A DNA stretch of 64,000 nucleotides from Claveliimonas bilis (GTDB lineage: Bacteria; Bacillota; Clostridia; Lachnospirales; Lachnospiraceae), in contig NZ_AP024845.1 in the NCBI RefSeq assembly GCF_020892095.1, positions 868,001 through 932,000 of the forward strand. Reading direction: 5' to 3'. The first letter of the stretch is position 1. Every line of letters begins with the position of its first letter. The notes under the pieces are model-generated. The model saw nothing but the letters and a program-made list of their open reading frames with translations. It searched no databases and had not been told where the DNA came from. Positions 1 to 64,000 of this stretch are shown piece after piece. Position numbers and translations under genes: made by a program.

Positions 1-201
1 AATGATTTCATATGCATCTTCCCCTCTCTGTATAACCAGCAAAACCGTCAGCTCTCCTGCAAAGGCGATCAGCGGCGTATCCTTTTGGGAAATGTTTTTC
101 CCGTTCAGCGCATGGCTGTCTCTTAGTTCATACTTTACCCATGGATAAATTTTGTCTTTTATATTTTCCATAAGATAATGTTCTTCTTCATATTTCTTCA
201 T
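1..201 (-). CDS. N-terminal 67 codons of an unrecognised protein (runs off window start)
   Basis: An open frame starts at the ATG at 201 (minus strand) behind a strong GGAGGGG ribosome binding site and stays open to the window edge. The visible residues begin MKKYEEEHYL and include WVKYELRDSHALNG and a hydrophobic beta-like stretch ELTVLLVIQRG. There is no signal peptide or recognisable catalytic motif. It resembles the small uncharacterised DUF-type proteins frequent in Lachnospiraceae, but I cannot place it in a family. It is divergent from the 3D-domain gene at 314. The reading frame and ribosome site are seen directly; function is unknown. Confidence 0.6.
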   Translation of the reverse strand, partial: MKKYEEEHYLMENIKDKIYPWVKYELRDSHALNGKNISQKDTPLIAFAGELTVLLVIQRGEDAYEII

Positions 202-251
202 CTGTTTCCCCTCCGGTATGATAGATTTTTCATGTTTTATCATAACAAAAT

Positions 252-280
252 TTGCGTAATAAAGCAATTTGTTGTATAAT
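252..280 (+). promoter_or_regulatory. sigma-A promoter of the 3D-domain protein gene
   Basis: TTGCGT (252-257), 17-bp spacer, TATAAT (275-280). It places the transcript start near 287, which rules out the upstream in-frame start at 269 and supports the ATG at 314. Confidence 0.75.
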
Positions 281-313
281 AGATACGCACTCGCCGAAAG
301 AAAGGATATGTAT

Positions 314-1354
314 ATGATTAGTACAAGATTAAAACGCATGCTGCGCGTCGGCCTGCTTGCCGGATGCATAACAGTCATGGGGTGTACGAGCATTCTGGTA
401 TACGCAGACCCTTCTACGGAAGAATTAGAAAAACAAACAGATGGATTAGAGAACGAATTAAATAATCTGAACAAAAAATTGAATACTCTTAGCGGCGAAC
501 TGGAAGATCTTTCCTCAAAGATGGAGGAAACCAGCTCCGCAATGAAAGTTACACAGGAAAAAATGAAAGAGGCACAGGCAAGAGGCGAGGAACAATATGA
601 AGCAATGAAGCTTCGGATCAAATATATGTACGAGGCGGGAAATACAAGTTTTATTGAACTGCTTTGTTCAGCAGAAGATATGGCTGATTTCCTGAATAAG
701 ACTGACTTCATTCAAAATGTCAGCGAATATGACCGGGAAATGCTCCAGGAACTGGAGGATACCCAGAACGAAATCAAAAAAGAAGGTGACACCTTAAAGA
801 AACAGCAGGAAGAACTGGCTGATATGCAGGAACAGGTAAATGCTACCCGCACTGAACTTGAAAATGAAATTTCTTCCAAATCCAGTGAATTGGAAAAATA
901 TAAGGATCAGCTGCAGGCAGCAAAAGAAGCCGAAGCCCTTCTTGCACAGCAGAAAGCCGCTGAAGAAGCCGCGCGTCAGGCGCAGCAGAATGCAGCTCAG
1001 GATGCCCAGCAGGGCTCTTCCGGATCAGGATCAGGAGGCTCCAACGTTTCCACCGATGGAAAGCAGAGCCTGGGGCGCTTTAAGATCACGCACTACTGCT
1101 CCTGCTTTTACTGTACCGGTTCCTGGGGCGGTTCTCATACAGCAAGCGGTACGGTTCCCACAGCCGGTCGTACAATTGCAGTAGATCCAAGTGTAATTCC
1201 TCTCGGTTCACAGGTCATCATCAATGGACATGTCTATACGGCAGAAGATACCGGCGGTGCGATTAAAGGAAACAAAATCGATATCTTTGTCAGTGACCAT
1301 GCTACTGCTCTTGCATATGGTGTATATTATGCCGAGGTTTATCGTGCAAACTAA
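314..1354 (+). CDS. Secreted coiled-coil protein with C-terminal 3D domain (cell-wall lytic enzyme type)
   Basis: A 346-residue exported protein. Residues 1-31 form a signal peptide (basic MISTRLKRML, then a hydrophobic core ending near VYA). Residues about 34-215 are heptad-rich coiled coil, as in the N-terminal scaffold of PcsB/NlpC-P60-type wall hydrolases. A Gln/Ala-rich and Gly/Ser linker follows. The last 93 residues are a 3D domain, with the three conserved aspartates at about 291 (AVDPS), 312 (AEDTGG) and 323 (KIDIF), the fold shared with MltA-type and Rpf/YabE lytic enzymes. I infer peptidoglycan cleavage at the cell surface. The start at 314 has AAAGGA 7 bp upstream; the in-frame codon at 269 lies before the -10 box. 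Confidence 0.85.
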   Translation: MISTRLKRMLRVGLLAGCITVMGCTSILVYADPSTEELEKQTDGLENELNNLNKKLNTLSGELEDLSSKMEETSSAMKVTQEKMKEAQARGEEQYEAMKLRIKYMYEAGNTSFIELLCSAEDMADFLNKTDFIQNVSEYDREMLQELEDTQNEIKKEGDTLKKQQEELADMQEQVNATRTELENEISSKSSELEKYKDQLQAAKEAEALLAQQKAAEEAARQAQQNAAQDAQQGSSGSGSGGSNVSTDGKQSLGRFKITHYCSCFYCTGSWGGSHTASGTVPTAGRTIAVDPSVIPLGSQVIINGHVYTAEDTGGAIKGNKIDIFVSDHATALAYGVYYAEVYRAN

Positions 1355-1363
1355 ACCGTTCAG

Positions 1364-1403
1364 AAAAAGGATGCGTGTCCCGCAATTGACACGCATCCTT
1401 TTT
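1364..1403 (+). terminator. Rho-independent terminator
   Basis: A perfect 16-bp inverted repeat (AAAAAGGATGCGTGTC / GACACGCATCCTTTTT) with an 8-nt loop. It ends the 3D-domain gene; A and T runs on both sides let it also terminate the converging gene at 1441-2196. Confidence 0.9.
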
Positions 1404-1440
1404 ACTCTTTTATAGCGTTTGGCTTTCCCCTATCAGCAAT

Positions 1441-2196
1441 TTATTGATAATCCATAACATCGATCCACTGCATCAGAAAATCCTTTTCCAGCTCATTGTC
1501 TTTTGTAAGCTGTGCAGCTGCGACAATAGGCAGCCACTGCTGCACATACTGAACTGCTATATCTGACTTTCTGCAGAACATCTTAAGATACAGGTCTGCT
1601 GCCTTTTGATCCTTCAGGGCAAAAAGCAGATAACTCATTGCCGCGTCAGCGCTGGCATTTCCGATCGTTGCATGAGCCCAGTCTACAATTGACATCTTTC
1701 CATTTTTGCCTACAATAATATTACTTGGATTAAAGTCCCCGTGGCAAAGCTTATCATGCCTTGGCATGCTTTCAAGACGGGTAAGCAGTTCATATCTCTG
1801 GCTTGCATCCAGTTCTTTGATGCTGTTAATCTGCCGGCGCAGTTTATCTTTAATATTGGATAACATAGGCGCCTTCTTAGAATGTACTTTCACCTGAAGA
1901 TCCACAAAATCCTCCATATATTTATCCAGATTCTGCGGATCTACTTTCATCATTTCCTCCAGAGTCTTCCCTTCTCTGTATTCAAAAAACAGCGCCCATT
2001 TTCCGTCTATATTTTCTACCTTCTGTAGCTTAGGTATATCCAGCCCACATTCTTCCACACGGGCATTTTCCAATGCTTCATTAAAAATATCTACCTTGGG
2101 GTGTTTTTCACTGAACAATTTGATAATACTGTCCTCACACTGATATACTTTCTTGTATGGCCGTTCCACGATCAGTCTGCATTTTCCCATATCCAT
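1441..2196 (-). CDS. APH-fold phosphotransferase (choline/aminoglycoside kinase-like)
   Basis: A 251-residue soluble protein with a protein-kinase-like phosphotransferase fold. The catalytic loop reads CHGDFNPSNI (H152, D154, N159) and is followed by the metal-binding VDW at 171-173, corresponding to HxDxxxxN and the D[FWY]G-like Asp of the APH/choline kinase superfamily. The N-terminal part carries the small lobe (IIKLFSE, FFEYREGKTLEEM). The true substrate cannot be told: relatives include aminoglycoside kinases, choline/ethanolamine kinases and uncharacterised Clostridia proteins of this length; a resistance role should not be assumed. AAAGGAGGT lies 6 bp upstream of the start. It is transcribed alone, convergent with the 3D-domain gene. 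Confidence 0.8.
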   Translation of the reverse strand: MDMGKCRLIVERPYKKVYQCEDSIIKLFSEKHPKVDIFNEALENARVEECGLDIPKLQKVENIDGKWALFFEYREGKTLEEMMKVDPQNLDKYMEDFVDLQVKVHSKKAPMLSNIKDKLRRQINSIKELDASQRYELLTRLESMPRHDKLCHGDFNPSNIIVGKNGKMSIVDWAHATIGNASADAAMSYLLFALKDQKAADLYLKMFCRKSDIAVQYVQQWLPIVAAAQLTKDNELEKDFLMQWIDVMDYQ

Positions 2197-2388
2197 AAGC
2201 TTACCTCCTTTATAAGTGTTCCGTTTTCCTGTTATCTATATTATACTCCTGCCTTTTTTATTTTTAAATACATTTTGATATTTTCTTAACTTATTTTTTT
2301 ATTTTATTTTTATTGTTATTTAATTAACATTTTCAAATATGTGCTATTTCCTTTTTCTACAAGAACCGGCATATACACGAACACCATA

Positions 2389-2422
2389 GAAAGAGGTGCA
2401 CCCAGCCGGGCACACCTCTTTC
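2389..2422 (-). terminator. Terminator-like hairpin after adhE
   Basis: AAAGAGGTG and CACCTCTTT arms with further pairing inside (GCCC/GGGT). The T-run on the minus side is short, so it is a moderately convincing terminator of adhE. Confidence 0.65.
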
Positions 2423-2446
2423 TGTGAGAAAAACTTATGAGAAAAA

Positions 2447-5068
2447 CTATTTGCCATAATAGCATTTAAGATAAATGTCTTTCATTTCTTTCATCAATGG
2501 ATATCTTGGATTTGCTGCGGTACACTGGTCATTGAATGCCTGTTCTACCATTTCATCCAGCGTATCCAGGAAATACTTTTCATCGATGCCATATTCTTTA
2601 ATCGATTTCTTAATACCGATCTTTTCTTTCAGATCTTCCAGTTTTGCAAGAAGGTTCTCGAATACTTCCTGATCTGTCTTGCCCTGACATCCTGCAAAAC
2701 GTCCAAGCTCTGCATATCTTGCCAGCGCATGAGGATACTGATACTGTGAGAATGTTCCCATTCTGGTCGGAGCTTCCGCTGCATTGTAGCGCATAACTTC
2801 TGTCAGCAGCACTGCATTTGCGACTCCATGCGGCAGATGATGGAATGCACCAAGTTTATGAGCCATAGAATGGTTCAGTCCCAGGAAGGCATTTGCAAAT
2901 GCCATACCTGCCATACAGGAAGCGTTTGCCATCATTTCACGGGCATGAGGATCATTTGCTCCATTTTCATATGCTGACGGCAGATTATCAAATACCATCT
3001 TAACTGCCTTCATCGCAATTCCGTCTGTATAGTCTGTTGCCATAATAGAAACATACGCTTCAATCGCATGAGTCATAACATCAATACCGGATGCGCTTGT
3101 CAGTCCCTTTGGCTGTGTCATCATATTATCTACATCTACAATCGCCATATTGGGCAGTAATTCATAATCAGCGATAGGCCATTTTACGCCTGTATCTGCA
3201 TCTGTAATGATTGCAAACGGCGTCACCTCAGATCCGGTACCGGAAGATGTCGGAATCGCTACAAAGTAAGCTTTTTCTCCCATCTTCGGGAAGGTATATA
3301 CTCTCTTACGGATATCCATGAAATCCATTGCCATATCTTCAAAGTTTGCTTCCGGATGTTCATACATTACCCACATGATCTTGGCAGCGTCCATTGCGGA
3401 ACCGCCTCCTAAAGCGATGATCGTATCCGGCTCAAACTGTCTCATCTGCTCTGTACCTCTGCGTGCACACTGCAGTGTCGGGTCCGGTGCAACTTCGTAG
3501 AAGCATGTATGCTGGATTCCCATCTCATCTAATTTTTCTTCGATCGGAGCAACATAGCCATTCTTATAAAGGAATGTATCTGTAACGATGAATGCCTTTT
3601 TCTTGTGCATTACTGTTCCCAGCTCATCTAATGCAACCGGCATACATCCTTTCTTAAAGTAAACCTTTTCCGGTGTTCTGAACCAAAGCATATTTTCTCT
3701 CCTCTCGGCAACTGTCTTAATGTTGATCAGATGTTTTACTCCAACGTTCTCTGATACGGAGTTTCCGCCCCAGGAACCGCATCCAAGAGTAAGAGAAGGC
3801 GCCAGTTTAAAGTTATAAAGATCACCAATGCCACCCTGTGAAGAAGGTGTATTGATCAAAATACGGCATGTTTTCATTGCTGCTGCATGTTTTGCAATTT
3901 TTTCAGTCTCTGCCGGATGTACGTAAAGGGCTGCTGTATGTCCGTATCCACCGTCTGCAACAAGTCTTTCTGCCTTTGAAAGTGCTTCATCAAATGTTTT
4001 AGCCTTGTACATTGCAAGTACCGGCGAAAGTTTTTCATGTGCAAATTCCTCAGAAATATCAACAGATTCTACTTCACCGATCAGGATTTTTGTATTTTCC
4101 GGCACATCAACACCTGCCAGCTGTGCAATCTCATAAGCGCTTTTTCCAGGAATTTTATTATTCAGCGCACCATTGATAATGATAGTCTTGCGTACCTTAT
4201 CCAGCTCTTCCCCTGGTTTCAGGAAGTAGCATCCGCGGTATGCAAATTCTTTCTTCACTTCTTCATATACACTCTCCAGTACAGTTACTGACTGTTCCGA
4301 AGCACAGATCATACCATTGTCAAATGTTTTGGAATGGATGATAGAGTTTACTGCATTTCTGATATCTGCTGTGTCATCAATAATGACTGGTGTATTTCCG
4401 GCGCCTACACCTAACGCCGGCTTTCCGGAGGAGTAGGCCGATTTTACCATTCCCGGTCCGCCTGTTGCCAGGATGATATCCGCATCCCTCATAACAGTGT
4501 TTGTAAGTTCCAGCGAAGGAGTATCAATCCATCCGATAATCCCTTCCGGAGCGCCTGCCTTTACAGCTGCCTCTAAAACAACCTTTGCCGCTGCAATCGT
4601 ACAAGCTTTTGCTGCCGGATGAGGACTGATAATGATCGCATTTCTTGTTTTCAGACAGATCAATGTTTTAAAGATTGCTGTTGATGTCGGATTCGTTGTA
4701 GGAATAACTGCAGCGACAAGTCCGATCGGCTCTGCAATTTTCTTGATTCCGTATGCTTTATCTTCCTCGATCACGCCGCATGTTTTTGTATTTTTGTATG
4801 CATTGTAAATATATTCTGCTGCGTAATGATTTTTAATAACCTTATCTTCTACAACGCCTCTCCCTGTTTCTTCCACTGCCTGTTTTGCAAGGGGAATACG
4901 CATTTTGTTTGCAGCCATTGCCGCTTCAAAGAAAATCTTATCTACCTGCTCCTGCGTATAGGTTGCAAAAATCTTCTGTGCCTCGCGCATTGCTTTCATC
5001 TTTGCTTCAAGGCTCTCTACGCTGTCTACGATTTCCGGTACCACCGCTTCTTCTTTCTTTTTAGCCAT
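2447..5068 (-). CDS. adhE: Bifunctional aldehyde-alcohol dehydrogenase AdhE
   Basis: An 873-residue fusion. The N-terminal half (to about 440) is a CoA-acylating acetaldehyde dehydrogenase with NAD-binding LATGGPGMV and nucleophilic cysteine 255 in GMICASEQS. The C-terminal half (from about 460) is an iron-dependent alcohol dehydrogenase with GGGSAMDAAK (near 554) and the iron-ligand region NHSMAHKLGAFHHLPHG (near 732-748). It converts acetyl-CoA to ethanol in two steps, regenerating two NAD+, in cytosolic spirosomes. Full family length. The ATG at 5068 lies 8 bp after GGAGG; the ATG two codons upstream is too close. It is monocistronic, with its own promoter and a Rex-like operator (see 5121-5149), which fits control by the NADH/NAD ratio. 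Confidence 0.97.
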   Translation of the reverse strand: MAKKKEEAVVPEIVDSVESLEAKMKAMREAQKIFATYTQEQVDKIFFEAAMAANKMRIPLAKQAVEETGRGVVEDKVIKNHYAAEYIYNAYKNTKTCGVIEEDKAYGIKKIAEPIGLVAAVIPTTNPTSTAIFKTLICLKTRNAIIISPHPAAKACTIAAAKVVLEAAVKAGAPEGIIGWIDTPSLELTNTVMRDADIILATGGPGMVKSAYSSGKPALGVGAGNTPVIIDDTADIRNAVNSIIHSKTFDNGMICASEQSVTVLESVYEEVKKEFAYRGCYFLKPGEELDKVRKTIIINGALNNKIPGKSAYEIAQLAGVDVPENTKILIGEVESVDISEEFAHEKLSPVLAMYKAKTFDEALSKAERLVADGGYGHTAALYVHPAETEKIAKHAAAMKTCRILINTPSSQGGIGDLYNFKLAPSLTLGCGSWGGNSVSENVGVKHLINIKTVAERRENMLWFRTPEKVYFKKGCMPVALDELGTVMHKKKAFIVTDTFLYKNGYVAPIEEKLDEMGIQHTCFYEVAPDPTLQCARRGTEQMRQFEPDTIIALGGGSAMDAAKIMWVMYEHPEANFEDMAMDFMDIRKRVYTFPKMGEKAYFVAIPTSSGTGSEVTPFAIITDADTGVKWPIADYELLPNMAIVDVDNMMTQPKGLTSASGIDVMTHAIEAYVSIMATDYTDGIAMKAVKMVFDNLPSAYENGANDPHAREMMANASCMAGMAFANAFLGLNHSMAHKLGAFHHLPHGVANAVLLTEVMRYNAAEAPTRMGTFSQYQYPHALARYAELGRFAGCQGKTDQEVFENLLAKLEDLKEKIGIKKSIKEYGIDEKYFLDTLDEMVEQAFNDQCTAANPRYPLMKEMKDIYLKCYYGK

Positions 5069-5120
5069 TTTCATATCCTCCGTGTAAATAGTCTTTCTTG
5101 CTTTTCTTTTCGATGGGTTT

Positions 5121-5149
5121 AGTATACCTAATCGTTAATTATTTGTCAA
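5121..5149 (-). promoter_or_regulatory. adhE promoter with Rex-like operator
   Basis: On the minus strand TTGACA (5149-5144), 17-bp spacer, TATACT (5126-5121). The 18 bases from 5149 to 5132 fit the clostridial Rex box TTGTTAA-N4-TTAACAA at 11 of 14 positions and cover the -35 box and spacer, so binding would block RNA polymerase. The promoter is seen; Rex binding is inferred. Confidence 0.7.
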
Positions 5150-5366
5150 TATAAAATTGTTATTTTTTTATCATTTTCTTATTTTTATACATATTACACT
5201 TACTTTTCATTGTTTATATGAGCTTTTTTGTGTATTATTACTTATTTTTTTCTCTAAAACCTCCCTTGCCTCTATGCCTCAATGAATCACAAAAGATTTT
5301 TTAATTTTATTCGATAATTTTTCGTTAAATATTTATCTTTCTCTTTCAAAAGATTTCCTGCTAAAT

Positions 5367-5411
5367 AAAAACAGGACGAAATCCTTCTGTTTTCGGATTT
5401 CATCCTGTTTT
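5367..5411 (-). terminator. Terminator of the ribosomal supercluster
   Basis: A 17-bp stem (5367-5383 with 5395-5411, one mismatch) lies 46 bp beyond rplQ, with a T-rich tail on the minus strand. The rest of 5150-5366 is AT-rich and holds no gene I can see. Confidence 0.9.
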
Positions 5412-5457
5412 CTCCCTTGCTTAGCGCAAGTAATATTTCACCTTTTTCACGAACAGA

Positions 5458-5994
5458 TTATACCAGCTCGATCAGAACTTCCATAGCTGCGTCACCTTTA
5501 CGCTGACCGATCTTGATGATTCTTGTGTAGCCACCGTTGCGATCTGCATATTTTGGTGCGATCTCATCAAAAAGTTTTGCAACCATGTCGATTTCTTTTG
5601 TATTTTTCTTTCTTCCTGCAGGAGTCTTCGGAACTTCTTTTACAGGATAAAGAACTTTCAGCATCTGACGTCTTGCATGAAGTCTGGACGGCATATCTTT
5701 TTTGATCTTCTTCTCAACTTCGTCGTATACTGTAACTTTCTTACCGTCTACTACTTCTTTTACTCTCTTGCCGTCTTTGTCTTTACGTGCAACCTTTGCC
5801 TTTACAGTAACTTCTTCAAAGTTATCTTTCTCTTTTACTGCAAGTGCGATCAGACCTTCTGCCATTTTACGGATCTCTTTTGCCTTTGCCTCAGTTGTTC
5901 TGATTTTTCCGTTATTCAACAATGCTGTTACCTGGTTCCTAAGTAACGCTTTTCTCTGGCTTGATGTTCTGCCAAGTTTTCTATATTTTGCCAT
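5458..5994 (-). CDS. rplQ: 50S ribosomal protein L17
   Basis: It begins [20 protein letters not shown], the invariant L17 start, and ends with the conserved [16 protein letters not shown] region. At 178 residues it is longer than the 115-130 usual in bacteria: residues about 62-110 (lysine-rich, [14 protein letters not shown]) form an insertion seen in many Clostridia L17 proteins. It binds 23S rRNA near the peptide exit tunnel. It is the last gene of the supercluster, downstream of rpoA. Confidence 0.98.
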
Positions 5995-6151
5995 TTTTCA
6001 TATCCTCCATTTTCACATCTGGTTATGCATCTTCGGGCTTACTAGCCAAATGCCGCTGCCATGCGCTTCGGGCTTACTGACAGACAGGGCAATAAGTGTG
6101 GAAGCCGCTTGAACATTAGCAGTTCAATCGGCATCGAGGGCTTCGCCCTCT
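5995..6151 (-). repeat. Structured rplQ-rpoA spacer with short direct repeat
   Basis: This 157-bp spacer has no gene. On the minus strand it contains a GAGGGC-GAA-GCCCTC hairpin next to the rpoA stop and two copies of AGTAAGCCCGAAG about 35 bp apart. Similar duplicated, hairpin-forming spacers occur elsewhere in this operon (8930-9088, 14832-15015). Purpose unknown. Confidence 0.55.
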
Positions 6152-7111
6152 CTACTCCTCTCCTTGGCTTAACTCCAAGCCAAGTTCTTTTAATTTTGCT
6201 AATACTTCCTCCAGGGATTTGCGTCCCAGGTTGCGGACTTTCATCATATCCTCCGGAGTACGGTTTGTCAGCTCTTCTACTGTATTGATTCCTGCTCTCT
6301 TCAGGCAATTGTAAGAACGTACGGAAAGTTCCAGCTCATCAATGCTCATTTCCAGTACTTTCTCTTTTTCGTCATCTTCTTTCTCGATCATTACTTCTGC
6401 AGCCTGCGCTACTTCAGACAGATCGATAAAGAGTTTCAAATGTTCGCTAAGTACTTTTGCCGCAAGACTTACAGCTTCATCCGGAAGAAGTGTTCCGTTT
6501 GTCCAGACATCTAATGTCAGTTTATCGAAATCAGTGATCTGTCCGACACGAGTATTTTCTACAGACAGGTTGACACGTTCAACCGGTGTATAGATAGAGT
6601 CGATCGGAATCACTGCAATCGGAAGCTCCTCGCTCTTATTCTTGTCAGAACTTACATAGCCGCGTCCTTTTGTGATCGTCAGCTCCATATAGAGCTTACT
6701 GTCAGCGCCGCCATTTAATGTAGCAATGACAGTCTCCGGATTCATGATCTCAATGTCAGAATCCACCTGAATATCAGCTCCGGTTACGACTCCTTCGCCT
6801 TCAAACTCAATATATGCAGTCTTAGGCTCATCGGTCTCGGACGTATTCTTGATTGCCAGTGATTTCAGATTCATGATGATCTCAGTAACATCTTCTTTTA
6901 CACCCGGGATAGAACTGAACTCATGCAGCACTCCGTCGATCTTCACCTGGCTGATTGCAGCTCCAGGAAGAGAAGAAAGCATGATCCTTCTAAGAGAATT
7001 ACCAAGTGTTGTACCATATCCTCTTTCCAGAGGTTCTACTACAAATCTTCCATATCTCTTATCTTCTGATATTTCTGTAATTTCAATATTTGGTTTATTA
7101 AAATCAAACAC
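6152..7111 (-). CDS. rpoA: DNA-directed RNA polymerase alpha subunit
   Basis: 319 residues. The N-terminal dimerisation domain carries [20 protein letters not shown] and GYV-type strands. After an acidic linker near 235-250, the C-terminal helix-hairpin-helix domain ([19 protein letters not shown], then [12 protein letters not shown]) contacts UP elements and activators. It nucleates assembly of core RNA polymerase. It lies between rpsD and rplQ as in most Firmicutes. Confidence 0.98.
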
Positions 7112-7168
7112 TATGCGGTCCCTCCTTGTGGGTTGTTCGGATTACCGAAGGGTAATTCTCTAAGTTAA

Positions 7169-7762
7169 TTATTTAGAATACAGCTCGACGATCAGCATTT
7201 CATCTACCGGAACATCGATCTCATCACGAGTCGGCAGTTCTTTTACTGTACCTTTCAAAGCTTCCTGATCTACTTCGATCCATCCCGGCACAAGACGTCC
7301 GCCTGTTACCTCAAGGATGTCTTTATATCTCTGAGAACCTTTGCATTTTTCTTTGATCTCAATTACATCTCCGGCCTTCACAAGATAAGACGGAATGTTT
7401 ACCTGTTTTCCATTTACAAGAACATGTTTGTGGTCTACGATCTGTCTTGCTTCACGGCGTGTTCTTGCAAATCCCATACGGAATACTACATTGTCAAGTC
7501 TTGACTCCAGAAGAACCATCAGGTTGGTACCTGTCATACCCTTCTGCTGTTTTGCCTTTTTATAGTAATTTCTGAACGGCTTTTCCAATACACCGTAGAT
7601 GAATTTTGCTTTCTGTTTTTCGCGAAGCTGAAGACCATACTCGCTCATTTTTCTGTTTGCTCTTTTGAGCTGTCTGTTAGACTTTTTATCAATTCCAAGA
7701 TAAACTGGATCCATGCCAAGTGAACGGCATCTTTTAAGAACCGGAACTCTATTTACTGCCAT
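7169..7762 (-). CDS. rpsD: 30S ribosomal protein S4
   Basis: 197 residues with the S4 RNA-binding domain in the second half ([34 protein letters not shown]). The N-terminal region has a single cysteine, so it is the zinc-free form. S4 is a primary 16S rRNA binder. Here rpsD sits inside the alpha operon, as in E. coli and unlike Bacillus subtilis where it stands apart, so an operon-internal S4 control site is plausible (see 8597-9088). Confidence 0.98.
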
Positions 7763-7780
7763 TTTTCATTTACCTCCTAA

Positions 7781-8176
7781 TTAGACTCTTCTGCGTTTCG
7801 GTGGACGGCATCCATTATGCGGTACCGGAGTAACGTCTTTGATGCTTGTAACGTCAATTCCACATGCCTGAAGAGCACGGATTGCCGCTTCTCTTCCTGA
7901 ACCCGGTCCTTTTACCATAACATCTACTGTCTTCAGTCCATGAATCAATGCTGCTTTAGCAGCTGTCTCTGCTGCCATCTGAGCTGCATATGGAGTAGAT
8001 TTCCTTGAACCTCTAAATCCCAGACCGCCAGCACTTGCCCATGACAGAGCATTTCCCTGTGCATCTGTTAATGTTACGATTGTATTGTTAAAAGATGACT
8101 GGATATGTGCTTGTCCGTGTTCAACGTTTTTCTTGACACGTCTTTTTGTCACTTTCTTTGTAACTTTCTTTGCCAT
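7781..8176 (-). CDS. rpsK: 30S ribosomal protein S11
   Basis: 131 residues with the hallmark core [30 protein letters not shown] and a C-terminal [13 protein letters not shown] tail. It lines the mRNA exit channel on the 30S platform. It lies 18 bp before rpsD and 51 bp after rpsM. Confidence 0.98.
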
Positions 8177-8227
8177 TTAAACTAACCTACTTTCTTAATT
8201 TTTGTATTGTTTCACTCAAACACTAAA

Positions 8228-8596
8228 TTATTTCTTCTTATTTGCAACTGTTCTCTTTGGACCTTTTCTTGTTCTTGCGTTAGTCTTTGTCTTCTGACCG
8301 CGAACCGGGAGTCCTTTTCTATGACGGATACCTCTGTAGCATCCGATTTCCTGCAGTCTCTTAATATTTAAAGCGATCTCTCTTCTAAGATCACCCTCTA
8401 CCATCTGTGTTTCATCAATTACTGCACTGATCTTTTTAACATCTTCATCTGTCAGATCTCTGCAGCGGATATCAGGATCTACTCCTGCTTCCTTCAAAAT
8501 ACGAGTTGCGCTCGGTCTTCCGATACCATAAATATATGTCAGTCCGATTTCAACACGTTTGTCTCTTGGTAAGTCTACACCTGCAATACGAGCCAT
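8228..8596 (-). CDS. rpsM: 30S ribosomal protein S13
   Basis: 122 residues: [20 protein letters not shown], helix-two-turn-helix [14 protein letters not shown], and the basic tail ending [13 protein letters not shown] that reaches the P-site tRNA. It is preceded by an unusually long 490-bp spacer. Confidence 0.98.
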
Positions 8597-9088
8597 GTGA
8601 TTTTCCCTCCATTGATTCTTTAAATTAATATTGTCCTAAATTGAGGCTGCGGGCAAACTGCTTTCTCTTGTCACCCTACCGGAATTCTGTGAAGCCGTTC
8701 TTTCCATAAAGAAAGACAACTCATATCTTATCCGATATCCCAGCCCAGGCGTGTCGGTATTCACACCCTTTCCGGCAACCGATCTCAAATCGGCCAATGA
8801 CCGCCGGTATTGTAAGCAATATACTAGAAGCCACCTTGCAGAAACCACTGCCCTTGTCGGTGTTTCATGTATATTAAATAGCACGACCACTCCACACACA
8901 CCCTGGTGTGTCATGCTATCAGCCGCCTAAATTGGTACATAAACTATCAATCTGCTAACATAGATCTACACGTCCGTGCGCCTAAGCTCACGCTTCCTCT
9001 GACGACTTGCGTTCACTAACGCTTGGGACGAATCTTCTCACTAAGTTCATGCTGCGCGTAGCCGCTTGCATTCACTAAGTGTTCAGTA
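8597..9088 (-). ncRNA. 490-nt gene-free, highly structured spacer upstream of rpsM (candidate regulatory RNA)
   Basis: Between rpmJ and rpsM no convincing gene exists, yet the minus strand folds into consecutive helices by eye: TAGCATGAC/GTCGTGCTA enclosing ACACACC/GTGTGTG (8888-8928); ATATAC/GTATAT enclosing GAAACAC/GTGGTTTC (about 8820-8876); CCGGC/GCCGG enclosing GCCGAT/ATCGGT (about 8775-8812); and smaller hairpins ATATC/GATAT and TCTTTC/GAAAGA. The half next to rpmJ (8930-9088) holds small hairpins built around TTAGTGA. None carries RNase P, SRP, tmRNA or group II domain V hallmarks that I can recognise. As rpsD is in this operon, an S4-responsive leader like the E. coli alpha-operon pseudoknot is one hypothesis. 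The helices are seen; the role is inferred. Confidence 0.5.
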
Positions 9089-9202
9089 TTAGCCCTGACG
9101 CTGTTTATGCTTTGGATTTTCGCAGATAATGCGAACGCTTCCTTTTCTTTTGATAACTTTGCATTTTTCGCAAATTGGTTTTACTGATGATCTAACCTTC
9201 AC
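9089..9202 (-). CDS. rpmJ: 50S ribosomal protein L36 (zinc-binding form, GTG start)
   Basis: 37 residues beginning at a GTG behind AGGAGG (7-bp spacing). Zinc ribbon ligands C11, C14, C27 and H32 are all present, so this is the zinc-dependent type. It lies inside a longer open frame; only the last 37 codons match L36. It is the first gene after the internal promoter at 9300-9329. Confidence 0.97.
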
Positions 9203-9299
9203 GTCAAATCCTCCTTTCATCCATTGCCTGCTTGTTCCTGCACTGATTTTCCGGGCATCCCGTAACAAGGCATAGAAATACCCAGAAACGCGCTTATAT

Positions 9300-9329
9300 A
9301 GTATAGCACTACGCATCAAGCAAAGTCAA
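9300..9329 (-). promoter_or_regulatory. Internal promoter of the rpmJ-alpha operon segment
   Basis: On the minus strand TTGACT (9329-9324), 18-bp spacer, TATACT (9305-9300), in the 156-bp gap between infA and rpmJ. It would transcribe rpmJ, the structured spacer, rpsM, rpsK, rpsD, rpoA and rplQ independently of the S10 promoter. Confidence 0.8.
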
Positions 9330-9358
9330 TAGATTTCTTATTTAAAATCTCAAAAATA

Positions 9359-9577
9359 TTACTTATCTCTCCAAATGATTCTTCCCTTTGAAAGGTCGTA
9401 CGGAGACAGCTCCAGTGTTACCTTATCACCAGGAAGGATTTTAATGAAATTCATACGCAGTTTTCCGCTGATGTGGGCCAATACCTGATGTCCGTTTTCA
9501 AGCTCTACCTGAAACATTGCGTTCGGCAGTTTTTCTACTACAGTTCCTTCAATTTCAATTACGTCAGCTTTTGACAT
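9359..9577 (-). CDS. infA: Translation initiation factor IF-1
   Basis: 72 residues, a single OB-fold: [37 protein letters not shown] and [13 protein letters not shown] are canonical. IF-1 occupies the 30S A site during initiation. It lies 5 bp downstream of the KOW-domain gene. Confidence 0.98.
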
Positions 9578-9582
9578 TTTCT

Positions 9583-9840
9583 CTATTCCTCCTGTTTTCC
9601 TTCTTTCACAAACTCTTTTATGATTTTCCGTATTCCAGCATCATTTATTCCGGCAATATCGTGTTCTTCCCGAATCAGGCGGACATGCTTCGCTTTCTTT
9701 TTCTTCGGCCTATCCAGCGTTCTGTTTTTCCCATTCACTAAATATATATATGAAGCTTCGCTTTCAATTATTACATATATCTGTCCTTCGTCATGTCCTG
9801 CCAGTGATCTGGCAAGCATTCCCGCCTTATATCTTTCCAT
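9583..9840 (-). CDS. KOW-domain RNA-binding protein (L14e/L27e-like)
   Basis: 85 residues. The N-terminal half has a KOW-like pattern ([20 protein letters not shown], then [19 protein letters not shown]), resembling the small ribosomal-protein-L14e-like RNA binders encoded between map and infA in many Clostridia. A basic centre ([11 protein letters not shown]) suits RNA contact. It lies between map (16 bp) and infA (5 bp), so it is co-expressed with translation genes. Its actual RNA target is not known. Confidence 0.85.
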
Positions 9841-9856
9841 CAGCCGCTCCTTTTAC

Positions 9857-10612
9857 TTATTCCGTCAAAGTCAGTATCTGCGGCTCACCCTCTGTGATCA
9901 GCACAGTATTTTCATAATGCGCCGATAAGGAATGATCCTTTGTCACGACTGTCCAGTCATCATCCATCCAGTTCACTTCCCATGTTCCGGAGTTGATCAT
10001 TGGCTCAATAGCAAGGGTCATACCTGCTTTCAGCAGTACGCCTTTCCTTTTCTGTACATAGTTCGGTATTTCCGGAGCTTCATGCAGACTGGTACCGATG
10101 CCATGTCCGCACAGATCTCTGACAACTCCATATCCAAAGCTTTCCGCATACCGGCCTATGGCAGAAGATATATCAAATAGATGATTGCCTTCTTTTGCAT
10201 ACTTTATACCTTCAAAAAAGGATTGTTTCGTGACTTCGATCAGCTTTGCCGCGTCTTTACTTATCTCGCCGACTGCATGAGTTCTCGCAGCGTCAGAGTG
10301 ATACCCCTTATAGATCACACCGGCATCCAGGCTGACAATATCGCCATCCTGAATGATTCGGTGGGGGCTGGGAATCCCGTGCACAACTTCATCATTTACT
10401 GATACGCAGATGGATGCCGGATACCCGTTATAATTCAGGAAGGAGGGGATACAGTCGTAGCTGCGTATCACCTCTTCCCCAAGTTTGTCAATATCAAGAG
10501 TGCTCATACCCGGATGCAGTGCTTTTGCAAGTTCGTTATGAACAATTTCCAAAATTCTTCCTGCTTCTGTCATCAGCTCAATTTCTCTGGAAGATTTTAT
10601 CGTAATTGACAT
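9857..10612 (-). CDS. map: Methionine aminopeptidase type I
   Basis: 251 residues with the pita-bread fold and the five metal ligands in their usual contexts: SLDAGVIYKGYHSDAART (two Asp), GHGIGTSLHEAPEIPNY (His) and the two later Glu in AIEPMINSG and YENTVLIT. It removes the N-terminal methionine from nascent proteins. It lies 4 bp after adk, as usual in Firmicutes. Confidence 0.97.
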   Translation of the reverse strand: MSITIKSSREIELMTEAGRILEIVHNELAKALHPGMSTLDIDKLGEEVIRSYDCIPSFLNYNGYPASICVSVNDEVVHGIPSPHRIIQDGDIVSLDAGVIYKGYHSDAARTHAVGEISKDAAKLIEVTKQSFFEGIKYAKEGNHLFDISSAIGRYAESFGYGVVRDLCGHGIGTSLHEAPEIPNYVQKRKGVLLKAGMTLAIEPMINSGTWEVNWMDDDWTVVTKDHSLSAHYENTVLITEGEPQILTLTE

Positions 10613-10616
10613 AGAT

Positions 10617-11261
10617 TTACGCTCCTAAAATATCTACAATTGACTGAAATACATCATCAATGTCCACAGTTCCGTCTACTGTCTTTAAAATTCCGGCTTC
10701 TGTATAATAATCAATCAGCGGCTGTGTCTGCTCATGGTATACATTCAGTCTCTTCTGTACAGTCTCCGGCTTGTCATCATCCCTAAGAATCAGTTCACCG
10801 CCGCAGGTATCACAGATACCTTCTTTTTTCGTCGGTGCATATACAACATGATATGTAGCTCCGCATCCCACACATGCTCTTCTTCCCGACATACGGCGCA
10901 CAATATTCTCATCCGGTACATCCACATCGATAGCATAGTCTACTTTCTGTCCCATATCGGCAAGTGCCTTGGTAAGCGCTTCCGCCTGCGGGATCGTTCT
11001 TGGAAATCCATCCAGAACATATCCTCTTTCACAGTCATCCTGACCTACTCTGTCCACAACAAGATCTACAACAAGATCATCCGGCACAAGGAGTCCCTGA
11101 TCCATATAAGTCTTAGCTTTTTTTCCAAGCTCCGTACCGTTTTTAATATTTGCACGGAAAATATCTCCTGTGGAAATGTGGGGAATATTATACTTAGCTG
11201 CAATTTTTTTTGCCTGTGTCCCTTTTCCGGCACCAGGCGCACCTAACATAATGATCTTCAT
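10617..11261 (-). CDS. adk: Adenylate kinase (zinc lid)
   Basis: 214 residues. P-loop [10 protein letters not shown] at 7-16, AMP-binding [15 protein letters not shown], and a LID domain with two CxxC pairs (CVGC and CDTC) that bind structural zinc, the Gram-positive form. It catalyses ATP + AMP = 2 ADP. It sits between secY and map; a structured 136-bp spacer separates it from secY. Confidence 0.98.
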
Positions 11262-11397
11262 AGGCTTATCTCCTCCTTATAGCATTTTAACCCGCGAAAA
11301 TATATTTCTTCCGCGAGTTTAAAAGCAAATATACCCCGGCGGATCTGACCTGAAATTCAATATTCCAGACCAACCGCCAGAGTCCCTCTTAGGGTAT
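11262..11397 (-). other. Structured secY-adk spacer
   Basis: On the minus strand the transcript can close TACCC (just after the secY stop) with GGGTA near 11332, enclosing a second helix TGGCGG/CCGCC and an inner GGTCTG/CAGGTC hairpin. A second hairpin, AACTCGCG/CGCGGGTT (about 11288-11320), precedes the adk ribosome binding site. No gene. The pairing is seen; a regulatory role is only a possibility. Confidence 0.5.
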
Positions 11398-12714
11398 CTA
11401 GTTATTTAAAAATCCCTTATAGTTGCGGACCATCATCTGTGATTCGATCTGTTTGATCGTTTCCAGAATTACACTGACAATAATGATCAGTGATGTACCG
11501 CCGAATGAAACGTTTGCTCCCAGCCATCCATTAAAGATAATCGGAACAACCTGTACGACGATCAAACCGCAAGCACCTACAAAAATAATATAGTTCAATA
11601 TTTTTGTCAGATACTCCACAGTTGGTCTTCCCGGACGGATGCCCGGAATGAAACCGCCGCTCTTTTTCATATTGTTCGCAATCTCCATTGGGTTAAATGT
11701 AATGGATGTATAAAAATAAGCAAAAAATACAGTCAGTAAAATGTAAACAAGCAACCCCCACGTATATTTGATATTCTGTGGATTGCACCAATTTGCCTGA
11801 TTCAATCCGCGGAGAATCTCACTTCCGATGCCGTTTCCATCACCTTTTCCCAGAAATGACGCTATCAGAATAGGTGTCTGCATCAGCGATGAAGAAAAGA
11901 TAATCGGAATTACACCGGCTGTGTTGACCTTCATCGGAATGTAGGTAGACTGTCCGCCAAATGTTCTTCTTCCCTGGACTTTCTGTGAATACTGTACTGC
12001 AATTCTTCTCTGTCCATCCTGAAGGAAAATGACAAAGACAACAAGGGCCAGAATGATCGCAATAATGATCAAAGCCGCAAGTCCGCCTGATGCAAGGCTT
12101 TTCCCTTTAACGAACTGCTCAAACAACGTATACATATCGTTTGGAATACGAGAAATAATGTTAATGACAAGTACAATGGAAATACCATTTCCAACGCCTT
12201 TTTCCGTGATCCTCTCGCCAATCCACATAAGGAAAGCACTTCCCGCCGTCAATGTCAAAACCACGATTGCAGCATTAACAAAATTAAACTCTACCAAAAG
12301 TCCCTGACGTCCGAATCCTACAGCCATGGCAGTAGATTGGATCAAAGAGAGGCCAATGGTAAGATACCGTGTAATCGCTGCAATCTTTTTACGGCCATCC
12401 TCTCCGTCTTTATGCATTTCTTCCAGTTTGGGAATTGCAATAGTCAGAAGCTGCATAATGATCGAGGATGTAATATATGGTGTAATACTGAGGGCGAAAA
12501 CGGACATCTGCTCAAATGAACCACCGGTGATGGCATTAAAGAAGTTAAATGCCTCACCAGTGTTTTGTGCAAAAAAGTCTTTTATAAAGTCAGGATCTAC
12601 GCCAGGTGTCGGCAGTTCAGATCCGATTCTGATTACGATCAGCATCATGAATGTGTACAGGATCTTCCTGCGAATATCCTCTATCTGAAATGCCCGTCGC
12701 ACTGTTTTAAACAT
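11398..12714 (-). CDS. secY: Preprotein translocase subunit SecY
   Basis: 438 residues with ten membrane helices; it begins [20 protein letters not shown], with the conserved MxxFGRQGL-like plug region, QRRIAVQYSQK and the final loop GIRPGRPT. It forms the protein-conducting channel with SecE and SecG. Its ATG overlaps the rplO stop by one base (TAATG), indicating translational coupling. Confidence 0.98.
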   Translation of the reverse strand: MFKTVRRAFQIEDIRRKILYTFMMLIVIRIGSELPTPGVDPDFIKDFFAQNTGEAFNFFNAITGGSFEQMSVFALSITPYITSSIIMQLLTIAIPKLEEMHKDGEDGRKKIAAITRYLTIGLSLIQSTAMAVGFGRQGLLVEFNFVNAAIVVLTLTAGSAFLMWIGERITEKGVGNGISIVLVINIISRIPNDMYTLFEQFVKGKSLASGGLAALIIIAIILALVVFVIFLQDGQRRIAVQYSQKVQGRRTFGGQSTYIPMKVNTAGVIPIIFSSSLMQTPILIASFLGKGDGNGIGSEILRGLNQANWCNPQNIKYTWGLLVYILLTVFFAYFYTSITFNPMEIANNMKKSGGFIPGIRPGRPTVEYLTKILNYIIFVGACGLIVVQVVPIIFNGWLGANVSFGGTSLIIIVSVILETIKQIESQMMVRNYKGFLNN

Positions 12715-13154
12715 TAGATCACCTCTGCTTTTCCACCAAGAGCCTCAATCTTAGCTGCAGCGCCTGCGCTGAAAGCGTTGGCCTGCACTGTAAGTTTCTT
12801 AGTTAATTCTCCATTTCCAAGAATTTTTACACCGTCTTTTGCGTTTTTCACGATGCCTGCTTCTTTTAATGTTTCTACAGAAACAACAGCGTCATTATCA
12901 AATACTTCCAGAGCGCTCACATTAATTCCAACGATAGTCTTTGTATTTCTGTTAGTGAATCCTCTCTTCGGTATTCTTCTGTATAATGGCATCTGTCCGC
13001 CTTCAAATCCCGGTCTTGTGCCGCCTGAACGAGCTTTCTGTCCTTTGTGTCCCTTTCCGGCAGTCTTACCATTTCCAGAACCATGTCCGCGTCCTCTTCT
13101 GAAATTATCACTGTGCTTAGCTCCGTCAGCTGGTCTTAAGTTTGATAAGTCCAT
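12714..13154 (-). CDS. rplO: 50S ribosomal protein L15
   Basis: 146 residues: [20 protein letters not shown], glycine-rich [19 protein letters not shown] and [18 protein letters not shown] are the L15 signatures. It binds 23S rRNA late in 50S assembly. Coupled to secY. Confidence 0.98.
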
Positions 13155-13183
13155 TATGACACCTCCTTACTCTATAGTCTAAA

Positions 13184-13369
13184 TTAAACTTCCTCTACTT
13201 TTACTAAATGCTGTACCTGTTTTACCATACCTCTTGTTGCTGCATTGTCCGGCAAAACAACAGTCTTGTTTACTTTTTTCAGTCCTAAAGCTTCTACTGT
13301 CTTCTTATGCTTCGGTACGGCACCGATTGTAGATTTTACTAATGTGATTTTTAAATCTGCCACTTTCAT
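13184..13369 (-). CDS. rpmD: 50S ribosomal protein L30
   Basis: 61 residues, ferredoxin-like fold: [20 protein letters not shown] and [15 protein letters not shown] are typical. It lies 8 bp after rpsE and 29 bp before rplO. Confidence 0.97.
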
Positions 13370-13377
13370 CTACCTCC

Positions 13378-13887
13378 TTAGCCTACGATCTCTTCGATGG
13401 ATTTTCCACGAAGCTTAGATACTTTTTCCGGAGTTTTTACTTCTCTCAATCCTTCGATCGTAGCAAGTACTACATTCTGCTTATTGTTGGAACCAAGAGA
13501 TTTTGTACGGATGTTCTTGATACCTGCCATCTCGATAACGGCACGTGCCGGACCTCCGGCAATAACTCCAGTACCTTCGGGCGCTGTCTTCAGAAGTACG
13601 GATGCACTTCCGAATTTACCGATCTGATCATGTGTAATACTTCCATGATCATCCAGTGCAACAGAGATCAAATTCTTTGCTGCATCTTCTTTTCCTTTAC
13701 GAATTGCTTCCGGAATTTCGGTAGCCTTTCCTAATCCTGCTCCAACATGGCCGTTTCCATCACCTACAACTACTAAAGCTGTGAATTTGAAGTTACGACC
13801 ACCTTTAACAACTTTGGTAACACGCTTAATTGCTACCACTTTTTCTGCTAATTCAAACTGACTAGCATCAATGCGTTCCTGTCTCAT
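13378..13887 (-). CDS. rpsE: 30S ribosomal protein S5
   Basis: 169 residues: double-stranded-RNA-binding N-terminal domain ([34 protein letters not shown]) and a C-terminal domain with [18 protein letters not shown]. It contributes to decoding accuracy. Confidence 0.98.
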
Positions 13888-13902
13888 CTGTGTTCTCCCT
13901 TC

Positions 13903-14271
13903 CTAAAATTCCAGTCCAGCTTCACGAGCTGCATCTGCCAATGCCTGAACCTTACCATGGTAAATGAAGCCGCCTCTGTCAAATACAACTTCCTTGATGC
14001 CTTTTTCAAGTGCCTTCTCAGCAATTACTTTTCCAAGATATGCAGCTGCATCAACGTTGTTTGTCTTTTCCAGGTTCGCTTTCACGTCTTTCTGAAGAGT
14101 GGAAGCTGCAACCAGAGTGTTCCCTGCCACATCGTCAATAATCTGTGCATACATATGATTATTACTTCTGAATACGGCTAAACGTGGGCATTCAGGTGTA
14201 CCGCTGAAACGGTTACGGATTTTTCTGTGTTTTTTAACACGTACTTCTGTTCTTGATTTCTTGCTAACCAT
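13903..14271 (-). CDS. rplR: 50S ribosomal protein L18
   Basis: 122 residues starting [10 protein letters not shown]; the ATG at 14271 is 9 bp after AAGGAG, better than the GTG two codons upstream. [22 protein letters not shown] and the C-terminal [21 protein letters not shown] are canonical. It binds 5S rRNA with L5. Confidence 0.97.
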
Positions 14272-14288
14272 TTTCACACTCTCCTTAT

Positions 14289-14831
14289 TTATTTCTTACC
14301 AGTCTTACCAACTTTACGTCTGATCACTTCATCAGCATACTTGATACCTTTGCCCTTATATGGCTCCGGTCTTCTCTTGTCTCTGATCTCAGCCGCATAC
14401 TGGCCAACTTTTTCTTTGTCAATTCCCTGAACAGTGATCTTGTTCTGTCCTTCCAGAACAGTCTCAACTCCCTCTGGGTCAATCATCTCTACCGGATGAG
14501 AGTATCCTAAGCTAAGTGTCAGCTTATTTCCGGCTTTTGCAGCTCTGTAACCAACACCGTTGACTTCCAGAACCTTTTTGTATCCTTCTGTTACACCGAC
14601 AACCATGTTGTTGATCAGTGTTCTTGTCAGACCATGGAGAGATTTCATTTTCTTCAGATCGTTCGGTCTTGTTACGACGATCTGATCTCCCTCCTGCTTG
14701 ATTTCCATTTCTACCGGAAGCTCTTTTTCAAGAGTTCCCTTTGGACCTTTTACAGTCACTTTGTTGTTCTCTGCAATTTCAACAGTAACCCCTGCTGGAA
14801 CTGTAATTGGCAGTCTTCCTATACGTGACAT
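14289..14831 (-). CDS. rplF: 50S ribosomal protein L6
   Basis: 180 residues, two tandem L6 folds; [15 protein letters not shown] at the start and the signature [20 protein letters not shown] near the C-terminus. It binds the sarcin-ricin region of 23S rRNA. It follows rpsH after a 184-bp spacer with duplicated hairpins. Confidence 0.98.
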
Positions 14832-15015
14832 ACCATATCCTCCTTAACTTAAATTTTCGGAGCAGATGCTTTGTCTGCTCTGTTTTCAGTCACATTGAGC
14901 ACTTAGCGAGGTCCTCACGAGCTTAGTGCGAAAGTGCACCCAGCCCACTTGGCGAGGCCCTTCACGAGCCTAGTGGCTGTGGTGTATCCTCTGTCCCGCA
15001 AATTGTCTCAAAATT
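14832..15015 (-). repeat. Tandemly duplicated hairpin in the rpsH-rplF spacer
   Basis: The 184-bp spacer has no gene. On the minus strand two about 32-bp related units follow each other: one runs CACTAGGCTCGTGA...CTCGCCAAGTGG, the next CACTAAGCTCGTGA...CTCGCTAAGTGC. Each can fold back on itself (CACT with AGTG, AGC with GCT). The second is nearly a perfect palindrome. Possible roles are mRNA stabilisation, processing or attenuation; none can be shown here. Confidence 0.6.
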
Positions 15016-15417
15016 TTACCATACAAATGCCAGAACTTCTCCGCCTACGCCGAGTTTTCTTGCTTCTTTGTCTGTGATCACTCCCTGATTTGTGGAAATG
15101 ATCGCTGTTCCAAGTCCTCCAAGAACCTTCGGAAGTTCTTCGCTGCTTGCATAAACACGAAGTCCTGGTTTGGAAATTCTCTTCAGACCGGAAATTACTT
15201 TCTCGTTCTTATCTGCACCGTATTTCAGTGTCACACGGATTGTCTTAAATGCTCCGTCTTCTACAATGTCATATTTTGTGATATATCCTTCATTCACCAG
15301 AATGTCAGCAATAGCAATTTTCATCTTTGATGCAGGAATATCTACTGTATCATGTTTCGCAGTATTTGCATTACGGATTCTTGTAAGCATATCTGCAATT
15401 GGATCACTCATTGTCAT
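15016..15417 (-). CDS. rpsH: 30S ribosomal protein S8
   Basis: 133 residues: [14 protein letters not shown] at the start and [25 protein letters not shown] at the end are diagnostic. The ATG at 15417 is 9 bp after GGAGG. S8 is a central-domain 16S rRNA binder, and in E. coli the spc-operon repressor. Confidence 0.98.
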
Positions 15418-15432
15418 GGATTGCTTCCTCCT

Positions 15433-15618
15433 TTACCAACTTGCCTTCTTCACACCTGGGATCTGTCCTTTGTATGCCAGTTCGCGGAAGCAAACACGGC
15501 AGATTCCATATTTTCTTAAATATGCATGCGGACGACCGCAGATTCTGCAGCGGCTGTATTCTCTTGTAGAAAATTTCTGCTTACGCTGCTGTTTAATTTT
15601 CATTGCTGTCTTAGCCAT
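15433..15618 (-). CDS. rpsN: 30S ribosomal protein S14 type Z (zinc form)
   Basis: 61 residues with zinc ligands C24, C27, C40 and C43 ([20 protein letters not shown]), the short Gram-positive zinc form. No second, zinc-free copy is in this window. It lies 11 bp after rplE and 15 bp before rpsH. Confidence 0.98.
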
Positions 15619-15629
15619 AATTTACCTCC

Positions 15630-16169
15630 TTATTTTGTAAACGGCATGTTGAACTGTTTTAACAGCTCGCGAGCCTCTTCGTCTGTCTTAGCCGTTGTAA
15701 CAAAAATGACATCCATACCTCTGACTTTGTCAACCTTATCGTACTCAATTTCAGGGAAAATAAGCTGCTCTTTGATACCAAGAGCATAGTTTCCTCTTCC
15801 GTCAAATGCGTTTGGATTTACACCTCTGAAGTCACGTACACGAGGCAGAGCAAGATTTACAAGACGGTCAACGAACTCGTACATCTTTTCTCCTCTTAAT
15901 GTAACCTTGCAGCCGATCGGCATTCCTTCTCTTACTTTGAAGTTAGCCACGGATTTCTTTGCTTTACAAACGACTGCTTTCTGTCCTGTGATCTTTTCCA
16001 TATCAGCGATTGCTGACTCTAAAACTTTTGCATTATCTTTTGCTTCGCCGACACCCATATTGACAACAACTTTGTCAAGTTTCGGCACTTCCATAATATT
16101 TTTATAACCAAACTTTTTGATCATTGCATCAACGATCTCGTTCTGGTACTGTTCTTTCAGTCTGCTCAA
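15630..16169 (-). CDS. rplE: 50S ribosomal protein L5
   Basis: 179 residues: [31 protein letters not shown] and [16 protein letters not shown] are L5 signatures. It binds 5S rRNA and bridges to the 30S head. Confidence 0.98.
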
Positions 16170-16192
16170 AGCACTGGACCTCCTTCCTCAAA

Positions 16193-16504
16193 TTAATCAA
16201 TCACTTCGCCTGTTGATTTTGCAACACGCACTTTCTTGTCTCCATCCATCTTGAACCCTACTCTTGTAGCTTTTCCTTTATGGATGTACATTACGTTGGA
16301 TATATCAATAGGTCCTTCCTGATGAACGATACCGCCATTCTGATTTGCAACACTTGGTTTTGTGTGCTTTGTCAGCATGTTGACACCTTCAACGAGAACT
16401 GTACCGTCTTTCTGATTTACAGCGATGACCTTGCCTTCTTTGTCTTTATCTTTACCGGCAATCACTTTAACCATGTCGCCTTTTTTGATCTTCATAGTTG
16501 ACAT
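16193..16504 (-). CDS. rplX: 50S ribosomal protein L24
   Basis: 103 residues with an N-terminal KOW motif ([20 protein letters not shown]) and [14 protein letters not shown]. An assembly-initiator protein of the 50S subunit. The ATG at 16504 is 12 bp after GGAGG; the ATG three codons on is less favoured. Confidence 0.97.
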
Positions 16505-16521
16505 CTTATTCTCGCACCTCC

Positions 16522-16890
16522 TTAAAGTACTTCCGGAGCCAGGGAAACAATTTTCATAAACTGTTTATCACGGAGCTCCCTTGCTACTGGCCCGAAGATA
16601 CGGGTTCCTCTTGGATTTTTATCATCTTTAATAATAACAGCAGCATTTTCGTCGAAGCGGATATAAGAACCGTCTTTACGGCGAGTACCTTTTACAGTAC
16701 GTACAACTACAGCTTTTACGACGTCACCTTTTTTTACAACGCCGCCTGGTGTTGCATCTTTAACAGTTGCAACTACCACGTCTCCGATGCTTGCATATCT
16801 TCTTGTGGAACCTCCAAGCACGCGGATACAAAGTAACTCTTTCGCACCTGTATTGTCTGCTACTTTCAGTCTGCTTTCTTGCTGTATCAT
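16522..16890 (-). CDS. rplN: 50S ribosomal protein L14
   Basis: 122 residues: [18 protein letters not shown], the [15 protein letters not shown] core and [14 protein letters not shown] are diagnostic. It contacts 16S rRNA in a bridge with the 30S subunit. Confidence 0.98.
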
Positions 16891-16909
16891 GCAGGTTTCC
16901 CTCCTTATA

Positions 16910-17164
16910 CTATTTTACTTTTTCCATAACTTCGACAAGTCTCCATCTCTTATCTTTTGATAACGGTCTTGTCTCCATAACTCTTACCTTGTCACCGATG
17001 TTGCATTCATTTGCTTCATCGTGGGCTTTTAATTTATAAGTTCTCTTTACGATTTTGTTGTAAAGCGGATGTTTTACATTATCTTCTACAGCAACTACGA
17101 TCGTTTTATCCATCTTATTGCTGATTACTTTACCAACACGTGTTTTTCTAAGATTTCTTTCCAC
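16910..17164 (-). CDS. rpsQ: 30S ribosomal protein S17
   Basis: 84 residues, OB-fold: [20 protein letters not shown] and the [20 protein letters not shown] signature. A primary binder of the 16S 5' domain. Confidence 0.98.
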
Positions 17165-17199
17165 GGTGTTACTCCTTTCTCTGCATTTTGCTCAAAAAG

Positions 17200-17403
17200 C
17201 TAGGCATTGCTCTTTTCTGTAATTACAGTCTGGATTCTTGCAATATTTTTTCTTACTTCTTTGATTCTGCTTGTGTTATCCAACTGGTTTGTTGCGTTCT
17301 GGAATCTTAAATTGAAGAGCTCCTTTTTAGCAGCTACTAATTCTTCGTTCAGCTCTGCAGCTGATTTTGTTCTTAAATCTTCTACAAATGCATTAATTTT
17401 CAC
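17200..17403 (-). CDS. rpmC: 50S ribosomal protein L29 (GTG start)
   Basis: 67 residues, two-helix hairpin: [49 protein letters not shown]. The GTG at 17403 gives the usual [10 protein letters not shown] start and has AAGGCGG upstream; an in-frame GTG three codons earlier is possible. The gene overlaps the 3' end of rplP by 11 bp. L29 sits near the peptide exit and contacts trigger factor/SRP. Confidence 0.95.
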
Positions 17404-17830
17404 TGTTATCACCGCCTTCTAAGTCTGCGCGAGAAACGACTTTACATTTACAAGGTAACTTGTGTGTTGCAAGACGAAGAGCTTCTCTTGCCACTTCTTC
17501 CGGAACGCCTGCGATCTCGAACATTACGCGTCCTGGTTTTACAACTGCTACCCAGTATTCTAAGGTACCTTTACCGGAACCCATACGTGTTTCAGCTGGT
17601 TTCGTAGTTACTGGTTTATCTGGGAATATTTTGATCCAAACTTTACCGCCACGCTTGATATAACGTGTCATAGCGATACGGGCAGCCTCGATCTGGTTTG
17701 ATCTGATCCAGCAAGGCTCTGTTGCAACGATACCATATTCACCATATGAAAGTGTGTTTCCACGAAGTGCTTTTCCTTTCATGGAGCCACGGAACTGTTT
17801 ACGACGTTTTACTCTTTTTGGCATTAACAT
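17393..17830 (-). CDS. rplP: 50S ribosomal protein L16
   Basis: 145 residues: [37 protein letters not shown] and [20 protein letters not shown] are L16 signatures. It helps to place tRNA in the A and P sites. Its start overlaps the rpsC stop (TAATG). Confidence 0.98.
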
Positions 17831-18486
17831 TATTTATCGCTCCCTTCCTTTGCTGCCTTTTCCGGAAGAACTTCACCTTTGTATACCCATACCTTCACAC
17901 CAACTTTTCCGTATGTGGTATCAGCTTCGGCGAATCCGTAGTCAATGTCTGCTCTCAGTGTCTGAAGAGGAATAGTTCCCTCGCTGTAGAATTCTGTACG
18001 AGCCATATCTGCTCCGCCAAGACGTCCGGATACGGAAGTCTTAACTCCAAGAGCTCCGGCCTTCATTGTTCTGGACATGCAGGATTTCATTGCACGTCTG
18101 AAGGAGATACGGTTCTCAAGCTGCTGTGCGATATTCTCTGCTACCAGCTGTGCATCTTTGTCCGGTCTCTTAACTTCTTTGATATCTACAACCAGTTTCT
18201 TATCTGTAAACTTAGCAAGTTCTGCTTTTACCTTTTCGATCTCGGAACCGCCCTTACCGATCACAACACCCGGCTTTGCAGTGTAAACGATAATCTTCAC
18301 ACGGTCAGATGCTCTTTCGATCTCGATTCTGGAAATTCCTGCGCTGTATAATCTCTTCTTCAGAAATGTTCTGATTTCATGGTCTTCTACAAGGTAGTCA
18401 GCGAAATCTTTTTCAGCATACCATTTAGAGTCCCAATCTTTGATAATGCCGACTCTCAAGCCATGAGGATTTACTTTCTGTCCCAT
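17830..18486 (-). CDS. rpsC: 30S ribosomal protein S3
   Basis: 218 residues starting [14 protein letters not shown]; this ATG is 5 bp after GGAGG and 10 bp after rplV, whereas the open frame extends upstream without L-type homology. KH domain [17 protein letters not shown], then [21 protein letters not shown]3 forms part of the mRNA entry helicase. Confidence 0.98.
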
Positions 18487-18496
18487 AATGCCCTCC

Positions 18497-18883
18497 TTAT
18501 CTTTCATCAAGCACAAGTGTAATATGGCTCATTCTCTTTTCGATCCTGTATGCCCTTCCCTGTGCTCTAGGTCTGATTCTCTTCATTGTTGGTCCTTTAT
18601 TTGCATAAGCCTCTGCAATATAAAGGTTTTCAGCATTCATTCCGTTGTTGTTCTCAGCGTTTGCGATTGCTGACTCTAATAATTTCTTTATTAAGCTTGA
18701 AGCATATCTTGGATTGTATGTCAAAATACCAAGTGCTGTTGTTACATCCTTACCTCTGATGGCATCTAATACGAAACATGCTTTCTGAACAGAAACCCTT
18801 GCGTAAGACAACTTTGCTGAAGGTCTTGTGTCCTTGTTAGCATTTCTCTCTCTCTTGATTTGGGATCTATGTCCTTTTGCCAT
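18497..18883 (-). CDS. rplV: 50S ribosomal protein L22
   Basis: 128 residues: [32 protein letters not shown] and [20 protein letters not shown] identify L22, whose beta-hairpin lines the exit tunnel and influences macrolide binding. The tunnel loop shows no obvious insertion or deletion. Confidence 0.98.
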
Positions 18884-18914
18884 GGATGAACCCTCCTTTC
18901 AAATACGTCTCTAT

Positions 18915-19196
18915 TTATCTGACTTTAGATTTCTTATCGTCTTTTCCGTGTCCTCTGTATGTTCTTGTTGCAACAAACTCTCCCAGTTTGTGTCCAACCA
19001 TATCTTCCGTTACATATACCGGCACATGCTTTCTTCCGTCATGTACAGCGATTGTATGGCCAACCATGCTCGGGAAGATTGTAGAACGGCGAGACCATGT
19101 CTTAACAACGGCCTTGTCTCCGGATGCGTTCATTGCATCAATCTTCTTCAGCAGGCTTGCGTCTGCGAATGGTCCTTTTTTAAGTGAACGAGCCAT
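18915..19196 (-). CDS. rpsS: 30S ribosomal protein S19
   Basis: 93 residues: [39 protein letters not shown] and [15 protein letters not shown] are canonical. It lies in the 30S head with S13. Confidence 0.98.
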
Positions 19197-19221
19197 TAGT
19201 TCTACCTCCTTGTGAAACTAT

Positions 19222-20064
19222 TTATTTGATTCCTTTACCGTCACGTCTTCTTACGATCAGCTTGTTAGACTGTTTGTTCTTCTTGCGGGTCTTAAGTCCA
19301 AGAGCAGGTTTGCCCCAAGGTGTACACGGACCCGGACGTCCGATACCAGTCTTACCTTCACCACCACCGTGCGGATGGTCGTTCGGGTTCATAACAGAAC
19401 CACGTACTGTCGGGCGGATACCCATGTGACGCTTACGTCCTGCTTTACCGATGTTGATCAGGTTGTGATCTCCGTTTCCTACCACACCGATAGATGCACG
19501 GCAGATGATCGGAACCATTCTCATTTCACCAGATGGAAGTCTTAAAGTTGCGTATTTTCCTTCTTTTGCCATCAGCTGTGCACTGTTTCCAGCGGAACGT
19601 ACCAACTGTCCGCCTTTTCCAGGATACAGCTCAATGTTGTGAATCTGTGTACCAACCGGAATTTCTGAAAGCGGCAGGCAGTTTCCTACTCTTACCTCTG
19701 CTTCCGGTCCGTTCATGACTTTCATACCGTCTGTCAATCCCTGCGGTGCCAGGATGTATGCTTTTTCTCCATCCTCGTAGCAGATCAGAGCGATATTTGC
19801 AGATCTGTTCGGATCATACTCGATTCCTAATACTGTTGCTGCAACACCATCTTTTCTTCTCTTGAAGTCGATGATTCTATATTTTTTCTTAACTCCGCCT
19901 CCGCGGTGTCTTACTGTAATTTTTCCCTGGTTATTACGTCCTGCCTGGCTGCTTTTGGAAACAAGCAGAGACTTTTCTGGAGTTGTTTTTGTGATTTCAG
20001 AGAAATCAGATCCAGTCATCTGTCTTCTGGAAGGCGTATATGGGTTATAGGTTTTGATTCCCAT
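19222..20064 (-). CDS. rplB: 50S ribosomal protein L2
   Basis: 280 residues starting [18 protein letters not shown]; this ATG is 8 bp after AAAGGAG (six further in-frame codons lie upstream). [32 protein letters not shown] and the catalytic-region [19 protein letters not shown] with its conserved histidine are present. L2 is needed for subunit association and peptidyl transfer. Confidence 0.98.
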
Positions 20065-20172
20065 GATTGCTTCTCCTTTCAATACTGTTTATTATCACGG
20101 TTTCTGTCCGTATGCTTTGTCCCTTCCCCGGCGGGGAATGGACGCCTGTACTGTTTTTGCTTTCAGCAAATT

Positions 20173-20478
20173 TTACAGTCCCTCAAACAATTCAATATCT
20201 GCGCTTTCTTCTGTCAGCTGAACAATCGCTTTCTTTGTCTTAGCGGTTGTACCGAACTGCATGGTTCCGCGCACTCTCTTTTTCTTTCCACCGTTGTTCA
20301 TTGTGTTTACGCTTTCTACTTTTGTTCCGGCGAACATTTTCTCAACAGCTTCTTTAATCTGATTTTTTGTAGCATCTGTATGAACAAGGAATGTATATTT
20401 CTTCTCGCCCATCAGCTCCATGCTCTTTTCTGTAATTACCGGTTTAAGGATTACATCATAATATTTGATATCAGCCAT
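20173..20478 (-). CDS. rplW: 50S ribosomal protein L23
   Basis: 101 residues: [34 protein letters not shown] and GKKKRVRG are typical. It docks trigger factor and SRP at the exit tunnel. It is coupled to rplD by TAATG. The 108-bp gap to rplB holds a CCCCG/CGGGG hairpin and no gene. Confidence 0.98.
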
Positions 20479-21098
20479 TATGCGTACACCTCCTCGATTG
20501 CAGCAACAGCAGCCTTTGTTGTGATCACTGTGTTGTATTTCAGGATGTCGTACACATTAATTGTATTTGTCTTTGCAGTTTTTACATCAGCAATATTTCT
20601 TGCAGAGATCTCTGCATTTACATTTCCATCTTCCAATACGACTAATGCCTTGTTTACATCCAGGTTCTTCAATACGTTTGCAAAATTCTTTGTCTTAAAG
20701 TTTTCAAAAGCGATCTCATCGATCACAATGAATTTGTTCTCTGCAACTTTTGCAGACAGAGCAGATTTCAGAGCCGCTCTCTTTTCTTTTTTATTCATTT
20801 TGAATGAATAATCTCTCGGTACCGGTGCGAATACAACTCCGCCTCCTGTCCACTGTGGAGCTCTTGTGGATCCCTGTCTTGCATGACCGGTTCCTTTCTG
20901 TCTCCATGGTTTTCTTCCGCCGCCGGAAACTTCGGAACGCGTCTTTGCTTTCTGTGTTCCCTGACGTTTATTTGCAAGCTGGCTTACAACCGCCATGTGT
21001 ACCAGGTGCTCGTTTACTTCCACACCAAATACAGCATCGTTCAGATCGATCGTACCAACTTCTTTACCTTCGATATTGTAAACAGATACGTTTGCCAT
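20478..21098 (-). CDS. rplD: 50S ribosomal protein L4
   Basis: 206 residues: [59 protein letters not shown] and the C-terminal globular part. Its extended loop lines the exit tunnel. In E. coli it represses the S10 operon; whether it acts on the structured leader here is unknown. Confidence 0.98.
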
Positions 21099-21125
21099 CT
21101 AAGTGTTCCTCCTTCCTCGTAAAAC

Positions 21126-21806
21126 CTAGTTAGCTTTTACTGTCTCTTTAATTGTGACCAGAGATTTCTTTGGTCCCGGTACAGAACCTTTTACTAAAAG
21201 AAGGTTCTTATCAGCATCTACGCGTACAACTTCCAGATTCTGGATCGTGATCTTCTTGTTTCCCATCTGTCCAGGCATTTTCTTTCCTTTAAATACCTTG
21301 CTCGGATCAGAAGCCGCACCATTGGAACCTGCATGACGATGGAATTTGGAACCGTGTGTCATAGGTCCTCTGTGCTGTCCATGTCTCTTGATAGCACCCT
21401 GGAATCCTTTACCTTTGGAGATTGCTGTAGCATCTACTTTATCACCAACCTCAAAGATATCAGCCTTGATTTCCTGTGCCAGTGTATATTCTTCAGCGTT
21501 CTCAAACTTGAACTCTCTTACAAATCTCTTGCCGGAAACACCAGCTTTTGCAAAATGTCCCTGCTCTGCTTTTGTCACACCATGGCGATGAACGATTTCT
21601 TTCTTACCGCTCTTGTCCTTGTTGATGATCTTATCTTTCTTATCCATGAATCCAACCTGCACTGCGCTGTATCCATCGTTTTCCACTGTCTTAACCTGTG
21701 TTACCACGCATGGTCCAGCCTGAAGCACAGTTACCGGTGTCAGAACGCCGTCTTCATTGAAGATCTGTGTCATTCCAACTTTTGTAGCCAAAATAGCTTT
21801 CTTCAT
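21126..21806 (-). CDS. rplC: 50S ribosomal protein L3
   Basis: 226 residues: [20 protein letters not shown] at the start, then [27 protein letters not shown] and [16 protein letters not shown]. It is one of the earliest 50S assembly proteins and reaches the peptidyl-transferase centre. Confidence 0.98.
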
Positions 21807-21876
21807 TATAAATACCTCCTGTGATTTACAGCGGAACGCCTTTTTTGACGTTCATCCTAAATTTTAGGAATACTGC

Positions 21877-22194
21877 TTATTTGTTTTTCATTTTGATATC
21901 AATATAAACACCAGCCGGCATTTCCAGTCTTGACAGAGCATCTACTGTCTTCTGGGTCGGCGTAATGATATCAATCAGTCTTTTATGAGTTCTCTGCTCA
22001 AACTGTTCTCTGGAGTCTTTGTATTTGTGAACAGCTCTAAGGATTGTCACTACTTCCTTCTTTGTCGGAAGCGGTACAGGTCCGCTCACCTTCGCTCCAT
22101 TTTTCTTTACAGTTTCGATGATTTTCTTTGCGGATGCATCAACAAGCTGATGATCATACGCTTTCAATGTGATTCTCATTACTTGACTTGCCAT
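21877..22194 (-). CDS. rpsJ: 30S ribosomal protein S10
   Basis: 105 residues starting [25 protein letters not shown] lies 11 bp upstream, and the 11 extra in-frame codons before it are not part of S10. [20 protein letters not shown] and [13 protein letters not shown] are the S10 signature. S10 also acts as NusE in transcription antitermination. First gene of the supercluster. Confidence 0.98.
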
Positions 22195-22424
22195 AAAAAA
22201 AGTCGCCTCCTTTTCGTACTTTTTCACTTCAGTACGACAAGCGGTGACTGTACACTCTCCCGTGTGTGTCGTGAGAAACTCACACGTTGTTACTGCATTT
22301 CAGCAGCTGTTATAGTAGTTTCGTACAGTGACTTGTCGCCAGTTTCCTAACTTGACATTCGCTCCACGGAAAACCTGTCACTTGCGGACAGCAACCTCAC
22401 GCTTCACAGCTATCATGTCACAGC
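22195..22424 (-). promoter_or_regulatory. Structured 230-nt 5' leader of the S10 operon
   Basis: Between the promoter and rpsJ the minus-strand transcript can form a long-range helix: CGACAAG and ACTGTAC (22324-22346) pair with GTACAGT and CTTGTCG (22236-22255), a bulge separating the two halves. The enclosed region holds an AACAGCTGCTGAAATGCAG hairpin and a GTGTGAG/CTCACGAC hairpin. This is a typical shape for a ribosomal-protein autoregulatory leader; the ligand (L4 or S10 itself) is not identifiable by eye. Confidence 0.6.
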
Positions 22425-22430
22425 TTTTTC

Positions 22431-22459
22431 ATTATATATGATATATTTCCGGTTTTCAA
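22431..22459 (-). promoter_or_regulatory. Main S10-operon promoter
   Basis: On the minus strand TTGAAA (22459-22454), exactly 17 bp, TATAAT (22436-22431). Flanks are AT-rich, as expected for a strong growth-related promoter. Confidence 0.85.
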
Positions 22460-22580
22460 GTATTTTTTTTATTTTCCTTGTATTTTTTCTCGGTGTCCGT
22501 TACTATTTATTATCATAGAAAGCAAACACCTTTATATTTTACACTATATATAATATGAAGCAACAGAAATGAGGAATTTT

Positions 22581-23453
22581 ATGAATATCAAAAGATGGAA
22601 GGTTATGCTGGCCGTAGATGATTACGGCAGTTTTACAAGGGCAGGCGAGGTGCTTGGCTATACACAGTCCGGCATAACCCAGATGATGAAAGCATTGGAA
22701 AAGGAAGTGGGATTGTCTCTTTTTATCAAGGATAAAAGCGGGACCGCCCTCACCCGGGAAGCACAGTCACTCATTCCAGCCGTACGCGCTCTTTTAAATG
22801 CCGACGAAGTCGTACGCCAGGAAATCGCATCTCTGAAAGGTGCCCAGACCGGCACCATTACGATCGGGACTTATCTGAGCTGCTCTATCCACTGGATCCC
22901 ACGGATCATACAGGCTTTCCAGCGCAGCCATCCCGATATATTGTTCAAAATTACAGAAGGCCTGGAAGGAGAGCTGGCCGACTGGATCCAGGAACGCCGC
23001 GTTGACATCGGCTTTCTCAGTTATCAGCCCGGTCACCATTACCATTTTCTCCCTGCTCTGGACGACGAGCTGCTGGCTGTTCTGCCCTCCGGTCATCCCC
23101 TGTCCGCTTACGATCCGCTTCCTATAGAAAAGCTGAACGGAGCTCCCTTTGTCATCACAGAGTATGCCCCCGGAAGTGATGTGCACCGCGTCCTGAAAGA
23201 ACACAACATCAGACCTGACATTCGTTTTGTCTCTATCAACGAATTCTCTGTTCTTTCTATGGTAGAGCAAAATCTCGGTATCACGATCCTTCCAGGACTC
23301 TTGCTGCGCGGTCAAAACGGGAACTTTGTAACCCGGCATATCACCCCGGCCGTTTCCCGGCAGCTGGGACTGGCTTACTCTTCTCCCGATGACCTTTCGC
23401 CGGCCTGCAGGGCATTTTTAGAATACGCAAAAGATTTTCTGCTGGATGACTGA
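22581..23453 (+). CDS. LysR-family transcriptional regulator
   Basis: 290 residues. The N-terminal winged helix-turn-helix (VDDYGSFTRAGEVLGYTQSG, then MMKALEKEVGLSLF) is typical of LysR proteins; the rest (from about 85) is a periplasmic-binding-protein-like effector domain with TITIGTYLSCSIHWIPRIIQAF. The start at 22581 has GAGGA 6 bp upstream; the ATG four codons earlier has none. It lies upstream of, and on the same strand as, the SNF symporter, so control of that transporter is plausible. Effector unknown. Confidence 0.9.
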   Translation: MNIKRWKVMLAVDDYGSFTRAGEVLGYTQSGITQMMKALEKEVGLSLFIKDKSGTALTREAQSLIPAVRALLNADEVVRQEIASLKGAQTGTITIGTYLSCSIHWIPRIIQAFQRSHPDILFKITEGLEGELADWIQERRVDIGFLSYQPGHHYHFLPALDDELLAVLPSGHPLSAYDPLPIEKLNGAPFVITEYAPGSDVHRVLKEHNIRPDIRFVSINEFSVLSMVEQNLGITILPGLLLRGQNGNFVTRHITPAVSRQLGLAYSSPDDLSPACRAFLEYAKDFLLDD

Positions 23454-23530
23454 TTTACGCAATCCAGCATATAAAAACTATTTTTCATTATATTTTTTAA
23501 TGTTTCCATTAGTTTTTTTAATGCTTTTTA

Positions 23531-23559
23531 TTGACTTATACTCCCGGTATCGATATACT
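23531..23559 (+). promoter_or_regulatory. Promoter of the SNF symporter
   Basis: TTGACT (23531-23536), 17-bp spacer, TATACT (23554-23559). It leaves a leader of about 135 nt before the start at 23700. Confidence 0.8.
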
Positions 23560-23565
23560 AAAGAA

Positions 23566-23699
23566 GAGGATTAAACTAACGAAGGCGCTCTCACTGTTTG
23601 TGACGAGCGCTTTCCTGCTTTTAAATCTTCTCATATCAAGGGGCGGACAATATCGATACACTCATTAGAAAAACACCCCGTAAGAAAGGATGCGTATTT
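23566..23699 (+). promoter_or_regulatory. Structured 5' leader of the SNF symporter
   Basis: GAGGATT (23566-23572) can pair with AATCTTC (about 23625-23631), enclosing the hairpin GCGCTC-TCAC / GTGA-CGAGCGC (23585-23610). A second possible pairing is GGGG near 23640 with CCCC near 23678, shortly before the ribosome binding site AAAGGA. I do not recognise a known riboswitch class. Confidence 0.4.
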
Positions 23700-25073
23700 A
23701 TGAGCAATCAAACAAACTCTGAAACTCGTCAATGGGGCTCCCGCTTCGGTTATCTCATGGTAGCCGCCGGCGCAGCTATCGGCCTGGGAAATATTTGGAG
23801 ATTTCCGTACCTTGCCTATCAGGGAGGCGGCGGTGTTTTCTTAGTAGTCTACATCATCGTTGTAGCACTGATGGGGCACCCCATGGTAGAGATGGAGACT
23901 GCCATAGGGCGCCATACCGGCAAAGATGCCGTTACCGCTTTCCAGCGCATCAACAAAAAGTGGGGAATCGCCGGCTGGATCGCCAATGTCTGTACCCTTA
24001 TGATAAATATGTATTATGTCGTTGTCGGCGGCTGGGTGGCAAAATACGCTTTCCAATACATAGTCAGCGGAGATTTCGGTTCCGACAAACAGGTTTATTT
24101 TGACACTTTCACTTCCTCTACTATCGAACCTTTGATCTGGGCTGCGCTTATCCTTTTATTTGTGTCCATTATGCTGTATTTCGGGATCACAAATACAGTG
24201 GAAAAAATCGCCAAAGTTATGATGCCTGTACTTTTCGCCTTACTGATCATCTGCAGCATATGGGCACTGGCTGTAAATGAAAATGCTATCGAAGGAGTAA
24301 AATATTATCTTCTTCCTGATTTCAGCAAATTCAGCTTTACTACCTTCGCCCAGGCGGCTACACAGGTTCTCTTCTCAGTCGGCATCGGCTGGGGACTGTA
24401 TGTAACCCTTGGCGCCAACATTCCAAAAGAGAACAACCTGAAAAGCGACGCGATCATGGTTTCCACTTTTGATACCGCCGCAGCAATCCTGGCAGGATTT
24501 GTCGTTGTCCCCTCTGCCTTTTCCGGCGGCGTGGATATCGAATCCGCAGGTCCTAGCCTTGTATTTAACGTAATGACTGATATTTTTGAAAAGCTGCCCG
24601 GCGGCAGGATCATCGGCGTATGTTTCTTCCTGGCCATTCTTTTTGCGGTAATTTCCTCTCTGTTCAGCTTCTTCGAAATTTCGATCCGCACCTTTGAGGA
24701 CAACCGGAAAATGGGGCGCCGCAACGCAACAATCCTGACAACTGTTATCATCGCGATCGGGAACGTCTTTGTTTCCCTGGGATTTGGTCTTTTAAGCAAT
24801 GTAAAACTTCCATGGTTGGACGCTAACGGCCTGGGAATGCTGGGAATCTATGACTGGCTGGACACCTTCACCGCATATCTCCTGATGCCGATTGGCTGTA
24901 TTCTGGTATGTGTATTTATCGCTAAAGTCTGGGGATTTAAAAACTACGAAAAAGAAGTAACCAATGACGGAAAATTCGGCCGCGTCACTCTTTACAATAA
25001 GATATTGACCGTTGCAGTCGTACCTATCTTCATGATCGTCATTCTCCTTACTGTTTTCGGATTTATCAAATAA
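23700..25073 (+). CDS. Sodium:neurotransmitter symporter family (SNF) amino-acid transporter
   Basis: 457 residues, LeuT fold with about 11-12 membrane helices. The N-terminal GAAIGLGNIWRFPYLAYQGG is the family signature containing Na+ and substrate-binding backbone of helix 1; the helix 6 region GIGWGLYVTLG and helix 8 region follow. Bacterial members (LeuT, MhsT, TnaT) import hydrophobic or aromatic amino acids with Na+, which suits an amino-acid-fermenting organism. The substrate cannot be read from the sequence. It has its own promoter and a strong terminator, so it is a single-gene unit next to a LysR regulator. Confidence 0.93.
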   Translation: MSNQTNSETRQWGSRFGYLMVAAGAAIGLGNIWRFPYLAYQGGGGVFLVVYIIVVALMGHPMVEMETAIGRHTGKDAVTAFQRINKKWGIAGWIANVCTLMINMYYVVVGGWVAKYAFQYIVSGDFGSDKQVYFDTFTSSTIEPLIWAALILLFVSIMLYFGITNTVEKIAKVMMPVLFALLIICSIWALAVNENAIEGVKYYLLPDFSKFSFTTFAQAATQVLFSVGIGWGLYVTLGANIPKENNLKSDAIMVSTFDTAAAILAGFVVVPSAFSGGVDIESAGPSLVFNVMTDIFEKLPGGRIIGVCFFLAILFAVISSLFSFFEISIRTFEDNRKMGRRNATILTTVIIAIGNVFVSLGFGLLSNVKLPWLDANGLGMLGIYDWLDTFTAYLLMPIGCILVCVFIAKVWGFKNYEKEVTNDGKFGRVTLYNKILTVAVVPIFMIVILLTVFGFIK

Positions 25074-25085
25074 ACATGGAACCAC

Positions 25086-25124
25086 AGAGAAATCATTGTT
25101 CATTTTCTACAATGATTTCTCTCT
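25086..25124 (+). terminator. Terminator of the SNF symporter
   Basis: Perfect 14-bp stem AGAGAAATCATTGT / ACAATGATTTCTCT with a 9-nt loop, followed by TTTCT. Confidence 0.9.
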
Positions 25125-25140
25125 TTCTATGCTTAAAGTA

Positions 25141-25169
25141 TTGACTTTTTTTTGTCAAAATGGTAAATT
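25141..25169 (+). promoter_or_regulatory. Promoter of the TSUP permease
   Basis: TTGACT (25141-25146), 17-bp spacer, TAAATT (25164-25169). Confidence 0.7.
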
Positions 25170-25171
25170 AG

Positions 25172-25253
25172 GTTTACATGGAGATGTCAAATCGGGGTGG
25201 CATCTCTGTAAAAGTTATAGTATTTATTTATCTAGAGATTGGAGGAAAATTTT
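25172..25253 (+). promoter_or_regulatory. 5'-end hairpin leader of the TSUP permease, with an alternative pairing near the ribosome site
   Basis: The transcript would begin with a hairpin: TTTACA-GGAGATG pairs with CATCTCT-GTAAA (25172-25213) around the loop TCAAATCGGGGTGG. The 3' arm ATCTCT can instead pair with AGAGAT at 25234-25239, directly beside GGAGG (25241). The two pairings are mutually exclusive, so this could be a small translation switch. Not a class I recognise. Confidence 0.45.
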
Positions 25254-26144
25254 ATGTTACTGTTTCTTCAGATTTTATTCGGCGTTCTGGCAGCCGGAAC
25301 AGGTATCGGACTTATCGTCGATATCGGAAAGAATCGTATGGATGAACTCAAAAACGCTACCGGCAAACAGTGGGCATCCGGTTTCGCTGTAGGTATTGTC
25401 GCTAACTTCCTTGACACTCTTGGATGTGGTTCCTATGCACCATCCACATTCATGTATAAATTATTTAACCAGATTGATGATATCAACATCCCTGGAACTC
25501 TGAATGTTGGTGATACCTTCCCGGTTATCTTCGAGGCATTCATTTTCACAGCTTCTGTAGATGTTGATCCTGTGTTCCTTTTGATCATGTATGTGTGTGC
25601 TGCAGCAGGTTCTTTCGGATTTGCCACCATCGTTACAAAATGGCCTCGTAACAAGATCCGCTGGGCTCTTGGAACTATCATGATTCCGCTTGCAATCATC
25701 ATGCTTTGCAGAAATACAGGATGGGGACCGTTCGGTATGATCGGAACAGCTACAACACTGACTGGCTGGCAGTTGATCGTAGCTGCAGGTCTTAACATCC
25801 TGTGGGGCGCTCTGATGGATATCGGTTTCGGTCTGTATGCACCTTGTATGGCTACCTGCCTTCTGCTCGGTGTTGATGCAACTGCAGCTTTCCCAGTATT
25901 CATGGGATCCTGTGCATGTCTGATGCCGGCTTGCTCTATCGAGTTTATCAAGACCAAACGTTACGATGTTCCTCACACAGTTGGTAACGCAATCGGCGGA
26001 TGTATCGGTGTATTCATTGCATGGAAACTTGTTACATCTCTTCCGATGTTCTGGCTGATCAACCTGGTTTGTGTTGTTCTTCTGTGGACTTCCTATACAC
26101 TGATCAGTGCAGCTGTAAAGGACAAAAAAGCGGGAGTTGCTTAA
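25254..26144 (+). CDS. TSUP (TauE/SafE-type) permease
   Basis: 296 residues, about eight membrane helices in two related halves: GVLAAGTGIGLIVDI and FLDTLGCGSYAPSTFMYK in the first, ALMDIGFGLYAPCMATCLLLGVD in the second. The duplicated GxYAP motif is characteristic of TauE/SafE proteins, which move sulfite, sulfonates or other organic anions. The ATG at 25254 is 8 bp after GGAGG; the in-frame TTG five codons upstream overlaps that site. Substrate unknown; the nearby proline reductase and selenium genes do not settle it. Confidence 0.88.
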   Translation: MLLFLQILFGVLAAGTGIGLIVDIGKNRMDELKNATGKQWASGFAVGIVANFLDTLGCGSYAPSTFMYKLFNQIDDINIPGTLNVGDTFPVIFEAFIFTASVDVDPVFLLIMYVCAAAGSFGFATIVTKWPRNKIRWALGTIMIPLAIIMLCRNTGWGPFGMIGTATTLTGWQLIVAAGLNILWGALMDIGFGLYAPCMATCLLLGVDATAAFPVFMGSCACLMPACSIEFIKTKRYDVPHTVGNAIGGCIGVFIAWKLVTSLPMFWLINLVCVVLLWTSYTLISAAVKDKKAGVA

Positions 26145-26186
26145 ATAAGACAGATAGAACAAGAAGAAATTCTACATATGATCTTT

Positions 26187-26218
26187 ATAAATGGCCATCC
26201 CCAGGGACGGCCATTTAT
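26187..26218 (+). terminator. Terminator-like hairpin after the TSUP gene
   Basis: Perfect 10-bp stem ATAAATGGCC / GGCCATTTAT; only a short T-run follows. Confidence 0.7.
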
Positions 26219-26235
26219 ATACTAAAAATCTGTGC

Positions 26236-26274
26236 TCTTTCTTTGTAAAAAGATACCGCTTTTGCAAAGAAAGA
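26236..26274. repeat. 15-bp inverted repeat between TSUP and YcxB-like genes
   Basis: TCTTTCTTTGTAAAA and TTTTGCAAAGAAAGA, one G-U mismatch, 9-nt loop. No T-run follows on either strand. It could be an operator or an mRNA 5' hairpin for the gene at 26326. Confidence 0.6.
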
Positions 26275-26325
26275 CTATGAAAATGTATTATAAAAATAGG
26301 ACTTACAAAATACGGAGAATAAATT

Positions 26326-26865
26326 ATGTTTATCAATGAGTATACAATGGACAGAAAACGTTATGATAAGTGGGCCACTCCAAAATTCTGGAGGCTGCGC
26401 ACTTTCTATCTGTATCTCGTCCTCTTTGCTGCCGGAGTATTCGGGTGGATCTATTTCGATAAAGTAAACGTTTCCGCAAGATGGCAGACAATCGGCGCTT
26501 TCCTGATTTTTGTTGCCGTTTACCGGGGCGTTTTTTTCCATTGGATGCACGCCGACAAAACATTCCGTCTCACCAGGCAGAAATATTTTAATGAGAAAGA
26601 CTGGTTATGCAAAGTCATTGTCAGAGACAAGGATATTTCTCTTCATATCAACGGGAAACTGAACAACCGGGTAGAATGGTCCGACATCAAAAAACTGGAA
26701 GAGGCCAAAACCTATTTCAAGCTGACATCACCCGACGGTGTGGAGGGTGTTATGCTGGACAAGGAATGTTTCACTGAAGGCAATGCCGACAGTTTTAAAG
26801 AATGGATGTTAAATGTACATCCCGAAATCGAGCAGGTTCCCATTGCTCCAGCCTTTAATAAGTAA
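26326..26865 (+). CDS. YcxB-like small membrane protein
   Basis: 179 residues: two membrane helices near the N-terminus (FYLYLVLFAAGVFGWIYF and IGAFLIFVAVYRGVFF), then a soluble domain with FRLTRQKYFNEKD, HINGKLNNRVEWSDIKKLEE and FKEWMLNVHPE. This layout, with a beta-strand domain ending in a W/F-x-D-I-x-x-I/L pattern, resembles the YcxB-like C-terminal domain family, of unknown function. GGAG lies 8 bp upstream. It is flanked by hairpins on both sides and appears monocistronic. Confidence 0.7.
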   Translation: MFINEYTMDRKRYDKWATPKFWRLRTFYLYLVLFAAGVFGWIYFDKVNVSARWQTIGAFLIFVAVYRGVFFHWMHADKTFRLTRQKYFNEKDWLCKVIVRDKDISLHINGKLNNRVEWSDIKKLEEAKTYFKLTSPDGVEGVMLDKECFTEGNADSFKEWMLNVHPEIEQVPIAPAFNK

Positions 26866-26891
26866 CGGTTTTTCTCCGTTTTAAAATCAAA

Positions 26892-26937
26892 AATCCACTG
26901 CATTACAAGAAGTTTGTCCTGCAGTGGATTTATTTTT
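26892..26937 (+). terminator. Terminator of the YcxB-like gene
   Basis: Perfect 11-bp stem AATCCACTGCA / TGCAGTGGATT followed by TATTTTTAT. Confidence 0.9.
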
Positions 26938-26981
26938 ATATACTTTTTTTGCAAAATTATGCAAAATCACACTTTTTAATC

Positions 26982-27010
26982 TTGACACACAAAAAAACTG
27001 GTGCTATATT
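26982..27010 (+). promoter_or_regulatory. Strong promoter of the structured RNA
   Basis: Perfect TTGACA (26982-26987), 17-bp spacer, TATATT (27005-27010). The predicted start, about 27016, coincides with the first base of the RNA's first long helix. Confidence 0.85.
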
Positions 27011-27015
27011 ATAAC

Positions 27016-27312
27016 CATCTTAAACAACAACGAGAGCAAAGGCGGTCTCCCAAAGGGATGAGACTGCTATATTTTTAAAGTAGAGCTGTTTAAGATGATA
27101 GCAATGGTTGCTATTGCAGTTAATCCAGGGCCGAACGTTTTCCCCAAGAGCGTTCCTGCCCGGGTAACTACAATTTATATATACTTTTCTCCAACAGGAG
27201 ATCTTCCCCAGCTTTGTATATATACAAAACTGCAATGCAACGAGGAAAAACCTCTCAATGACATACCAAAAAGAAAGGGCACGACATAAGTTTATGTCGT
27301 GCCTTTTCTTTT
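27016..27312 (+). ncRNA. Free-standing ~300-nt structured RNA of unassigned family
   Basis: Domain 1: CATCTTAAACA (27016-27026) pairs perfectly with TGTTTAAGATG (27087-27097), enclosing hairpin GCGGTCTC/GAGACTGC (27042-27067). Then hairpin ATAGCAA/TTGCTAT (27098-27114). Domain 2: ATTGCAGTT (27113-27121) pairs with AACTGCAAT (27228-27236), enclosing GGGC/GCCC-type and TATATATAC/GTATATATA hairpins. The end is a perfect 12-bp terminator, GGCACGACATAA/TTATGTCGTGCC (27278-27303), plus TTTTCTTTT, which also serves the converging prd operon. A 64-codon frame at 27095 lacks a ribosome site and any protein-like features. I see no hallmarks of tmRNA, RNase P, SRP or 6S RNA; a raiA-type or lineage-specific RNA is possible. 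Structure is read by eye; identity is unknown. Confidence 0.75.
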
Positions 27313-27355
27313 ATGAAGATTTATTCTTCAAGCTGCACGATAATAAAAATCACAG

Positions 27356-27832
27356 CTATCTCTTTTCTTCCATTTTTCGCATTTTCAGCTTAAGGAGCGC
27401 TGTTGCCTTCCTACAGTCAAGTTCTACTACATTATTTTCTCCAACTACATTTGTCTCAGTTCCATCTGCGCTCTTGTTAATATCCACAATTCCATCCAGA
27501 TAGTCATTTGTTACAACAAACTGTGCTACCGTTCCGCTGAAATTCAGTCCTGTCACTGCAATCCCGCGGGTCCCCAGCTGCTCACATGTATTTGTAAAAT
27601 CAACATCGCTGTTTCCCCAGCCATCAGAGGAAATGATAACGCCATCGGCACGCATCGCTTCTGCCCAGACAGCAGTTCTTGTTCCCACCAGCATCTTGTC
27701 CTCATTGTCGTCCGGTGTCCCTACAATAATGATTCCCATCAGGTCAAGATCAGTGTCACTGGATACAACGTCCAGCAGTGGATCCCTGAAATGATGAAGA
27801 GATGTTTCTTTTGTTGACGGTCCAATACCCAT
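27356..27832 (-). CDS. prdE: PrdE: proline reductase-associated protein, homologous to the C-terminal part of PrdA
   Basis: 158 residues starting MGIGPSTKETSLHHFRDPLL; this matches the stretch of PrdA that begins at its cleavage site (CIGPASKEMSRHYWREPLV), with the pyruvoyl-forming cysteine replaced by the start methionine. Further matches follow: GIIIVGTPDDNEDKM with PrdA GVVFVGSPQINAEKF, and a C-terminal VVGENNVVELDCRKATALLKL region. It therefore resembles the pyruvoyl subunit but cannot form the cofactor. The ATG at 27832 lies about 6 bp after GGAGGTG and 12 bp beyond prdD; the frame opens at a GTG three codons earlier. Function in proline reductase is not established. Confidence 0.9.
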   Translation of the reverse strand: MGIGPSTKETSLHHFRDPLLDVVSSDTDLDLMGIIIVGTPDDNEDKMLVGTRTAVWAEAMRADGVIISSDGWGNSDVDFTNTCEQLGTRGIAVTGLNFSGTVAQFVVTNDYLDGIVDINKSADGTETNVVGENNVVELDCRKATALLKLKMRKMEEKR

Positions 27833-27844
27833 ACCATTCACCTC

Positions 27845-28612
27845 CTACTGCATGGAACGGATAATTCCGTCCCGGTACTCATTTGGCGTAACAAGTATCG
27901 GCATATTGCCCATATCAATGATAGAACGTCCGCCTTCTACTCCGGAAGGTTCTTTTGCAAACAAATGAGTATCATACATTGCTCCCTGACCGGCTACCTG
28001 TTTTACAATAAGTACTCTCTTTTTCCCAGGTCTTACTACATCATGATATTCGTGACGCTCTGTACACTTGTCGCCCTTGAATTTTTTCAGCTTATCACGA
28101 TAAGACTGGATAAATTTATCACATGCTCTGTGTGCTGCCGTCGGGCCCGGACGTTCCTGTCCCATACCCTCTTTCAATGTAACATCGAAAGAAATAATGT
28201 AATCATTATCTCCCGGCGTACCTGCACGATTCAGATAAAGCTGCTCCTTCAGATTTCCTTCTGAAGAACCGAACTCATGAGTCTGCTTTCCGACAGTATC
28301 AACCCCTGTCAGCATCACATAGACTCCCGTAATTGTATGTGTAATACCTTCTCCGATCTTCCCTAAAACTTTTGTAGAAATCGGAATGATATCCATGATC
28401 GTATTCGTCCATCTGTCGTGGTCGCCCGGTTTGATGATCTGGATATCGATCTTCTCAATATGTTCCTCTTCAGCTACAAGCTGATCGATCATCTCTTTAC
28501 TGACAGTCATATGTCCATCTACATTAATGTCATTATGCTCGCCCCATTCCACATCTGTCATATGGAATGCCTTGATCACCAGGCGTCTTAAGTCTGTCTC
28601 ATTTCCTACCAT
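27845..28612 (-). CDS. prdD: PrdD: proline reductase-associated protein, homologous to the N-terminal part of PrdA
   Basis: 255 residues from the ATG at 28612 (GGAGGTG, 5-bp spacing). It parallels PrdA from about residue 172 to 413: LVIKAFHMTDVEWGE, then IDIQIIKPGDHDRWTNTIMDIIP, GVYVMLTGVD, EFGSSEGNLKEQLYLNR, RPGKKRVLIVKQVAGQGAM and finally DMGNMPILVTPNEYRDGIIRSMQ, where it stops. That stop is just before the position of the PrdA cleavage site, and prdE continues the alignment. Together prdD and prdE look like a split PrdA copy without the acidic linker and without the catalytic cysteine. A terminator hairpin separates it from prdB. Confidence 0.9.
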   Translation of the reverse strand: MVGNETDLRRLVIKAFHMTDVEWGEHNDINVDGHMTVSKEMIDQLVAEEEHIEKIDIQIIKPGDHDRWTNTIMDIIPISTKVLGKIGEGITHTITGVYVMLTGVDTVGKQTHEFGSSEGNLKEQLYLNRAGTPGDNDYIISFDVTLKEGMGQERPGPTAAHRACDKFIQSYRDKLKKFKGDKCTERHEYHDVVRPGKKRVLIVKQVAGQGAMYDTHLFAKEPSGVEGGRSIIDMGNMPILVTPNEYRDGIIRSMQ

Positions 28613-28660
28613 CGTTTCACCTCCAATAGCAGCGCCGATTATAGGCCTGACGCTATTTTT

Positions 28661-28691
28661 AAAAAGGGCAGATGTATAAATACATCTGCCC
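28661..28691 (-). terminator. Terminator/attenuator between prdB and prdD
   Basis: Perfect 11-bp stem GGGCAGATGTA / TACATCTGCCC with a TTTA loop, followed on the minus strand by TTTTT. It should cut transcription after prdB, so prdD-prdE may be made in lower amount or from read-through. Confidence 0.9.
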
Positions 28692-28737
28692 ACATATTGA
28701 ATATTATATTGTGCCTGTCATTAATATCAGACCGATA

Positions 28738-29463
28738 TTAGATCTTAGCAACATATTCGTATGGCAGCGGTACGATTGTTCCAGGTGTGGAAATCTTTAC
28801 TAACTGCTCAAGTGTAGCTTTCACAATCTGTGTCTGCTGTTCTACGTTGTGAGGACCACCCGCATTAGCACCCATAGGTACCAACGGAGCTACCGCACGA
28901 GGTGTACCGGTCTGACGAACAACCGGAGGAAGAGCTGCAATAATAATTGTTGGGATTCCAGCTTCTTCAATCGCTCTCTGCACCAATACTGCAGAGCGGT
29001 GGCAGGTACCTCATCCAGCTGTGAGGATAACTGCATCTACGTCCTCTTCTTTGAACATCTGTGCGATGGCCGGACCAGTTTCACCTTTGAATTTTTCCTG
29101 GTTTCCGCCGCCGCCCATGAATCCTGCATGAACCGGAGCACAAGCTCTGATAAATCCTTCTGCAGCTAATTCGTGGATTCTGTCGATCGGGAACATACAG
29201 TTGATGTCTTTGTTAACATCACTGTTGTCGTATCCACCGTGTGAAACCATCAGCTCACTGGATGGTGTTGTGTTCTCTATTTTTCTCCATGTAAAGTCAC
29301 CAGCAAGATTGAATCTTTCCTGATCTTTCTTATGAACACCAGCAGCTGTTGCAAGAGCGATAGACATATCTTTCAGCTCTTTTGTTACAGGAGTCCATAC
29401 AGCCGGAGGAGTAATAGGAACGAAAATTTCAGATTGTAAACCTTTAACAACCGTTAAACTCAT
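28738..29463 (-). CDS. prdB: PrdB: selenocysteine subunit of D-proline reductase (in-frame UGA)
   Basis: 241 residues when the UGA at 29013-29011 is read as selenocysteine (residue 151). The frame continues unbroken on both sides, giving VILTAG-U-GTCHRSAVLVQRA, the known active-site context of PrdB; a plain reading would split it into 150- and 82-residue pieces. Upstream parts include HGGYDNSDVNKDINCMFPIDRI and GFMGGGGNQEKF. PrdB with the two PrdA-derived chains reduces D-proline to 5-aminovalerate, the oxidative sink of Stickland fermentation. A hairpin for insertion lies just downstream (28972-28998). The start overlaps the preceding small gene by ATGA. tRNA-Sec, selA, selB and selD are all within 15 kb. 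Confidence 0.97.
28972..29013 (-). promoter_or_regulatory. Bacterial SECIS hairpin of prdB with its UGA codon
   Basis: UGA at 29013-29011; 12 nt later CGCTCTGCA (28998-28990) pairs with TGCAGAGAGCG (28982-28972), two bases bulged, apical loop GTATTGG. Spacing and size fit a SelB-binding element. Confidence 0.75.
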
Positions 29464-29762
29464 TTTGAAACCTCCTTATTATCCATTTGCCCGCGCATTT
29501 CTTCTTGTTTGCGCCGTTCTTTTTCTATATTGCTGACATATTTCTCATTTATTTCCGGGCCCAGCTGCTCCGGGAAGCTCATGTTCCATCCGACTTCCTG
29601 TCCTACTTTGGGTTCAGTGTCGCAGATAAACATCCGCTTCGGGGCTTTTAAGAAACCAAGCCTTCCTTTCAGGTCTACGCTGATGCTGCAATCATCAACA
29701 TCAACAACGACACCCTCCATGTAAATGATCTTGTCACCATAATGCAAACGTTCGTTATTCAT
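29460..29762 (-). CDS. Small conserved prd-operon protein between prdA and prdB
   Basis: 100 residues: a beta-rich N-terminal half (HYGDKIIYMEGVVVDVDDCS, VDLKGRLGFLKAPKRMFI) followed by CDTEPKVGQEVGWNMSFPEQ and a charged helical tail. It corresponds to the short gene found between prdA and prdB in other proline-reductase operons (CBO2463/CBO2479-type domain, from memory). It overlaps prdB by 4 bp (ATGA) and follows prdA by 14 bp. It is expected to be made with the enzyme; its role, perhaps assembly or electron transfer docking, is not known. Confidence 0.85.
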   Translation of the reverse strand: MNNERLHYGDKIIYMEGVVVDVDDCSISVDLKGRLGFLKAPKRMFICDTEPKVGQEVGWNMSFPEQLGPEINEKYVSNIEKERRKQEEMRGQMDNKEVSK

Positions 29763-29776
29763 TGAACCGCCTCAGA

Positions 29777-31630
29777 TTAGTCGTATTTTTCCTTACGTTT
29801 CTGGCTCATCGGCAGAGACTGCTCGTTTTCAACGAGATCTACTTTCTTGCCGTATGCAGCTTCGATCAGCTCTACGTTTGTAGATTTAACGTTCGGATTC
29901 CACTTCTTCTCTGCAGCTTTCACTTCTTCGCCAGCCATAGCTGTCTTCAGCATTGCAAGTGCACGGATTGCATCCTCTTCACAAAGAGTATTGCATCCAA
30001 GAACCTCGTTCTCAATACCGGACTCTGATTTGTTGTTGTCAACCATGTAGTTCATGTACTTGTTACCAACAACGAGAGCACCCTGTACTGCACAGTAGGA
30101 CATACCTACTACCGGGATTCCTCTCATACCGATCTGCTCGATATGGCTTGCAAAGTCGATGTGGTTGTTTCCGAAACCTTCTGTTGTAACGAAAGCTCCG
30201 TCAGCATCCATCATCTCTACTGTGTGTCCAACACGTTTGGATACATAGAATTTTTCAGCATTGATCTGTGGGCTTCCTACGAATACAACGCCGCAAAGGT
30301 CAACTTCCGGATCATGAAGAGCCTCAAGAACCAATGGCTCTCTCCAGTAATGTCTGGACATCTCTTTAGATGCAGGTCCGATACATGTCAGTGCGTGGAT
30401 ACATCCATCAAGAACTTCCAATGGGGATACACAAACAGGTACGTTTCCTAAGTCAACGTTAGCTCTTGCTCCAAGAACACCAACCGGCTCTACCGGAAGG
30501 ATGAAGTTGTCATGCATAGCTCCCTGTCCCATGATCTCTTTAACGATAACAACTTTCTTCTTTCCAGGACGGCGAACCTGTTTCAGTTCCTGTGTATCTG
30601 TAACAAGGCTGTCATCCAGTTCTTTCATGACTTCACGGATTTCCTGTGTGATGATATCAAAAGCTGTATGTGCAGCCATAGGTCCACGGCGCTCCATGTT
30701 TGTCTTTTCCTGAATTACGATGTTACCTTTGATAAAGATCTCGCCTTTATCCGGGCAGCTTGGACGATTCCACATAATGTTCTCATCCAGGTATCCTTCA
30801 GATGATCCGAATTCACCGATCTGAACTCCGCCTTCATCTGTACCTGTCAGCATCATAACAACGCCGTCCAGAACTCTTGTCACACCTGTTCCAAGGTCAG
30901 CATCGCCTTCTTTTGTAGCGATCGGCTGAACATCCATAATTGTCTCAGAATATGTGTGGTATTTGTCAGGAGTAATGATCTCCAGATGGAAATCTTTTAC
31001 AAGTTCCTGATCTGCGATAACATCTGCTTCGATTCCTTCACGGATGTAAAGAGTTGTTCCTTCGATCTTTGTCTCTGGTCCTCTCTTAACCTCTGTGATT
31101 GTGTAATGTTTTCTTGTCAGGCTTCTAACAACCTTCTCTTCTTCAGCTGCTGCCGGTGCTGCGCCTGCAACTGCTGCTTCTGCGCCTGCCGGTACCGGTA
31201 CAGCTGCTGCTCCGCCTGCTCCAAGAGCTCCTACCGGGATCTCAAGATCAATGTCTTTTCCTTCTCCGATATGGATTTTTAATGTTCCTCCTGCTACCGG
31301 TGCTGCTGCAACTGGTGCTGCAGGTGCAGGTGCTGCTGCTTCCTCTTCTGGTTCTTCCTCTGCTGCCGGTGCTGTCGGAGCTTTTGCTCCCTCTACCTTA
31401 TCAGCAGTAAGTGGGCAAAGAGAATCGCATGTTTCTTTCAATTTTGCACCTAAAACTTCTTCGATGGTCAGGCAACCATCCAGGTTCAATAATCCTGAAT
31501 CTACAAGATCGTCAAAGATTGCCGGATCTTCCAGATTAGCTGGTTCGATTGTAATGCCGCCTTCGGCTCTGCAACACAATACCGCAGGATCATGAGCATG
31601 TTCTTTAGCTGTTTCAGCTGTGATTGACAT
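29777..31630 (-). CDS. prdA: PrdA: D-proline reductase proprotein (forms the pyruvoyl subunit)
   Basis: 617 residues. Residues 1-80 are a cysteine-containing N-terminal region; about 82-165 is an Ala/Pro/Glu-rich flexible linker interrupted by LKIHIGEGKDIDLEIP; from 172 on comes the catalytic part. Family knowledge: the proprotein cleaves itself before a cysteine, which becomes the pyruvoyl group of the C-terminal chain; here this is C416 in IHALTCIGPASKEMSRHYW, predicting chains of about 415 and 202 residues. The linker looks like the lipoyl-type hinges of multienzyme complexes and is unusually alanine-rich. It is followed at 14 bp by the small gene and then prdB. Confidence 0.96.
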   Translation of the reverse strand: MSITAETAKEHAHDPAVLCCRAEGGITIEPANLEDPAIFDDLVDSGLLNLDGCLTIEEVLGAKLKETCDSLCPLTADKVEGAKAPTAPAAEEEPEEEAAAPAPAAPVAAAPVAGGTLKIHIGEGKDIDLEIPVGALGAGGAAAVPVPAGAEAAVAGAAPAAAEEEKVVRSLTRKHYTITEVKRGPETKIEGTTLYIREGIEADVIADQELVKDFHLEIITPDKYHTYSETIMDVQPIATKEGDADLGTGVTRVLDGVVMMLTGTDEGGVQIGEFGSSEGYLDENIMWNRPSCPDKGEIFIKGNIVIQEKTNMERRGPMAAHTAFDIITQEIREVMKELDDSLVTDTQELKQVRRPGKKKVVIVKEIMGQGAMHDNFILPVEPVGVLGARANVDLGNVPVCVSPLEVLDGCIHALTCIGPASKEMSRHYWREPLVLEALHDPEVDLCGVVFVGSPQINAEKFYVSKRVGHTVEMMDADGAFVTTEGFGNNHIDFASHIEQIGMRGIPVVGMSYCAVQGALVVGNKYMNYMVDNNKSESGIENEVLGCNTLCEEDAIRALAMLKTAMAGEEVKAAEKKWNPNVKSTNVELIEAAYGKKVDLVENEQSLPMSQKRKEKYD

Positions 31631-31847
31631 ATTGTTTTCCCTCCTTGTTTTTGTTACTTCTGAATCTCTCTTTTAAATTCAGAGAATAATCCAGATTGTT
31701 CCATCCGCGCATTGCACGGACAAAGGTGTATATATACAACCGCCGGCAGAGAAAATACCTCTCAATCTTTTCATAAGCCTGTGAAAGAATCGGGGGTCTT
31801 CCACAGACCCTGCCCGCGGCAGTAATACCTGTACTTCTTAAAAATCT
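31631..31847 (-). other. 217-bp prdC-prdA spacer with hairpins
   Basis: No gene. On the minus strand GGGTCTG/GAAGACCC (about 31792-31808) follows a GCCGCGGGC stretch, and CTCTGAATTTAAA...TTCAGAAG forms another hairpin (about 31668-31690) before the prdA ribosome site GGAGGG. No consensus promoter was found; processing or attenuation would fit. Confidence 0.4.
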
Positions 31848-33239
31848 TTAAAAATCAATCTCCTGGCTTACCTCTTTGGAAATCTTCAGGGTTCTGTAAA
31901 GAGGATGTCCGATTGTTCTCATTACATGGTCAGTCTGATGGAATACTTTCAGACCCATCTTCGGTGCTGACGCCATAACGGTGTTGGAACAGTCAGAGCA
32001 GTTACCAATAATAATATATTCACAATTATCCTTTTTAAACTGCAGGTTGTTCTTTACCTGTCCAGGACAGTTGCCAGGTCTTAAGCACTTCAGCGGTGCA
32101 CCCGGTTTGTTTTCAATTGCCTGTTTACATTTGCATACAGATACAACGTTTCCGTTCATCTTGGCAGCGATCTCACGCATACGCTCTTCGCTTCCGCCGC
32201 ATGCACAGACAAGGATTCCCACATTTGCACCGTGAAGATCCGGAAATTCTCCTGTTACCAGGATTCCTCCTGTTGTCTTTGTAGTAGGTGCATCCAAATC
32301 TGTAGATTTACCTGTGAATGCTCCTCCCATAATGATCTCTCCATATACACCGTCAATACCGCCGGCTTTTTCGATCATCTCTCCTACGCTGACACCGATC
32401 GGCACATCCATGAATACATGAGCTCCATTTCCGCCGTTCAGTTTTCCACGTACTGTCATATTCTTGCTGATGCAAGGTTTTCTTTCATCAATAGCCTCTG
32501 CAACCTTTGCTGCTGTTTCAAGATTTACAACAACAGATCTTGCAGCGGAAGGAAGCTGTGTTGTTGTTAAGTTTACGCCAAGGCACTCTCTTACAACTGC
32601 ACGTTCCTCTCCCATCGGGTAGATGTCTGCAAGCATATGAATGGAAATATCCGGTTCGCTCTTTAAAGCTGCATCCAAAATCTTGATCGCGTTGTGGTGT
32701 TTCTTCTTAATTGCAAAGATTGCTTTATCTGCATGTGTAATCTCCATACAGTATTTTACGCCGCGGATCACTTTGTCCGTCTGCTCTTCCAGCTGCTGGA
32801 TATTATGTTCCAGTCCCGGCTCACACTCTGCAGCATTTACCAGAATATAGCTGTGCTCCAGTTTAAAATCTGCCGGAAGCTCCGGATTGATCTCCGGGTC
32901 CAGTTCAGCCATCGGTGTTTCTGCCAGGTTAATGTTCAGTTTTACGCCTGTCGGGAATCCAGCTCCGCCCATTCCCACAATTCCGGCCTCTTTTACCATT
33001 TCCAGTTTTGTTCCTTCCTTGATAGGAACAAATTCATCTTTCTGCTCATCATCTGGTTTGATGATGATGCTGTCAGCTGTCACTTCTTCTACCACACCGT
33101 AAACACTGGAAAAAATGTTTGCCCCAAGTCCAGTCGGAGTAGCGATGAGAGTACCTTTTTCCACCTTGTCCCCAGCTTTTACGATTGCTTCACAAGGTGC
33201 TCCTACATGCTGACGCAATAAAATCTGTACGTTTCCCAT
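31848..33239 (-). CDS. prdC: PrdC: RnfC-like electron-transfer protein of proline reductase (cysteine form)
   Basis: 463 residues. An N-terminal biotinyl-like hammerhead (HVGAPCEAIVKAGDKVEKGTL), then the NADH/flavin region shared with RnfC and Nqo1 (GIVGMGGAGFPTGVKLN, NAAECEPGLEHN, EERAVVRECLG), an SLBB-like segment (VPIGVSVGEMIEKAGGIDG), and a cysteine-rich tail (LVCACGG, CKCKQA, CLRPGNCPG, GNCSDCSN). It is thought to deliver electrons to proline reductase, possibly from the Rnf complex. No in-frame UGA was found, so all redox positions are cysteine. First gene of the prd operon; GGAG precedes the ATG. Confidence 0.95.
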   Translation of the reverse strand: MGNVQILLRQHVGAPCEAIVKAGDKVEKGTLIATPTGLGANIFSSVYGVVEEVTADSIIIKPDDEQKDEFVPIKEGTKLEMVKEAGIVGMGGAGFPTGVKLNINLAETPMAELDPEINPELPADFKLEHSYILVNAAECEPGLEHNIQQLEEQTDKVIRGVKYCMEITHADKAIFAIKKKHHNAIKILDAALKSEPDISIHMLADIYPMGEERAVVRECLGVNLTTTQLPSAARSVVVNLETAAKVAEAIDERKPCISKNMTVRGKLNGGNGAHVFMDVPIGVSVGEMIEKAGGIDGVYGEIIMGGAFTGKSTDLDAPTTKTTGGILVTGEFPDLHGANVGILVCACGGSEERMREIAAKMNGNVVSVCKCKQAIENKPGAPLKCLRPGNCPGQVKNNLQFKKDNCEYIIIGNCSDCSNTVMASAPKMGLKVFHQTDHVMRTIGHPLYRTLKISKEVSQEIDF

Positions 33240-33291
33240 GACATTCTTCTCCTTTTTTCTTTTTTAAGCAAAAACAGATTGGATTCCACCA

Positions 33292-33319
33292 ATTCTATTT
33301 ACTTACCTTTTCATTTCAA
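33292..33319 (-). promoter_or_regulatory. Promoter of the prd operon
   Basis: On the minus strand TTGAAA (33319-33314), 16-bp spacer, TAGAAT (33297-33292). Transcription would start near 33286, 47 bp before prdC. No sigma-54 (GG-N10-GC) element was found here. Confidence 0.6.
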
Positions 33320-33330
33320 AAAGCAGAAAC

Positions 33331-33349
33331 TGATAGTTTTTATCTATAA
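33331..33349. promoter_or_regulatory. LTTR-type box upstream of prdC (TGATAGT-N5-TCTATAA)
   Basis: One arm is perfect (TCTATAA; TTATAGA on the minus strand), the other differs at two of seven bases. Centre about -54 from the predicted prd transcript start, the usual activating position for LysR regulators. One of four such sites in the selenium/proline island. Confidence 0.6.
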
Positions 33350-33400
33350 ATTCTCAAATCAAAATTCTGCGATATTTTTAACAGAATATTGTTATTTTTC

Positions 33401-33498
33401 TGGCGGAGGCATGTGGGAATCGAACCCACCCAGGACGCTCCTAACGCCCAACACTGGTTTTGAAGACCAGGGGGCACACCAGTCACCCAACTACCCCC
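33401..33498 (-). tRNA. selC: tRNA-Sec (anticodon UCA)
   Basis: 98 nt on the minus strand. Anticodon stem-loop CTGGT-CTTCAAA-ACCAG with anticodon TCA; long variable arm (GGGCG/CGTCC); T arm GTGGG-TTCGATT-CCCAC; acceptor 5' GGGGGTA pairs with TGCCTCC; discriminator G and encoded CCA. The long extra arm and UCA anticodon identify selenocysteine tRNA. It lies 162 bp upstream of prdC on the same strand, with its own promoter. Confidence 0.97.
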
Positions 33499-33520
33499 AT
33501 ATTCACTTTCGCGCCACTTA

Positions 33521-33549
33521 ACAATAGCACAGGTTTCTCTATAATTCAA
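33521..33549 (-). promoter_or_regulatory. Promoter of tRNA-Sec
   Basis: On the minus strand TTGAAT (33549-33544), 17-bp spacer, TATTGT (33526-33521), 22 bp before the tRNA. The spacer contains a single TTATAGA half-site (33536-33542 as TCTATAA on the plus strand). The rest of 33550-33807 holds no gene that I can see. Confidence 0.75.
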
Positions 33550-33751
33550 GCCTTTTTTGAACACTTTTATATTATCAAAAAAACATTGACTTTTCAAGGC
33601 TTTTACTCCATAATAGTTAATATAAACCGAACGGCATACTAGACGAGGGACTAGAATACGGTCTAATCGTTAATTTTATGTCATTTTTATGTCTTTTTCT
33701 GTATAAGACACAACGGGAACATGGGGATTTCCGGCGTGTTTTTATAAAAAC

Positions 33752-33770
33752 TTATAGATTCTCTCTATAA
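33752..33770. promoter_or_regulatory. Perfect LTTR-type palindrome upstream of prdF
   Basis: TTATAGA-TTCTC-TCTATAA, perfect 7-bp arms and the T-N11-A pattern. It lies 38 bp before the prdF start and ahead of AAGGAGG, so it could act near the transcript start or, as RNA, form a hairpin. Confidence 0.7.
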
Positions 33771-33807
33771 GAAGAAAAACATTTATATATTTAAGGAGGT
33801 ATTAGAT

Positions 33808-34842
33808 ATGGAGTTAAAAGCTAACGTTAACTTCGATCGCTTCGAGGGCCAGCTTCAGGTTGTTGATGCCCACACAGAGGGAGAGTTCTGCCGTATCGTA
33901 TATGGTGGTTTCCCGGAGCCGGAAGGCAACACAATGATTGAAAAGAAAAAATGGATGGAGAAAAATTATGACGATGTTCGTACTGCTCTTATGTTTGAGC
34001 CAAGAGGACATCATGATATGTTCGGAGCTTTCCTGTGCGAACCTGTAAATCCGGAAGCTTCCTTCGGCGTTATGTTCATGGATACAGGCGGATACCTGAA
34101 CATGTGCGGACATTGTACAATCGGTGCTGTAACAGTAGCTATCGAGGCTGGATTCGTTGAATCTCACGAAGGCGAAAACGAAGTTGTTCTGGAAGCTCCT
34201 GCAGGACTGATCCGTACAACTGCAGTTGTAAAAGACGGAAAAGTTGAAAGTGTTACACTTACAAACGTACCGGCTTTCGTTTACAAAGAAAACCAGAAAG
34301 TTACCATCGACGGAAAAGAGATCGAATTTACAATTTCCTTCGGCGGAAGCTTCTTCGCACTGGTTGACACAACAAAACTTGATATTGGGGAAATCAATGC
34401 AAAATCCGTTCCGGCATACACAGCTCTCGGAATGAAAATGCTGGATGAAATCAACAAAACAATCCCTGTTAAGCACCCAGAGCTTGACATCGACACAGTA
34501 GACCTTGTTGAATTTTATGGTCCGACACCAAATCCGGACAAAGCAAACTTAAGAAACGTTGTTATCTTCGGTGATGCTATGGCTGACCGTTCACCATGCG
34601 GAACAGGTACAAGTGCTAAACTTGCTACTCTTCATCACTGGGGAGAGATCAAAGTCGGAGAAGAGTTCGTTTACGAAAGCTTTATGGGAAGCCTCTTCAA
34701 AGGACGCATCAAAGAAACAACAAAAGTTGGCGATTTCGATGCTGTTATCCCAATGATCACAGGAAGCGCATACCTGACAGGTGTTGCTACATACCTGATC
34801 GACCCAACAGATCCGTTGAAATACGGCTTCCAGGTTGGATAA
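33808..34842 (+). CDS. prdF: Proline racemase
   Basis: 344 residues. The two catalytic cysteines of the proline racemase family are both present: C100 in MCGHC and C264 in DRSPCGTGTSA. Both are cysteine, as in true racemases rather than hydroxyproline dehydratases with threonine. It interconverts L- and D-proline, providing D-proline to PrdA/PrdB. It is divergent from the prd operon, with tRNA-Sec between. AAGGAGG lies 7 bp upstream; an LTTR-like palindrome sits just before that. Confidence 0.95.
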   Translation: MELKANVNFDRFEGQLQVVDAHTEGEFCRIVYGGFPEPEGNTMIEKKKWMEKNYDDVRTALMFEPRGHHDMFGAFLCEPVNPEASFGVMFMDTGGYLNMCGHCTIGAVTVAIEAGFVESHEGENEVVLEAPAGLIRTTAVVKDGKVESVTLTNVPAFVYKENQKVTIDGKEIEFTISFGGSFFALVDTTKLDIGEINAKSVPAYTALGMKMLDEINKTIPVKHPELDIDTVDLVEFYGPTPNPDKANLRNVVIFGDAMADRSPCGTGTSAKLATLHHWGEIKVGEEFVYESFMGSLFKGRIKETTKVGDFDAVIPMITGSAYLTGVATYLIDPTDPLKYGFQVG

Positions 34843-34869
34843 TTACTTCCAGCTTTATTGGAAAGTTAA

Positions 34870-34897
34870 AAAAGAGCGGTTCATCACCGCTCTTTTT
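34870..34897 (+). terminator. Terminator of prdF
   Basis: AAAGAGCGGT / ACCGCTCTTT stem with a short loop and a following T-run. Confidence 0.9.
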
Positions 34898-34978
34898 TAT
34901 TCATCTAAAATGTAACCAACAGTACACTCGCAGAGCAGATTTATGTATTCTGCCGTCATGTTGAAGGGAATGAAAAAA

Positions 34979-35566
34979 GTGGCCAAAAAAAGACAGTCAA
35001 CAAAAAGCCGTATTGTAAAAGCAGCGTGGAACCTTTTTTACAAAAACGGCTATGACAATACTACTGTAGAGGAAATCATCAATGCGTCAAAAACTTCAAA
35101 AGGGACTTTCTACCACTATTTCAAAGGAAAAGAAGCCCTTTTGAATACTCTGTCCAATCTTTTTGACCAGAAATACGAAGAGCTTTCCAACGTGATAGAT
35201 CCTGATTTGTCCGCATATGATAAACTTCTCTTTCTAAACCACGAACTGTTTTACATGATCGAAACAAGTGTAGATATTCATCTCCTGGCCTATTTGTATT
35301 CTTCGCAGCTGATCACAAAGGACAAGAAATCTCTGTCCGACAAAAAACGGTTTTATTTCCGATGGGTAACCGAAATCATTCAGGAAGGTCTGGACAATAA
35401 GGAGTTTGCCCCCAATTCTACTGCCGAAGAGCTGATGAATATCTATGCCATGTATGAGCGGGCTTTGCTGTATGACTGGTCTCTTTTCAAAGGGAAATTT
35501 TCCCTGACCAAATACAGCGACCGTCTTTTGCCTCATGTACTCGACAATTTCAAAACCGGAATATAA
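34979..35566 (+). CDS. TetR-family transcriptional regulator
   Basis: 195 residues from a GTG at 34979. The N-terminal helix-turn-helix is typical: SRIVKAAWNLFYKNGYDNTT, VEEIINASKTSKGTFYHYF, KGKEALLNTL. The remaining helical region is the ligand/dimer domain. Start choice: AAGGG at 34964-34968 is 10 bp before this GTG but only 1 bp from the in-frame ATG at 34970, so either could be used. It sits between prdF and the selenium acquisition genes, alone between two terminators. No target was identified. Confidence 0.85.
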   Translation: MAKKRQSTKSRIVKAAWNLFYKNGYDNTTVEEIINASKTSKGTFYHYFKGKEALLNTLSNLFDQKYEELSNVIDPDLSAYDKLLFLNHELFYMIETSVDIHLLAYLYSSQLITKDKKSLSDKKRFYFRWVTEIIQEGLDNKEFAPNSTAEELMNIYAMYERALLYDWSLFKGKFSLTKYSDRLLPHVLDNFKTGI

Positions 35567-35594
35567 CGTCAATGCGCACGGACGATCACGGTCA

Positions 35595-35660
35595 GTAAAC
35601 AAAAGAGCTGACAGGAGGGCACTGCAAAACTGCAGCCTTCCTGTCAGCTCTTTTGTTTAC
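35595..35660. terminator. Very long bidirectional terminator
   Basis: A perfect 22-bp inverted repeat (35595-35616 with 35639-35660), the interior containing CTGCA/TGCAG. T- and A-runs lie on both sides, so it can end both the TetR gene (+) and the DUF3343 gene (-), whose last codons overlap its right arm. Confidence 0.9.
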
Positions 35661-35893
35661 ACCATACATTCATGCAGTTCTTCTTCTTCTATCCCTGCCG
35701 CCTTCATGACAGAACGAATCTCTTCTCTGTCTTCAAGTGCCGCACACCATGACAGACCGCACCCGGCCGATATGGCTCTTGGAACCGGAATCAGGCGTCC
35801 GGGAGCGCCGGAATCTTTACATGCTTTTTCCATTGCCATAGCATCTGCTGTTGTATGAAATGTTACAATTAGCTTTAATTCTTTTTTTCTCAT
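35657..35893 (-). CDS. DUF3343 protein (putative Se/S carrier-like)
   Basis: 78 residues: LIVTFHTTADAMAMEKACKD, GRLIPVPRAISAGCGLSWCA and a final acidic stretch ending ELHECMV. This is the DUF3343 pattern, a small ferredoxin-like protein found beside YedF and selenium genes in Firmicutes and proposed as a sulfur/selenium carrier. Conserved cysteines C44 and C48 lie in GCGLSWC. The ATG at 35893 is one base after the yedF stop, so translation is coupled. Function inferred from company only. Confidence 0.8.
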   Translation of the reverse strand: MRKKELKLIVTFHTTADAMAMEKACKDSGAPGRLIPVPRAISAGCGLSWCAALEDREEIRSVMKAAGIEEEELHECMV

Positions 35894-35894
35894 C

Positions 35895-36098
35895 TTATTC
35901 AATCACTACTTCAAAGCATCCGTCCTTCTCTGTGGATACCGCTTTTTTCCCGTGATCCTTTGCAAACTTTTCCACATTCATTTTCTGGTGTGGTTCTGAC
36001 ACCAGGACTTTCACAGGGCCTGACGCATTTTTCAGCGCTTCTGCTGTCAGCATCAAAGGTTCCGGACAGGAAAGACCTCTTGCATCTACTTCCTTCAT
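35895..36098 (-). CDS. yedF: YedF/TusA-like (SirA-fold) protein
   Basis: 67 residues: VDARGLSCPEPLMLTAEAL contains the CPxP motif of the TusA/SirA fold, with C11 as the likely persulfide or selenopersulfide carrier. The tail GKKAVSTEKDGCFEVVIE completes a single domain, shorter than the full YedF (which has a second domain that here is the separate DUF3343 gene). Together with YedE it is taken as a selenium-handling pair in Sec-utilising bacteria. Confidence 0.85.
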   Translation of the reverse strand: MKEVDARGLSCPEPLMLTAEALKNASGPVKVLVSEPHQKMNVEKFAKDHGKKAVSTEKDGCFEVVIE

Positions 36099-36145
36099 TT
36101 TTTTACCTTCCTTTTCAGAATATCATATTTTTTATACTTTTCCAA

Positions 36146-37243
36146 CTATTTTCCAGCTTCACGTTTATTTGTAAAAGCAATCACAAAACATATTGCAATA
36201 CAGATAATACACGCTACTTTTCCTGCCGGTGTTACGGCACCTGCAACGATCTCGTTCGTTTCTGCATTGAGAGCGGTTCCGCTGGAAGCAAGTCCAAGAT
36301 TATGACAAAGAGCCGCTCCGAAGAAAAGACCCAGTACAGTTACGGCCGCATCTGATGATCCCTGGCCTGCAAGAATCAGCTGGCGAAGCGGGCAACCTCC
36401 TGCAAGAACTGCTGCAAATCCTACCGCATACATTCCCAGAATATTCCAGATATGCTCTGAATGAGCCACGATTCCCGGTGTGTCAAATGCAGGTACGAAA
36501 TTTCCTGTAGCCACATTATAGATAAGCATAACAACAAATAAACCGATGATCACTGTCAGCAGATCAAAATTCTTCATCAGAACTACGTCTCTTATACTTC
36601 CTGCAAAACACATTCTTGATTTCTGTGCAAACGCGCCGAAGATCAGACCTCCGATCAGAGAAATAATGATAGGCGCATGCATGCTTCCCGGTCCGCTTGT
36701 GCTGGACTTCAGAAGGGTTGTGCACACTGCAAGAAGCAGGATACCAACCATGATAGCCGGCATTACAACACCGCTTGATTTCTGTGTCTCATGAGCGCGC
36801 CCAAGGCTGAATCCTTTCTTCAGGGCAAACGCTCCGGTAGAAACGCCCAGTATAAAACCGATCAGAGCCACCCAGGCATTTAAATCGCCTGCAGACATAC
36901 GGATAACCATACGAAGCGGACACCCTAAAAAGATCAGGGAACCGATCATAATAACAATCCCCAACACAAAACGGATCATTGGAGAAGATCCTGCTGTAGA
37001 GCGATACTCCTTTGTTGCCACGGAAATGATAAACGCTCCTAATACGATTCCTATAATTTCAGGCCGTGCATACTGCACCACCTCTGCCTGGTGCATTCCC
37101 AATGCGCCAGCGGTATCCCGGACAAAGCAGGCAATACAGATTGCCATATTAGCCGGATTTCCAAAGTATGCCAGACATGCTGCTACAAGTCCGCACACCA
37201 CGCCGGCAAGCGCCAGCTTTTTCTTTGAATCTGACAAATTCAT
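36146..37243 (-). CDS. yedE: YedE-family putative selenium transporter
   Basis: 365 residues, about nine to ten membrane helices, with paired sulfur-transport-family motifs in each half: CLAYFGNPANMAICIACFVRD with GCPLRMVIRMSAGD, then KSRMCFAGSIRDVV with GGCPLRQLILAGQG. These repeated cysteines belong to the YeeE/YedE family (channel-like thiosulfate or selenium-compound uptake). The ATG at 37243 is 8 bp after GGAGG. It is placed between a cysteine desulfurase-like gene and yedF, so selenium uptake is the favoured role; sulfur uptake cannot be excluded. Confidence 0.85.
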   Translation of the reverse strand: MNLSDSKKKLALAGVVCGLVAACLAYFGNPANMAICIACFVRDTAGALGMHQAEVVQYARPEIIGIVLGAFIISVATKEYRSTAGSSPMIRFVLGIVIMIGSLIFLGCPLRMVIRMSAGDLNAWVALIGFILGVSTGAFALKKGFSLGRAHETQKSSGVVMPAIMVGILLLAVCTTLLKSSTSGPGSMHAPIIISLIGGLIFGAFAQKSRMCFAGSIRDVVLMKNFDLLTVIIGLFVVMLIYNVATGNFVPAFDTPGIVAHSEHIWNILGMYAVGFAAVLAGGCPLRQLILAGQGSSDAAVTVLGLFFGAALCHNLGLASSGTALNAETNEIVAGAVTPAGKVACIICIAICFVIAFTNKREAGK

Positions 37244-37288
37244 TGTGTGTTCCTCCTTTACTCTCTTCCTTCGCAAATGATCAAAAGA

Positions 37289-38425
37289 TCATTCTTCTGC
37301 CAGTTCGCGGATAGCCTTTATAGCCGTATCCACTTCTTCATCAGTCGTAAAATGTGAGAAACTGAATCTCACTGCCCCCTGTTCTACTGTTCCCAATGCT
37401 TCATGCATAAGAGGCGCACAGTGCGCTCCGGGTCTTGTAGATATTCTATACTCTGTAAGAAGCTCATCACTGACTTCTGAAGAATCGTAATCTCCGATAT
37501 TCAAAGATACAATCGCGCAGCGGTTCATATCATCAAAATCCCCGTACACCTTAACTCCGGGAACCTGAATAACCCCCTCATAGAACCGCTTCATACACTC
37601 CTGCTCACGTTTTCTGATCTGATCGATCCCTGTTCTTTGGATATATTCTACAGCTGCATGAAGGCCTGCGATGCCATGGCCGTTCATGGTTCCCGCCTCC
37701 AGCGCTGTGGGCATTTCCGCCGGGTGGCTTTTACTGTAAGTCTGCACACCGCTTCCCCCGCTTTTGAGCGGTCTTATCTGTATGCCCTCTCTCACATACA
37801 TTCCTCCTGTACCCTGGGGACCAAGAAGCCCCTTATGTCCAGTAAAACAAAGAACATCAATCTGCATTTTTTCCACATCAATAGGAAAGACGCCGGCAGT
37901 CTGCGACGCATCTACCACCAGCAGAAGTCCATTCTTACGGGTAATCTTTCCAATCCTTTCAATGTCCACCAGATTTCCTGTCAGATTGGATCCATGAGTG
38001 CAGACAACTGCCTTTGTATTCGGGCGTATTGCCTTTTCTATGTCGTTGTAATCGATCACACCTTTTTTGTCCGCCGGAATAATCGTCAGCTCCACCCCTC
38101 TTTTCTCCATTTCATACAGAGGCCGCAGAACCGAATTGTGTTCCAGCATTGTTGTGATCACATGATCTCCCGGCTCAAAAAGTCCTTTGATCGCTATATT
38201 AAGGCTTTCCGTAGAATTACTTGTAAAAACCAGTCTTCTTGGATCTGTCCCGCCAAAGAAACGACAGAGCAGTTCCCTTGTATCATAAATAGTTCTGGAG
38301 GCCTCCAAAGATGCGCTGTGTGCTCCCCTTCCCGCATTTCCCATAGAATGCATGGCCTGTACAACCGCTTCAATCACTTCTTCCGGCTTTTGCATCGTTG
38401 TAGCCGCATTATCTAAATAAATCAC
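37289..38425 (-). CDS. Class V aminotransferase-fold cysteine desulfurase / selenocysteine lyase-like
   Basis: 378 residues from a GTG (MIYLDNAATT, the normal start of this family). PLP lysine in CFTGHKGLLGPQG; GAHCAPLMHEALG carries the conserved cysteine that would hold the persulfide or selenide. It may release selenium or sulfur from cysteine-type compounds for SelD, given its selenium operon context. Start: a -10 box lies at 38471-38476, so the in-frame ATG at 38458 would have almost no leader, whereas the GTG at 38425 has GGTGG 7 bp upstream. First gene of desulfurase-yedE-yedF-DUF3343. Confidence 0.87.
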   Translation of the reverse strand: MIYLDNAATTMQKPEEVIEAVVQAMHSMGNAGRGAHSASLEASRTIYDTRELLCRFFGGTDPRRLVFTSNSTESLNIAIKGLFEPGDHVITTMLEHNSVLRPLYEMEKRGVELTIIPADKKGVIDYNDIEKAIRPNTKAVVCTHGSNLTGNLVDIERIGKITRKNGLLLVVDASQTAGVFPIDVEKMQIDVLCFTGHKGLLGPQGTGGMYVREGIQIRPLKSGGSGVQTYSKSHPAEMPTALEAGTMNGHGIAGLHAAVEYIQRTGIDQIRKREQECMKRFYEGVIQVPGVKVYGDFDDMNRCAIVSLNIGDYDSSEVSDELLTEYRISTRPGAHCAPLMHEALGTVEQGAVRFSFSHFTTDEEVDTAIKAIRELAEE

Positions 38426-38470
38426 TTGATTGCCACCAACTTTCTTTCCCCTTTTCATAATACCGTATTT

Positions 38471-38498
38471 ATTATATCGTCTGCATTTTCTTCCGTCT
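38471..38498 (-). promoter_or_regulatory. Promoter of the desulfurase-yedE operon
   Basis: Perfect TATAAT on the minus strand (38476-38471); a weak -35 (TAGACG) lies 17 bp upstream, which suggests activator dependence. Confidence 0.65.
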
Positions 38499-38527
38499 AA
38501 TCAAAAAAAGCAATATACACACTATCC

Positions 38528-38546
38528 TTATAGAATTTTTCTATAA
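38528..38546. promoter_or_regulatory. Perfect LTTR-type palindrome upstream of the desulfurase-yedE operon
   Basis: TTATAGA-ATTTT-TCTATAA; the arms even extend one base further. T-N11-A pattern, centre about -73 from the predicted start of the desulfurase transcript, a typical LysR recognition position. The LysR gene ends 80 bp away. Confidence 0.75.
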
Positions 38547-38625
38547 CTACTCTATTCTGGATTTGTGTGTATACTGCCTTTCTCTGCCGGCAGGAAAATG
38601 CAATCTCTTTGTTCCCTGCCTTCTG

Positions 38626-39534
38626 CTATTTTTTAATGTGATAAATAGACTTTACCACCTTAATAAATCTTTCTGCAGATCTGGAAAGAGTCCGGTTTTT
38701 ATTATACACCAGGTTGATATCTCTTCCCTCATCCGCCTGTGGAATCGGAAATGCAAGCATCTGCCCTTCTTCCACTTCATCTTTAGCTGCCAGGCTGGAA
38801 AGAATGGAAATGCCCATTCCCTGCATAACGGATTTCTTGATCGTTTCCTGATTCGCAATACTCGCAATGATATTCAGTCTTTCCGTTCGGATTCCCAGAT
38901 GCCGAAGCTGCTTTTCTGCTTCTTTTCTTGTCCCGGATCCCTCCTCACGCATGATCATTTTTTCATCCTGGATCCAGAAAATCTCTTCTTCTCTTTTCTG
39001 CAATTCTCTGTATTTCGGTAAATCCGGCGTAATGATCACCAGGTGGTCCTTATAAAACGGGATGTACTGGCAGTGTTTCTTTTCCAACACAGTTCCGGTA
39101 AAACCAATATCCGCCTTTCCTGCTGCAACCTGTTCCGCCACTTGAGCGCTGTCCATTTCGGAGAGCTTAAGCTGCTCTCCCGGATACTTCTCATTAAACT
39201 TCGCAAGAATCTCCGGAAGGAGATACTGAGATGGGATGGTAGAAGCTGCGATAACAATACATTTCTTATCATTTTCGCGCTCCCGCCCAAATTCTTCCCG
39301 GATCTCATCTGTAAGATCCAGTATCTGTCTTGCATACCGATACAGTTTCTGCCCTTCTTCCGAGAGAGCTACTTCTTTTGTATTCCGCACAAAAACACGG
39401 ACATCCAGCTCTTTTTCCAATGAAGAAATATGAGCGCTGACAGTAGGCTGGGTCAGAAACAGCTTTTTGGCTGCTTTGGAAAAGCTCTCCGATTCCGCTA
39501 CTTCCACAAATGCCTCTAATTGTTTTAAATTCAT
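38626..39534 (-). CDS. Selenium metabolism-associated LysR-family regulator
   Basis: 302 residues: winged helix-turn-helix VAESESFSKAAKKLFLTQPT / VSAHISSLEKELDVRVF, then a CysB/CysL-like effector domain (KKCIVIAASTIPSQYLLPEI, DIGFTGTVLEKK, MREEGSGTRKEAEKQL). Its start codon shares a base with the selB stop (TGATG), so it is translated with selB and belongs to the selD-selA-selB operon. LysR proteins of this type accompany sel genes in Clostridia. It is the best candidate to bind the TTATAGA-N5-TCTATAA palindromes at four loci in this window; that is inference from location and the LTTR T-N11-A pattern. Confidence 0.88.
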   Translation of the reverse strand: MNLKQLEAFVEVAESESFSKAAKKLFLTQPTVSAHISSLEKELDVRVFVRNTKEVALSEEGQKLYRYARQILDLTDEIREEFGRERENDKKCIVIAASTIPSQYLLPEILAKFNEKYPGEQLKLSEMDSAQVAEQVAAGKADIGFTGTVLEKKHCQYIPFYKDHLVIITPDLPKYRELQKREEEIFWIQDEKMIMREEGSGTRKEAEKQLRHLGIRTERLNIIASIANQETIKKSVMQGMGISILSSLAAKDEVEEGQMLAFPIPQADEGRDINLVYNKNRTLSRSAERFIKVVKSIYHIKK

Positions 39535-41447
39535 CAGTATGCCACCCTCTCACTTTCTCCGCCTGTCTTTTTCGTAACTTTAATACTGTCCATATACTCC
39601 AGGATCGGTTTTGCGCTTTTACGGCTGGTCTGGAACATGTCACGCACCTGTGCAATGGTGATAACAGGGTCTTCTTTCAGTTTTTCCTGGATTTTTTCTT
39701 TCGCTTCTTCCATATAAGAAGAAAGGGTGTACATCTCATCCGTTACTTTTACGATCTTGCCCTCTTCCAGCAGAATATTACGGATATCATCTTCCACATC
39801 AGGATCCACGCTGCCCACAGGGATCTCGCTGTAACGCACAAAGTCAAATCCAGCCTTCTCCATGGCGCCCATAAGGGCTGCGGATACCCTATCATAAAGA
39901 GTGTCTTTTCTTACCTGATAACCGGGCGTACATAAAAATTCATCTACCCTCTCAAGAATCCCTTCTTCCGTCAGGCTTCCGATATAGAGATCGAACACAT
40001 TAGGCTTGATCTTGCGGAAATAATTTGTATGTATCTCCGCCTTTTTCATGCCATAGCGGTAAGGATACGACGCCTCATACTTTTTCAGCGCATTCAGAAG
40101 TGTCTCTTCTGCTTCCTTTGCCGCTCCTGCATGCCATACATAAGTATCTTTTTTCAAAGCATATGTCCGGATAAGCCCCTGTTCTTTCAGTTCTTCAATA
40201 TCCTGCTCCACTTCTTCCGGGGAGAGAGCTGTCAGGCGTGCCAGATCTGACAGGGTTATCATCGTATCTTTATAATTCTTCACATGCATTTCAATGACGT
40301 CTGCAGTGGATCCGGATTCCTTTCTTTTGAGATCTTCGATCACCGGCTCCTGGAAACGCCTGTGAATGGAAGGATTAGGCTCAAGAACCACTCCTCCGCC
40401 GATTGTTTCCATAGGAGAATAAAAACGTACAACAAACTTATCTCCGCGCCGAAGGGCGATTTCCTCTTCCAGCCTAAGCTGCACATAGCCGCTCTCGCCC
40501 GGTCCGATTTCTTCCTTGTCCAGAAGGACGGCACGACAAAGGATCTCACTTGTTCCGGTAAAAAGATGCAGTCTGGTATGGTTTGTCAGCACCCGCATAG
40601 AAGAATCCAGAATATTCATCTTCACATCCAGAAGGTCTGTATTTTTCATACTTCCCGGAGGCGCCAGGACACAGCCCCTTCCGATTTCTCTTTTTTTGAT
40701 ATTGGAAAGGTTGATGGCAACCCGCTGACCGGCATAGCATTTGTCCACATCCTGACCGTGCACCTGAATGCTTCGTATCTTGCTTGTCTTCCCGATGGGA
40801 TACATTTCCAAGACATCTTCTTTTGTGATCGTTCCGGACAGAAGAGTTCCGGTGATAATTGTCCCGAAACCGGACAGGGAAAAAGCCCTGTCTATGGGAA
40901 GGCGGGGAATGGTAGCCGTATCCTTTTCCACCACCTCTTCCTCCGCTATTTTTTCAATGATATCCACCAGCTCTTTTAAACCTGCTCCCGTAGCGGCTGA
41001 AACCCGGACAATCGGCGCTTTTTCCAAAAAGCTTCCTGCCAGTTCTTCCCGAATTTCTTCTTCCACCAGCTCTGTCCACTCTTCGTCTACAAGGTCGCAT
41101 TTATTCAGAACAATAATACTTTTTTCAATGCCAAGAAGACTTAGGATATCCATGTGTTCTCTTGTCTGGGGCATGATCCCTTCATCTGCCGCAACTACAA
41201 GGAGAACCATATCCATCCCTACAACACCGGCAACCATATTGTTGATGAACCGCTCATGTCCGGGCACATCAATAATTCCCGCCCGGTCTCCTCCCGGCAG
41301 GTCAAACCATGTAAATCCCAGGTCTATGGTGATTCCCCGTCTCTGCTCTTCTTCCCACCGGTCTGTGTTTCTTCCCGTCAGAGCCTTGATCAGAGTCGTT
41401 TTCCCGTGATCGATATGTCCGGCTGTTCCTATGATAATGTGCTTCAC
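39534..41447 (-). CDS. selB: Selenocysteine-specific elongation factor SelB
   Basis: 637 residues. GTPase domain: G1 GHIDHGKTTL (10-19), G3 DVPGHERF, G4 NKCD; no GTPase alteration seen. EF-Tu-like domains 2 and 3 follow (FSLSGFGTIITGTLLSG). The C-terminal part (from about 370) comprises winged-helix repeats (ITLSDLARLTALSPEEVEQD; VITIAQVRDMFQTSRKSA) that bind the SECIS hairpin. It delivers Sec-tRNA to UGA codons. It overlaps selA by 4 bp (ATGA) and the LysR gene by 1 bp. Confidence 0.97.
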   Translation of the reverse strand: MKHIIIGTAGHIDHGKTTLIKALTGRNTDRWEEEQRRGITIDLGFTWFDLPGGDRAGIIDVPGHERFINNMVAGVVGMDMVLLVVAADEGIMPQTREHMDILSLLGIEKSIIVLNKCDLVDEEWTELVEEEIREELAGSFLEKAPIVRVSAATGAGLKELVDIIEKIAEEEVVEKDTATIPRLPIDRAFSLSGFGTIITGTLLSGTITKEDVLEMYPIGKTSKIRSIQVHGQDVDKCYAGQRVAINLSNIKKREIGRGCVLAPPGSMKNTDLLDVKMNILDSSMRVLTNHTRLHLFTGTSEILCRAVLLDKEEIGPGESGYVQLRLEEEIALRRGDKFVVRFYSPMETIGGGVVLEPNPSIHRRFQEPVIEDLKRKESGSTADVIEMHVKNYKDTMITLSDLARLTALSPEEVEQDIEELKEQGLIRTYALKKDTYVWHAGAAKEAEETLLNALKKYEASYPYRYGMKKAEIHTNYFRKIKPNVFDLYIGSLTEEGILERVDEFLCTPGYQVRKDTLYDRVSAALMGAMEKAGFDFVRYSEIPVGSVDPDVEDDIRNILLEEGKIVKVTDEMYTLSSYMEEAKEKIQEKLKEDPVITIAQVRDMFQTSRKSAKPILEYMDSIKVTKKTGGESERVAY

Positions 41448-42850
41448 GGTTCCAACACCTCCTGTTCCTTCAGCTGACGGACAAGAAGGTCACCGTCGCC
41501 TTTCTGAAGTGTTCTGGCGTCAATGAGAATGGTATCATTTACAACCCGTGGAATGATCGGAACTTCCAGATGCCTCATCCTCTCTTCCAATACCGGCACA
41601 CTGATCTTCTCCGGGTGGATCGCTGCCCCATAGCTTGAAAGTCTCTCCATCGGAAGAGAACCTCCCCCGATCTGTGACTGACAGGATATGAGCTCCACCC
41701 TGGCAGGAAGATGTGCCCTTTTCAGTTTCCGCACCAAAGCAGAAGCATCCTTTTTCACTTCTTCCGGCTTCCGTGTGATCATGAACAGCACCGGGATATG
41801 CTGCAGCGCTTTTTCTTCGGACAAATATTCCTGCAGCACAAGTTCCAGGGCTGCAGCTGTAAATTTATCGATCCGAAGCGCTCTTGTCAGCTGATTTTTT
41901 TTCATCTTGCTGATATATTCCTTTTTCCCGATGATAATGCCTGCCTGCGGGCCTCCAAGAAGCTTGTCCCCGCTGAAGCAGACCACATCTGCTCCTTTTG
42001 CGATGGAATCCTGTACAGTAGGCTCATAGGTGAGCCCGTATTTGCTTAAATCGATCAGAACGCCGCTTCCCAAATCTTCAATGAGCGGGATATGATGCTC
42101 TTTAGCTAAAGGCAGCAGCTCTTCCATAGTGACAGAATCCGTAAATCCCACAATCCGGTAATTGCTTGTATGAACTTTCAGAAGAGCTTTTGTTTCCTCA
42201 GTCACAGCTTCTTCATAGTCACTGTAGTGCGTCTTGTTTGTTGTTCCCACCTCTACAAGAGACGCCCCGCTTTGTTCCATCACATCCGGAATCCGGAATT
42301 TTCCGCCAATCTCTACCAGCTCTCCTCTGGAGACGATCACTTCGCCTCCCTTTGCCAGAGAACTTAAGATCAGCATAACCGCCGCCGCATTATTGTTGAC
42401 AGCCATAGCTGCTTCCGCTCCGGTCAGACGGCAGAGAAGCTCTTCAAAATGAGAATATCTCTCTCCCCTCTTCCCTTCTTCCAGATTGTATTCCAGATTG
42501 GAATATCCTGTTACAAGTTCTGCTGCTTTTTTCATATGTTCTTCGCAGATCGGCGCCCTTCCCAGATTGGTGTGAAGAACCGTTCCGGTTCCGTTTATCA
42601 CCTTGCGCATATTTGGCGTGTGAAGGGACTTCACAGCCCGGGCCACATCATCTTTAAGAGCATTGATCTTACCGAATGCCTCTCCCTCGTCTGTGCATGT
42701 CCCGATAAAGGCGCGCAGACGGTCTGTCTGGGTACGCACTGCCTCCATGACTGTATCACGGCTGTAATTTTCAATCAGTCCCTGTATCTGCTCATCTGCA
42801 AGCAGCACATCCACTTTGGGTATGCTGCGGTATAAACTTTTTTTATCCAT
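41444..42850 (-). CDS. selA: L-seryl-tRNA(Sec) selenium transferase SelA
   Basis: 468 residues, PLP-dependent fold-type I. The Schiff-base lysine is K296 in CFSGDKLLGGPQAG; upstream NGTGTVLHTNLGRAP and EYNLEEGKRGERY are SelA signatures. It converts Ser-tRNA(Sec) to Sec-tRNA(Sec) using selenophosphate. Normal length. It lies between selD (60 bp upstream, with a TGCTGACA/TGTCAGCA hairpin at 42870-42889) and selB (4-bp overlap). Confidence 0.97.
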   Translation of the reverse strand: MDKKSLYRSIPKVDVLLADEQIQGLIENYSRDTVMEAVRTQTDRLRAFIGTCTDEGEAFGKINALKDDVARAVKSLHTPNMRKVINGTGTVLHTNLGRAPICEEHMKKAAELVTGYSNLEYNLEEGKRGERYSHFEELLCRLTGAEAAMAVNNNAAAVMLILSSLAKGGEVIVSRGELVEIGGKFRIPDVMEQSGASLVEVGTTNKTHYSDYEEAVTEETKALLKVHTSNYRIVGFTDSVTMEELLPLAKEHHIPLIEDLGSGVLIDLSKYGLTYEPTVQDSIAKGADVVCFSGDKLLGGPQAGIIIGKKEYISKMKKNQLTRALRIDKFTAAALELVLQEYLSEEKALQHIPVLFMITRKPEEVKKDASALVRKLKRAHLPARVELISCQSQIGGGSLPMERLSSYGAAIHPEKISVPVLEERMRHLEVPIIPRVVNDTILIDARTLQKGDGDLLVRQLKEQEVLEP

Positions 42851-42910
42851 TTTTCTTTCCTCTCGTTGCTGCTGACATTTTTGTCAGCATTTCTGATCTT
42901 ACAGAGGGCT

Positions 42911-43951
42911 TTAGAATAAGCGGATCAGTTTGTCGCTTTTTGGCGCCACTTTTCCGATTATGGATACAGTTGTCTCCATACCGGCATGTTCAAAGTCACG
43001 CATCATTCCCTCTACATCATCCGGGGAAACGCTCAGCAGCAGTCCTCCGGATGTCTGCGGATCATACAAAAGATCTACATAACACTCTTCAATAGATCCT
43101 GTCTCCACCTTGCCGATGGAGTATCCCCTGTTTTTATAAGTCCCTGCCGGGACAAGTCCCATTTTGGCATAATCAATGGCATCTGCCATATAGGCAATAT
43201 CCTTTACTTTAAGCTCAAAGGTTACATCGCTTGCCTCAGCCATCTCCACACAATGGCCGAGAAGACCAAAACCGGTAATGTCGGTACATGCGGATACATG
43301 ATACCGTTCTGTCACCCGCTTTGCAATCCTGTTCAAGGATGCCATAACCATCTGCGCTTCTTTCACTGCGGACGGAGAAGCCATCTCTGCCTTGATGGCA
43401 GTATTAATGACGCCGCTTCCGATCTGCTTTGTCAGTACCAGCACATCTCCCGGCCTGCATCCGTAATTTTTGAAAATCTTATCCGGATGTACAAAACCGG
43501 ACACACACAGCCCGTATTTCGGCTCGTCATCCTGCACGGAATGCCCTCCTACAAGGACCGCACCTGCTTCTTTTACTTTGTCTGCGCCCCCTGCAAGGAT
43601 ATCTCCCAGGATCGCCGGGTCCAGACAATTAGGAAATCCGACAATATTCAGCGCAACTGCCGGTTCTCCTCCCATAGCCCACACATCGCTCAAAGAATTG
43701 GCCGCTGCAATCTGTCCGAACATATAAGGATCATCTACAATCGGCGTAAAAAAGTCTACTGTCTGGATCATAGCTATATCGTCTGTTACCTTATATATTG
43801 CTGCATCGTCGGAAGTCTCGATTCCAACCAGCAGATTATCATCCTGGAATTTTGGCAGCTTGCCCAGAACCTGAGCAAGGGTCTCCGGACCAATTTTAGC
43901 CGCTCATCCGGATGTTTTGCTTAATGTTGTCAGTCTTACATCTGATTTCAT
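42911..43951 (-). CDS. selD: Selenide, water dikinase SelD, itself a selenoprotein (in-frame UGA)
   Basis: 346 residues when the UGA at 43906-43904 is read as selenocysteine (residue 16). The true start at 43951 (AAGGGGG, 7-bp spacing) gives VRLTTLSKTSG-U-AAKIGPET, aligning with the SGC/UxxKI active-site loop of SelD; U16 replaces the catalytic cysteine, and K19 is the catalytic lysine. Without UGA decoding only a 286-residue protein from 43771 would be called. It continues with VGIETSDDAAIYKVTDDIA, and ATP-binding glycine-rich segments. It makes selenophosphate from selenide and ATP. First gene of selD-selA-selB-LysR. Confidence 0.96.
43859..43906 (-). promoter_or_regulatory. Candidate SECIS of selD with its UGA codon
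   Basis: After the UGA (43906-43904) two hairpins follow: GGTC-CGGA-GACC (43891-43880), 12 nt after the codon, then CTTGCTCAG-GTT-CTGGGCAAG (43879-43859), 9 bp. Either, or both stacked, could be the SelB target; position fits the first better. Confidence 0.6.
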
Positions 43952-43992
43952 TTTTCATCCCCCTTTTTACGGATTTGTGGCTCTTTATCCAC

Positions 43993-44031
43993 TTATAGAT
44001 TCAGTCTATCACTGATAATGCAAAAGGTAAA
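43993..44031 (-). promoter_or_regulatory. selD operon promoter overlapped by an LTTR-type box
   Basis: On the minus strand TTTACC (44031-44026), 17-bp spacer, TAGACT (44008-44003). The palindrome TTATAGA-TTCAG-TCTATCA (43993-44011; one arm perfect, the other 6 of 7) covers the -10 box and start point, suggesting repression, which would be autoregulatory if the operon's own LysR binds it. Confidence 0.65.
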
Positions 44032-44118
44032 GAAAAATATTGATTTCGCGCTCGTCACGGGCTAAAATAATGTCTGCGACTATGAATATTATTTATTATA
44101 GAGAGGATTTTACAGATT

Positions 44119-44976
44119 ATGTGGATTGCAGATAAATGGAAAGATTATGAAGTACTGGACTGCAGCAACGGAGAAAAGCTGGAACGCTGGGGCAAATACC
44201 TTCTGGTCCGCCCGGACCCTCAGGTCATCTGGAATACTCCCAGAAAACTCCCCGGATGGAAGTCAAGAAACGCCCATTATCACCGAAGCAAAAAAGGCGG
44301 CGGCGAATGGGAATTTTTCGATCTCCCGCAGCAATGGTCCATCCATTACCGGGATCTGACTTTTAACCTGAAGCCCTTTAATTTCAAGCACACAGGACTG
44401 TTTCCCGAACAGGCCGCTAACTGGGACTGGTTTTCCGAAAAAATTAAAAACGCCGGGCGGCCGGTTAAAGTTCTGAACCTTTTCGCCTACACAGGAGGCG
44501 CTACTCTTGCCGCCGCTGCCGCGGGAGCTTCCGTTACCCATGTGGACGCTTCCAAGGGAATGGTGACATGGGCCAAGGAAAACGCCGTTTCATCGGGACT
44601 GAAAGAGGCACCCATCCGCTGGCTTGTAGATGACTGCGTCAAATTCGTGGAACGGGAGATACGCCGGGGAAATCATTATGACGCCATTATCATGGACCCT
44701 CCGTCATACGGAAGAGGCCCCAAAGGGGAAATCTGGAAAATCGAAGAATCCATACATCCCTTTATTCATCTGTGTACAAAGATTTTGTCGGATGATCCCC
44801 TGTTCTTCCTTGTAAACTCTTATACAACTGGACTGGCGCCTGCCGTCCTTACTTATATGCTCAGTACAGAGCTGAAAAAATACCACGGACATGTAGAATC
44901 TCAGGAGATTGCCCTTCCGGTTACCAGTACAGGCCTTTATCTCCCCTGCGGAGCATCCGGAAGATGGGAAAAATAG
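44119..44976 (+). CDS. Class I SAM-dependent methyltransferase (RlmI/RlmK-like rRNA type)
   Basis: 285 residues. SAM-binding motif I is LNLFAYTGGATL (119-130), followed by acidic HVDASKGMV and the catalytic-region motif IV DPPSYGRG (193-200). The N-terminal 100 residues (WSIHYRDLTFNLKPFNFKHTGLFPEQ) match the beta-rich lead of COG1092-like 23S rRNA cytosine methyltransferases, though without a PUA domain. Substrate is not proven. It is divergent from selD; GAGAGGA precedes the ATG. A weak hairpin (AAGCA/TGCTT plus T-run, near 44986-45006) may terminate it. Confidence 0.85.
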   Translation: MWIADKWKDYEVLDCSNGEKLERWGKYLLVRPDPQVIWNTPRKLPGWKSRNAHYHRSKKGGGEWEFFDLPQQWSIHYRDLTFNLKPFNFKHTGLFPEQAANWDWFSEKIKNAGRPVKVLNLFAYTGGATLAAAAAGASVTHVDASKGMVTWAKENAVSSGLKEAPIRWLVDDCVKFVEREIRRGNHYDAIIMDPPSYGRGPKGEIWKIEESIHPFIHLCTKILSDDPLFFLVNSYTTGLAPAVLTYMLSTELKKYHGHVESQEIALPVTSTGLYLPCGASGRWEK

Positions 44977-45071
44977 TCCGGATAAGCACAATTTATGCTT
45001 TTTTTTGTACATTCTTTGCTATTATGCTTCTCCGTATTGTATTTCCCTCTTTTGTCTGGTAAATTGAACTT

Positions 45072-45668
45072 ATGATGAAAATTAAAATACTGAAAAACAA
45101 AGAAGAATTAAATAATCTTGCCCCACTGGAAATCACTCATCTCCTGTGGGGTACAAAATCCATCCCCCGCACTTACTTTTATATTGGTTTTATTCCAGAG
45201 GATGGATTTTATGTGCGTATGGTATGCGAAGAAAAGGACCCCTTACGCACCTACACGGAAGATTTTGACCCCGTTTACCGGGACAGTGCCATGGAAGCGT
45301 TTTTTCAGTTCATTCCGGAACAGGAAGTCTATCTTAATTTCGAAGTGAACGCCAACGGCGCCCTCCTTGCCGCTTACGGCCCATCCAGAGTGTACCGTTC
45401 CTATTTTTCCAAAGAGGACATGGCAATGTTCCAGTGCCGGACCGAAATCGAGGAAGACCGGTGGACTGCTTCTATCCGCATTCCCCTCTCCGTACTGGAG
45501 CACATTTACGGGGCACTTTCATTCAAAGCCGGAGATACCATCTCCTGCAACTTTTACAAAATTTCCGAGACAAAAGACGTGGAACATTATGCAGCGTATG
45601 CACCGATTCTTTCTTCCACTCCGTCTTTCCATCTGCCGGAATATTTTGCTTCTGCAATATTGGAATAA
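45072..45668 (+). CDS. CBM9-like carbohydrate-binding family protein (cytosolic)
   Basis: 198 residues, no signal peptide or membrane helix. RTYFYIGFIPEDGFYVRMVC, YRDSAMEAFFQFIPEQEVYLNFEVNANG, and a C-terminal SCNFYKISETKD fit the beta-sandwich of the family 9 carbohydrate-binding-module-like proteins, in which such a stand-alone domain is common in Clostridia. Ligand unknown. It is followed 24 bp later by nagB, which hints at amino-sugar or general carbohydrate context. The ribosome site is weak (no clear GGAG). Confidence 0.7.
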   Translation: MMKIKILKNKEELNNLAPLEITHLLWGTKSIPRTYFYIGFIPEDGFYVRMVCEEKDPLRTYTEDFDPVYRDSAMEAFFQFIPEQEVYLNFEVNANGALLAAYGPSRVYRSYFSKEDMAMFQCRTEIEEDRWTASIRIPLSVLEHIYGALSFKAGDTISCNFYKISETKDVEHYAAYAPILSSTPSFHLPEYFASAILE

Positions 45669-45692
45669 TTTGTATCAGGAGGATATATTTCT

Positions 45693-46421
45693 ATGAAAAT
45701 CTACAAAACAAAAAATTACGAAGAAATGAGCCGTAAAGCGGCGCACATCATCTCTGCACAGGTTACTTTAAAACCTGACAGCGTTCTCGGTCTTGCCACC
45801 GGCTCCACGCCGATCGGGACCTATGAAAATCTGGTGAAGTGGTATGAAGATGGAGATTTGGATTTTTCCGAAATCACAACAGTGAACCTAGACGAATACA
45901 AAGGGCTTCCACGGGACAATGACCAGAGCTACTATTACTTTATGCACCATCATCTTTTTGATCATGTCAACATTCCAGACGGCCGTACACATCTGCCGGA
46001 CGGTACAAAAGAGGACAGCGATCAGGAATGCAGACAGTATGAAGAGCTGATCCAGTCGCTTGGCGGAGTTGATCTGCAGCTTCTTGGTCTGGGACACAAT
46101 GGACACATCGGTTTCAACGAACCAGATGATATCTTCCCTGATGATACTCACTGTGTCAATCTGCAGGAACGCACGATCGAAGCAAACAAACGATTCTTCG
46201 CATCCGCCGACGAAGTTCCCCGTCAGGCTTACACTATGGGGATCGGTACCATTATGAGGGCAAAAAAAATCCTTATTGTGGTCAGCGGCGCCGACAAGGC
46301 GGATACTGTAAAGGAAGCATTTTTCGGACCGATCACTCCAAAGGTACCGGCATCCATCCTTCAGCTTCATCCGGATGTAACACTGGTAGCTGACGAAGCA
46401 GCATTATCTAAGATTGATTAA
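45693..46421 (+). CDS. nagB: Glucosamine-6-phosphate deaminase
   Basis: 242 residues: SVLGLATGSTPIGTYENLVK (phosphate loop), TTVNLDEYKGLPRDNDQSYYY (catalytic Asp), LGLGHNGHIGFNEPDD (catalytic His/Glu) and a final SILQLHPDVTLVADEAA. It converts glucosamine-6-phosphate to fructose-6-phosphate and ammonia. The C-terminal allosteric extension of the E. coli enzyme is shorter here, as in Gram-positive monomer forms. AGGAGG lies upstream. No nagA is adjacent. Confidence 0.96.
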   Translation: MKIYKTKNYEEMSRKAAHIISAQVTLKPDSVLGLATGSTPIGTYENLVKWYEDGDLDFSEITTVNLDEYKGLPRDNDQSYYYFMHHHLFDHVNIPDGRTHLPDGTKEDSDQECRQYEELIQSLGGVDLQLLGLGHNGHIGFNEPDDIFPDDTHCVNLQERTIEANKRFFASADEVPRQAYTMGIGTIMRAKKILIVVSGADKADTVKEAFFGPITPKVPASILQLHPDVTLVADEAALSKID

Positions 46422-46427
46422 AAAAAC

Positions 46428-46477
46428 AACGGGAGCCGCAGCAAAATGTAAGTTTGCTGCAGCTCCCGTTATTTTTT
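46428..46477 (+). terminator. Terminator of nagB
   Basis: AACGGGAGC...GCTCCCGTT with an inner GCAGCAAA/TTTGCTGC stem, followed by ATTTTTT. The opposite strand also ends the HAD gene at 46479. Confidence 0.9.
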
Positions 46478-46478
46478 A

Positions 46479-47132
46479 TCATTTCATATGTTCCAACAAG
46501 TCTATCACTTCATACAAATCCCTGCATATCCGATAGGCTGTCCTTTTCATAACCTCGTCCGGCTGTACCAGGTCCGGTATCATCACCGCATACATTCCAG
46601 CCCGGCTGGCAGAGTATATTCCATTAGGCGCATCCTCCAGGGCCATAGCATTTTCAGGCTCGGTTCCAAGCTTTTGACATGCAGTTTCATAGATTTCAGG
46701 ATCCGGTTTGGCGTTTTCAACCATATCTCCAAACACACAATTATCAAAATAATCGTATATCCCTTTTTCCTTCATTGCATTTACTGCATGTACTTGGCGG
46801 GATGAGGTAGCAACTCCCATCTTGTACCCATGCTGCTTTCCATACTCCAGAAGAGCCCTTACTCCCGGTTTCAGAGGAACACCCTCCTCCCTGGCTATTT
46901 CATAGTAAATTTCTCTTGTTCTTTCTGCAAAACGATCCATTGGAAAATCCATACCATAAACTCTTTTGAAATAGTCTGTCCGGCTTTTCAGATTCATTCC
47001 CAGCGTATTGTAAATATTCTCGCCAACCAGCCCGAATCCCAACTCATTGCCTGCTATATTCCAAGACCTTTGCACTACTCGCTCTGAATCAAACAAAAGG
47101 CCGTCCATGTCAAAAATCAATGCTTCTATCAT
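46479..47132 (-). CDS. HAD-superfamily phosphatase (beta-phosphoglucomutase-like subfamily)
   Basis: 217 residues: motif I FDMDGLLFDSE (D8, D10 nucleophile pair), motif II VATSSR, motif III lysine in NAKPDPEIY and motif IV ALEDAPNGI. A helical cap lies between motif I and II (subfamily IA, like phosphoglycolate phosphatases and beta-phosphoglucomutase). Substrate cannot be assigned. It converges on nagB with a shared terminator. Confidence 0.9.
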   Translation of the reverse strand: MIEALIFDMDGLLFDSERVVQRSWNIAGNELGFGLVGENIYNTLGMNLKSRTDYFKRVYGMDFPMDRFAERTREIYYEIAREEGVPLKPGVRALLEYGKQHGYKMGVATSSRQVHAVNAMKEKGIYDYFDNCVFGDMVENAKPDPEIYETACQKLGTEPENAMALEDAPNGIYSASRAGMYAVMIPDLVQPDEVMKRTAYRICRDLYEVIDLLEHMK

Positions 47133-47157
47133 TTACTAACGTCTCCAGGTGTCCTTT

Positions 47158-47321
47158 CTAAAACTCGATTCCCTGTCCCAGGGCATCTTTTAAATATGAA
47201 GTCACATCTTCCAGCTTCTTTACCATTTCCTGCTTTTCTTCCCATTCGTCGCCTGATAATTCTTTATTTACAAGAGCATTTTTTACATGTTTCAATTCTC
47301 TGATCAGTTCTTCTGTCATAA
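47158..47321 (-). pseudogene. Short ORF broken by a frame shift at an A8 run
   Basis: From the ATG at 47321, with GGGAGGG upstream, the frame reads MTEELIRELKHVKK and then hits an A8 run (47286-47279) and stops soon after. Shifted by one frame at that run, the protein-like reading continues as NALVNKELSGDEWEEKQEMVKK...LGQGIEF to a stop at 47158, about 53 residues in all, helical and charged. It is either a recent frame-shift, an assembly error in a homopolymer, or a slippage site. No family recognised. Confidence 0.5.
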
Positions 47322-47428
47322 CAATTTCCCTCCCTCTTTGTTCTGACCGCCAAGTCCGGTGGCAGCCAGGCTGTTTCTATACATTTATTTTAATCCACAA
47401 TGTCTGCCTTGTCCAGTTTTGAAAAGTA

Positions 47429-47466
47429 AATGCGGCCATTCCTTTTTTGATCAGAATGACCGCATT
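47429..47466 (-). terminator. Terminator of the gene at 47502
   Basis: AATGCGGCCATTC / GAATGACCGCATT, 12 of 13 pairs, 36 bp after the gene end. The surrounding 47322-47501 holds nothing else. Confidence 0.7.
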
Positions 47467-47501
47467 CATCGTCCGGATCTGGATATTCCTTTTTCCATGA
47501 A

Positions 47502-47846
47502 TTACATATTCTCCTTCATTTTATACTTTTTCTTCGTCACTTCCACTTCTTTCGTATAGTCCGTACGTCCGGTGCTGTATTGCATTTCTCTGAAACCGTG
47601 GTCTACTCCCGGCTGATTTACAAGGCTCATTTCTTTTCTTAACTTTTCCTTGGGAATGTCTCCTGCATCATCCACAGCTTTCCAGAAATGAGTCAACGCA
47701 AATGCTGTACGGCTTCCAAAACGAAGTTTACCAGCGTCTTCTCCGGTTCCTCTGGTTCTGACACCAATCCAATACTCTGCAAACATCCAGCAAACAACAA
47801 CCAGAACAACAGCAAACAATAAAATAGATAATACTTCTGCCGTCAT
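47502..47846 (-). CDS. Small membrane-anchored protein of unknown function
   Basis: 114 residues. Residues 5-27 (VLSILLFAVVLVVVCWMFAEYW) form one membrane helix; the remainder is soluble and charged (GVRTRGTGEDAGKLRFGSRT, KEKLRKEMSLVNQPGVDHGF, and a lysine-rich end EVEVTKKKYKMKENM). A good ribosome site (AAAGGAG) precedes the ATG. I do not recognise a family; composition and codon use look like a real gene. Confidence 0.65.
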   Translation of the reverse strand: MTAEVLSILLFAVVLVVVCWMFAEYWIGVRTRGTGEDAGKLRFGSRTAFALTHFWKAVDDAGDIPKEKLRKEMSLVNQPGVDHGFREMQYSTGRTDYTKEVEVTKKKYKMKENM

Positions 47847-47996
47847 AACACAGCACTCCTTTCTTCTTTATTATATGAATAATTGTAGTTCTGTTTTTAG
47901 TATTAGTCAATAATTTATCTGTATTTTCTTTCAATTTTAAATAAATTTCTGATATAATTTAATATAAATGATACAAGGGACAAAGGGGGAAGCAAC

Positions 47997-48695
47997 ATGA
48001 GTGACATCTCTTTACTAAAAAAGGAATTATTTACTCTTCTGAGAGAAAAAGGGGCAAAACTGACAGGAGTCGCCGATTTATCCGGAGTCGTTGATGGAAA
48101 TATGAAAACGGGCGTTTCTGTAGCTGTTCCCGTACCAAGACACATTGTTCAGGATCTGAAAACAGCTCCTACAAAAGAATATTATAACGCCTACCATTCT
48201 CTGAACGCCAGATTGGATGAAATCGTCTCATGCGGAGCCGAATTTTTGACAAAAAATGGCTTTAACGCATATGCCAATACAACGAAGACAGTAAAACAAA
48301 ATGACGAATGGCGGACACCGCTCCCCCACAAAACCGTAGCAACAAGAGCAGGACTTGGCTGGATCGGAAAAAGCTGCCTGCTTGTCACAAAAGAATATGG
48401 AAGTGCTATCCGGCTGTCCAGCCTCGTTACGGACGCTCCTCTTCCTTTTGATCTTCCAGTCACCAAGAGTCAATGCGGCACCTGCGACATCTGTGTGAAA
48501 AGCTGTCCGGCAAGGGCTCTGACCGGGCATTTATGGAACCCCGAAACAAAACGGGAAGAGCTCTTCCACCGGGAAATCTGTTACAGCACACAACTTCAGC
48601 GTATGAAAGAATCCACTGGCATTGAAGCTGATCTGTGCGGCCTTTGTTTTGCTGTGTGTCCTTATACACAGAAATGGTTGAATGCGCCTGAATAA
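47997..48695 (+). CDS. QueG-like double 4Fe-4S cluster protein
   Basis: 232 residues. A central TRAGLGWIGKSCLLVTKEYG segment, as in epoxyqueuosine reductase QueG, precedes two clusters: C160, C163, C166, C170 (CGTCDICVKSCPARAL) and C214, C217, C221 with C195 as likely fourth ligand. It lacks the C-terminal HEAT part and much of the cobalamin-binding N-terminal domain of QueG, so it is a shorter relative of unknown reaction, probably redox. It lies alone with an acidic upstream region and GGGGGAAGC ribosome site. Confidence 0.8.
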   Translation: MSDISLLKKELFTLLREKGAKLTGVADLSGVVDGNMKTGVSVAVPVPRHIVQDLKTAPTKEYYNAYHSLNARLDEIVSCGAEFLTKNGFNAYANTTKTVKQNDEWRTPLPHKTVATRAGLGWIGKSCLLVTKEYGSAIRLSSLVTDAPLPFDLPVTKSQCGTCDICVKSCPARALTGHLWNPETKREELFHREICYSTQLQRMKESTGIEADLCGLCFAVCPYTQKWLNAPE

Positions 48696-48785
48696 AAAAG
48701 AGAGACGGAGACGCGAAAAACGGACCATTTCGGACAGAACGTTAAAGCTGTTCAACCGTATCAGTGGAATGCAAGTAATAATGTA

Positions 48786-48814
48786 TTGCTATTGTACGGA
48801 CATTTGTGTATGAT
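48786..48814 (+). promoter_or_regulatory. Promoter of the toxin-antitoxin pair
   Basis: TTGCTA (48786-48791), 17-bp spacer, TATGAT (48809-48814), 38 bp before the antitoxin start. No clear palindrome for autoregulation was found. Confidence 0.6.
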
Positions 48815-48852
48815 AAAGAAAAAGATATGCACGAGAAAGGAGCGTTGTTATT

Positions 48853-49158
48853 ATGGCAAAGTCAGCAAATTTATATGCGAGAATAGAGCCTGAAATCAAA
48901 GAGCAGGCTGAAAAAATCCTCTCCACACTGGGTATTCCTGCTTCTAATGCTATCAATATGTTTTATAAACAGATTATCTTACATCGAGGACTTCCCTTTG
49001 AAGTAAAAATCCCAGACAGAACGCCCACAGATATAAGTATGCTGGGAACAGAAGAACTGCACGTAGAGCTGGAGAAAGGATATGCGGATATGAAAGCAGG
49101 TCGAACCAAAGATGCAAAGACGGTTTTTGCTGATATTCGCAAAGATTATGGCTTATGA
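48853..49158 (+). CDS. RelB/DinJ-family antitoxin
   Basis: 101 residues. The N-terminal ribbon-helix-helix (ANLYARIEPEIKEQAEKILS, LGIPASNAINMFYKQIILHRG) is the classic DinJ/RelB DNA-binding part. The C-terminal half (ELHVELEKGYADMKAGRTKD) would wrap the toxin. It overlaps the toxin gene by 4 bp (ATGA), the usual type II arrangement. AAAGGAG lies upstream. Confidence 0.92.
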   Translation: MAKSANLYARIEPEIKEQAEKILSTLGIPASNAINMFYKQIILHRGLPFEVKIPDRTPTDISMLGTEELHVELEKGYADMKAGRTKDAKTVFADIRKDYGL

Positions 49159-49484
49159 TTTTTAACGTAGTCACGTCAATGCAGGCTGAGGAAGATTTGC
49201 GAGGGATATTTGAGTATATCGCTTTTGAACTTTTGTCACCAGAAAATGCAGGAAAGCAACTGGAACGTTTGGAAAAACAGATATTAAGTTTAGATGAAAT
49301 GCCGGAACGCTTTCCGAGATATGGGAAAGAACCGTGGTATAGCCGAGGTTTACGTTTTGTTGCGATAGATAACTATATCGTGTTTTATCTTCCAGATGCG
49401 GAAGAACAGGTGGTAACAATTCTTCGTGTTATGTACAGCGGACGCAACATTGAAGAACAGTTAAGCGTCCATACAAAGCAATAA
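49155..49484 (+). CDS. RelE/ParE-family toxin
   Basis: 109 residues: QAEEDLRGIFEYIAFELLSP, AGKQLERLEKQILSLDEMPERFPRYG and VDN-type IDNYIVFYLPDAEEQVVTILRVMYSGRNIE fit the ParE/RelE fold. The ending VMYSGRNIEEQL is the common pattern of the ParE-like branch, so target (gyrase or ribosome-bound mRNA) is undecided. Followed by a terminator. Confidence 0.9.
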   Translation: MIFNVVTSMQAEEDLRGIFEYIAFELLSPENAGKQLERLEKQILSLDEMPERFPRYGKEPWYSRGLRFVAIDNYIVFYLPDAEEQVVTILRVMYSGRNIEEQLSVHTKQ

Positions 49485-49503
49485 ACAATTTCATATCCCA
49501 CAC

Positions 49504-49539
49504 AAAGCGGTTACTCCTTTGGAGATCAACCGCTTTTTC
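49504..49539 (+). terminator. Terminator of the toxin-antitoxin operon
   Basis: AAAGCGGTT / AACCGCTTT with a following T-run. Confidence 0.9.
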
Positions 49540-49609
49540 TATACTTATATTTAAGATAGGAGTGATTGATTGAGAAATATTTATGCAAAAATAAAAACCC
49601 GATAAAAAA

Positions 49610-49720
49610 TTGGTTAAAAATTGGTTAAATGAACGGTAAATGAAAAAAGGGTAAATGAAAAAACGGTAAATGAAAAAAGGTAAATGAAAAAAGGTAAATG
49701 AAAAAATGGTTAAACGAAAT
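49610..49720. repeat. Degenerate 14-15-bp tandem repeats upstream of hsp20
   Basis: About eight units of the type GGTAAATGAAAAA (also GGTTAAAA and GGTTAAACGAAA), AT-rich and phased at 14-15 bp. They lie between the toxin-antitoxin terminator and the hsp20 promoter. No CRISPR-like spacers. Possible regulatory or curved DNA; also possible polymerase slippage. Confidence 0.8.
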
Positions 49721-49729
49721 TAAAAAAAA

Positions 49730-49772
49730 TTAGCACTCACCTATTGACACTGCTAATAATAAGTGTTATATT
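49730..49772 (+). promoter_or_regulatory. hsp20 promoter overlapped by a degenerate CIRCE element
   Basis: TTAGCACTC-N9-CACTGCTAA (49730-49756) equals the HrcA operator TTAGCACTC-N9-GAGTGCTAA except for two bases in the right arm. Overlapping it are TTGACA (49744-49749), 17-bp spacer, TATATT (49767-49772). A lone right half-site CAGTGCTAA recurs in the leader near 49857. Promoter seen; HrcA control inferred. Confidence 0.75.
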
Positions 49773-49905
49773 ACATACAGAACAAAGGAGAGGGATACAA
49801 AAAGAAAGATTCATCTTTCCTGCGTTCCTGAAACTCGACACCTCGGATTTCTCCGACAGTGCTAAAAACAATTTAATATATATCTTTTGAAAGGAGATAT
49901 GACTT

Positions 49906-50367
49906 ATGATGATGCCTAGTATTTTTGGAGAAAACTTATTTGATGACTGGATGGACTTCCCATTCAATGATGATTTTGACAAATATTTCTTTGGAAAGAA
50001 AAATCCGTTATACGGAAAACATGCAAAAAATATGATGAAAACCGATGTAAAAGAAACGGACAGCAGCTATGAAGTAGACATTGATCTCCCAGGTTTTAAG
50101 AAAGATGAGATCAATGCAAAGCTTGAAAACGGATATCTCACCATTTCTGCTGCCAAGGGCCTTGATAAAGACGAGAAAGATAAAAAAGGCAAATACATCC
50201 GCAAGGAACGTTATGCCGGTGCTATGAGCCGAAGCTTCTATGTAGGCGATGCCGTTACACAGGAAGATATCAAGGCAAAATATGAAGATGGAATCCTGAA
50301 ACTTGCTATTCCGAAAAAGGATGCTAAAGCAGTAGAAAATAAGAGCTATATTGCAATTGAAGGATAA
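49906..50367 (+). CDS. Hsp20 small heat-shock protein
   Basis: 153 residues. The alpha-crystallin domain spans about 45-140 (TDVKETDSSYEVDIDLPGFK, KDEINAKLENGYLTISAAKG, SFYVGDAVTQEDIKAKYEDG, ILKLAIPKK). The N-terminal arm is short and acidic with FGENLFDDW, and a final SYIAIEG takes the place of the I-x-I/V tail motif. It holds unfolding proteins in solution. AAGGAG lies 9 bp before the first ATG. The leader is about 125 nt and begins with a second purine-rich GGAGAGGG stretch. Confidence 0.95.
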   Translation: MMMPSIFGENLFDDWMDFPFNDDFDKYFFGKKNPLYGKHAKNMMKTDVKETDSSYEVDIDLPGFKKDEINAKLENGYLTISAAKGLDKDEKDKKGKYIRKERYAGAMSRSFYVGDAVTQEDIKAKYEDGILKLAIPKKDAKAVENKSYIAIEG

Positions 50368-50387
50368 ACTTTCTCCCCCTCGCTTTC

Positions 50388-50421
50388 GGGCGGCCCCTTA
50401 TCGGGACCGCCCTTCTTTTTT
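50388..50421 (+). terminator. Terminator of hsp20
   Basis: GGGCGG-CCC / GGGA-CCGCCC stem then TTCTTTTTT. Confidence 0.9.
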
Positions 50422-50458
50422 GGTTGATATACTTATAAAACAGTGCCTTTTAAAAACT

Positions 50459-51424
50459 TTAGTTTACGATATTTTTAGGCGTGCCTTTTAAAAATTCTTG
50501 CAGATTCGATACTGCAATATCCATCAATCTTTTTCTGGATTCCTTTGGCGCCCAGGAAATGTGCGGTGTGATCAGACAATTTTTCGCTGTCAGCAACGGA
50601 TTATCGCTTTTAATGGGTTCTGTAGATACCACATCAAGACCTGCTGCTGCCACCTTTCCGCTGTTCAGCGCATTTGCAAGGTCCTGCTCATTGATCAGCT
50701 GACCGCGGGAATTATTGAGAATAATAACTCCATCCTTCATTTTTGCGATGGTTGATCTGTTGATCATTTTCTCTGTTTCCGGGAAAAGCGGACAGTGCAG
50801 CGCTATGACATCTGATTTTGAAAGTACCTCATCTAAATCTGTATAATTGCATGTATCTGATTCCAGTGCCGGATTTCTGTAGGAATCATAAGCGAGGATC
50901 TTCATTCCAAGAGCCTGAGCGATTCTTCCTGTAGCTTGTCCGATCCTTCCATAACCGATGATTCCCATTGTCTTTCCATCCAGCTCAATAAGCGGATAAT
51001 CCCAGAAGCACCAGTCCGGATTGGCGACCCATTTTCCCTCATGAACCACCTTGCTGTGATAACCAATATGATGACAGATTTCCAGAAGGAGCGCAATCGC
51101 GAACTGTCCTACTGCCGCTGTTCCGTAAGTCGGTATATTAGCTACCGGAATATTTCTTTTCCTTGCTGCAGTGATATCCACTACATTATATCCTGTAGCA
51201 AGCACTCCTACAAATTTCAAATTTTTACATTCTTCAAACACTTTTTCAGGAAGTGGAGTCTTATTGGTATATACAACTTCTGCATCTCCGATCCTTTGGA
51301 TCACTTCTTCTGTATCTGTAAGAGACGTCCTGTCATATACGGTACATTCTCCCAGTGACTCCAGTCCTTTCCAGTCCAGGTCTCCCGGATTCAGAGTGTA
51401 ACCGTCAAGTACAACTATCTTCAT
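50459..51424 (-). CDS. D-2-hydroxyacid dehydrogenase (glycerate dehydrogenase-like)
   Basis: 321 residues. NAD-binding GYGRIGQATG (157-166); catalytic Arg in LNNSRGQLINEQDL, Glu in VVSTEPIKSDNPLL, and His in CLITPHISWAPKESR. Substrate-binding LATGYNVVDITAARKR and NIPTYGTAAVGQF are like those of HprA/glycerate dehydrogenases. It reduces a 2-oxoacid or oxidises a 2-hydroxyacid with NAD(P). Last gene of the transketolase operon. Confidence 0.92.
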   Translation of the reverse strand: MKIVVLDGYTLNPGDLDWKGLESLGECTVYDRTSLTDTEEVIQRIGDAEVVYTNKTPLPEKVFEECKNLKFVGVLATGYNVVDITAARKRNIPVANIPTYGTAAVGQFAIALLLEICHHIGYHSKVVHEGKWVANPDWCFWDYPLIELDGKTMGIIGYGRIGQATGRIAQALGMKILAYDSYRNPALESDTCNYTDLDEVLSKSDVIALHCPLFPETEKMINRSTIAKMKDGVIILNNSRGQLINEQDLANALNSGKVAAAGLDVVSTEPIKSDNPLLTAKNCLITPHISWAPKESRKRLMDIAVSNLQEFLKGTPKNIVN

Positions 51425-51438
51425 TTACTGTATTCCTC

Positions 51439-52302
51439 CTATATCTGCGGATTTTCGGGATGCAGCATAGTAGCAATGACTTTGTGGAGCACTTCGTCCT
51501 TCCAGATTTCTTTCCAGTTTTCTCTCATAACAAGTCTGTTTCCAAGGCCGATTGCCACTTTACATGCATCTGACACCGGAGGATTTCCCGGTATATATCC
51601 TAAAAAGTTTGCTGACAGATTGTAGATATGTCCGGTCAGGAAGGAAACCGCCGCTTCCTTGGGGATTCCTCTTTTTACTGCTTCTTCCACTGTCTCCGCC
51701 ATGGCATAGAGGCAGGTTGCCCCCAGAAGTTCCACAAGAGTCGGCTCCAGAAATGCAATCTGCTCGGATGTCATAACATAGGCGTGTTCCACCGGTGCAT
51801 ACATTTGTTTTGCCACTTCCACGCATTGTGCAAATCGACCGTCATCTCCCTGTATCTTGGACATCACAATATCCTGTTTTCCACCGCATCCTCCGAACCG
51901 GTCCTGACGTGCCTCGTAGGTATCCTGATCCAGGAAATAGGAAGGATGGCATGGATGGGCAACGCCAAATGTACAGTCATCCCTGAGAGTCAATTCTTTT
52001 GCTACAGCTGCTGCCGGATCCAGTATAATAAATCCCGTACCGGGACGAAGCTGCGGGACATAGACTGCGGATAACTTTCCGATCAGCGTATCCGGAACAG
52101 CAAATACAACAACATCTGCCTTCTCCAAAGCTTCCTCAACCGGTGTCGGTTCAAAACCTCTGTCTTTAATGCTCTGTATTCCGGCCTCTGATGCCTCTAC
52201 CATTAACAATTCAAATTCATCAGGCTTTTTTGCAAGATTGTTGCTTGTTCTTGTTCCCATTTTTCCGCCTGCTCCAATTACACTTACGACTATTTTTCCC
52301 AT
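51439..52302 (-). CDS. 6-phosphogluconate dehydrogenase-like NAD-binding oxidoreductase (ApnO-like)
   Basis: 287 residues. N-terminal Rossmann fold VSVIGAGGKMGTRTSNNLAK, VVVFAVPDTLIGKLS; a helical C-terminal domain with KQMYAPVEHAYVMTSEQIAF and GHIYNLSANFLGYIPGNPPVSD. It resembles the phosphogluconate-dehydrogenase-C-terminal family that includes D-apionate oxidoisomerase ApnO, but substrate-specific residues cannot be judged by eye. The conserved AHPCHPSYFL region may bind metal or substrate. It lies 14 bp before the hydroxyacid dehydrogenase and 21 bp after the transketolase C-half. Confidence 0.8.
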   Translation of the reverse strand: MGKIVVSVIGAGGKMGTRTSNNLAKKPDEFELLMVEASEAGIQSIKDRGFEPTPVEEALEKADVVVFAVPDTLIGKLSAVYVPQLRPGTGFIILDPAAAVAKELTLRDDCTFGVAHPCHPSYFLDQDTYEARQDRFGGCGGKQDIVMSKIQGDDGRFAQCVEVAKQMYAPVEHAYVMTSEQIAFLEPTLVELLGATCLYAMAETVEEAVKRGIPKEAAVSFLTGHIYNLSANFLGYIPGNPPVSDACKVAIGLGNRLVMRENWKEIWKDEVLHKVIATMLHPENPQI

Positions 52303-52323
52303 CGTATATAACCTCTTTTCTGT

Positions 52324-53259
52324 CTATTTTAAATTTTCTTCTACTGTTTTTGCGATGTTTTCCGGCGAAAATCCATATGCATCTGCAAGTTCTTTTGCCG
52401 GTCCGGACTCACCAAATTTAGTAAGGCCCATTCTCTTTACATATTTCGGATCATTTTCCACAACCAGTTTACTGATGTAAGCACCAAGACCTCCATTGAC
52501 ATTATGATCCTCTACCGTAACAATCTTTTTGGTCTTTGCAATTGCTTCCAGTATCTTCTGTGGATTCTTTCCATATAAAATATTGACATCGCCGACTGTC
52601 ACCTGAATCCCTTTATCTTTGAGGATATCTGCCGCCTTCAGGACACGGTCAAGTACAAAACCGCTGGAGAGTAACAGTGTGTCATTCCCATATTCTTTTA
52701 AAATCCGTATACCGTCCTCACTGAATGGCGTTTCTATATCATAGATATCAGCTTCTCTGCCGCTTCCGGCGCGCACATATACCGGACCGTCTATTTCTGC
52801 TGCCATTTTTACTGCATGATAAGTCTGTGCCGCATCTGCCGGAGTGAAGATTGTATAATTCGGAATATTGGAGAGAATACCCAGATCTTCATAAAACTGA
52901 TGAGTTACTCCTTCTCTCTCTCCTCCGAGAAGCCCTGAATTAATCCCTACAAATTTTACATTCAAATCAGGATATGCCACAAATGTTCTCATTTGTTCGC
53001 AGGCACGCATAGTGAGAAATCCGGCGTAAGTTCCGACAAATGGAGTAAGTCCTGCTGCTGCCAGCCCTGCTGCCGTATCCACTGCATTTTGTTCTGAAAT
53101 TCCCACCTCTACATACTGTTCTGGATGAAGCTCGGCAAATTTTGTTGCTCGCATCGCTTTAAGGGAGTCCGGAGACACGAACATAATTTTGTCGTTTTCC
53201 TGCGCCATATCCAAAAGCGCCTGTGCAAACGCTTCTCTTGTCCCTTTAAATCCTGCCAT
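52324..53259 (-). CDS. Transketolase, C-terminal subunit
   Basis: 311 residues: the pyrimidine-binding domain (KFAELHPEQYVEVGISEQNA, GLAAAGLTPFVGTYAGFLTM) with the catalytic Glu in GISEQNAV, and the C-terminal domain (VTVGDVNILYGKNPQKIL). It pairs with the N-terminal subunit encoded immediately upstream to form one active transketolase, transferring two-carbon units with thiamine diphosphate. Split transketolases are common in carbohydrate-acid and C5 sugar gene clusters. Start and the preceding stop share one base (TAATG). Confidence 0.93.
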   Translation of the reverse strand: MAGFKGTREAFAQALLDMAQENDKIMFVSPDSLKAMRATKFAELHPEQYVEVGISEQNAVDTAAGLAAAGLTPFVGTYAGFLTMRACEQMRTFVAYPDLNVKFVGINSGLLGGEREGVTHQFYEDLGILSNIPNYTIFTPADAAQTYHAVKMAAEIDGPVYVRAGSGREADIYDIETPFSEDGIRILKEYGNDTLLLSSGFVLDRVLKAADILKDKGIQVTVGDVNILYGKNPQKILEAIAKTKKIVTVEDHNVNGGLGAYISKLVVENDPKYVKRMGLTKFGESGPAKELADAYGFSPENIAKTVEENLK

Positions 53260-54080
53260 TACAACGCACCTCCTAACTCTTTTACTGCTTCTTCATATTG
53301 TTCTTGTGTGGGAACTCCCTTATGCCATGCATTATTATTTTCCATATAAGAAACACCTCTGCCTTTTATACAGTCACAAACAATAACGCTCGGTTTCCCT
53401 TCCGCATTCTTGGCATTTCTAATGGCTTTTTGAATTTCTTCGATATTATGTCCGTCAATTTCCTGTGCATCCCATCCAAAAGCCTCGAACCTCTCTTTGA
53501 CATTGTTTGACCCGATGGTCTCCTCAACGCTTCCTCCGCTTTGCCAGCCGTTTTTATCTACAAATACGATCAGATTATCCAGATGGTGTCCGGCGGCAGA
53601 ATTAATTCCTTCCCAACATACACCTTCCTGAAGTTCTCCATCTCCGGCGATGACAAATACATTGTAATCTTTCCCGAGGTATTTTCCTGCAATGGCCATT
53701 CCCGATCCAATGGAGATTCCATTTCCCAAAGAACCAGAAGTCATATCCACGCCCCTTGTCTTATTCATAACCGGGTGCCCCTGAAACTTACTTCCCAGTG
53801 CACGGAGATGAAAATCTTCTACCTTTTCTCCAAAATATCCTCTCTCGGAAAGCGCCGCATAATAAATGGGGCAGGCATGTCCCTTTGACAAAATAAATCT
53901 GTCCCGGTCTTCCCAATTTGGATTTTCCGGATCAATCCTCATTTCATCAAAAAACAATACCGCCACAATATCTGCAATAGACAATGCCGGTCCCGGATGG
54001 CCGTCTTTCCCTTTGTAAACCATTTCTACTGCGGTCAGACGGAGATGATCGGCTTTCTGCTTTAATTCTGCTGCATTCAT
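53259..54080 (-). CDS. Transketolase, N-terminal subunit
   Basis: 273 residues. The thiamine-diphosphate/Mg region GDGELQEGVCWEGINSAAGH (146-165), SKGHACPIYYAALSERGYFG and GHPVMNKTRGVDMTSGSLGN are typical of the transketolase N-half. GGAGG precedes the ATG. First gene of the operon transketolase N - transketolase C - ApnO-like - hydroxyacid dehydrogenase, controlled by the operator at 54148-54172. Confidence 0.94.
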   Translation of the reverse strand: MNAAELKQKADHLRLTAVEMVYKGKDGHPGPALSIADIVAVLFFDEMRIDPENPNWEDRDRFILSKGHACPIYYAALSERGYFGEKVEDFHLRALGSKFQGHPVMNKTRGVDMTSGSLGNGISIGSGMAIAGKYLGKDYNVFVIAGDGELQEGVCWEGINSAAGHHLDNLIVFVDKNGWQSGGSVEETIGSNNVKERFEAFGWDAQEIDGHNIEEIQKAIRNAKNAEGKPSVIVCDCIKGRGVSYMENNNAWHKGVPTQEQYEEAVKELGGAL

Positions 54081-54147
54081 ACAAGTTCCTCCTTTTTATT
54101 TCGTTCGGATGAATTATATACTATATTATTTAATGTTTATTTAATTA

Positions 54148-54198
54148 ACATTAAACATCTGATGTTTAATGTATACTACATTTTCCGGAGAAAGTCAA
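54148..54198 (-). promoter_or_regulatory. Promoter-operator of the transketolase operon
   Basis: On the minus strand TTGACT (54198-54193), 17-bp spacer, TATACA (54175-54170), immediately followed by a perfect palindrome ATTAAACATC-A-GATGTTTAAT (within 54148-54172). The same arrangement recurs at 59561-59609. A partly overlapping TTTAATGTT/AACATTAAA repeat (54129-54155) may provide a second half-site. The operator covers the start point, so GntR repression is the natural reading. Confidence 0.85.
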
Positions 54199-54226
54199 TA
54201 GATTTTAAAAAATATCTATTAATCGT

Positions 54227-54287
54227 TTGACGTTTTATGTTTTTTTCGTTATAATAGTTTCAAAGTATAAATTGGGTGATTTATACT
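54227..54287 (+). promoter_or_regulatory. gntR promoter with a separate palindrome
   Basis: TTGACG (54227-54232), 17-bp spacer, TATAAT (54250-54255). Just downstream AGTATAAAT-N6-ATTTATACT (54264-54287), a perfect 9-bp inverted repeat unlike the GATGTTTAAT operator; it may be another regulator's site or an RNA hairpin. Confidence 0.75.
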
Positions 54288-54320
54288 CTTTGATAGCTAT
54301 GTTGAAAGGATAGGGAATTT

Positions 54321-55022
54321 ATGAGTAATTTATTTCAAGCAACAAAAAGAGAATCTGCTGTTGATATTGTAGTAAACAGCATTAAGCAGCTGCTGATGGA
54401 CAAGAAGCTGCTTCCAGGCGATAAGCTTCCCAACGAGCTGGAGATATCTGAAGGGCTGGGTGTAAGCCGCGGATCTGTCCGAGAAGCTATGAAAATCTTG
54501 TCGGCATTTGGCCTGGTGGACATTCGTGTCGGAAACGGTACCTATGTCAGCGAATCCCCGGACAGCAACCTGCTGGACTCTCTTCTGTTCACATATTTCG
54601 TCACTAATCCTGACGTAAATAATCTCTATGAATTTCGACAGATATTTGAAACAGATATTGTAGAACTTGTCATCGACCACTTTGATGAAAATGGCGCCCA
54701 GCGAAAAGCGCTGAAAAAGAATCTGGATGAACTGGAAGCACTGATCCGCGCCAATGCCGACACGGATACAATTTTTAAAAAAGATATGGAATTTCATCAT
54801 ATTTTGGGGGAAGCCTGCTGCAATCCTCTGGCCGCCCGAATCTACTATTTTGTTATTGATTCTCTCCGCGCTTCCATTTCCCATACACACACACATCAAA
54901 AGGGCGAATTTGCTTACGAGGCACATACAAAAATTTACAATATCATCCAGGAAAAACGTTACGATAAAATTAAAGACTGCATTAAAAATTCCGTAGATAT
55001 CTGGTATGAATTACAGGATTAA
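54321..55022 (+). CDS. GntR-family regulator with FCD effector domain (FadR subfamily)
   Basis: 233 residues. Winged helix-turn-helix in the first 75 (KLLPGDKLPNELEISEGLGV, SRGSVREAMKILSAFGLVDI, RVGNGTYVSES), then an all-helical FCD domain (YEFRQIFETDIVELVIDHFD, KDMEFHHILGEACCNPLAARI, AYEAHTKIYNIIQEKRYDKI) with metal-binding-type Asp/His positions; such domains sense organic acids. It is divergent from the transketolase operon and lies between the two operons that carry its probable operator ATTAAACATC-N-GATGTTTAAT. The ligand, likely the substrate of the cluster, is unknown. Confidence 0.93.
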   Translation: MSNLFQATKRESAVDIVVNSIKQLLMDKKLLPGDKLPNELEISEGLGVSRGSVREAMKILSAFGLVDIRVGNGTYVSESPDSNLLDSLLFTYFVTNPDVNNLYEFRQIFETDIVELVIDHFDENGAQRKALKKNLDELEALIRANADTDTIFKKDMEFHHILGEACCNPLAARIYYFVIDSLRASISHTHTHQKGEFAYEAHTKIYNIIQEKRYDKIKDCIKNSVDIWYELQD

Positions 55023-55024
55023 AA

Positions 55025-55068
55025 AAAAGTCATGCAGCTGTAAATCCAAAGGCTGCATGGCTTTTTTT
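55025..55068. terminator. Bidirectional terminator between gntR and the EamA gene
   Basis: AAAGTCATGCAGC / GCTGCATGGCTTT stem with A- and T-runs on either side. Confidence 0.9.
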
Positions 55069-55994
55069 CAATTTACTGACGTAGAGCCGGGAATCCTGTT
55101 TTTTTCTGCTCTGGCTTTTGCCGGCAACTTTATATTAAGAATAATAATAGAAAATATCACTGCTGCAATACCCAGTATTATATTTCCCGTTAATTTTTCA
55201 CCCAGAAAAACAATACCGAATACCGTAGCTGCTATTGCTTCCGTTGATGCTGTGATGGAAGCTTTTCCCGCTTCCATATGCTGCAGACCTATAGTATACA
55301 ACAGATAGGGCAAAAGAGCACTGATAACGACAAAAGCTACTTCCACCATGATCCATTCAGCATGTTCTGATGAGCTTCCCAGAATTTTTCCCACATCACA
55401 CAAAGGCAAAATTCCTATACCGCCAATTACAAAAGTATATGCCATAATTGTAACCGGCTGATATCCCTTTTTTAATCCGGCAGCACTGAATATGGAATAA
55501 AGGGCGTAAGCCGCCCCTGCTCCCACTCCTGACATAACTCCTGCCGCCGTAATTGTCTGAGCGCCTCCCATAATTCCCGATACAAAGAAACATCCTGAAA
55601 AAGCACTGGCAAGCGCTATGATCTTACGAATGGTTATCTTCTCGCCCAGAAAAATGCAGGATAAAATTGCCACCACTGCCGGAGATATATAAAGAAGCAC
55701 TGCTGCAACTGCCATGGAAGTCATCTGAATCGCCTGGTAGTAAAAGCAGTTAAAGCATATGATACTTAAAAGCCCACTGCCTATAAAAACCCAGATATCC
55801 TTTAATTTTATCTTCAACAGCTCCCTTTTTGTAAGAAGAAGGACCAGGAAAATGACCGCCCCCGTCCCTGCCACACGTATCGCCGCAATATCCATAGAGG
55901 ACAAGGCCATTTTCCCAAGCTCTTTTACAAATATTCCCTGACTTCCCCAGAAAATCCCTGCCAATATGACAAAAAAAGAGCAAAATTTTTTCAT
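55068..55994 (-). CDS. EamA-family (DMT) transporter
   Basis: 308 residues, ten membrane helices in two EamA repeats: GIFWGSQGIFVKELGKMALS, ISPAVVAILSCIFLGEKITI in the first; QHMEAGKASITASTEAIAAT, VFGIVFLGEKLTGN in the second. These are drug/metabolite transporters, often exporters of amino acids or metabolites. It is the last gene of the amidohydrolase operon (24 bp after the SSS gene) and may export a product or waste of the pathway. Confidence 0.92.
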   Translation of the reverse strand: MKKFCSFFVILAGIFWGSQGIFVKELGKMALSSMDIAAIRVAGTGAVIFLVLLLTKRELLKIKLKDIWVFIGSGLLSIICFNCFYYQAIQMTSMAVAAVLLYISPAVVAILSCIFLGEKITIRKIIALASAFSGCFFVSGIMGGAQTITAAGVMSGVGAGAAYALYSIFSAAGLKKGYQPVTIMAYTFVIGGIGILPLCDVGKILGSSSEHAEWIMVEVAFVVISALLPYLLYTIGLQHMEAGKASITASTEAIAATVFGIVFLGEKLTGNIILGIAAVIFSIIILNIKLPAKARAEKNRIPGSTSVN

Positions 55995-56018
55995 GGTTCA
56001 TTTCCTTCCAAACGTTGT

Positions 56019-57527
56019 CTAATATTTCTCCGGGAAGAAAATCCTTCCGGTTCTATCATCGATCGGCGTTCCGAATTTATTGCCGATCACGAAGCAGATC
56101 AACGCAACGCCGAGGCCAATGATAATGTTGTGGAAAGATCCGACTGAAATATCCAGAGCCATAGTAATACAGTAGGAACTTAAGCCTCCGATCACACTTG
56201 CCAGCGCTCCCACTTTGTTGGCCGATTTCCAGAATAATCCAAACAGCATAGTCCACAAAAATACGGTCTGCAGTCCGCCAAAGGCAAACATATTGATCCA
56301 TACGATCAGATCCGGCGGGTTAATAGCAATGACAACTGACAAAATGCCCATGATAGCTGTAACTGCAAAAGAAATCTTAGCTACCAGCTTCTGATCAGGT
56401 TCTTCCTTTTTCTCCGATTTATAATGCAGATACATATCCTTTACAATTGCAGAAGACCCTGCAATCAAAAGGGATGATACAGTGGACATGGCTGCCGCCA
56501 AAGGTCCTATAATTGCCACGCCGCCAAGGATCGGAAACATGTAATTTACGATAACAACAGGAATAACGGTATCTGTAGATCCTTCAATTGTAGCGAAAAG
56601 GCCGCGTGACCATGTTCCGATCAGATGAATGCCGATCATCATAATTCCTACAACTACCGTTCCATAGATCATTGCTTTATGTACAGATTTCGTATCTTTA
56701 TACCCAAGACATCTTACCTGTGACTGTGGGAGTCCGATAGTAGCAAATCCACACAAAAGCCACTGTGACAGGTAAAGCTGAAATGGAATCTGACCGCTGG
56801 CTCTTGGGTCCAGAAGATCAATCCCCTCTCCGGAAGCCACTGCCTGTGCAGACTGTGAAGTGATATTCGCCATAATCGCATCCAGTCCTCCCCCTCTTTG
56901 AATTACTGCAATTCCAAGAAGAATCGTTCCTATCACCATCACGATCGCACACGCCGTATCTGTAACAGCAACTGCTGTAAATCCGCCGATCGTGGTATAG
57001 ATAACAACAACCGCCGCAAAAATTATCAAACCGATCGTATAATCAAAACCGGTACATGCCGAAAAAAGCTGTGCGCCTCCAATAAACTGGCTCACCATCT
57101 GTGTAGTAAAAAATACGAGAATAACAACTGCACAGATGTAGGATAATGCATTTGATTTGTATCTTGCCCTTAGCACATCAATTACCGTTACAGAATCTGT
57201 TTTGCGGCCTACAACAGCCATTTTCTTACCCAGTACTCCCAGAATCAGGAAAGCTGCAACTACATTGGATGTTGCATAATACACCCATCCAAATCCTGTC
57301 TCCCAGGCTTTTCCTGCCCCGCTTAAGAAGGAACTGACAGAACCGTAAGTTGCTACCAGTGTCATGGCAAGCACAAAGCCTCCCAGGCTTCTTCCACCGA
57401 TAAAATATTCTTTTGAAAAGTTCTGTGCCTTTGCGTCGGCAGACCTCTTCTGTACATATACTCCGATTCCCATAAGTCCTACAAAGAAGACAATAACAGG
57501 AATTAATCTTAATACTGAATCATTCAT
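56019..57527 (-). CDS. Sodium:solute symporter (SSS family)
   Basis: 502 residues, about 13 membrane helices, LeuT-like fold: RSLGGFVLAMTLVATYGSVSSF, GAGKAWETGFGWVYYATSNV, TGFTAVAVTDTACAIVMVIG and LPQSQVRCLGYKDTKSV resemble the PanF branch. It starts at the ATG at 57527, GGAGG 6 bp before, overlapping the small upstream gene by 8 bp. PanF-type symporters often work with a YhdT-like small protein, as here. Imports an organic acid or related solute with Na+; substrate unknown. Confidence 0.92.
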   Translation of the reverse strand: MNDSVLRLIPVIVFFVGLMGIGVYVQKRSADAKAQNFSKEYFIGGRSLGGFVLAMTLVATYGSVSSFLSGAGKAWETGFGWVYYATSNVVAAFLILGVLGKKMAVVGRKTDSVTVIDVLRARYKSNALSYICAVVILVFFTTQMVSQFIGGAQLFSACTGFDYTIGLIIFAAVVVIYTTIGGFTAVAVTDTACAIVMVIGTILLGIAVIQRGGGLDAIMANITSQSAQAVASGEGIDLLDPRASGQIPFQLYLSQWLLCGFATIGLPQSQVRCLGYKDTKSVHKAMIYGTVVVGIMMIGIHLIGTWSRGLFATIEGSTDTVIPVVIVNYMFPILGGVAIIGPLAAAMSTVSSLLIAGSSAIVKDMYLHYKSEKKEEPDQKLVAKISFAVTAIMGILSVVIAINPPDLIVWINMFAFGGLQTVFLWTMLFGLFWKSANKVGALASVIGGLSSYCITMALDISVGSFHNIIIGLGVALICFVIGNKFGTPIDDRTGRIFFPEKY

Positions 57528-57816
57528 TGATATCCTCCTCGTCATCACCAAGATCAAAGTCTTTAAACACAAACTTCAACAGATACACTACTCCTATGAT
57601 ACCTACAAACCAACAGCCAAAGCTTCCCAGAACAAACCAGGCCGGCATACCAAGAATGGTCCAGCTGTTTCCTGCCAGAAGATAAACTCCGAATCCTCCG
57701 GCCAGCCATACAATAAAGGAAATCAAACCTACAATCCAGGTAGCTTTTGCCTCTTTGTTCATCTGAATGAACTTCTCTTTGTAACTAAGTTCTTCCTTTT
57801 CTTTTTTATTTTCCAT
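57520..57816 (-). CDS. YhdT-like (DUF997) small membrane protein, symporter partner
   Basis: 98 residues: a charged N-terminus, two membrane helices (TWIVGLISFIVWLAGGFGVYL and GSFGCWFVGIIGVVYLLKFVF) and an acidic tail DFDLGDDEEDINE. It fits the YhdT/DUF997 family, typically encoded beside PanF-like symporters and thought to be their small subunit. The start overlaps the amidohydrolase stop by one base and its end overlaps the symporter start by 8 bp, so the three are translationally coupled. Confidence 0.85.
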   Translation of the reverse strand: MENKKEKEELSYKEKFIQMNKEAKATWIVGLISFIVWLAGGFGVYLLAGNSWTILGMPAWFVLGSFGCWFVGIIGVVYLLKFVFKDFDLGDDEEDINE

Positions 57817-59465
57817 TAGTTTTCACCTCGTTTATAACAAATCTCACCGTCAATAATGGTATAATCTACTTTTGTTTTTACAATATCTACCGGATCAATT
57901 GCTAAAATATCCTCTGAAAAGACTGTAAAATCAGCCAGTTTCCCTACTTCTATGCTTCCTTTGATGTCGTCTTCAAAGCTGGCATATGCACCGTTCATAG
58001 TATAACAGCGGACAGCCTCCAGCATGGAAATTCTCTGTCCCGGACCACACACCTCTCCGGTTCCCCGGTCTATTCTGTTAACCGCTCCGTCTAATCCTGC
58101 AATAGCGTCGCAGGCTGCCGTAGGAGCGTCACATCCAATAGCCGGCTTTAATCCTGCATCAATGAAGCTTCTTAGAGCAAACAGATAATTAATGCGCTCT
58201 CCAAAATAACGATGATAGTCACTGCCGTTTAAAGGAATAAAATGCGTATTTGCAATCGGAACAATCCCCATTGCTTTCATTCTCTGTATCAGGTCGTCGT
58301 CTACAATAACACAGTGCTCAATTCTGTGTCTGTGTTCCTCCGGTTTTCGGTAATGATTCTTCAGGGCCTTTTCATATCCTTCCACCATAAATTCCACAGC
58401 AAGATCACCTTCCGCATGTGCAGTTGCCTGACAATCATGCCTGTTAATATAGTCAATATAATCTGCGACTTCCTCCCTGTCCCAGGATAAAATTCTGGGA
58501 AGTGTAGGATCGTGGGAATACGGTTCCCTTGTAGCCATAGTCGGTCCGCTGCTTCCCCCGTCTACCATAAATTTGCAGCTACCTATCCGAAAATGCTCAT
58601 CTCCAATCCCTGTATGGAATCCCAGCTTCAGGAAATGCTCATTATCTTCTTTAGAGAATGGCTTTCCAAAAATACTATGAAGCATCATAAACTGTCTCGG
58701 TTTGAACCAGCCGCTTTTTGCAGCCTTAAACATCATACTGTATGCCGGAGCATCGCATTCTCCACAGTCATGTACAGAAGTGATCCCTCCTTCCAGACAT
58801 GCCTTGTTTGCACGCTCGATCGCTTCCTTAAGTTCTTTTTCTGTGTATTTCACCTTACTCCACAGATAGAATGCACTTAAATCTCTTGTAAGTCCTGTAA
58901 ATTTTCCATCTACGACTTCGATTTCACCTTCCCCGAATCTTTTGATATCCTCCGGCGTTTTAATATCTCCGGCCGCCAGGCCAAGCGTATTGTAAATACA
59001 TACGTGTCCACATGTACGCATACACTGTACAGGATGATCCGGGGCAGCATCGTCTAAATCTTCCAGTGTGACATGACGTTTTTCCGCCAACTTATTATTG
59101 TCATATCCCCACAGTTTGATCCAGTCACCCTTTGGTGTTACCTTCGCTCTTTCTCTTACCAGTTCCTTAATGTCTTCGATACTTTTACATTTTGGATATG
59201 TGGCATCAATGATCGCTCCATTCATAAATCCGGACAGGATAGGGTGATAATGGCTGTCGATAAAACCGGGAGTCATGGCCCGTCCCTTTAAATCTATGAT
59301 TTCAGTATTTTCATCTGTCAGAGTTTTTATTTCTTCATTTGAACCAACAAATACAATTTTGTTTTTCTTGATCCCAACTGCTTCACAGATATCATCCTGA
59401 TCATTTACTGTGATGATTCGTCCGTTTATAAATGCTTTGTCTATATAAGAATAATCAAAAAACAT
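57816..59465 (-). CDS. Amidohydrolase (YtcJ-like, metal-dependent)
   Basis: 549 residues. TIM-barrel amidohydrolase: metal site GFIDSHYHPILSG (HxH), then ITSVHDCGECDAP, ATAHAEGDLAVE (His), HRIEHCVIVDDDLI (His) and AIGCDAPTAACDAI (Asp); final GKLADFTVFSEDIL. This is the YtcJ/COG1574 branch, whose members hydrolyse amides, formamides or cyclic amide substrates. The ATG at 59465 is 5 bp after AAGGAGG; 28 further codons upstream do not belong. First gene of amidohydrolase - YhdT - SSS - EamA, behind the GntR-type operator. Substrate unknown. Confidence 0.9.
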   Translation of the reverse strand: MFFDYSYIDKAFINGRIITVNDQDDICEAVGIKKNKIVFVGSNEEIKTLTDENTEIIDLKGRAMTPGFIDSHYHPILSGFMNGAIIDATYPKCKSIEDIKELVRERAKVTPKGDWIKLWGYDNNKLAEKRHVTLEDLDDAAPDHPVQCMRTCGHVCIYNTLGLAAGDIKTPEDIKRFGEGEIEVVDGKFTGLTRDLSAFYLWSKVKYTEKELKEAIERANKACLEGGITSVHDCGECDAPAYSMMFKAAKSGWFKPRQFMMLHSIFGKPFSKEDNEHFLKLGFHTGIGDEHFRIGSCKFMVDGGSSGPTMATREPYSHDPTLPRILSWDREEVADYIDYINRHDCQATAHAEGDLAVEFMVEGYEKALKNHYRKPEEHRHRIEHCVIVDDDLIQRMKAMGIVPIANTHFIPLNGSDYHRYFGERINYLFALRSFIDAGLKPAIGCDAPTAACDAIAGLDGAVNRIDRGTGEVCGPGQRISMLEAVRCYTMNGAYASFEDDIKGSIEVGKLADFTVFSEDILAIDPVDIVKTKVDYTIIDGEICYKRGEN

Positions 59466-59560
59466 TTTTTCCTCCTTTTTTGTGCTGTACCTGCTGTAAC
59501 TCCTGCTGTCTTTTATCCCATTCGCTTTCCTCCTTATATTTTCCGTCACTTTTGTATATA

Positions 59561-59609
59561 ATTAAACATCCGATGTTTAATGTATATCATATATCAACTT
59601 TTTTGTCAA
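59561..59609 (-). promoter_or_regulatory. Promoter-operator of the amidohydrolase operon
   Basis: On the minus strand TTGACA (59609-59604), 17-bp spacer, TATACA (59586-59581), then ATTAAACATC-G-GATGTTTAAT (59581-59561), perfect 10-bp arms over the start point. Same design as at 54148-54198. Confidence 0.87.
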
Positions 59610-59681
59610 TATTATACTTTTCAAAAAGACTTTTTGTTATTTTTTTGGTTGTTTTGTCTTGTTTTTTTGATATAAAATTAC

Positions 59682-59728
59682 AAAAAGACCCCGGTCACTA
59701 TGCACAGAGCTGAACCGGGGCCTTTCTT
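59682..59728 (-). terminator. Terminator of nth
   Basis: CCCCGGT (59689-59695) with ACCGGGG (59714-59720), flanking AGG/CCT pairing and a TCTTTTTG tail on the minus strand. Confidence 0.85.
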
Positions 59729-59741
59729 TCCCACATAATTT

Positions 59742-60377
59742 CTATATCCCTTTTTTCTTACAGATATCATTAAGGCAGCATTTATCGCAATACGGTTTTG
59801 TCCTTGCTGTACACACATCCCGGCCATGGTAGACAAGACGGTGACAGAAATCACTTCCTTCTTCCGGAGGAATGATCTTCCAAAGAGCCATCTCTACTTT
59901 CTTTGGTTCCTTGATGCCATCCACCAGACCGATCCGGTTTGTCAGCCTGATACAATGGGTATCGGTGACAATGGCAGGCTTGCCAAACACATCCCCCATG
60001 ATCAGATTAGCGCTCTTTCTCCCCACTCCCGGAAGCTTTAAGAGAGCGTCGAAATCATCCGGAACCTTCCCGTCATATTCCTCCTTCAATATCTTCATAC
60101 ATGCGCTGATATCTCTCGCTTTGCTCTTGCCAAGCCCGCAGGGTCTGACAATATTTTCAATATCTTCTACATCCGCCTCTGCAAGAGCATTTACATCCGG
60201 ATATTTGTCATATAGGACTTCTACAATCTTATTGACTCTTTCATCTGTACACTGTGCTGCCAGACGCACACTTACAAGAAGCTTCCAGGCCTGATCGTAA
60301 TCCAGGGTACATCCTGCATCCGGATATTCTCTTTTCAATCTTTCGATCACTTCTGATGCCAGCTGCTTTTTTGTCAT
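59742..60377 (-). CDS. nth: Endonuclease III
   Basis: 211 residues. Helix-hairpin-helix LPGVGRKSANL with catalytic K121, catalytic D139 in VTDTHCIRL, and the C-terminal 4Fe-4S ligands C189, C197, C200 and C206 (TARTKPYCDKC region). It removes oxidised pyrimidines from DNA and nicks the abasic site. The first cysteine spacing is one longer than the E. coli C-x6-C, unless C201 is used as well; activity should not be affected. Monocistronic with a strong terminator. Confidence 0.95.
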   Translation of the reverse strand: MTKKQLASEVIERLKREYPDAGCTLDYDQAWKLLVSVRLAAQCTDERVNKIVEVLYDKYPDVNALAEADVEDIENIVRPCGLGKSKARDISACMKILKEEYDGKVPDDFDALLKLPGVGRKSANLIMGDVFGKPAIVTDTHCIRLTNRIGLVDGIKEPKKVEMALWKIIPPEEGSDFCHRLVYHGRDVCTARTKPYCDKCCLNDICKKKGI

Positions 60378-60428
60378 TTTTTCTTCCTCTCTTTGTATTT
60401 TTTATTTTATACTTTTTTATGTGTTTCT

Positions 60429-61526
60429 TTAACCTGTGCTCTTCCTCTCAAGACCTCCGGATAAAACAGGATCCAGATCTTCCAAAATCCAGCTTTTCCT
60501 GTCCCTCGACCTAAAAAAACCTCCGTTTCTCCCGCATGCTTTCCGGCATTTTGACACCATAAACTGTATGCGGAAAACAAAGTCCCGGGATTCCATGCAG
60601 GTAAAGGGATGTTCCTCTGTTGCAACGATCTGAAGGTCGTCTTTCCTGTAAAAAGGATATCTCCCTTCAAATCCTGCCTTTTTCAGCCGGCGGTTTACAG
60701 CCTTTCTCTTTTTCAGAATCTCTGTATTTAAGGGTTCTCCGTAATCCCTCTTCGGGTATGCAAGAGACGCCTTTCGGATTTTTTCGTAAATCATTTCATA
60801 CAAAGGTTCCCTTGCAGGACTGCAAAGCATGGACGCCAGCCTCTTTTCCAAAAATCCTGCCGGAAATTTTTCATAAATTCCGGTCAAAAAAGCGTACATC
60901 CCATCCCCAGCCTCTTTGGCAAGCTTTTTCATACATGCTGTTCCCTGTGGACTTGAAGGATATCTTTCCTCCAGGGATTCCTCCACCGGCGACCAAAAGC
61001 GAAAAGGCGGAAACTCGATCAGGTGCATAAGCTCCATCTCCAGATCGCTGCATGCCTTTTCCTTCATATATTCATATTTATCATAGATCGTTCCTGTCAT
61101 ATACACCAGCTGACGCCAGTGTTCCTGCCCTTCCACCCAGAAATGTCCGATCCTGTGATATTGATAGCACTGGAACGATTCCTCTATTTCCCGGAACCAG
61201 ATCGTAAAAACGTTCTCGCTCCCCTGCTTGACGATCAGAGCCGTCTGTCCGTCTCGTTGTGCGATCTGGGCCTGTAGGGGAAATTCCTCCGGATCCAGCT
61301 GCAAGTATTCTCCTGTTATTCTGGCATCCTTCAGTACAAGATAACATTCCAGAGCATCGTTCATCATATAGGGAATATAATAACTGCTGTTTCTTGGCCC
61401 GATCACCTCTTCGTAAAGTTCAAAAACCTGGTACTGGAAAATCTCCGCCAGCTTTCCGTAAGTCTCCGGCATATCTTTTCCCAGACCGGGAAGAAATTTT
61501 TTCCTCTCTTCGTAATGTTCTAGCAT
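60429..61526 (-). CDS. Uncharacterised protein (possibly DUF3878-like)
   Basis: 365 residues, soluble, no signal. Features: MLEHYEERKKFLPGLGKD at the start, an aromatic-rich middle (FTIWFREIEESFQCYQYHRI, GHFWVEGQEHWRQLVYMTGT), and a basic C-terminal third. I have a faint match with an uncharacterised Lachnospiraceae family annotated DUF3878 but cannot confirm it. It overlaps the YkgJ-type gene by 7 bp, so both form an operon; the downstream end lies 51 bp before nth. Function unknown. Confidence 0.65.
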   Translation of the reverse strand: MLEHYEERKKFLPGLGKDMPETYGKLAEIFQYQVFELYEEVIGPRNSSYYIPYMMNDALECYLVLKDARITGEYLQLDPEEFPLQAQIAQRDGQTALIVKQGSENVFTIWFREIEESFQCYQYHRIGHFWVEGQEHWRQLVYMTGTIYDKYEYMKEKACSDLEMELMHLIEFPPFRFWSPVEESLEERYPSSPQGTACMKKLAKEAGDGMYAFLTGIYEKFPAGFLEKRLASMLCSPAREPLYEMIYEKIRKASLAYPKRDYGEPLNTEILKKRKAVNRRLKKAGFEGRYPFYRKDDLQIVATEEHPFTCMESRDFVFRIQFMVSKCRKACGRNGGFFRSRDRKSWILEDLDPVLSGGLERKSTG

Positions 61527-62182
61527 AATCCAAGTGTCTCCTTTACCGCTGCCATACGTTCATAAAATGTTTTGTAAAAATCTTCAGAACCGTAGGGCGT
61601 CTGATAAAATGTGCGAAGCAGATATGTCTGCAGTATCTTTATCTGCGCCTCTTCAAGCTGGGCTGACTCTCTCCGGCAAAGTGCAAGAAACTGGTGCCAG
61701 TCCCAGATATAAGCTTCGTATGCTTTTAAGTTTGCAATGTCCAGCCACTTCTTGATCTTAACTTTGCTCCTGTCCTTCTTTTGGCACTCATGTATCTGCA
61801 GAAAATACCGGAATCCGTTTTCTTCATAATATCTTCCCAGCGGAAACATCCTGCAGATTCCCGGACGGAATCTGTGAATGCTGCAGCGGCCTTCCTGATC
61901 AAGAAATGTGCATTTCTCTGTCTTTTCATCCATACGAAGATTCGGCAGGATCATACCGTCCACCACATTCAGCTCAATGGCCCCTTCCATCAATTCTGCA
62001 AAAGTTCTTCCTGTTCCTTCCGTCATCTGTGCAATATCCCAGGGATCCAGGACAATGGATCTTCCCATGCCGCGGCAGCAGGCAAAGCATCCTTCACAGC
62101 CCCGGCAGTCGGCTTTTGCCATGTCTGTCGATGTGTAAAGGCTGCCGTCGGAAATCTCCGAAAGTTCTATATTTCTTATCAT
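61520..62182 (-). CDS. YkgJ-family cysteine-cluster protein
   Basis: 220 residues. DCRGCEGCFACCRGMGRSIVL near the N-terminus, then TEKCTFLDQEGRCSIHRFRPGICRMFP, the pattern of the YkgJ/zinc- or iron-chelating (CxxCxxCC) family. It may bind Zn or an Fe-S cluster; biochemical role is unknown. The cluster is complete. It starts 31 bp after the helicase stop. Confidence 0.85.
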   Translation of the reverse strand: MIRNIELSEISDGSLYTSTDMAKADCRGCEGCFACCRGMGRSIVLDPWDIAQMTEGTGRTFAELMEGAIELNVVDGMILPNLRMDEKTEKCTFLDQEGRCSIHRFRPGICRMFPLGRYYEENGFRYFLQIHECQKKDRSKVKIKKWLDIANLKAYEAYIWDWHQFLALCRRESAQLEEAQIKILQTYLLRTFYQTPYGSEDFYKTFYERMAAVKETLGLC

Positions 62183-62213
62183 AAATTTTCACACTCTCCA
62201 CTATGGTATCTAT

Positions 62214-64000
62214 CTATAATCCTTCTTCAAATAAGGTCATCTGATGGTAATTCTCTTCTCTGCTGCGGATCCGTCCCTGTTCTCTTTGAATCACAGACTC
62301 TCCGACCTCTGCAAGAAAAGGTGATTCCTCTCCTGAAAACGTCAGGATCAGCTCTTCTTTGGCACGTGTCATTCCCACATACAAAAGACGTTTTTCTTCA
62401 CTGATATCAACAGAATAGCTCTCGCTCTCCAGCGGGATGCACCCTTTCTCTGTTCCGCAGATCATCACAACAGGAAATTCCAGTCCTTTGGATCCATGAA
62501 GCGTCATGATCCTGACTGCTCCCGCGGTATAATTTCTGTCCCCGCATCGCTTCAGATCGCTTTCCACGCCCAGCTCAAAGTTCCGGAGAAACTCCGGCAT
62601 CGTCGGGTAAAATACGGCGGATGAAATCAGCATTTTCATTGCTTCATTTTCCTGAAGCTGCATATCTTCAAGCCAGCTCTTCAAAAAATCCAGCGGCTTT
62701 TTCTTCCGGTAAAGGGGCTGGTATTTCTGTATCTGTTCATCCAGAATCTGTTCTGTTACCGGATTCCAGGAAAGTTTCCACAAAATCTTTGCACTCTGCT
62801 TCTTTGCGGACATATCATCGGTATGTTCAAGGCAGCGGAAAAAGCAGAAGCTTCCCTGCACTTTTTCTTCTTCCAGGAAACTCTCCCTTCCTGCTGTCAC
62901 ATAGGGAATCCCTTCCTGCCTGAAGCACTTCTCCAGCAGCGCCGCCTGCCTGTGGGTACGGCAAAGTACGGCAATCTCATCAAAAGAGCGGACTTTTCTG
63001 TCATACTCCTTCCCGGAAAGAGCCTGGGCTTCCAGCATACCGATTCCACCTGCCATCCGCCCGATCTCTTTGGCAATAAAGATCGCTTCTCCCATCCTGC
63101 TCCCTGCCTGATAAAGCCGCACCGGATCCTGATCCGGGCAATTGGGGTGGAGCCTTGAGCCAAGTGCTCCATCCAAAACCGTTTCCGCCGCCTGCAGGAT
63201 CTGCGGGGAAGAACGGTAATTTTCCGTCAGCCGGATGATTTCCAGATCCGGTATATCTGCTTTCAGGGATTCAAAACATGCAGCGGACGCGCCTCGGAAT
63301 CCGTAGATGGACTGATCGGCGTCGCCAATGACAAACAATTCTTTTGCCTCCCTGTTCCACGCCTGGATCAGACGGTACTGAAGCGGATTAATATCCTGGA
63401 ACTCATCTACCAGAATGTAGGAAGGGGTTCCGAAGTTTTTCCCTTTCGCGCCGTTTTCTAAAAGTTCCAAAGTCTCCAGAAGAAGATCATCAAAATCTAA
63501 CAAAGAATTGTTCCTTTTCTCTTCTTCATACTTTTGTACCGCTTCTTCCCAGAGCCTCTTTTCCTCTTCCGTACGCTCCGGCGGCTCCATTCCTGCCTTC
63601 TGCCGTGACAATTCTTCCAGAAATTCCTCTGTCTTCATGGCGATCCGGCTCTCATCCACTGCCTGTTCCGCCATCTCTTTTCGCTCCAGCTTCGTTGTCA
63701 GCATGACTTCCCTTCCCTGTCCCTTTAAAAAGGACAGACAAAGGGCATGGAATGTCCCGATCCGGATTTTTGCAAGACGCCTTTTCCCGCCAAGAGCCGA
63801 TTCCAGACGTTCCGTCATCTCCCTGGCAGCCTGGTTGGTAAATGTCACTGCCATGATATCACCGGCTTTTATTTTCCGGTGTTCCATCAGATACAAAATC
63901 TTTGCGATCAGCGTCTTTGTTTTGCCGGTTCCCGGACCTGCAAGAACAGCCACACTCCTTCCCGCACACTGTACAGCCTGAAGCTGCTGCGGATTCAGCT
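62214..64000 (-). CDS. UvrD/Rep-family DNA helicase, 5' end beyond the window
   Basis: At least 595 residues are visible. The frame is open up to the window edge: before the GTG at 63953 it reads LNPQQLQAVQCAGRSVAVLAG, containing the Q-motif (NPQQ) of superfamily 1 helicases, so the gene start lies outside. Motif I LAGPGTGKTKT, Ia VTFTNQAAREM, II DEFQDINPLQ, III GDADQSIYGFRG, IV NYRSSPQI, V TLHGSKGLEFPVV and VI YVGMTRAKEELILT are all seen. It is shorter than PcrA (about 720), so a UvrD-like accessory helicase is more likely. No defect. Confidence 0.92.
   Translation of the reverse strand, partial: LNPQQLQAVQCAGRSVAVLAGPGTGKTKTLIAKILYLMEHRKIKAGDIMAVTFTNQAAREMTERLESALGGKRRLAKIRIGTFHALCLSFLKGQGREVMLTTKLERKEMAEQAVDESRIAMKTEEFLEELSRQKAGMEPPERTEEEKRLWEEAVQKYEEEKRNNSLLDFDDLLLETLELLENGAKGKNFGTPSYILVDEFQDINPLQYRLIQAWNREAKELFVIGDADQSIYGFRGASAACFESLKADIPDLEIIRLTENYRSSPQILQAAETVLDGALGSRLHPNCPDQDPVRLYQAGSRMGEAIFIAKEIGRMAGGIGMLEAQALSGKEYDRKVRSFDEIAVLCRTHRQAALLEKCFRQEGIPYVTAGRESFLEEEKVQGSFCFFRCLEHTDDMSAKKQSAKILWKLSWNPVTEQILDEQIQKYQPLYRKKKPLDFLKSWLEDMQLQENEAMKMLISSAVFYPTMPEFLRNFELGVESDLKRCGDRNYTAGAVRIMTLHGSKGLEFPVVMICGTEKGCIPLESESYSVDISEEKRLLYVGMTRAKEELILTFSGEESPFLAEVGESVIQREQGRIRSREENYHQMTLFEEGL

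Follow-up and report, generated by a model that had tools for sequence, protein, structure and literature searches.

Positions 27016-27312 of the window (the whole 64,000-nucleotide stretch of Claveliimonas bilis DNA analyzed here) form a gene with its own promoter, a strongly folding transcript and a terminator, and the sequence evidence identifies its product as a structured non-coding RNA, some 200-300 nt long, that is present in one copy and has a transcription unit to itself. It represents a new RNA family within a kind already known, that of orphan structured RNAs, the supplementary lists of large screens lying outside this assignment. Few orphan structured RNAs are this large and this well conserved, and some of them have turned out to be ribonucleoproteins (RNPs) or global regulators. 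Here, a folded RNA beside amino-acid-fermentation genes is kept as one copy across a branch of gut Lachnospiraceae and has no match in Rfam. With 67 sequences, a covariance model, a clade boundary, two probable losses and named carriers in hand, its function is directly testable.

The promoter scan and the promoters of the homologues place a sigma-70 promoter, TTGACA-N17-TATATT with a TG extension, at 26982..27010 of the plus strand. Specifically, the -35 element TTGACA (26982-26987) is followed by a 17-nt spacer and the -10 element TATATT (27005-27010), which is preceded by TG, and 11 of 12 positions agree with the consensus. This site ranks top among eight promoter-like sites within 2.5 kb, where shuffled sequences give 5.5 sites. 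On a promoter score of 13, in which TG counts one point and TATATT is rated equal to TATAAT, the best promoter-like match reached 12 or 13 in 64 of the 67 homologous sequences, the best match being picked in each and the count carrying no chance control; L020, L077 and the truncated L055 scored lower. At the other end, the intrinsic terminator (27272..27316, plus strand), with a flanking A-run and U-run, is common to the RNA and the convergent prd operon. Its stem changes on both sides in 10 of 13 pairs, and the region folds below -8 kcal/mol in all 67 sequences. The consensus terminator scan listed the hairpin on the minus strand only; on the plus strand the stem continues into the U-run.

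The stretch 27016-27320 has a minimum free energy of -109.1 kcal/mol, compared with -62.9 ± 4.8 for its shuffles (z = -9.7; none of 100 as good). The predicted fold contains an 11-bp helix (27016-27026/27087-27097), a second closing helix (27107-27119/27230-27241), nested hairpins and the terminator hairpin. With the terminator removed, the cores of all 60 aligned homologues still folded with z below -2 (average -5.2, with 40 shuffles per core). The sequence-only reading had proposed a structured RNA that stands alone between its own promoter and terminator; the promoter, the nested helices and the terminator were all recovered where it had placed them, and the homologues and their covariation support the proposal. 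Of the two outcomes that it named as refuting, a lack of covarying pairs and a protein frame at 27095-27289 shared across species, neither was observed.

The predicted anatomy comprises a variable 5' domain, a core built around a three-way junction, a pair of C-rich segments that lie exposed, a tail that does not vary, and the terminator, all on the plus strand. The conserved core, the stretch modeled as R1, spans 27104..27271 and is defined by alignment, covariation and the covariance model. It is closed by P1 (27107..27241), in which 27107-27119 pairs with 27230-27241; here 99.7% of the alignment cells are paired, and 4 of 11 pairs show changes on both sides. The P2/P3 hairpin, with approximate ends at 27124..27165, shows such changes in 13 of 14 pairs. 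The P4 arm AUAUAC/GUAUAU (27177..27221) is near-invariant, with both-side changes in 0 of 6 pairs, and by alignment encloses a CUCC/GGAG hairpin (27189-27200) and a conserved UUCCCCAG segment (27204-27211).

Covariation was analyzed on 60 aligned cores. From the 67 sequences, 65 cores were excised (L021 and L055 were dropped, their core start being unrecognised), and L023, L024, L025, L068 and L085, which are shortened or carry an insert, were also left out of the alignment. Five helices with 44 pairs in total make up the consensus, and at least one double change was seen in 27 of these pairs. Paired cells amounted to 95.8%, compared with 89.3 in shuffles, and double-change cells to 223, compared with 64.7; none of 500 shuffles, which carry no correction for relatedness, was as high. 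Structures slid by 1-3 columns, a control that retains kinship and tends to favor an alignment-derived structure, gave at most 52 double-change cells. Covariation is strong in P2, P3 and the terminator, and P1 varies little. Since the P4 pairs hardly vary, covariation is no proof of P4. Taken over all 60 cores, this strong covariation argues for a structured RNA. Among the RNAs kept out of the alignment, that of Hespellia stercorisuis (L085, 7229-7517) has an insert of about 65 bases in the P4 arm, the remainder being intact, and those of L025 (1411-1579), L068 (5598-5766) and L023 (1447-1619) are shortened, with cores of 169-173 nt versus about 224, and retain the tail and, partly, the C-rich loop.

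The C-rich loop UUUCCCCCAAG and the internal segment AUUCCCCAGCUUU are mostly unpaired by prediction. The mean unpaired probability is 0.66 for the loop region of P2/P3 (UUUUCCCCAAG, 27138-27148; 59 sequences), 0.68 for the UUCCCC segment and 0.65 for the tail (60 sequences each), compared with 0.31 for the rest; in the thermodynamic folds, the value exceeds 0.5 in 98%, 73% and 68% of the sequences, respectively. The 3' tail CCUCUCAAUGACAUACCA (27251..27268) is identical in 60 of 60 aligned cores, and most bases of its motif ACCUCUCAAUGACAUACCA lie outside the consensus helices. The CCUC at its start is mostly paired (unpaired probability 0.10), and a small predicted GAGG-AAAAA-CCUC hairpin (27242..27254) reaches into the tail, the CCUC being invariant and the GAGG missing from some homologues; as with P4, covariation is no proof of this hairpin. 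The invariance in the 60-core set is partly selection, because most cores were collected by the tail motif. Among 24 loci of other genomes found without requiring it, the tail was exact in 22 and not found within three substitutions in L026 and L027, a check that is not wholly independent because several of the weaker DNA matches cover the tail.

The 5' domain (27016..27097), closed by the 11-bp helix, is part of the predicted minimum-energy fold and varies or is missing in other species. It is thus optional: elsewhere the promoter lies near the core, or the gap holds other sequence. The first closing helix of the sequence-only reading is present in the fold, as part of a domain that differs much between species. 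Within this domain lies a hairpin, GGCGGTCTCC...GAGACTGCT (27041..27078), followed by a U-rich run. A CCAANGGCGGTT...-like hairpin was recognised in 28 of the 67 sequences, and 26 of these 28 have at least five T in the 8 nt 3' of the stem, a count made without a chance control; the hairpin therefore looks like an attenuator. In lineages that carry it, premature termination may tune the output of the full RNA. In many species, ACCAA followed by a terminator-like hairpin and a U-run occurs twice per transcript, before the core and at the 3' end; the first copy in the window (27016-27097, compared with 27250-27316) reads GCAAA in place of ACCAA.

The RNA was found in one part of the Lachnospiraceae. 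When 299 genomes of the family were searched at the DNA level, 25 gave matches at E <= 0.001, the own genome counted. Across the GTDB genome collection, the 19-mer ACCTCTCAATGACATACCA has 64 exact occurrences, in Lachnospiraceae genera or loosely classified Clostridia or bacteria records. After removal of duplicates, 67 distinct sequences were obtained, the window included, and the named carriers include Coprococcus comes, Faecalicatena contorta and Claveliimonas monacensis. R1, which covers the core without the terminator, matched 32 of 397 family genomes, once each; the matches fall in 26 of 334 genera. Among 291 sampled Clostridia genomes, it found the window's own match only; these large searches used stricter filters, which lose some weak matches. 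A mobile-element or phage origin was rejected, as no DNA match was found in phages or plasmids and the 19-mer was absent from the viral contig collection. A precursor at the S10 loci of other Lachnospiraceae was rejected as well: with the model run unfiltered on the DNA ahead of the S10 leader at 40 loci, including one short region, the best score was 11.7 bits, E 0.5.

A tree of the L3 and L4 proteins from 66 genomes (29 carriers and 37 non-carriers; three carriers, the divergent G287 among them, were omitted because L3 and L4 were missing from their fetched DNA) places all carriers in one clade, with a split support of 1.000. Presence of the RNA requires three changes on this tree, compared with 21.8 in shuffles (minimum 15). 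Most likely, the family arose once, at the base of this Lachnospiraceae clade. Two clade members are without the RNA, namely L313 (G123) and L314 (G141). We searched the prd flanks of RNA-less genomes, 16 regions from 15 prdA carriers and G352 (some being the prdA flank only and one reaching a contig end), and found only a remnant in G141. This element (L237, 2546-2650) consists of ACCTCTGATTGACATACCAAAA and a terminator, with no core (18.9 bits, E 0.0098). It agrees with ACCTCTCAATGACATACCA at 17 of 19 bases and lies between prd and a LysR-like gene, matching the position of the RNA. It is most likely a decayed copy, and it could conceivably be a minimal functional form instead. In G123, nothing was recognised. 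The two genomes probably represent two natural losses, one with a remnant.

We considered whether the transcript might be something already known in kind, a message or a member of a described RNA family. The open reading frame 27095-27289 has no Pfam match and is not conserved across the homologues, which bears out the earlier judgment that no plausible protein is encoded. A 24-codon frame in the core (M/L-V-V-I-A-V...S-P-K-N...V-N-S-N stop) looks protein-like and reads well in many sequences; of the 60 cores, 20 begin it with ATG and 14 with TTG (34 together). However, the remaining 26 lack a start codon at this position, and in 15 of the 60 no ATG, GTG or TTG is in frame either at this position or further upstream before a stop is reached. 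The diversity by codon position is flat (0.24, 0.29, 0.25), a net frameshift is present in 15 of the 60 cores, and L037 and L056, which are 99.1% identical, differ by a 1-nt indel within the frame. A small-peptide mRNA is thus very unlikely. Rfam 15, run over the whole window, gave two matches at gathering level, the S10-Clostridia leader and tRNA-Sec, neither of them at the RNA. At 27016-27312 no Rfam model matched, those of tmRNA, SRP RNA, RNase P RNA and 6S included, consistent with the earlier statement that their hallmarks are missing; at E <= 10, the 25 matches belong to implausible families only, most of them over the terminator hairpin. An orphan class, either raiA-type or new, had been suggested; the new class is favored, and raiA (RF03072, gathering score 101.3 bits) does not appear among these 25 matches. 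It also matched 0 of 338 family genomes, the own genome included, a weak absence because no control genome matched. The RNA was ruled out as the genome's 6S, whose one match (RF00013, 54.4 bits, over the cut-off) sits elsewhere, at C1:619777-619959. A divergent member of raiA/ModT, 6S or another known family would share the free-standing gene, the SigA-type promoter and the 200-300 nt length; the missing gathering-level match, the separate 6S and, for what it weighs, the raiA result make this quite improbable.

The likenesses are instructive nonetheless. 6S RNA is single-copy, structured and of similar length; it is a long bulged hairpin, whereas the new RNA is not. RsaE is an Rfam family, and no RsaE-type Rfam match was found at the RNA. 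raiA/ModT is likewise free-standing, structured, about 200 nt or more in length and driven by a SigA-type promoter. ModT has a consensus of eight helices and two pseudoknots, and a longer isoform that the authors ascribe to readthrough (PMC11706538); in contrast, the new RNA has no covariance-model match, shows one three-way junction in a comparison made without pseudoknot prediction, and was found in one Lachnospiraceae clade only. In RoxS/RsaE-type small RNAs of Firmicutes, conserved exposed C-rich segments pair with G-rich targets, as PMC5419742 and PMC8216469 describe. The new RNA similarly has conserved C-rich segments, unpaired by alignment and by predicted probabilities, and differs in its larger size, covarying multi-helix core, long invariant tail and lack of a family match. 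The accessible parts of the literature, including PMC8040213, PMC8632094 and PMC11109978, do not describe the RNA, the supplementary lists (thousands of candidates in PMC8040213) being outside this scope.

The genomic neighborhood was surveyed at 32 loci, with flanks of about 9 kb, some ending at contig ends, and with the window and L145 from the same species. An S10-operon gene was found in the flanks of 26 loci and prd-cluster genes in 27 (a blast cluster that may include glycine-reductase kin); both were found in 21, and no locus had neither. At 19 of the 26 loci, the RNA and the S10 operon are transcribed divergently; at the other 7, the operon follows downstream with the same orientation. 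The position next to the proline reductase operon, as originally described, stands; its relevance beyond shared gene order is not supported, and the S10 ribosomal operon is also nearby. Since the RNA usually lies near both, the prd adjacency is probably inherited gene order.

As the best mechanism we tentatively put forward, with less than even confidence, a trans-acting riboregulator that uses the exposed C-rich and tail segments. Because the promoter is near-consensus, the RNA would be abundant, and because it is free-standing and single-copy, it would act in trans through these segments; by analogy with RoxS and its kin, the C-rich segments would pair with mRNA. The screens for G-rich targets used long complements and showed no excess over controls. 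In 22 carrier genomes, the reverse complement of the tail (14-mer, at most one mismatch) occurred 4 times outside the RNA gene, compared with 11 for the reversed control, and the complement of the loop 12-mer occurred once in carrier genomes, compared with 5. TTGAGAGGT stood directly upstream of ATG at 44 sites versus 58 in the control, and the 30 readable sites of the 44 showed no recurring gene. In the own genome, one site with three mismatches coincides with the presumed ribosome-binding site ahead of a gene that resembles a regulator; it was unseen among the sites read in relatives. An invariant tail without a visible antisense target poses a sharp question about the role of the RNA. Moreover, its 18 nt are more than a seed usually spans, and a site for protein binding would explain them equally well. 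We therefore rank the riboregulator only slightly above a scaffold or decoy RNP in the manner of 6S, CsrB-type RNAs or OLE, in which the tail and C-rich segments would dock a protein, the ribosome or polymerase and mRNA pairing would not be the job of the RNA. This possible alternative is favored by a tail identical at every base in all 60 cores (most collected by it) and exact in 22 of the 24 loci found otherwise, by its position mostly outside the consensus helices, by the missing excess of complementary targets, and by the G141 remnant, which keeps most of ACCTCTCAATGACATACCA and the terminator with the core gone; against it, shared gene order is all that links any gene to the RNA, and the partner protein is only putative. 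More doubtful is a stable clade-wide RNP whose invariant tail and C-rich segments would bind a core cellular protein, making it a housekeeping regulator of the standing of 6S or ModT, invented by one gut Lachnospiraceae branch and kept single-copy.

Regulation of proline reduction (Stickland metabolism) is suggested by the prd-cluster genes at 27 of 32 loci and by prdA, which is over the cut-off in 28 of 32 carriers versus 15 of 365 non-carriers. However, as the sampled carriers form one clade, this association is confounded by descent and is not independent evidence; prdA stays below the cut-off or is missing in 4 of the 32 carriers, in G353 it lies on a different contig from the RNA, and G123 and G141, prdA carriers within the clade, are without the RNA. 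This role is thus unlikely. A cis-acting element of the S10 operon is the least probable reading of all. It would fit the S10-operon gene at 26 of 32 loci and the seven in which the RNA lies upstream in the same direction, but transcription runs away from the operon in the other 19, 0.3 to 6 kb separate the RNA from the nearest S10-operon gene recognised, the RNA ends in a terminator of its own, shuffled segments pair with the S10 leader region as well as the real ones do, and S10-Clostridia leaders occur in 183 of 200 family genomes, most of them without the RNA.

Several neighbors of the RNA were characterized along the way. The S10-Clostridia ribosomal leader of the window lies at 22333-22415 (minus strand; 92.4 bits), ahead of the S10 operon. 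An in-frame TGA interrupts PrdB (28738-29463, minus strand); with this codon translated as selenocysteine, the protein scores 407.7 bits against the PrdB model, over the cut-off, and a tRNA-Sec at 33405-33498 is consistent with this reading. Additionally, a TauE-like membrane protein gene at 25239-26141 (plus strand; Pfam 26.8 bits, below the cut-off) belongs to a cluster (C10) found near the RNA in 18 of the 32 loci.
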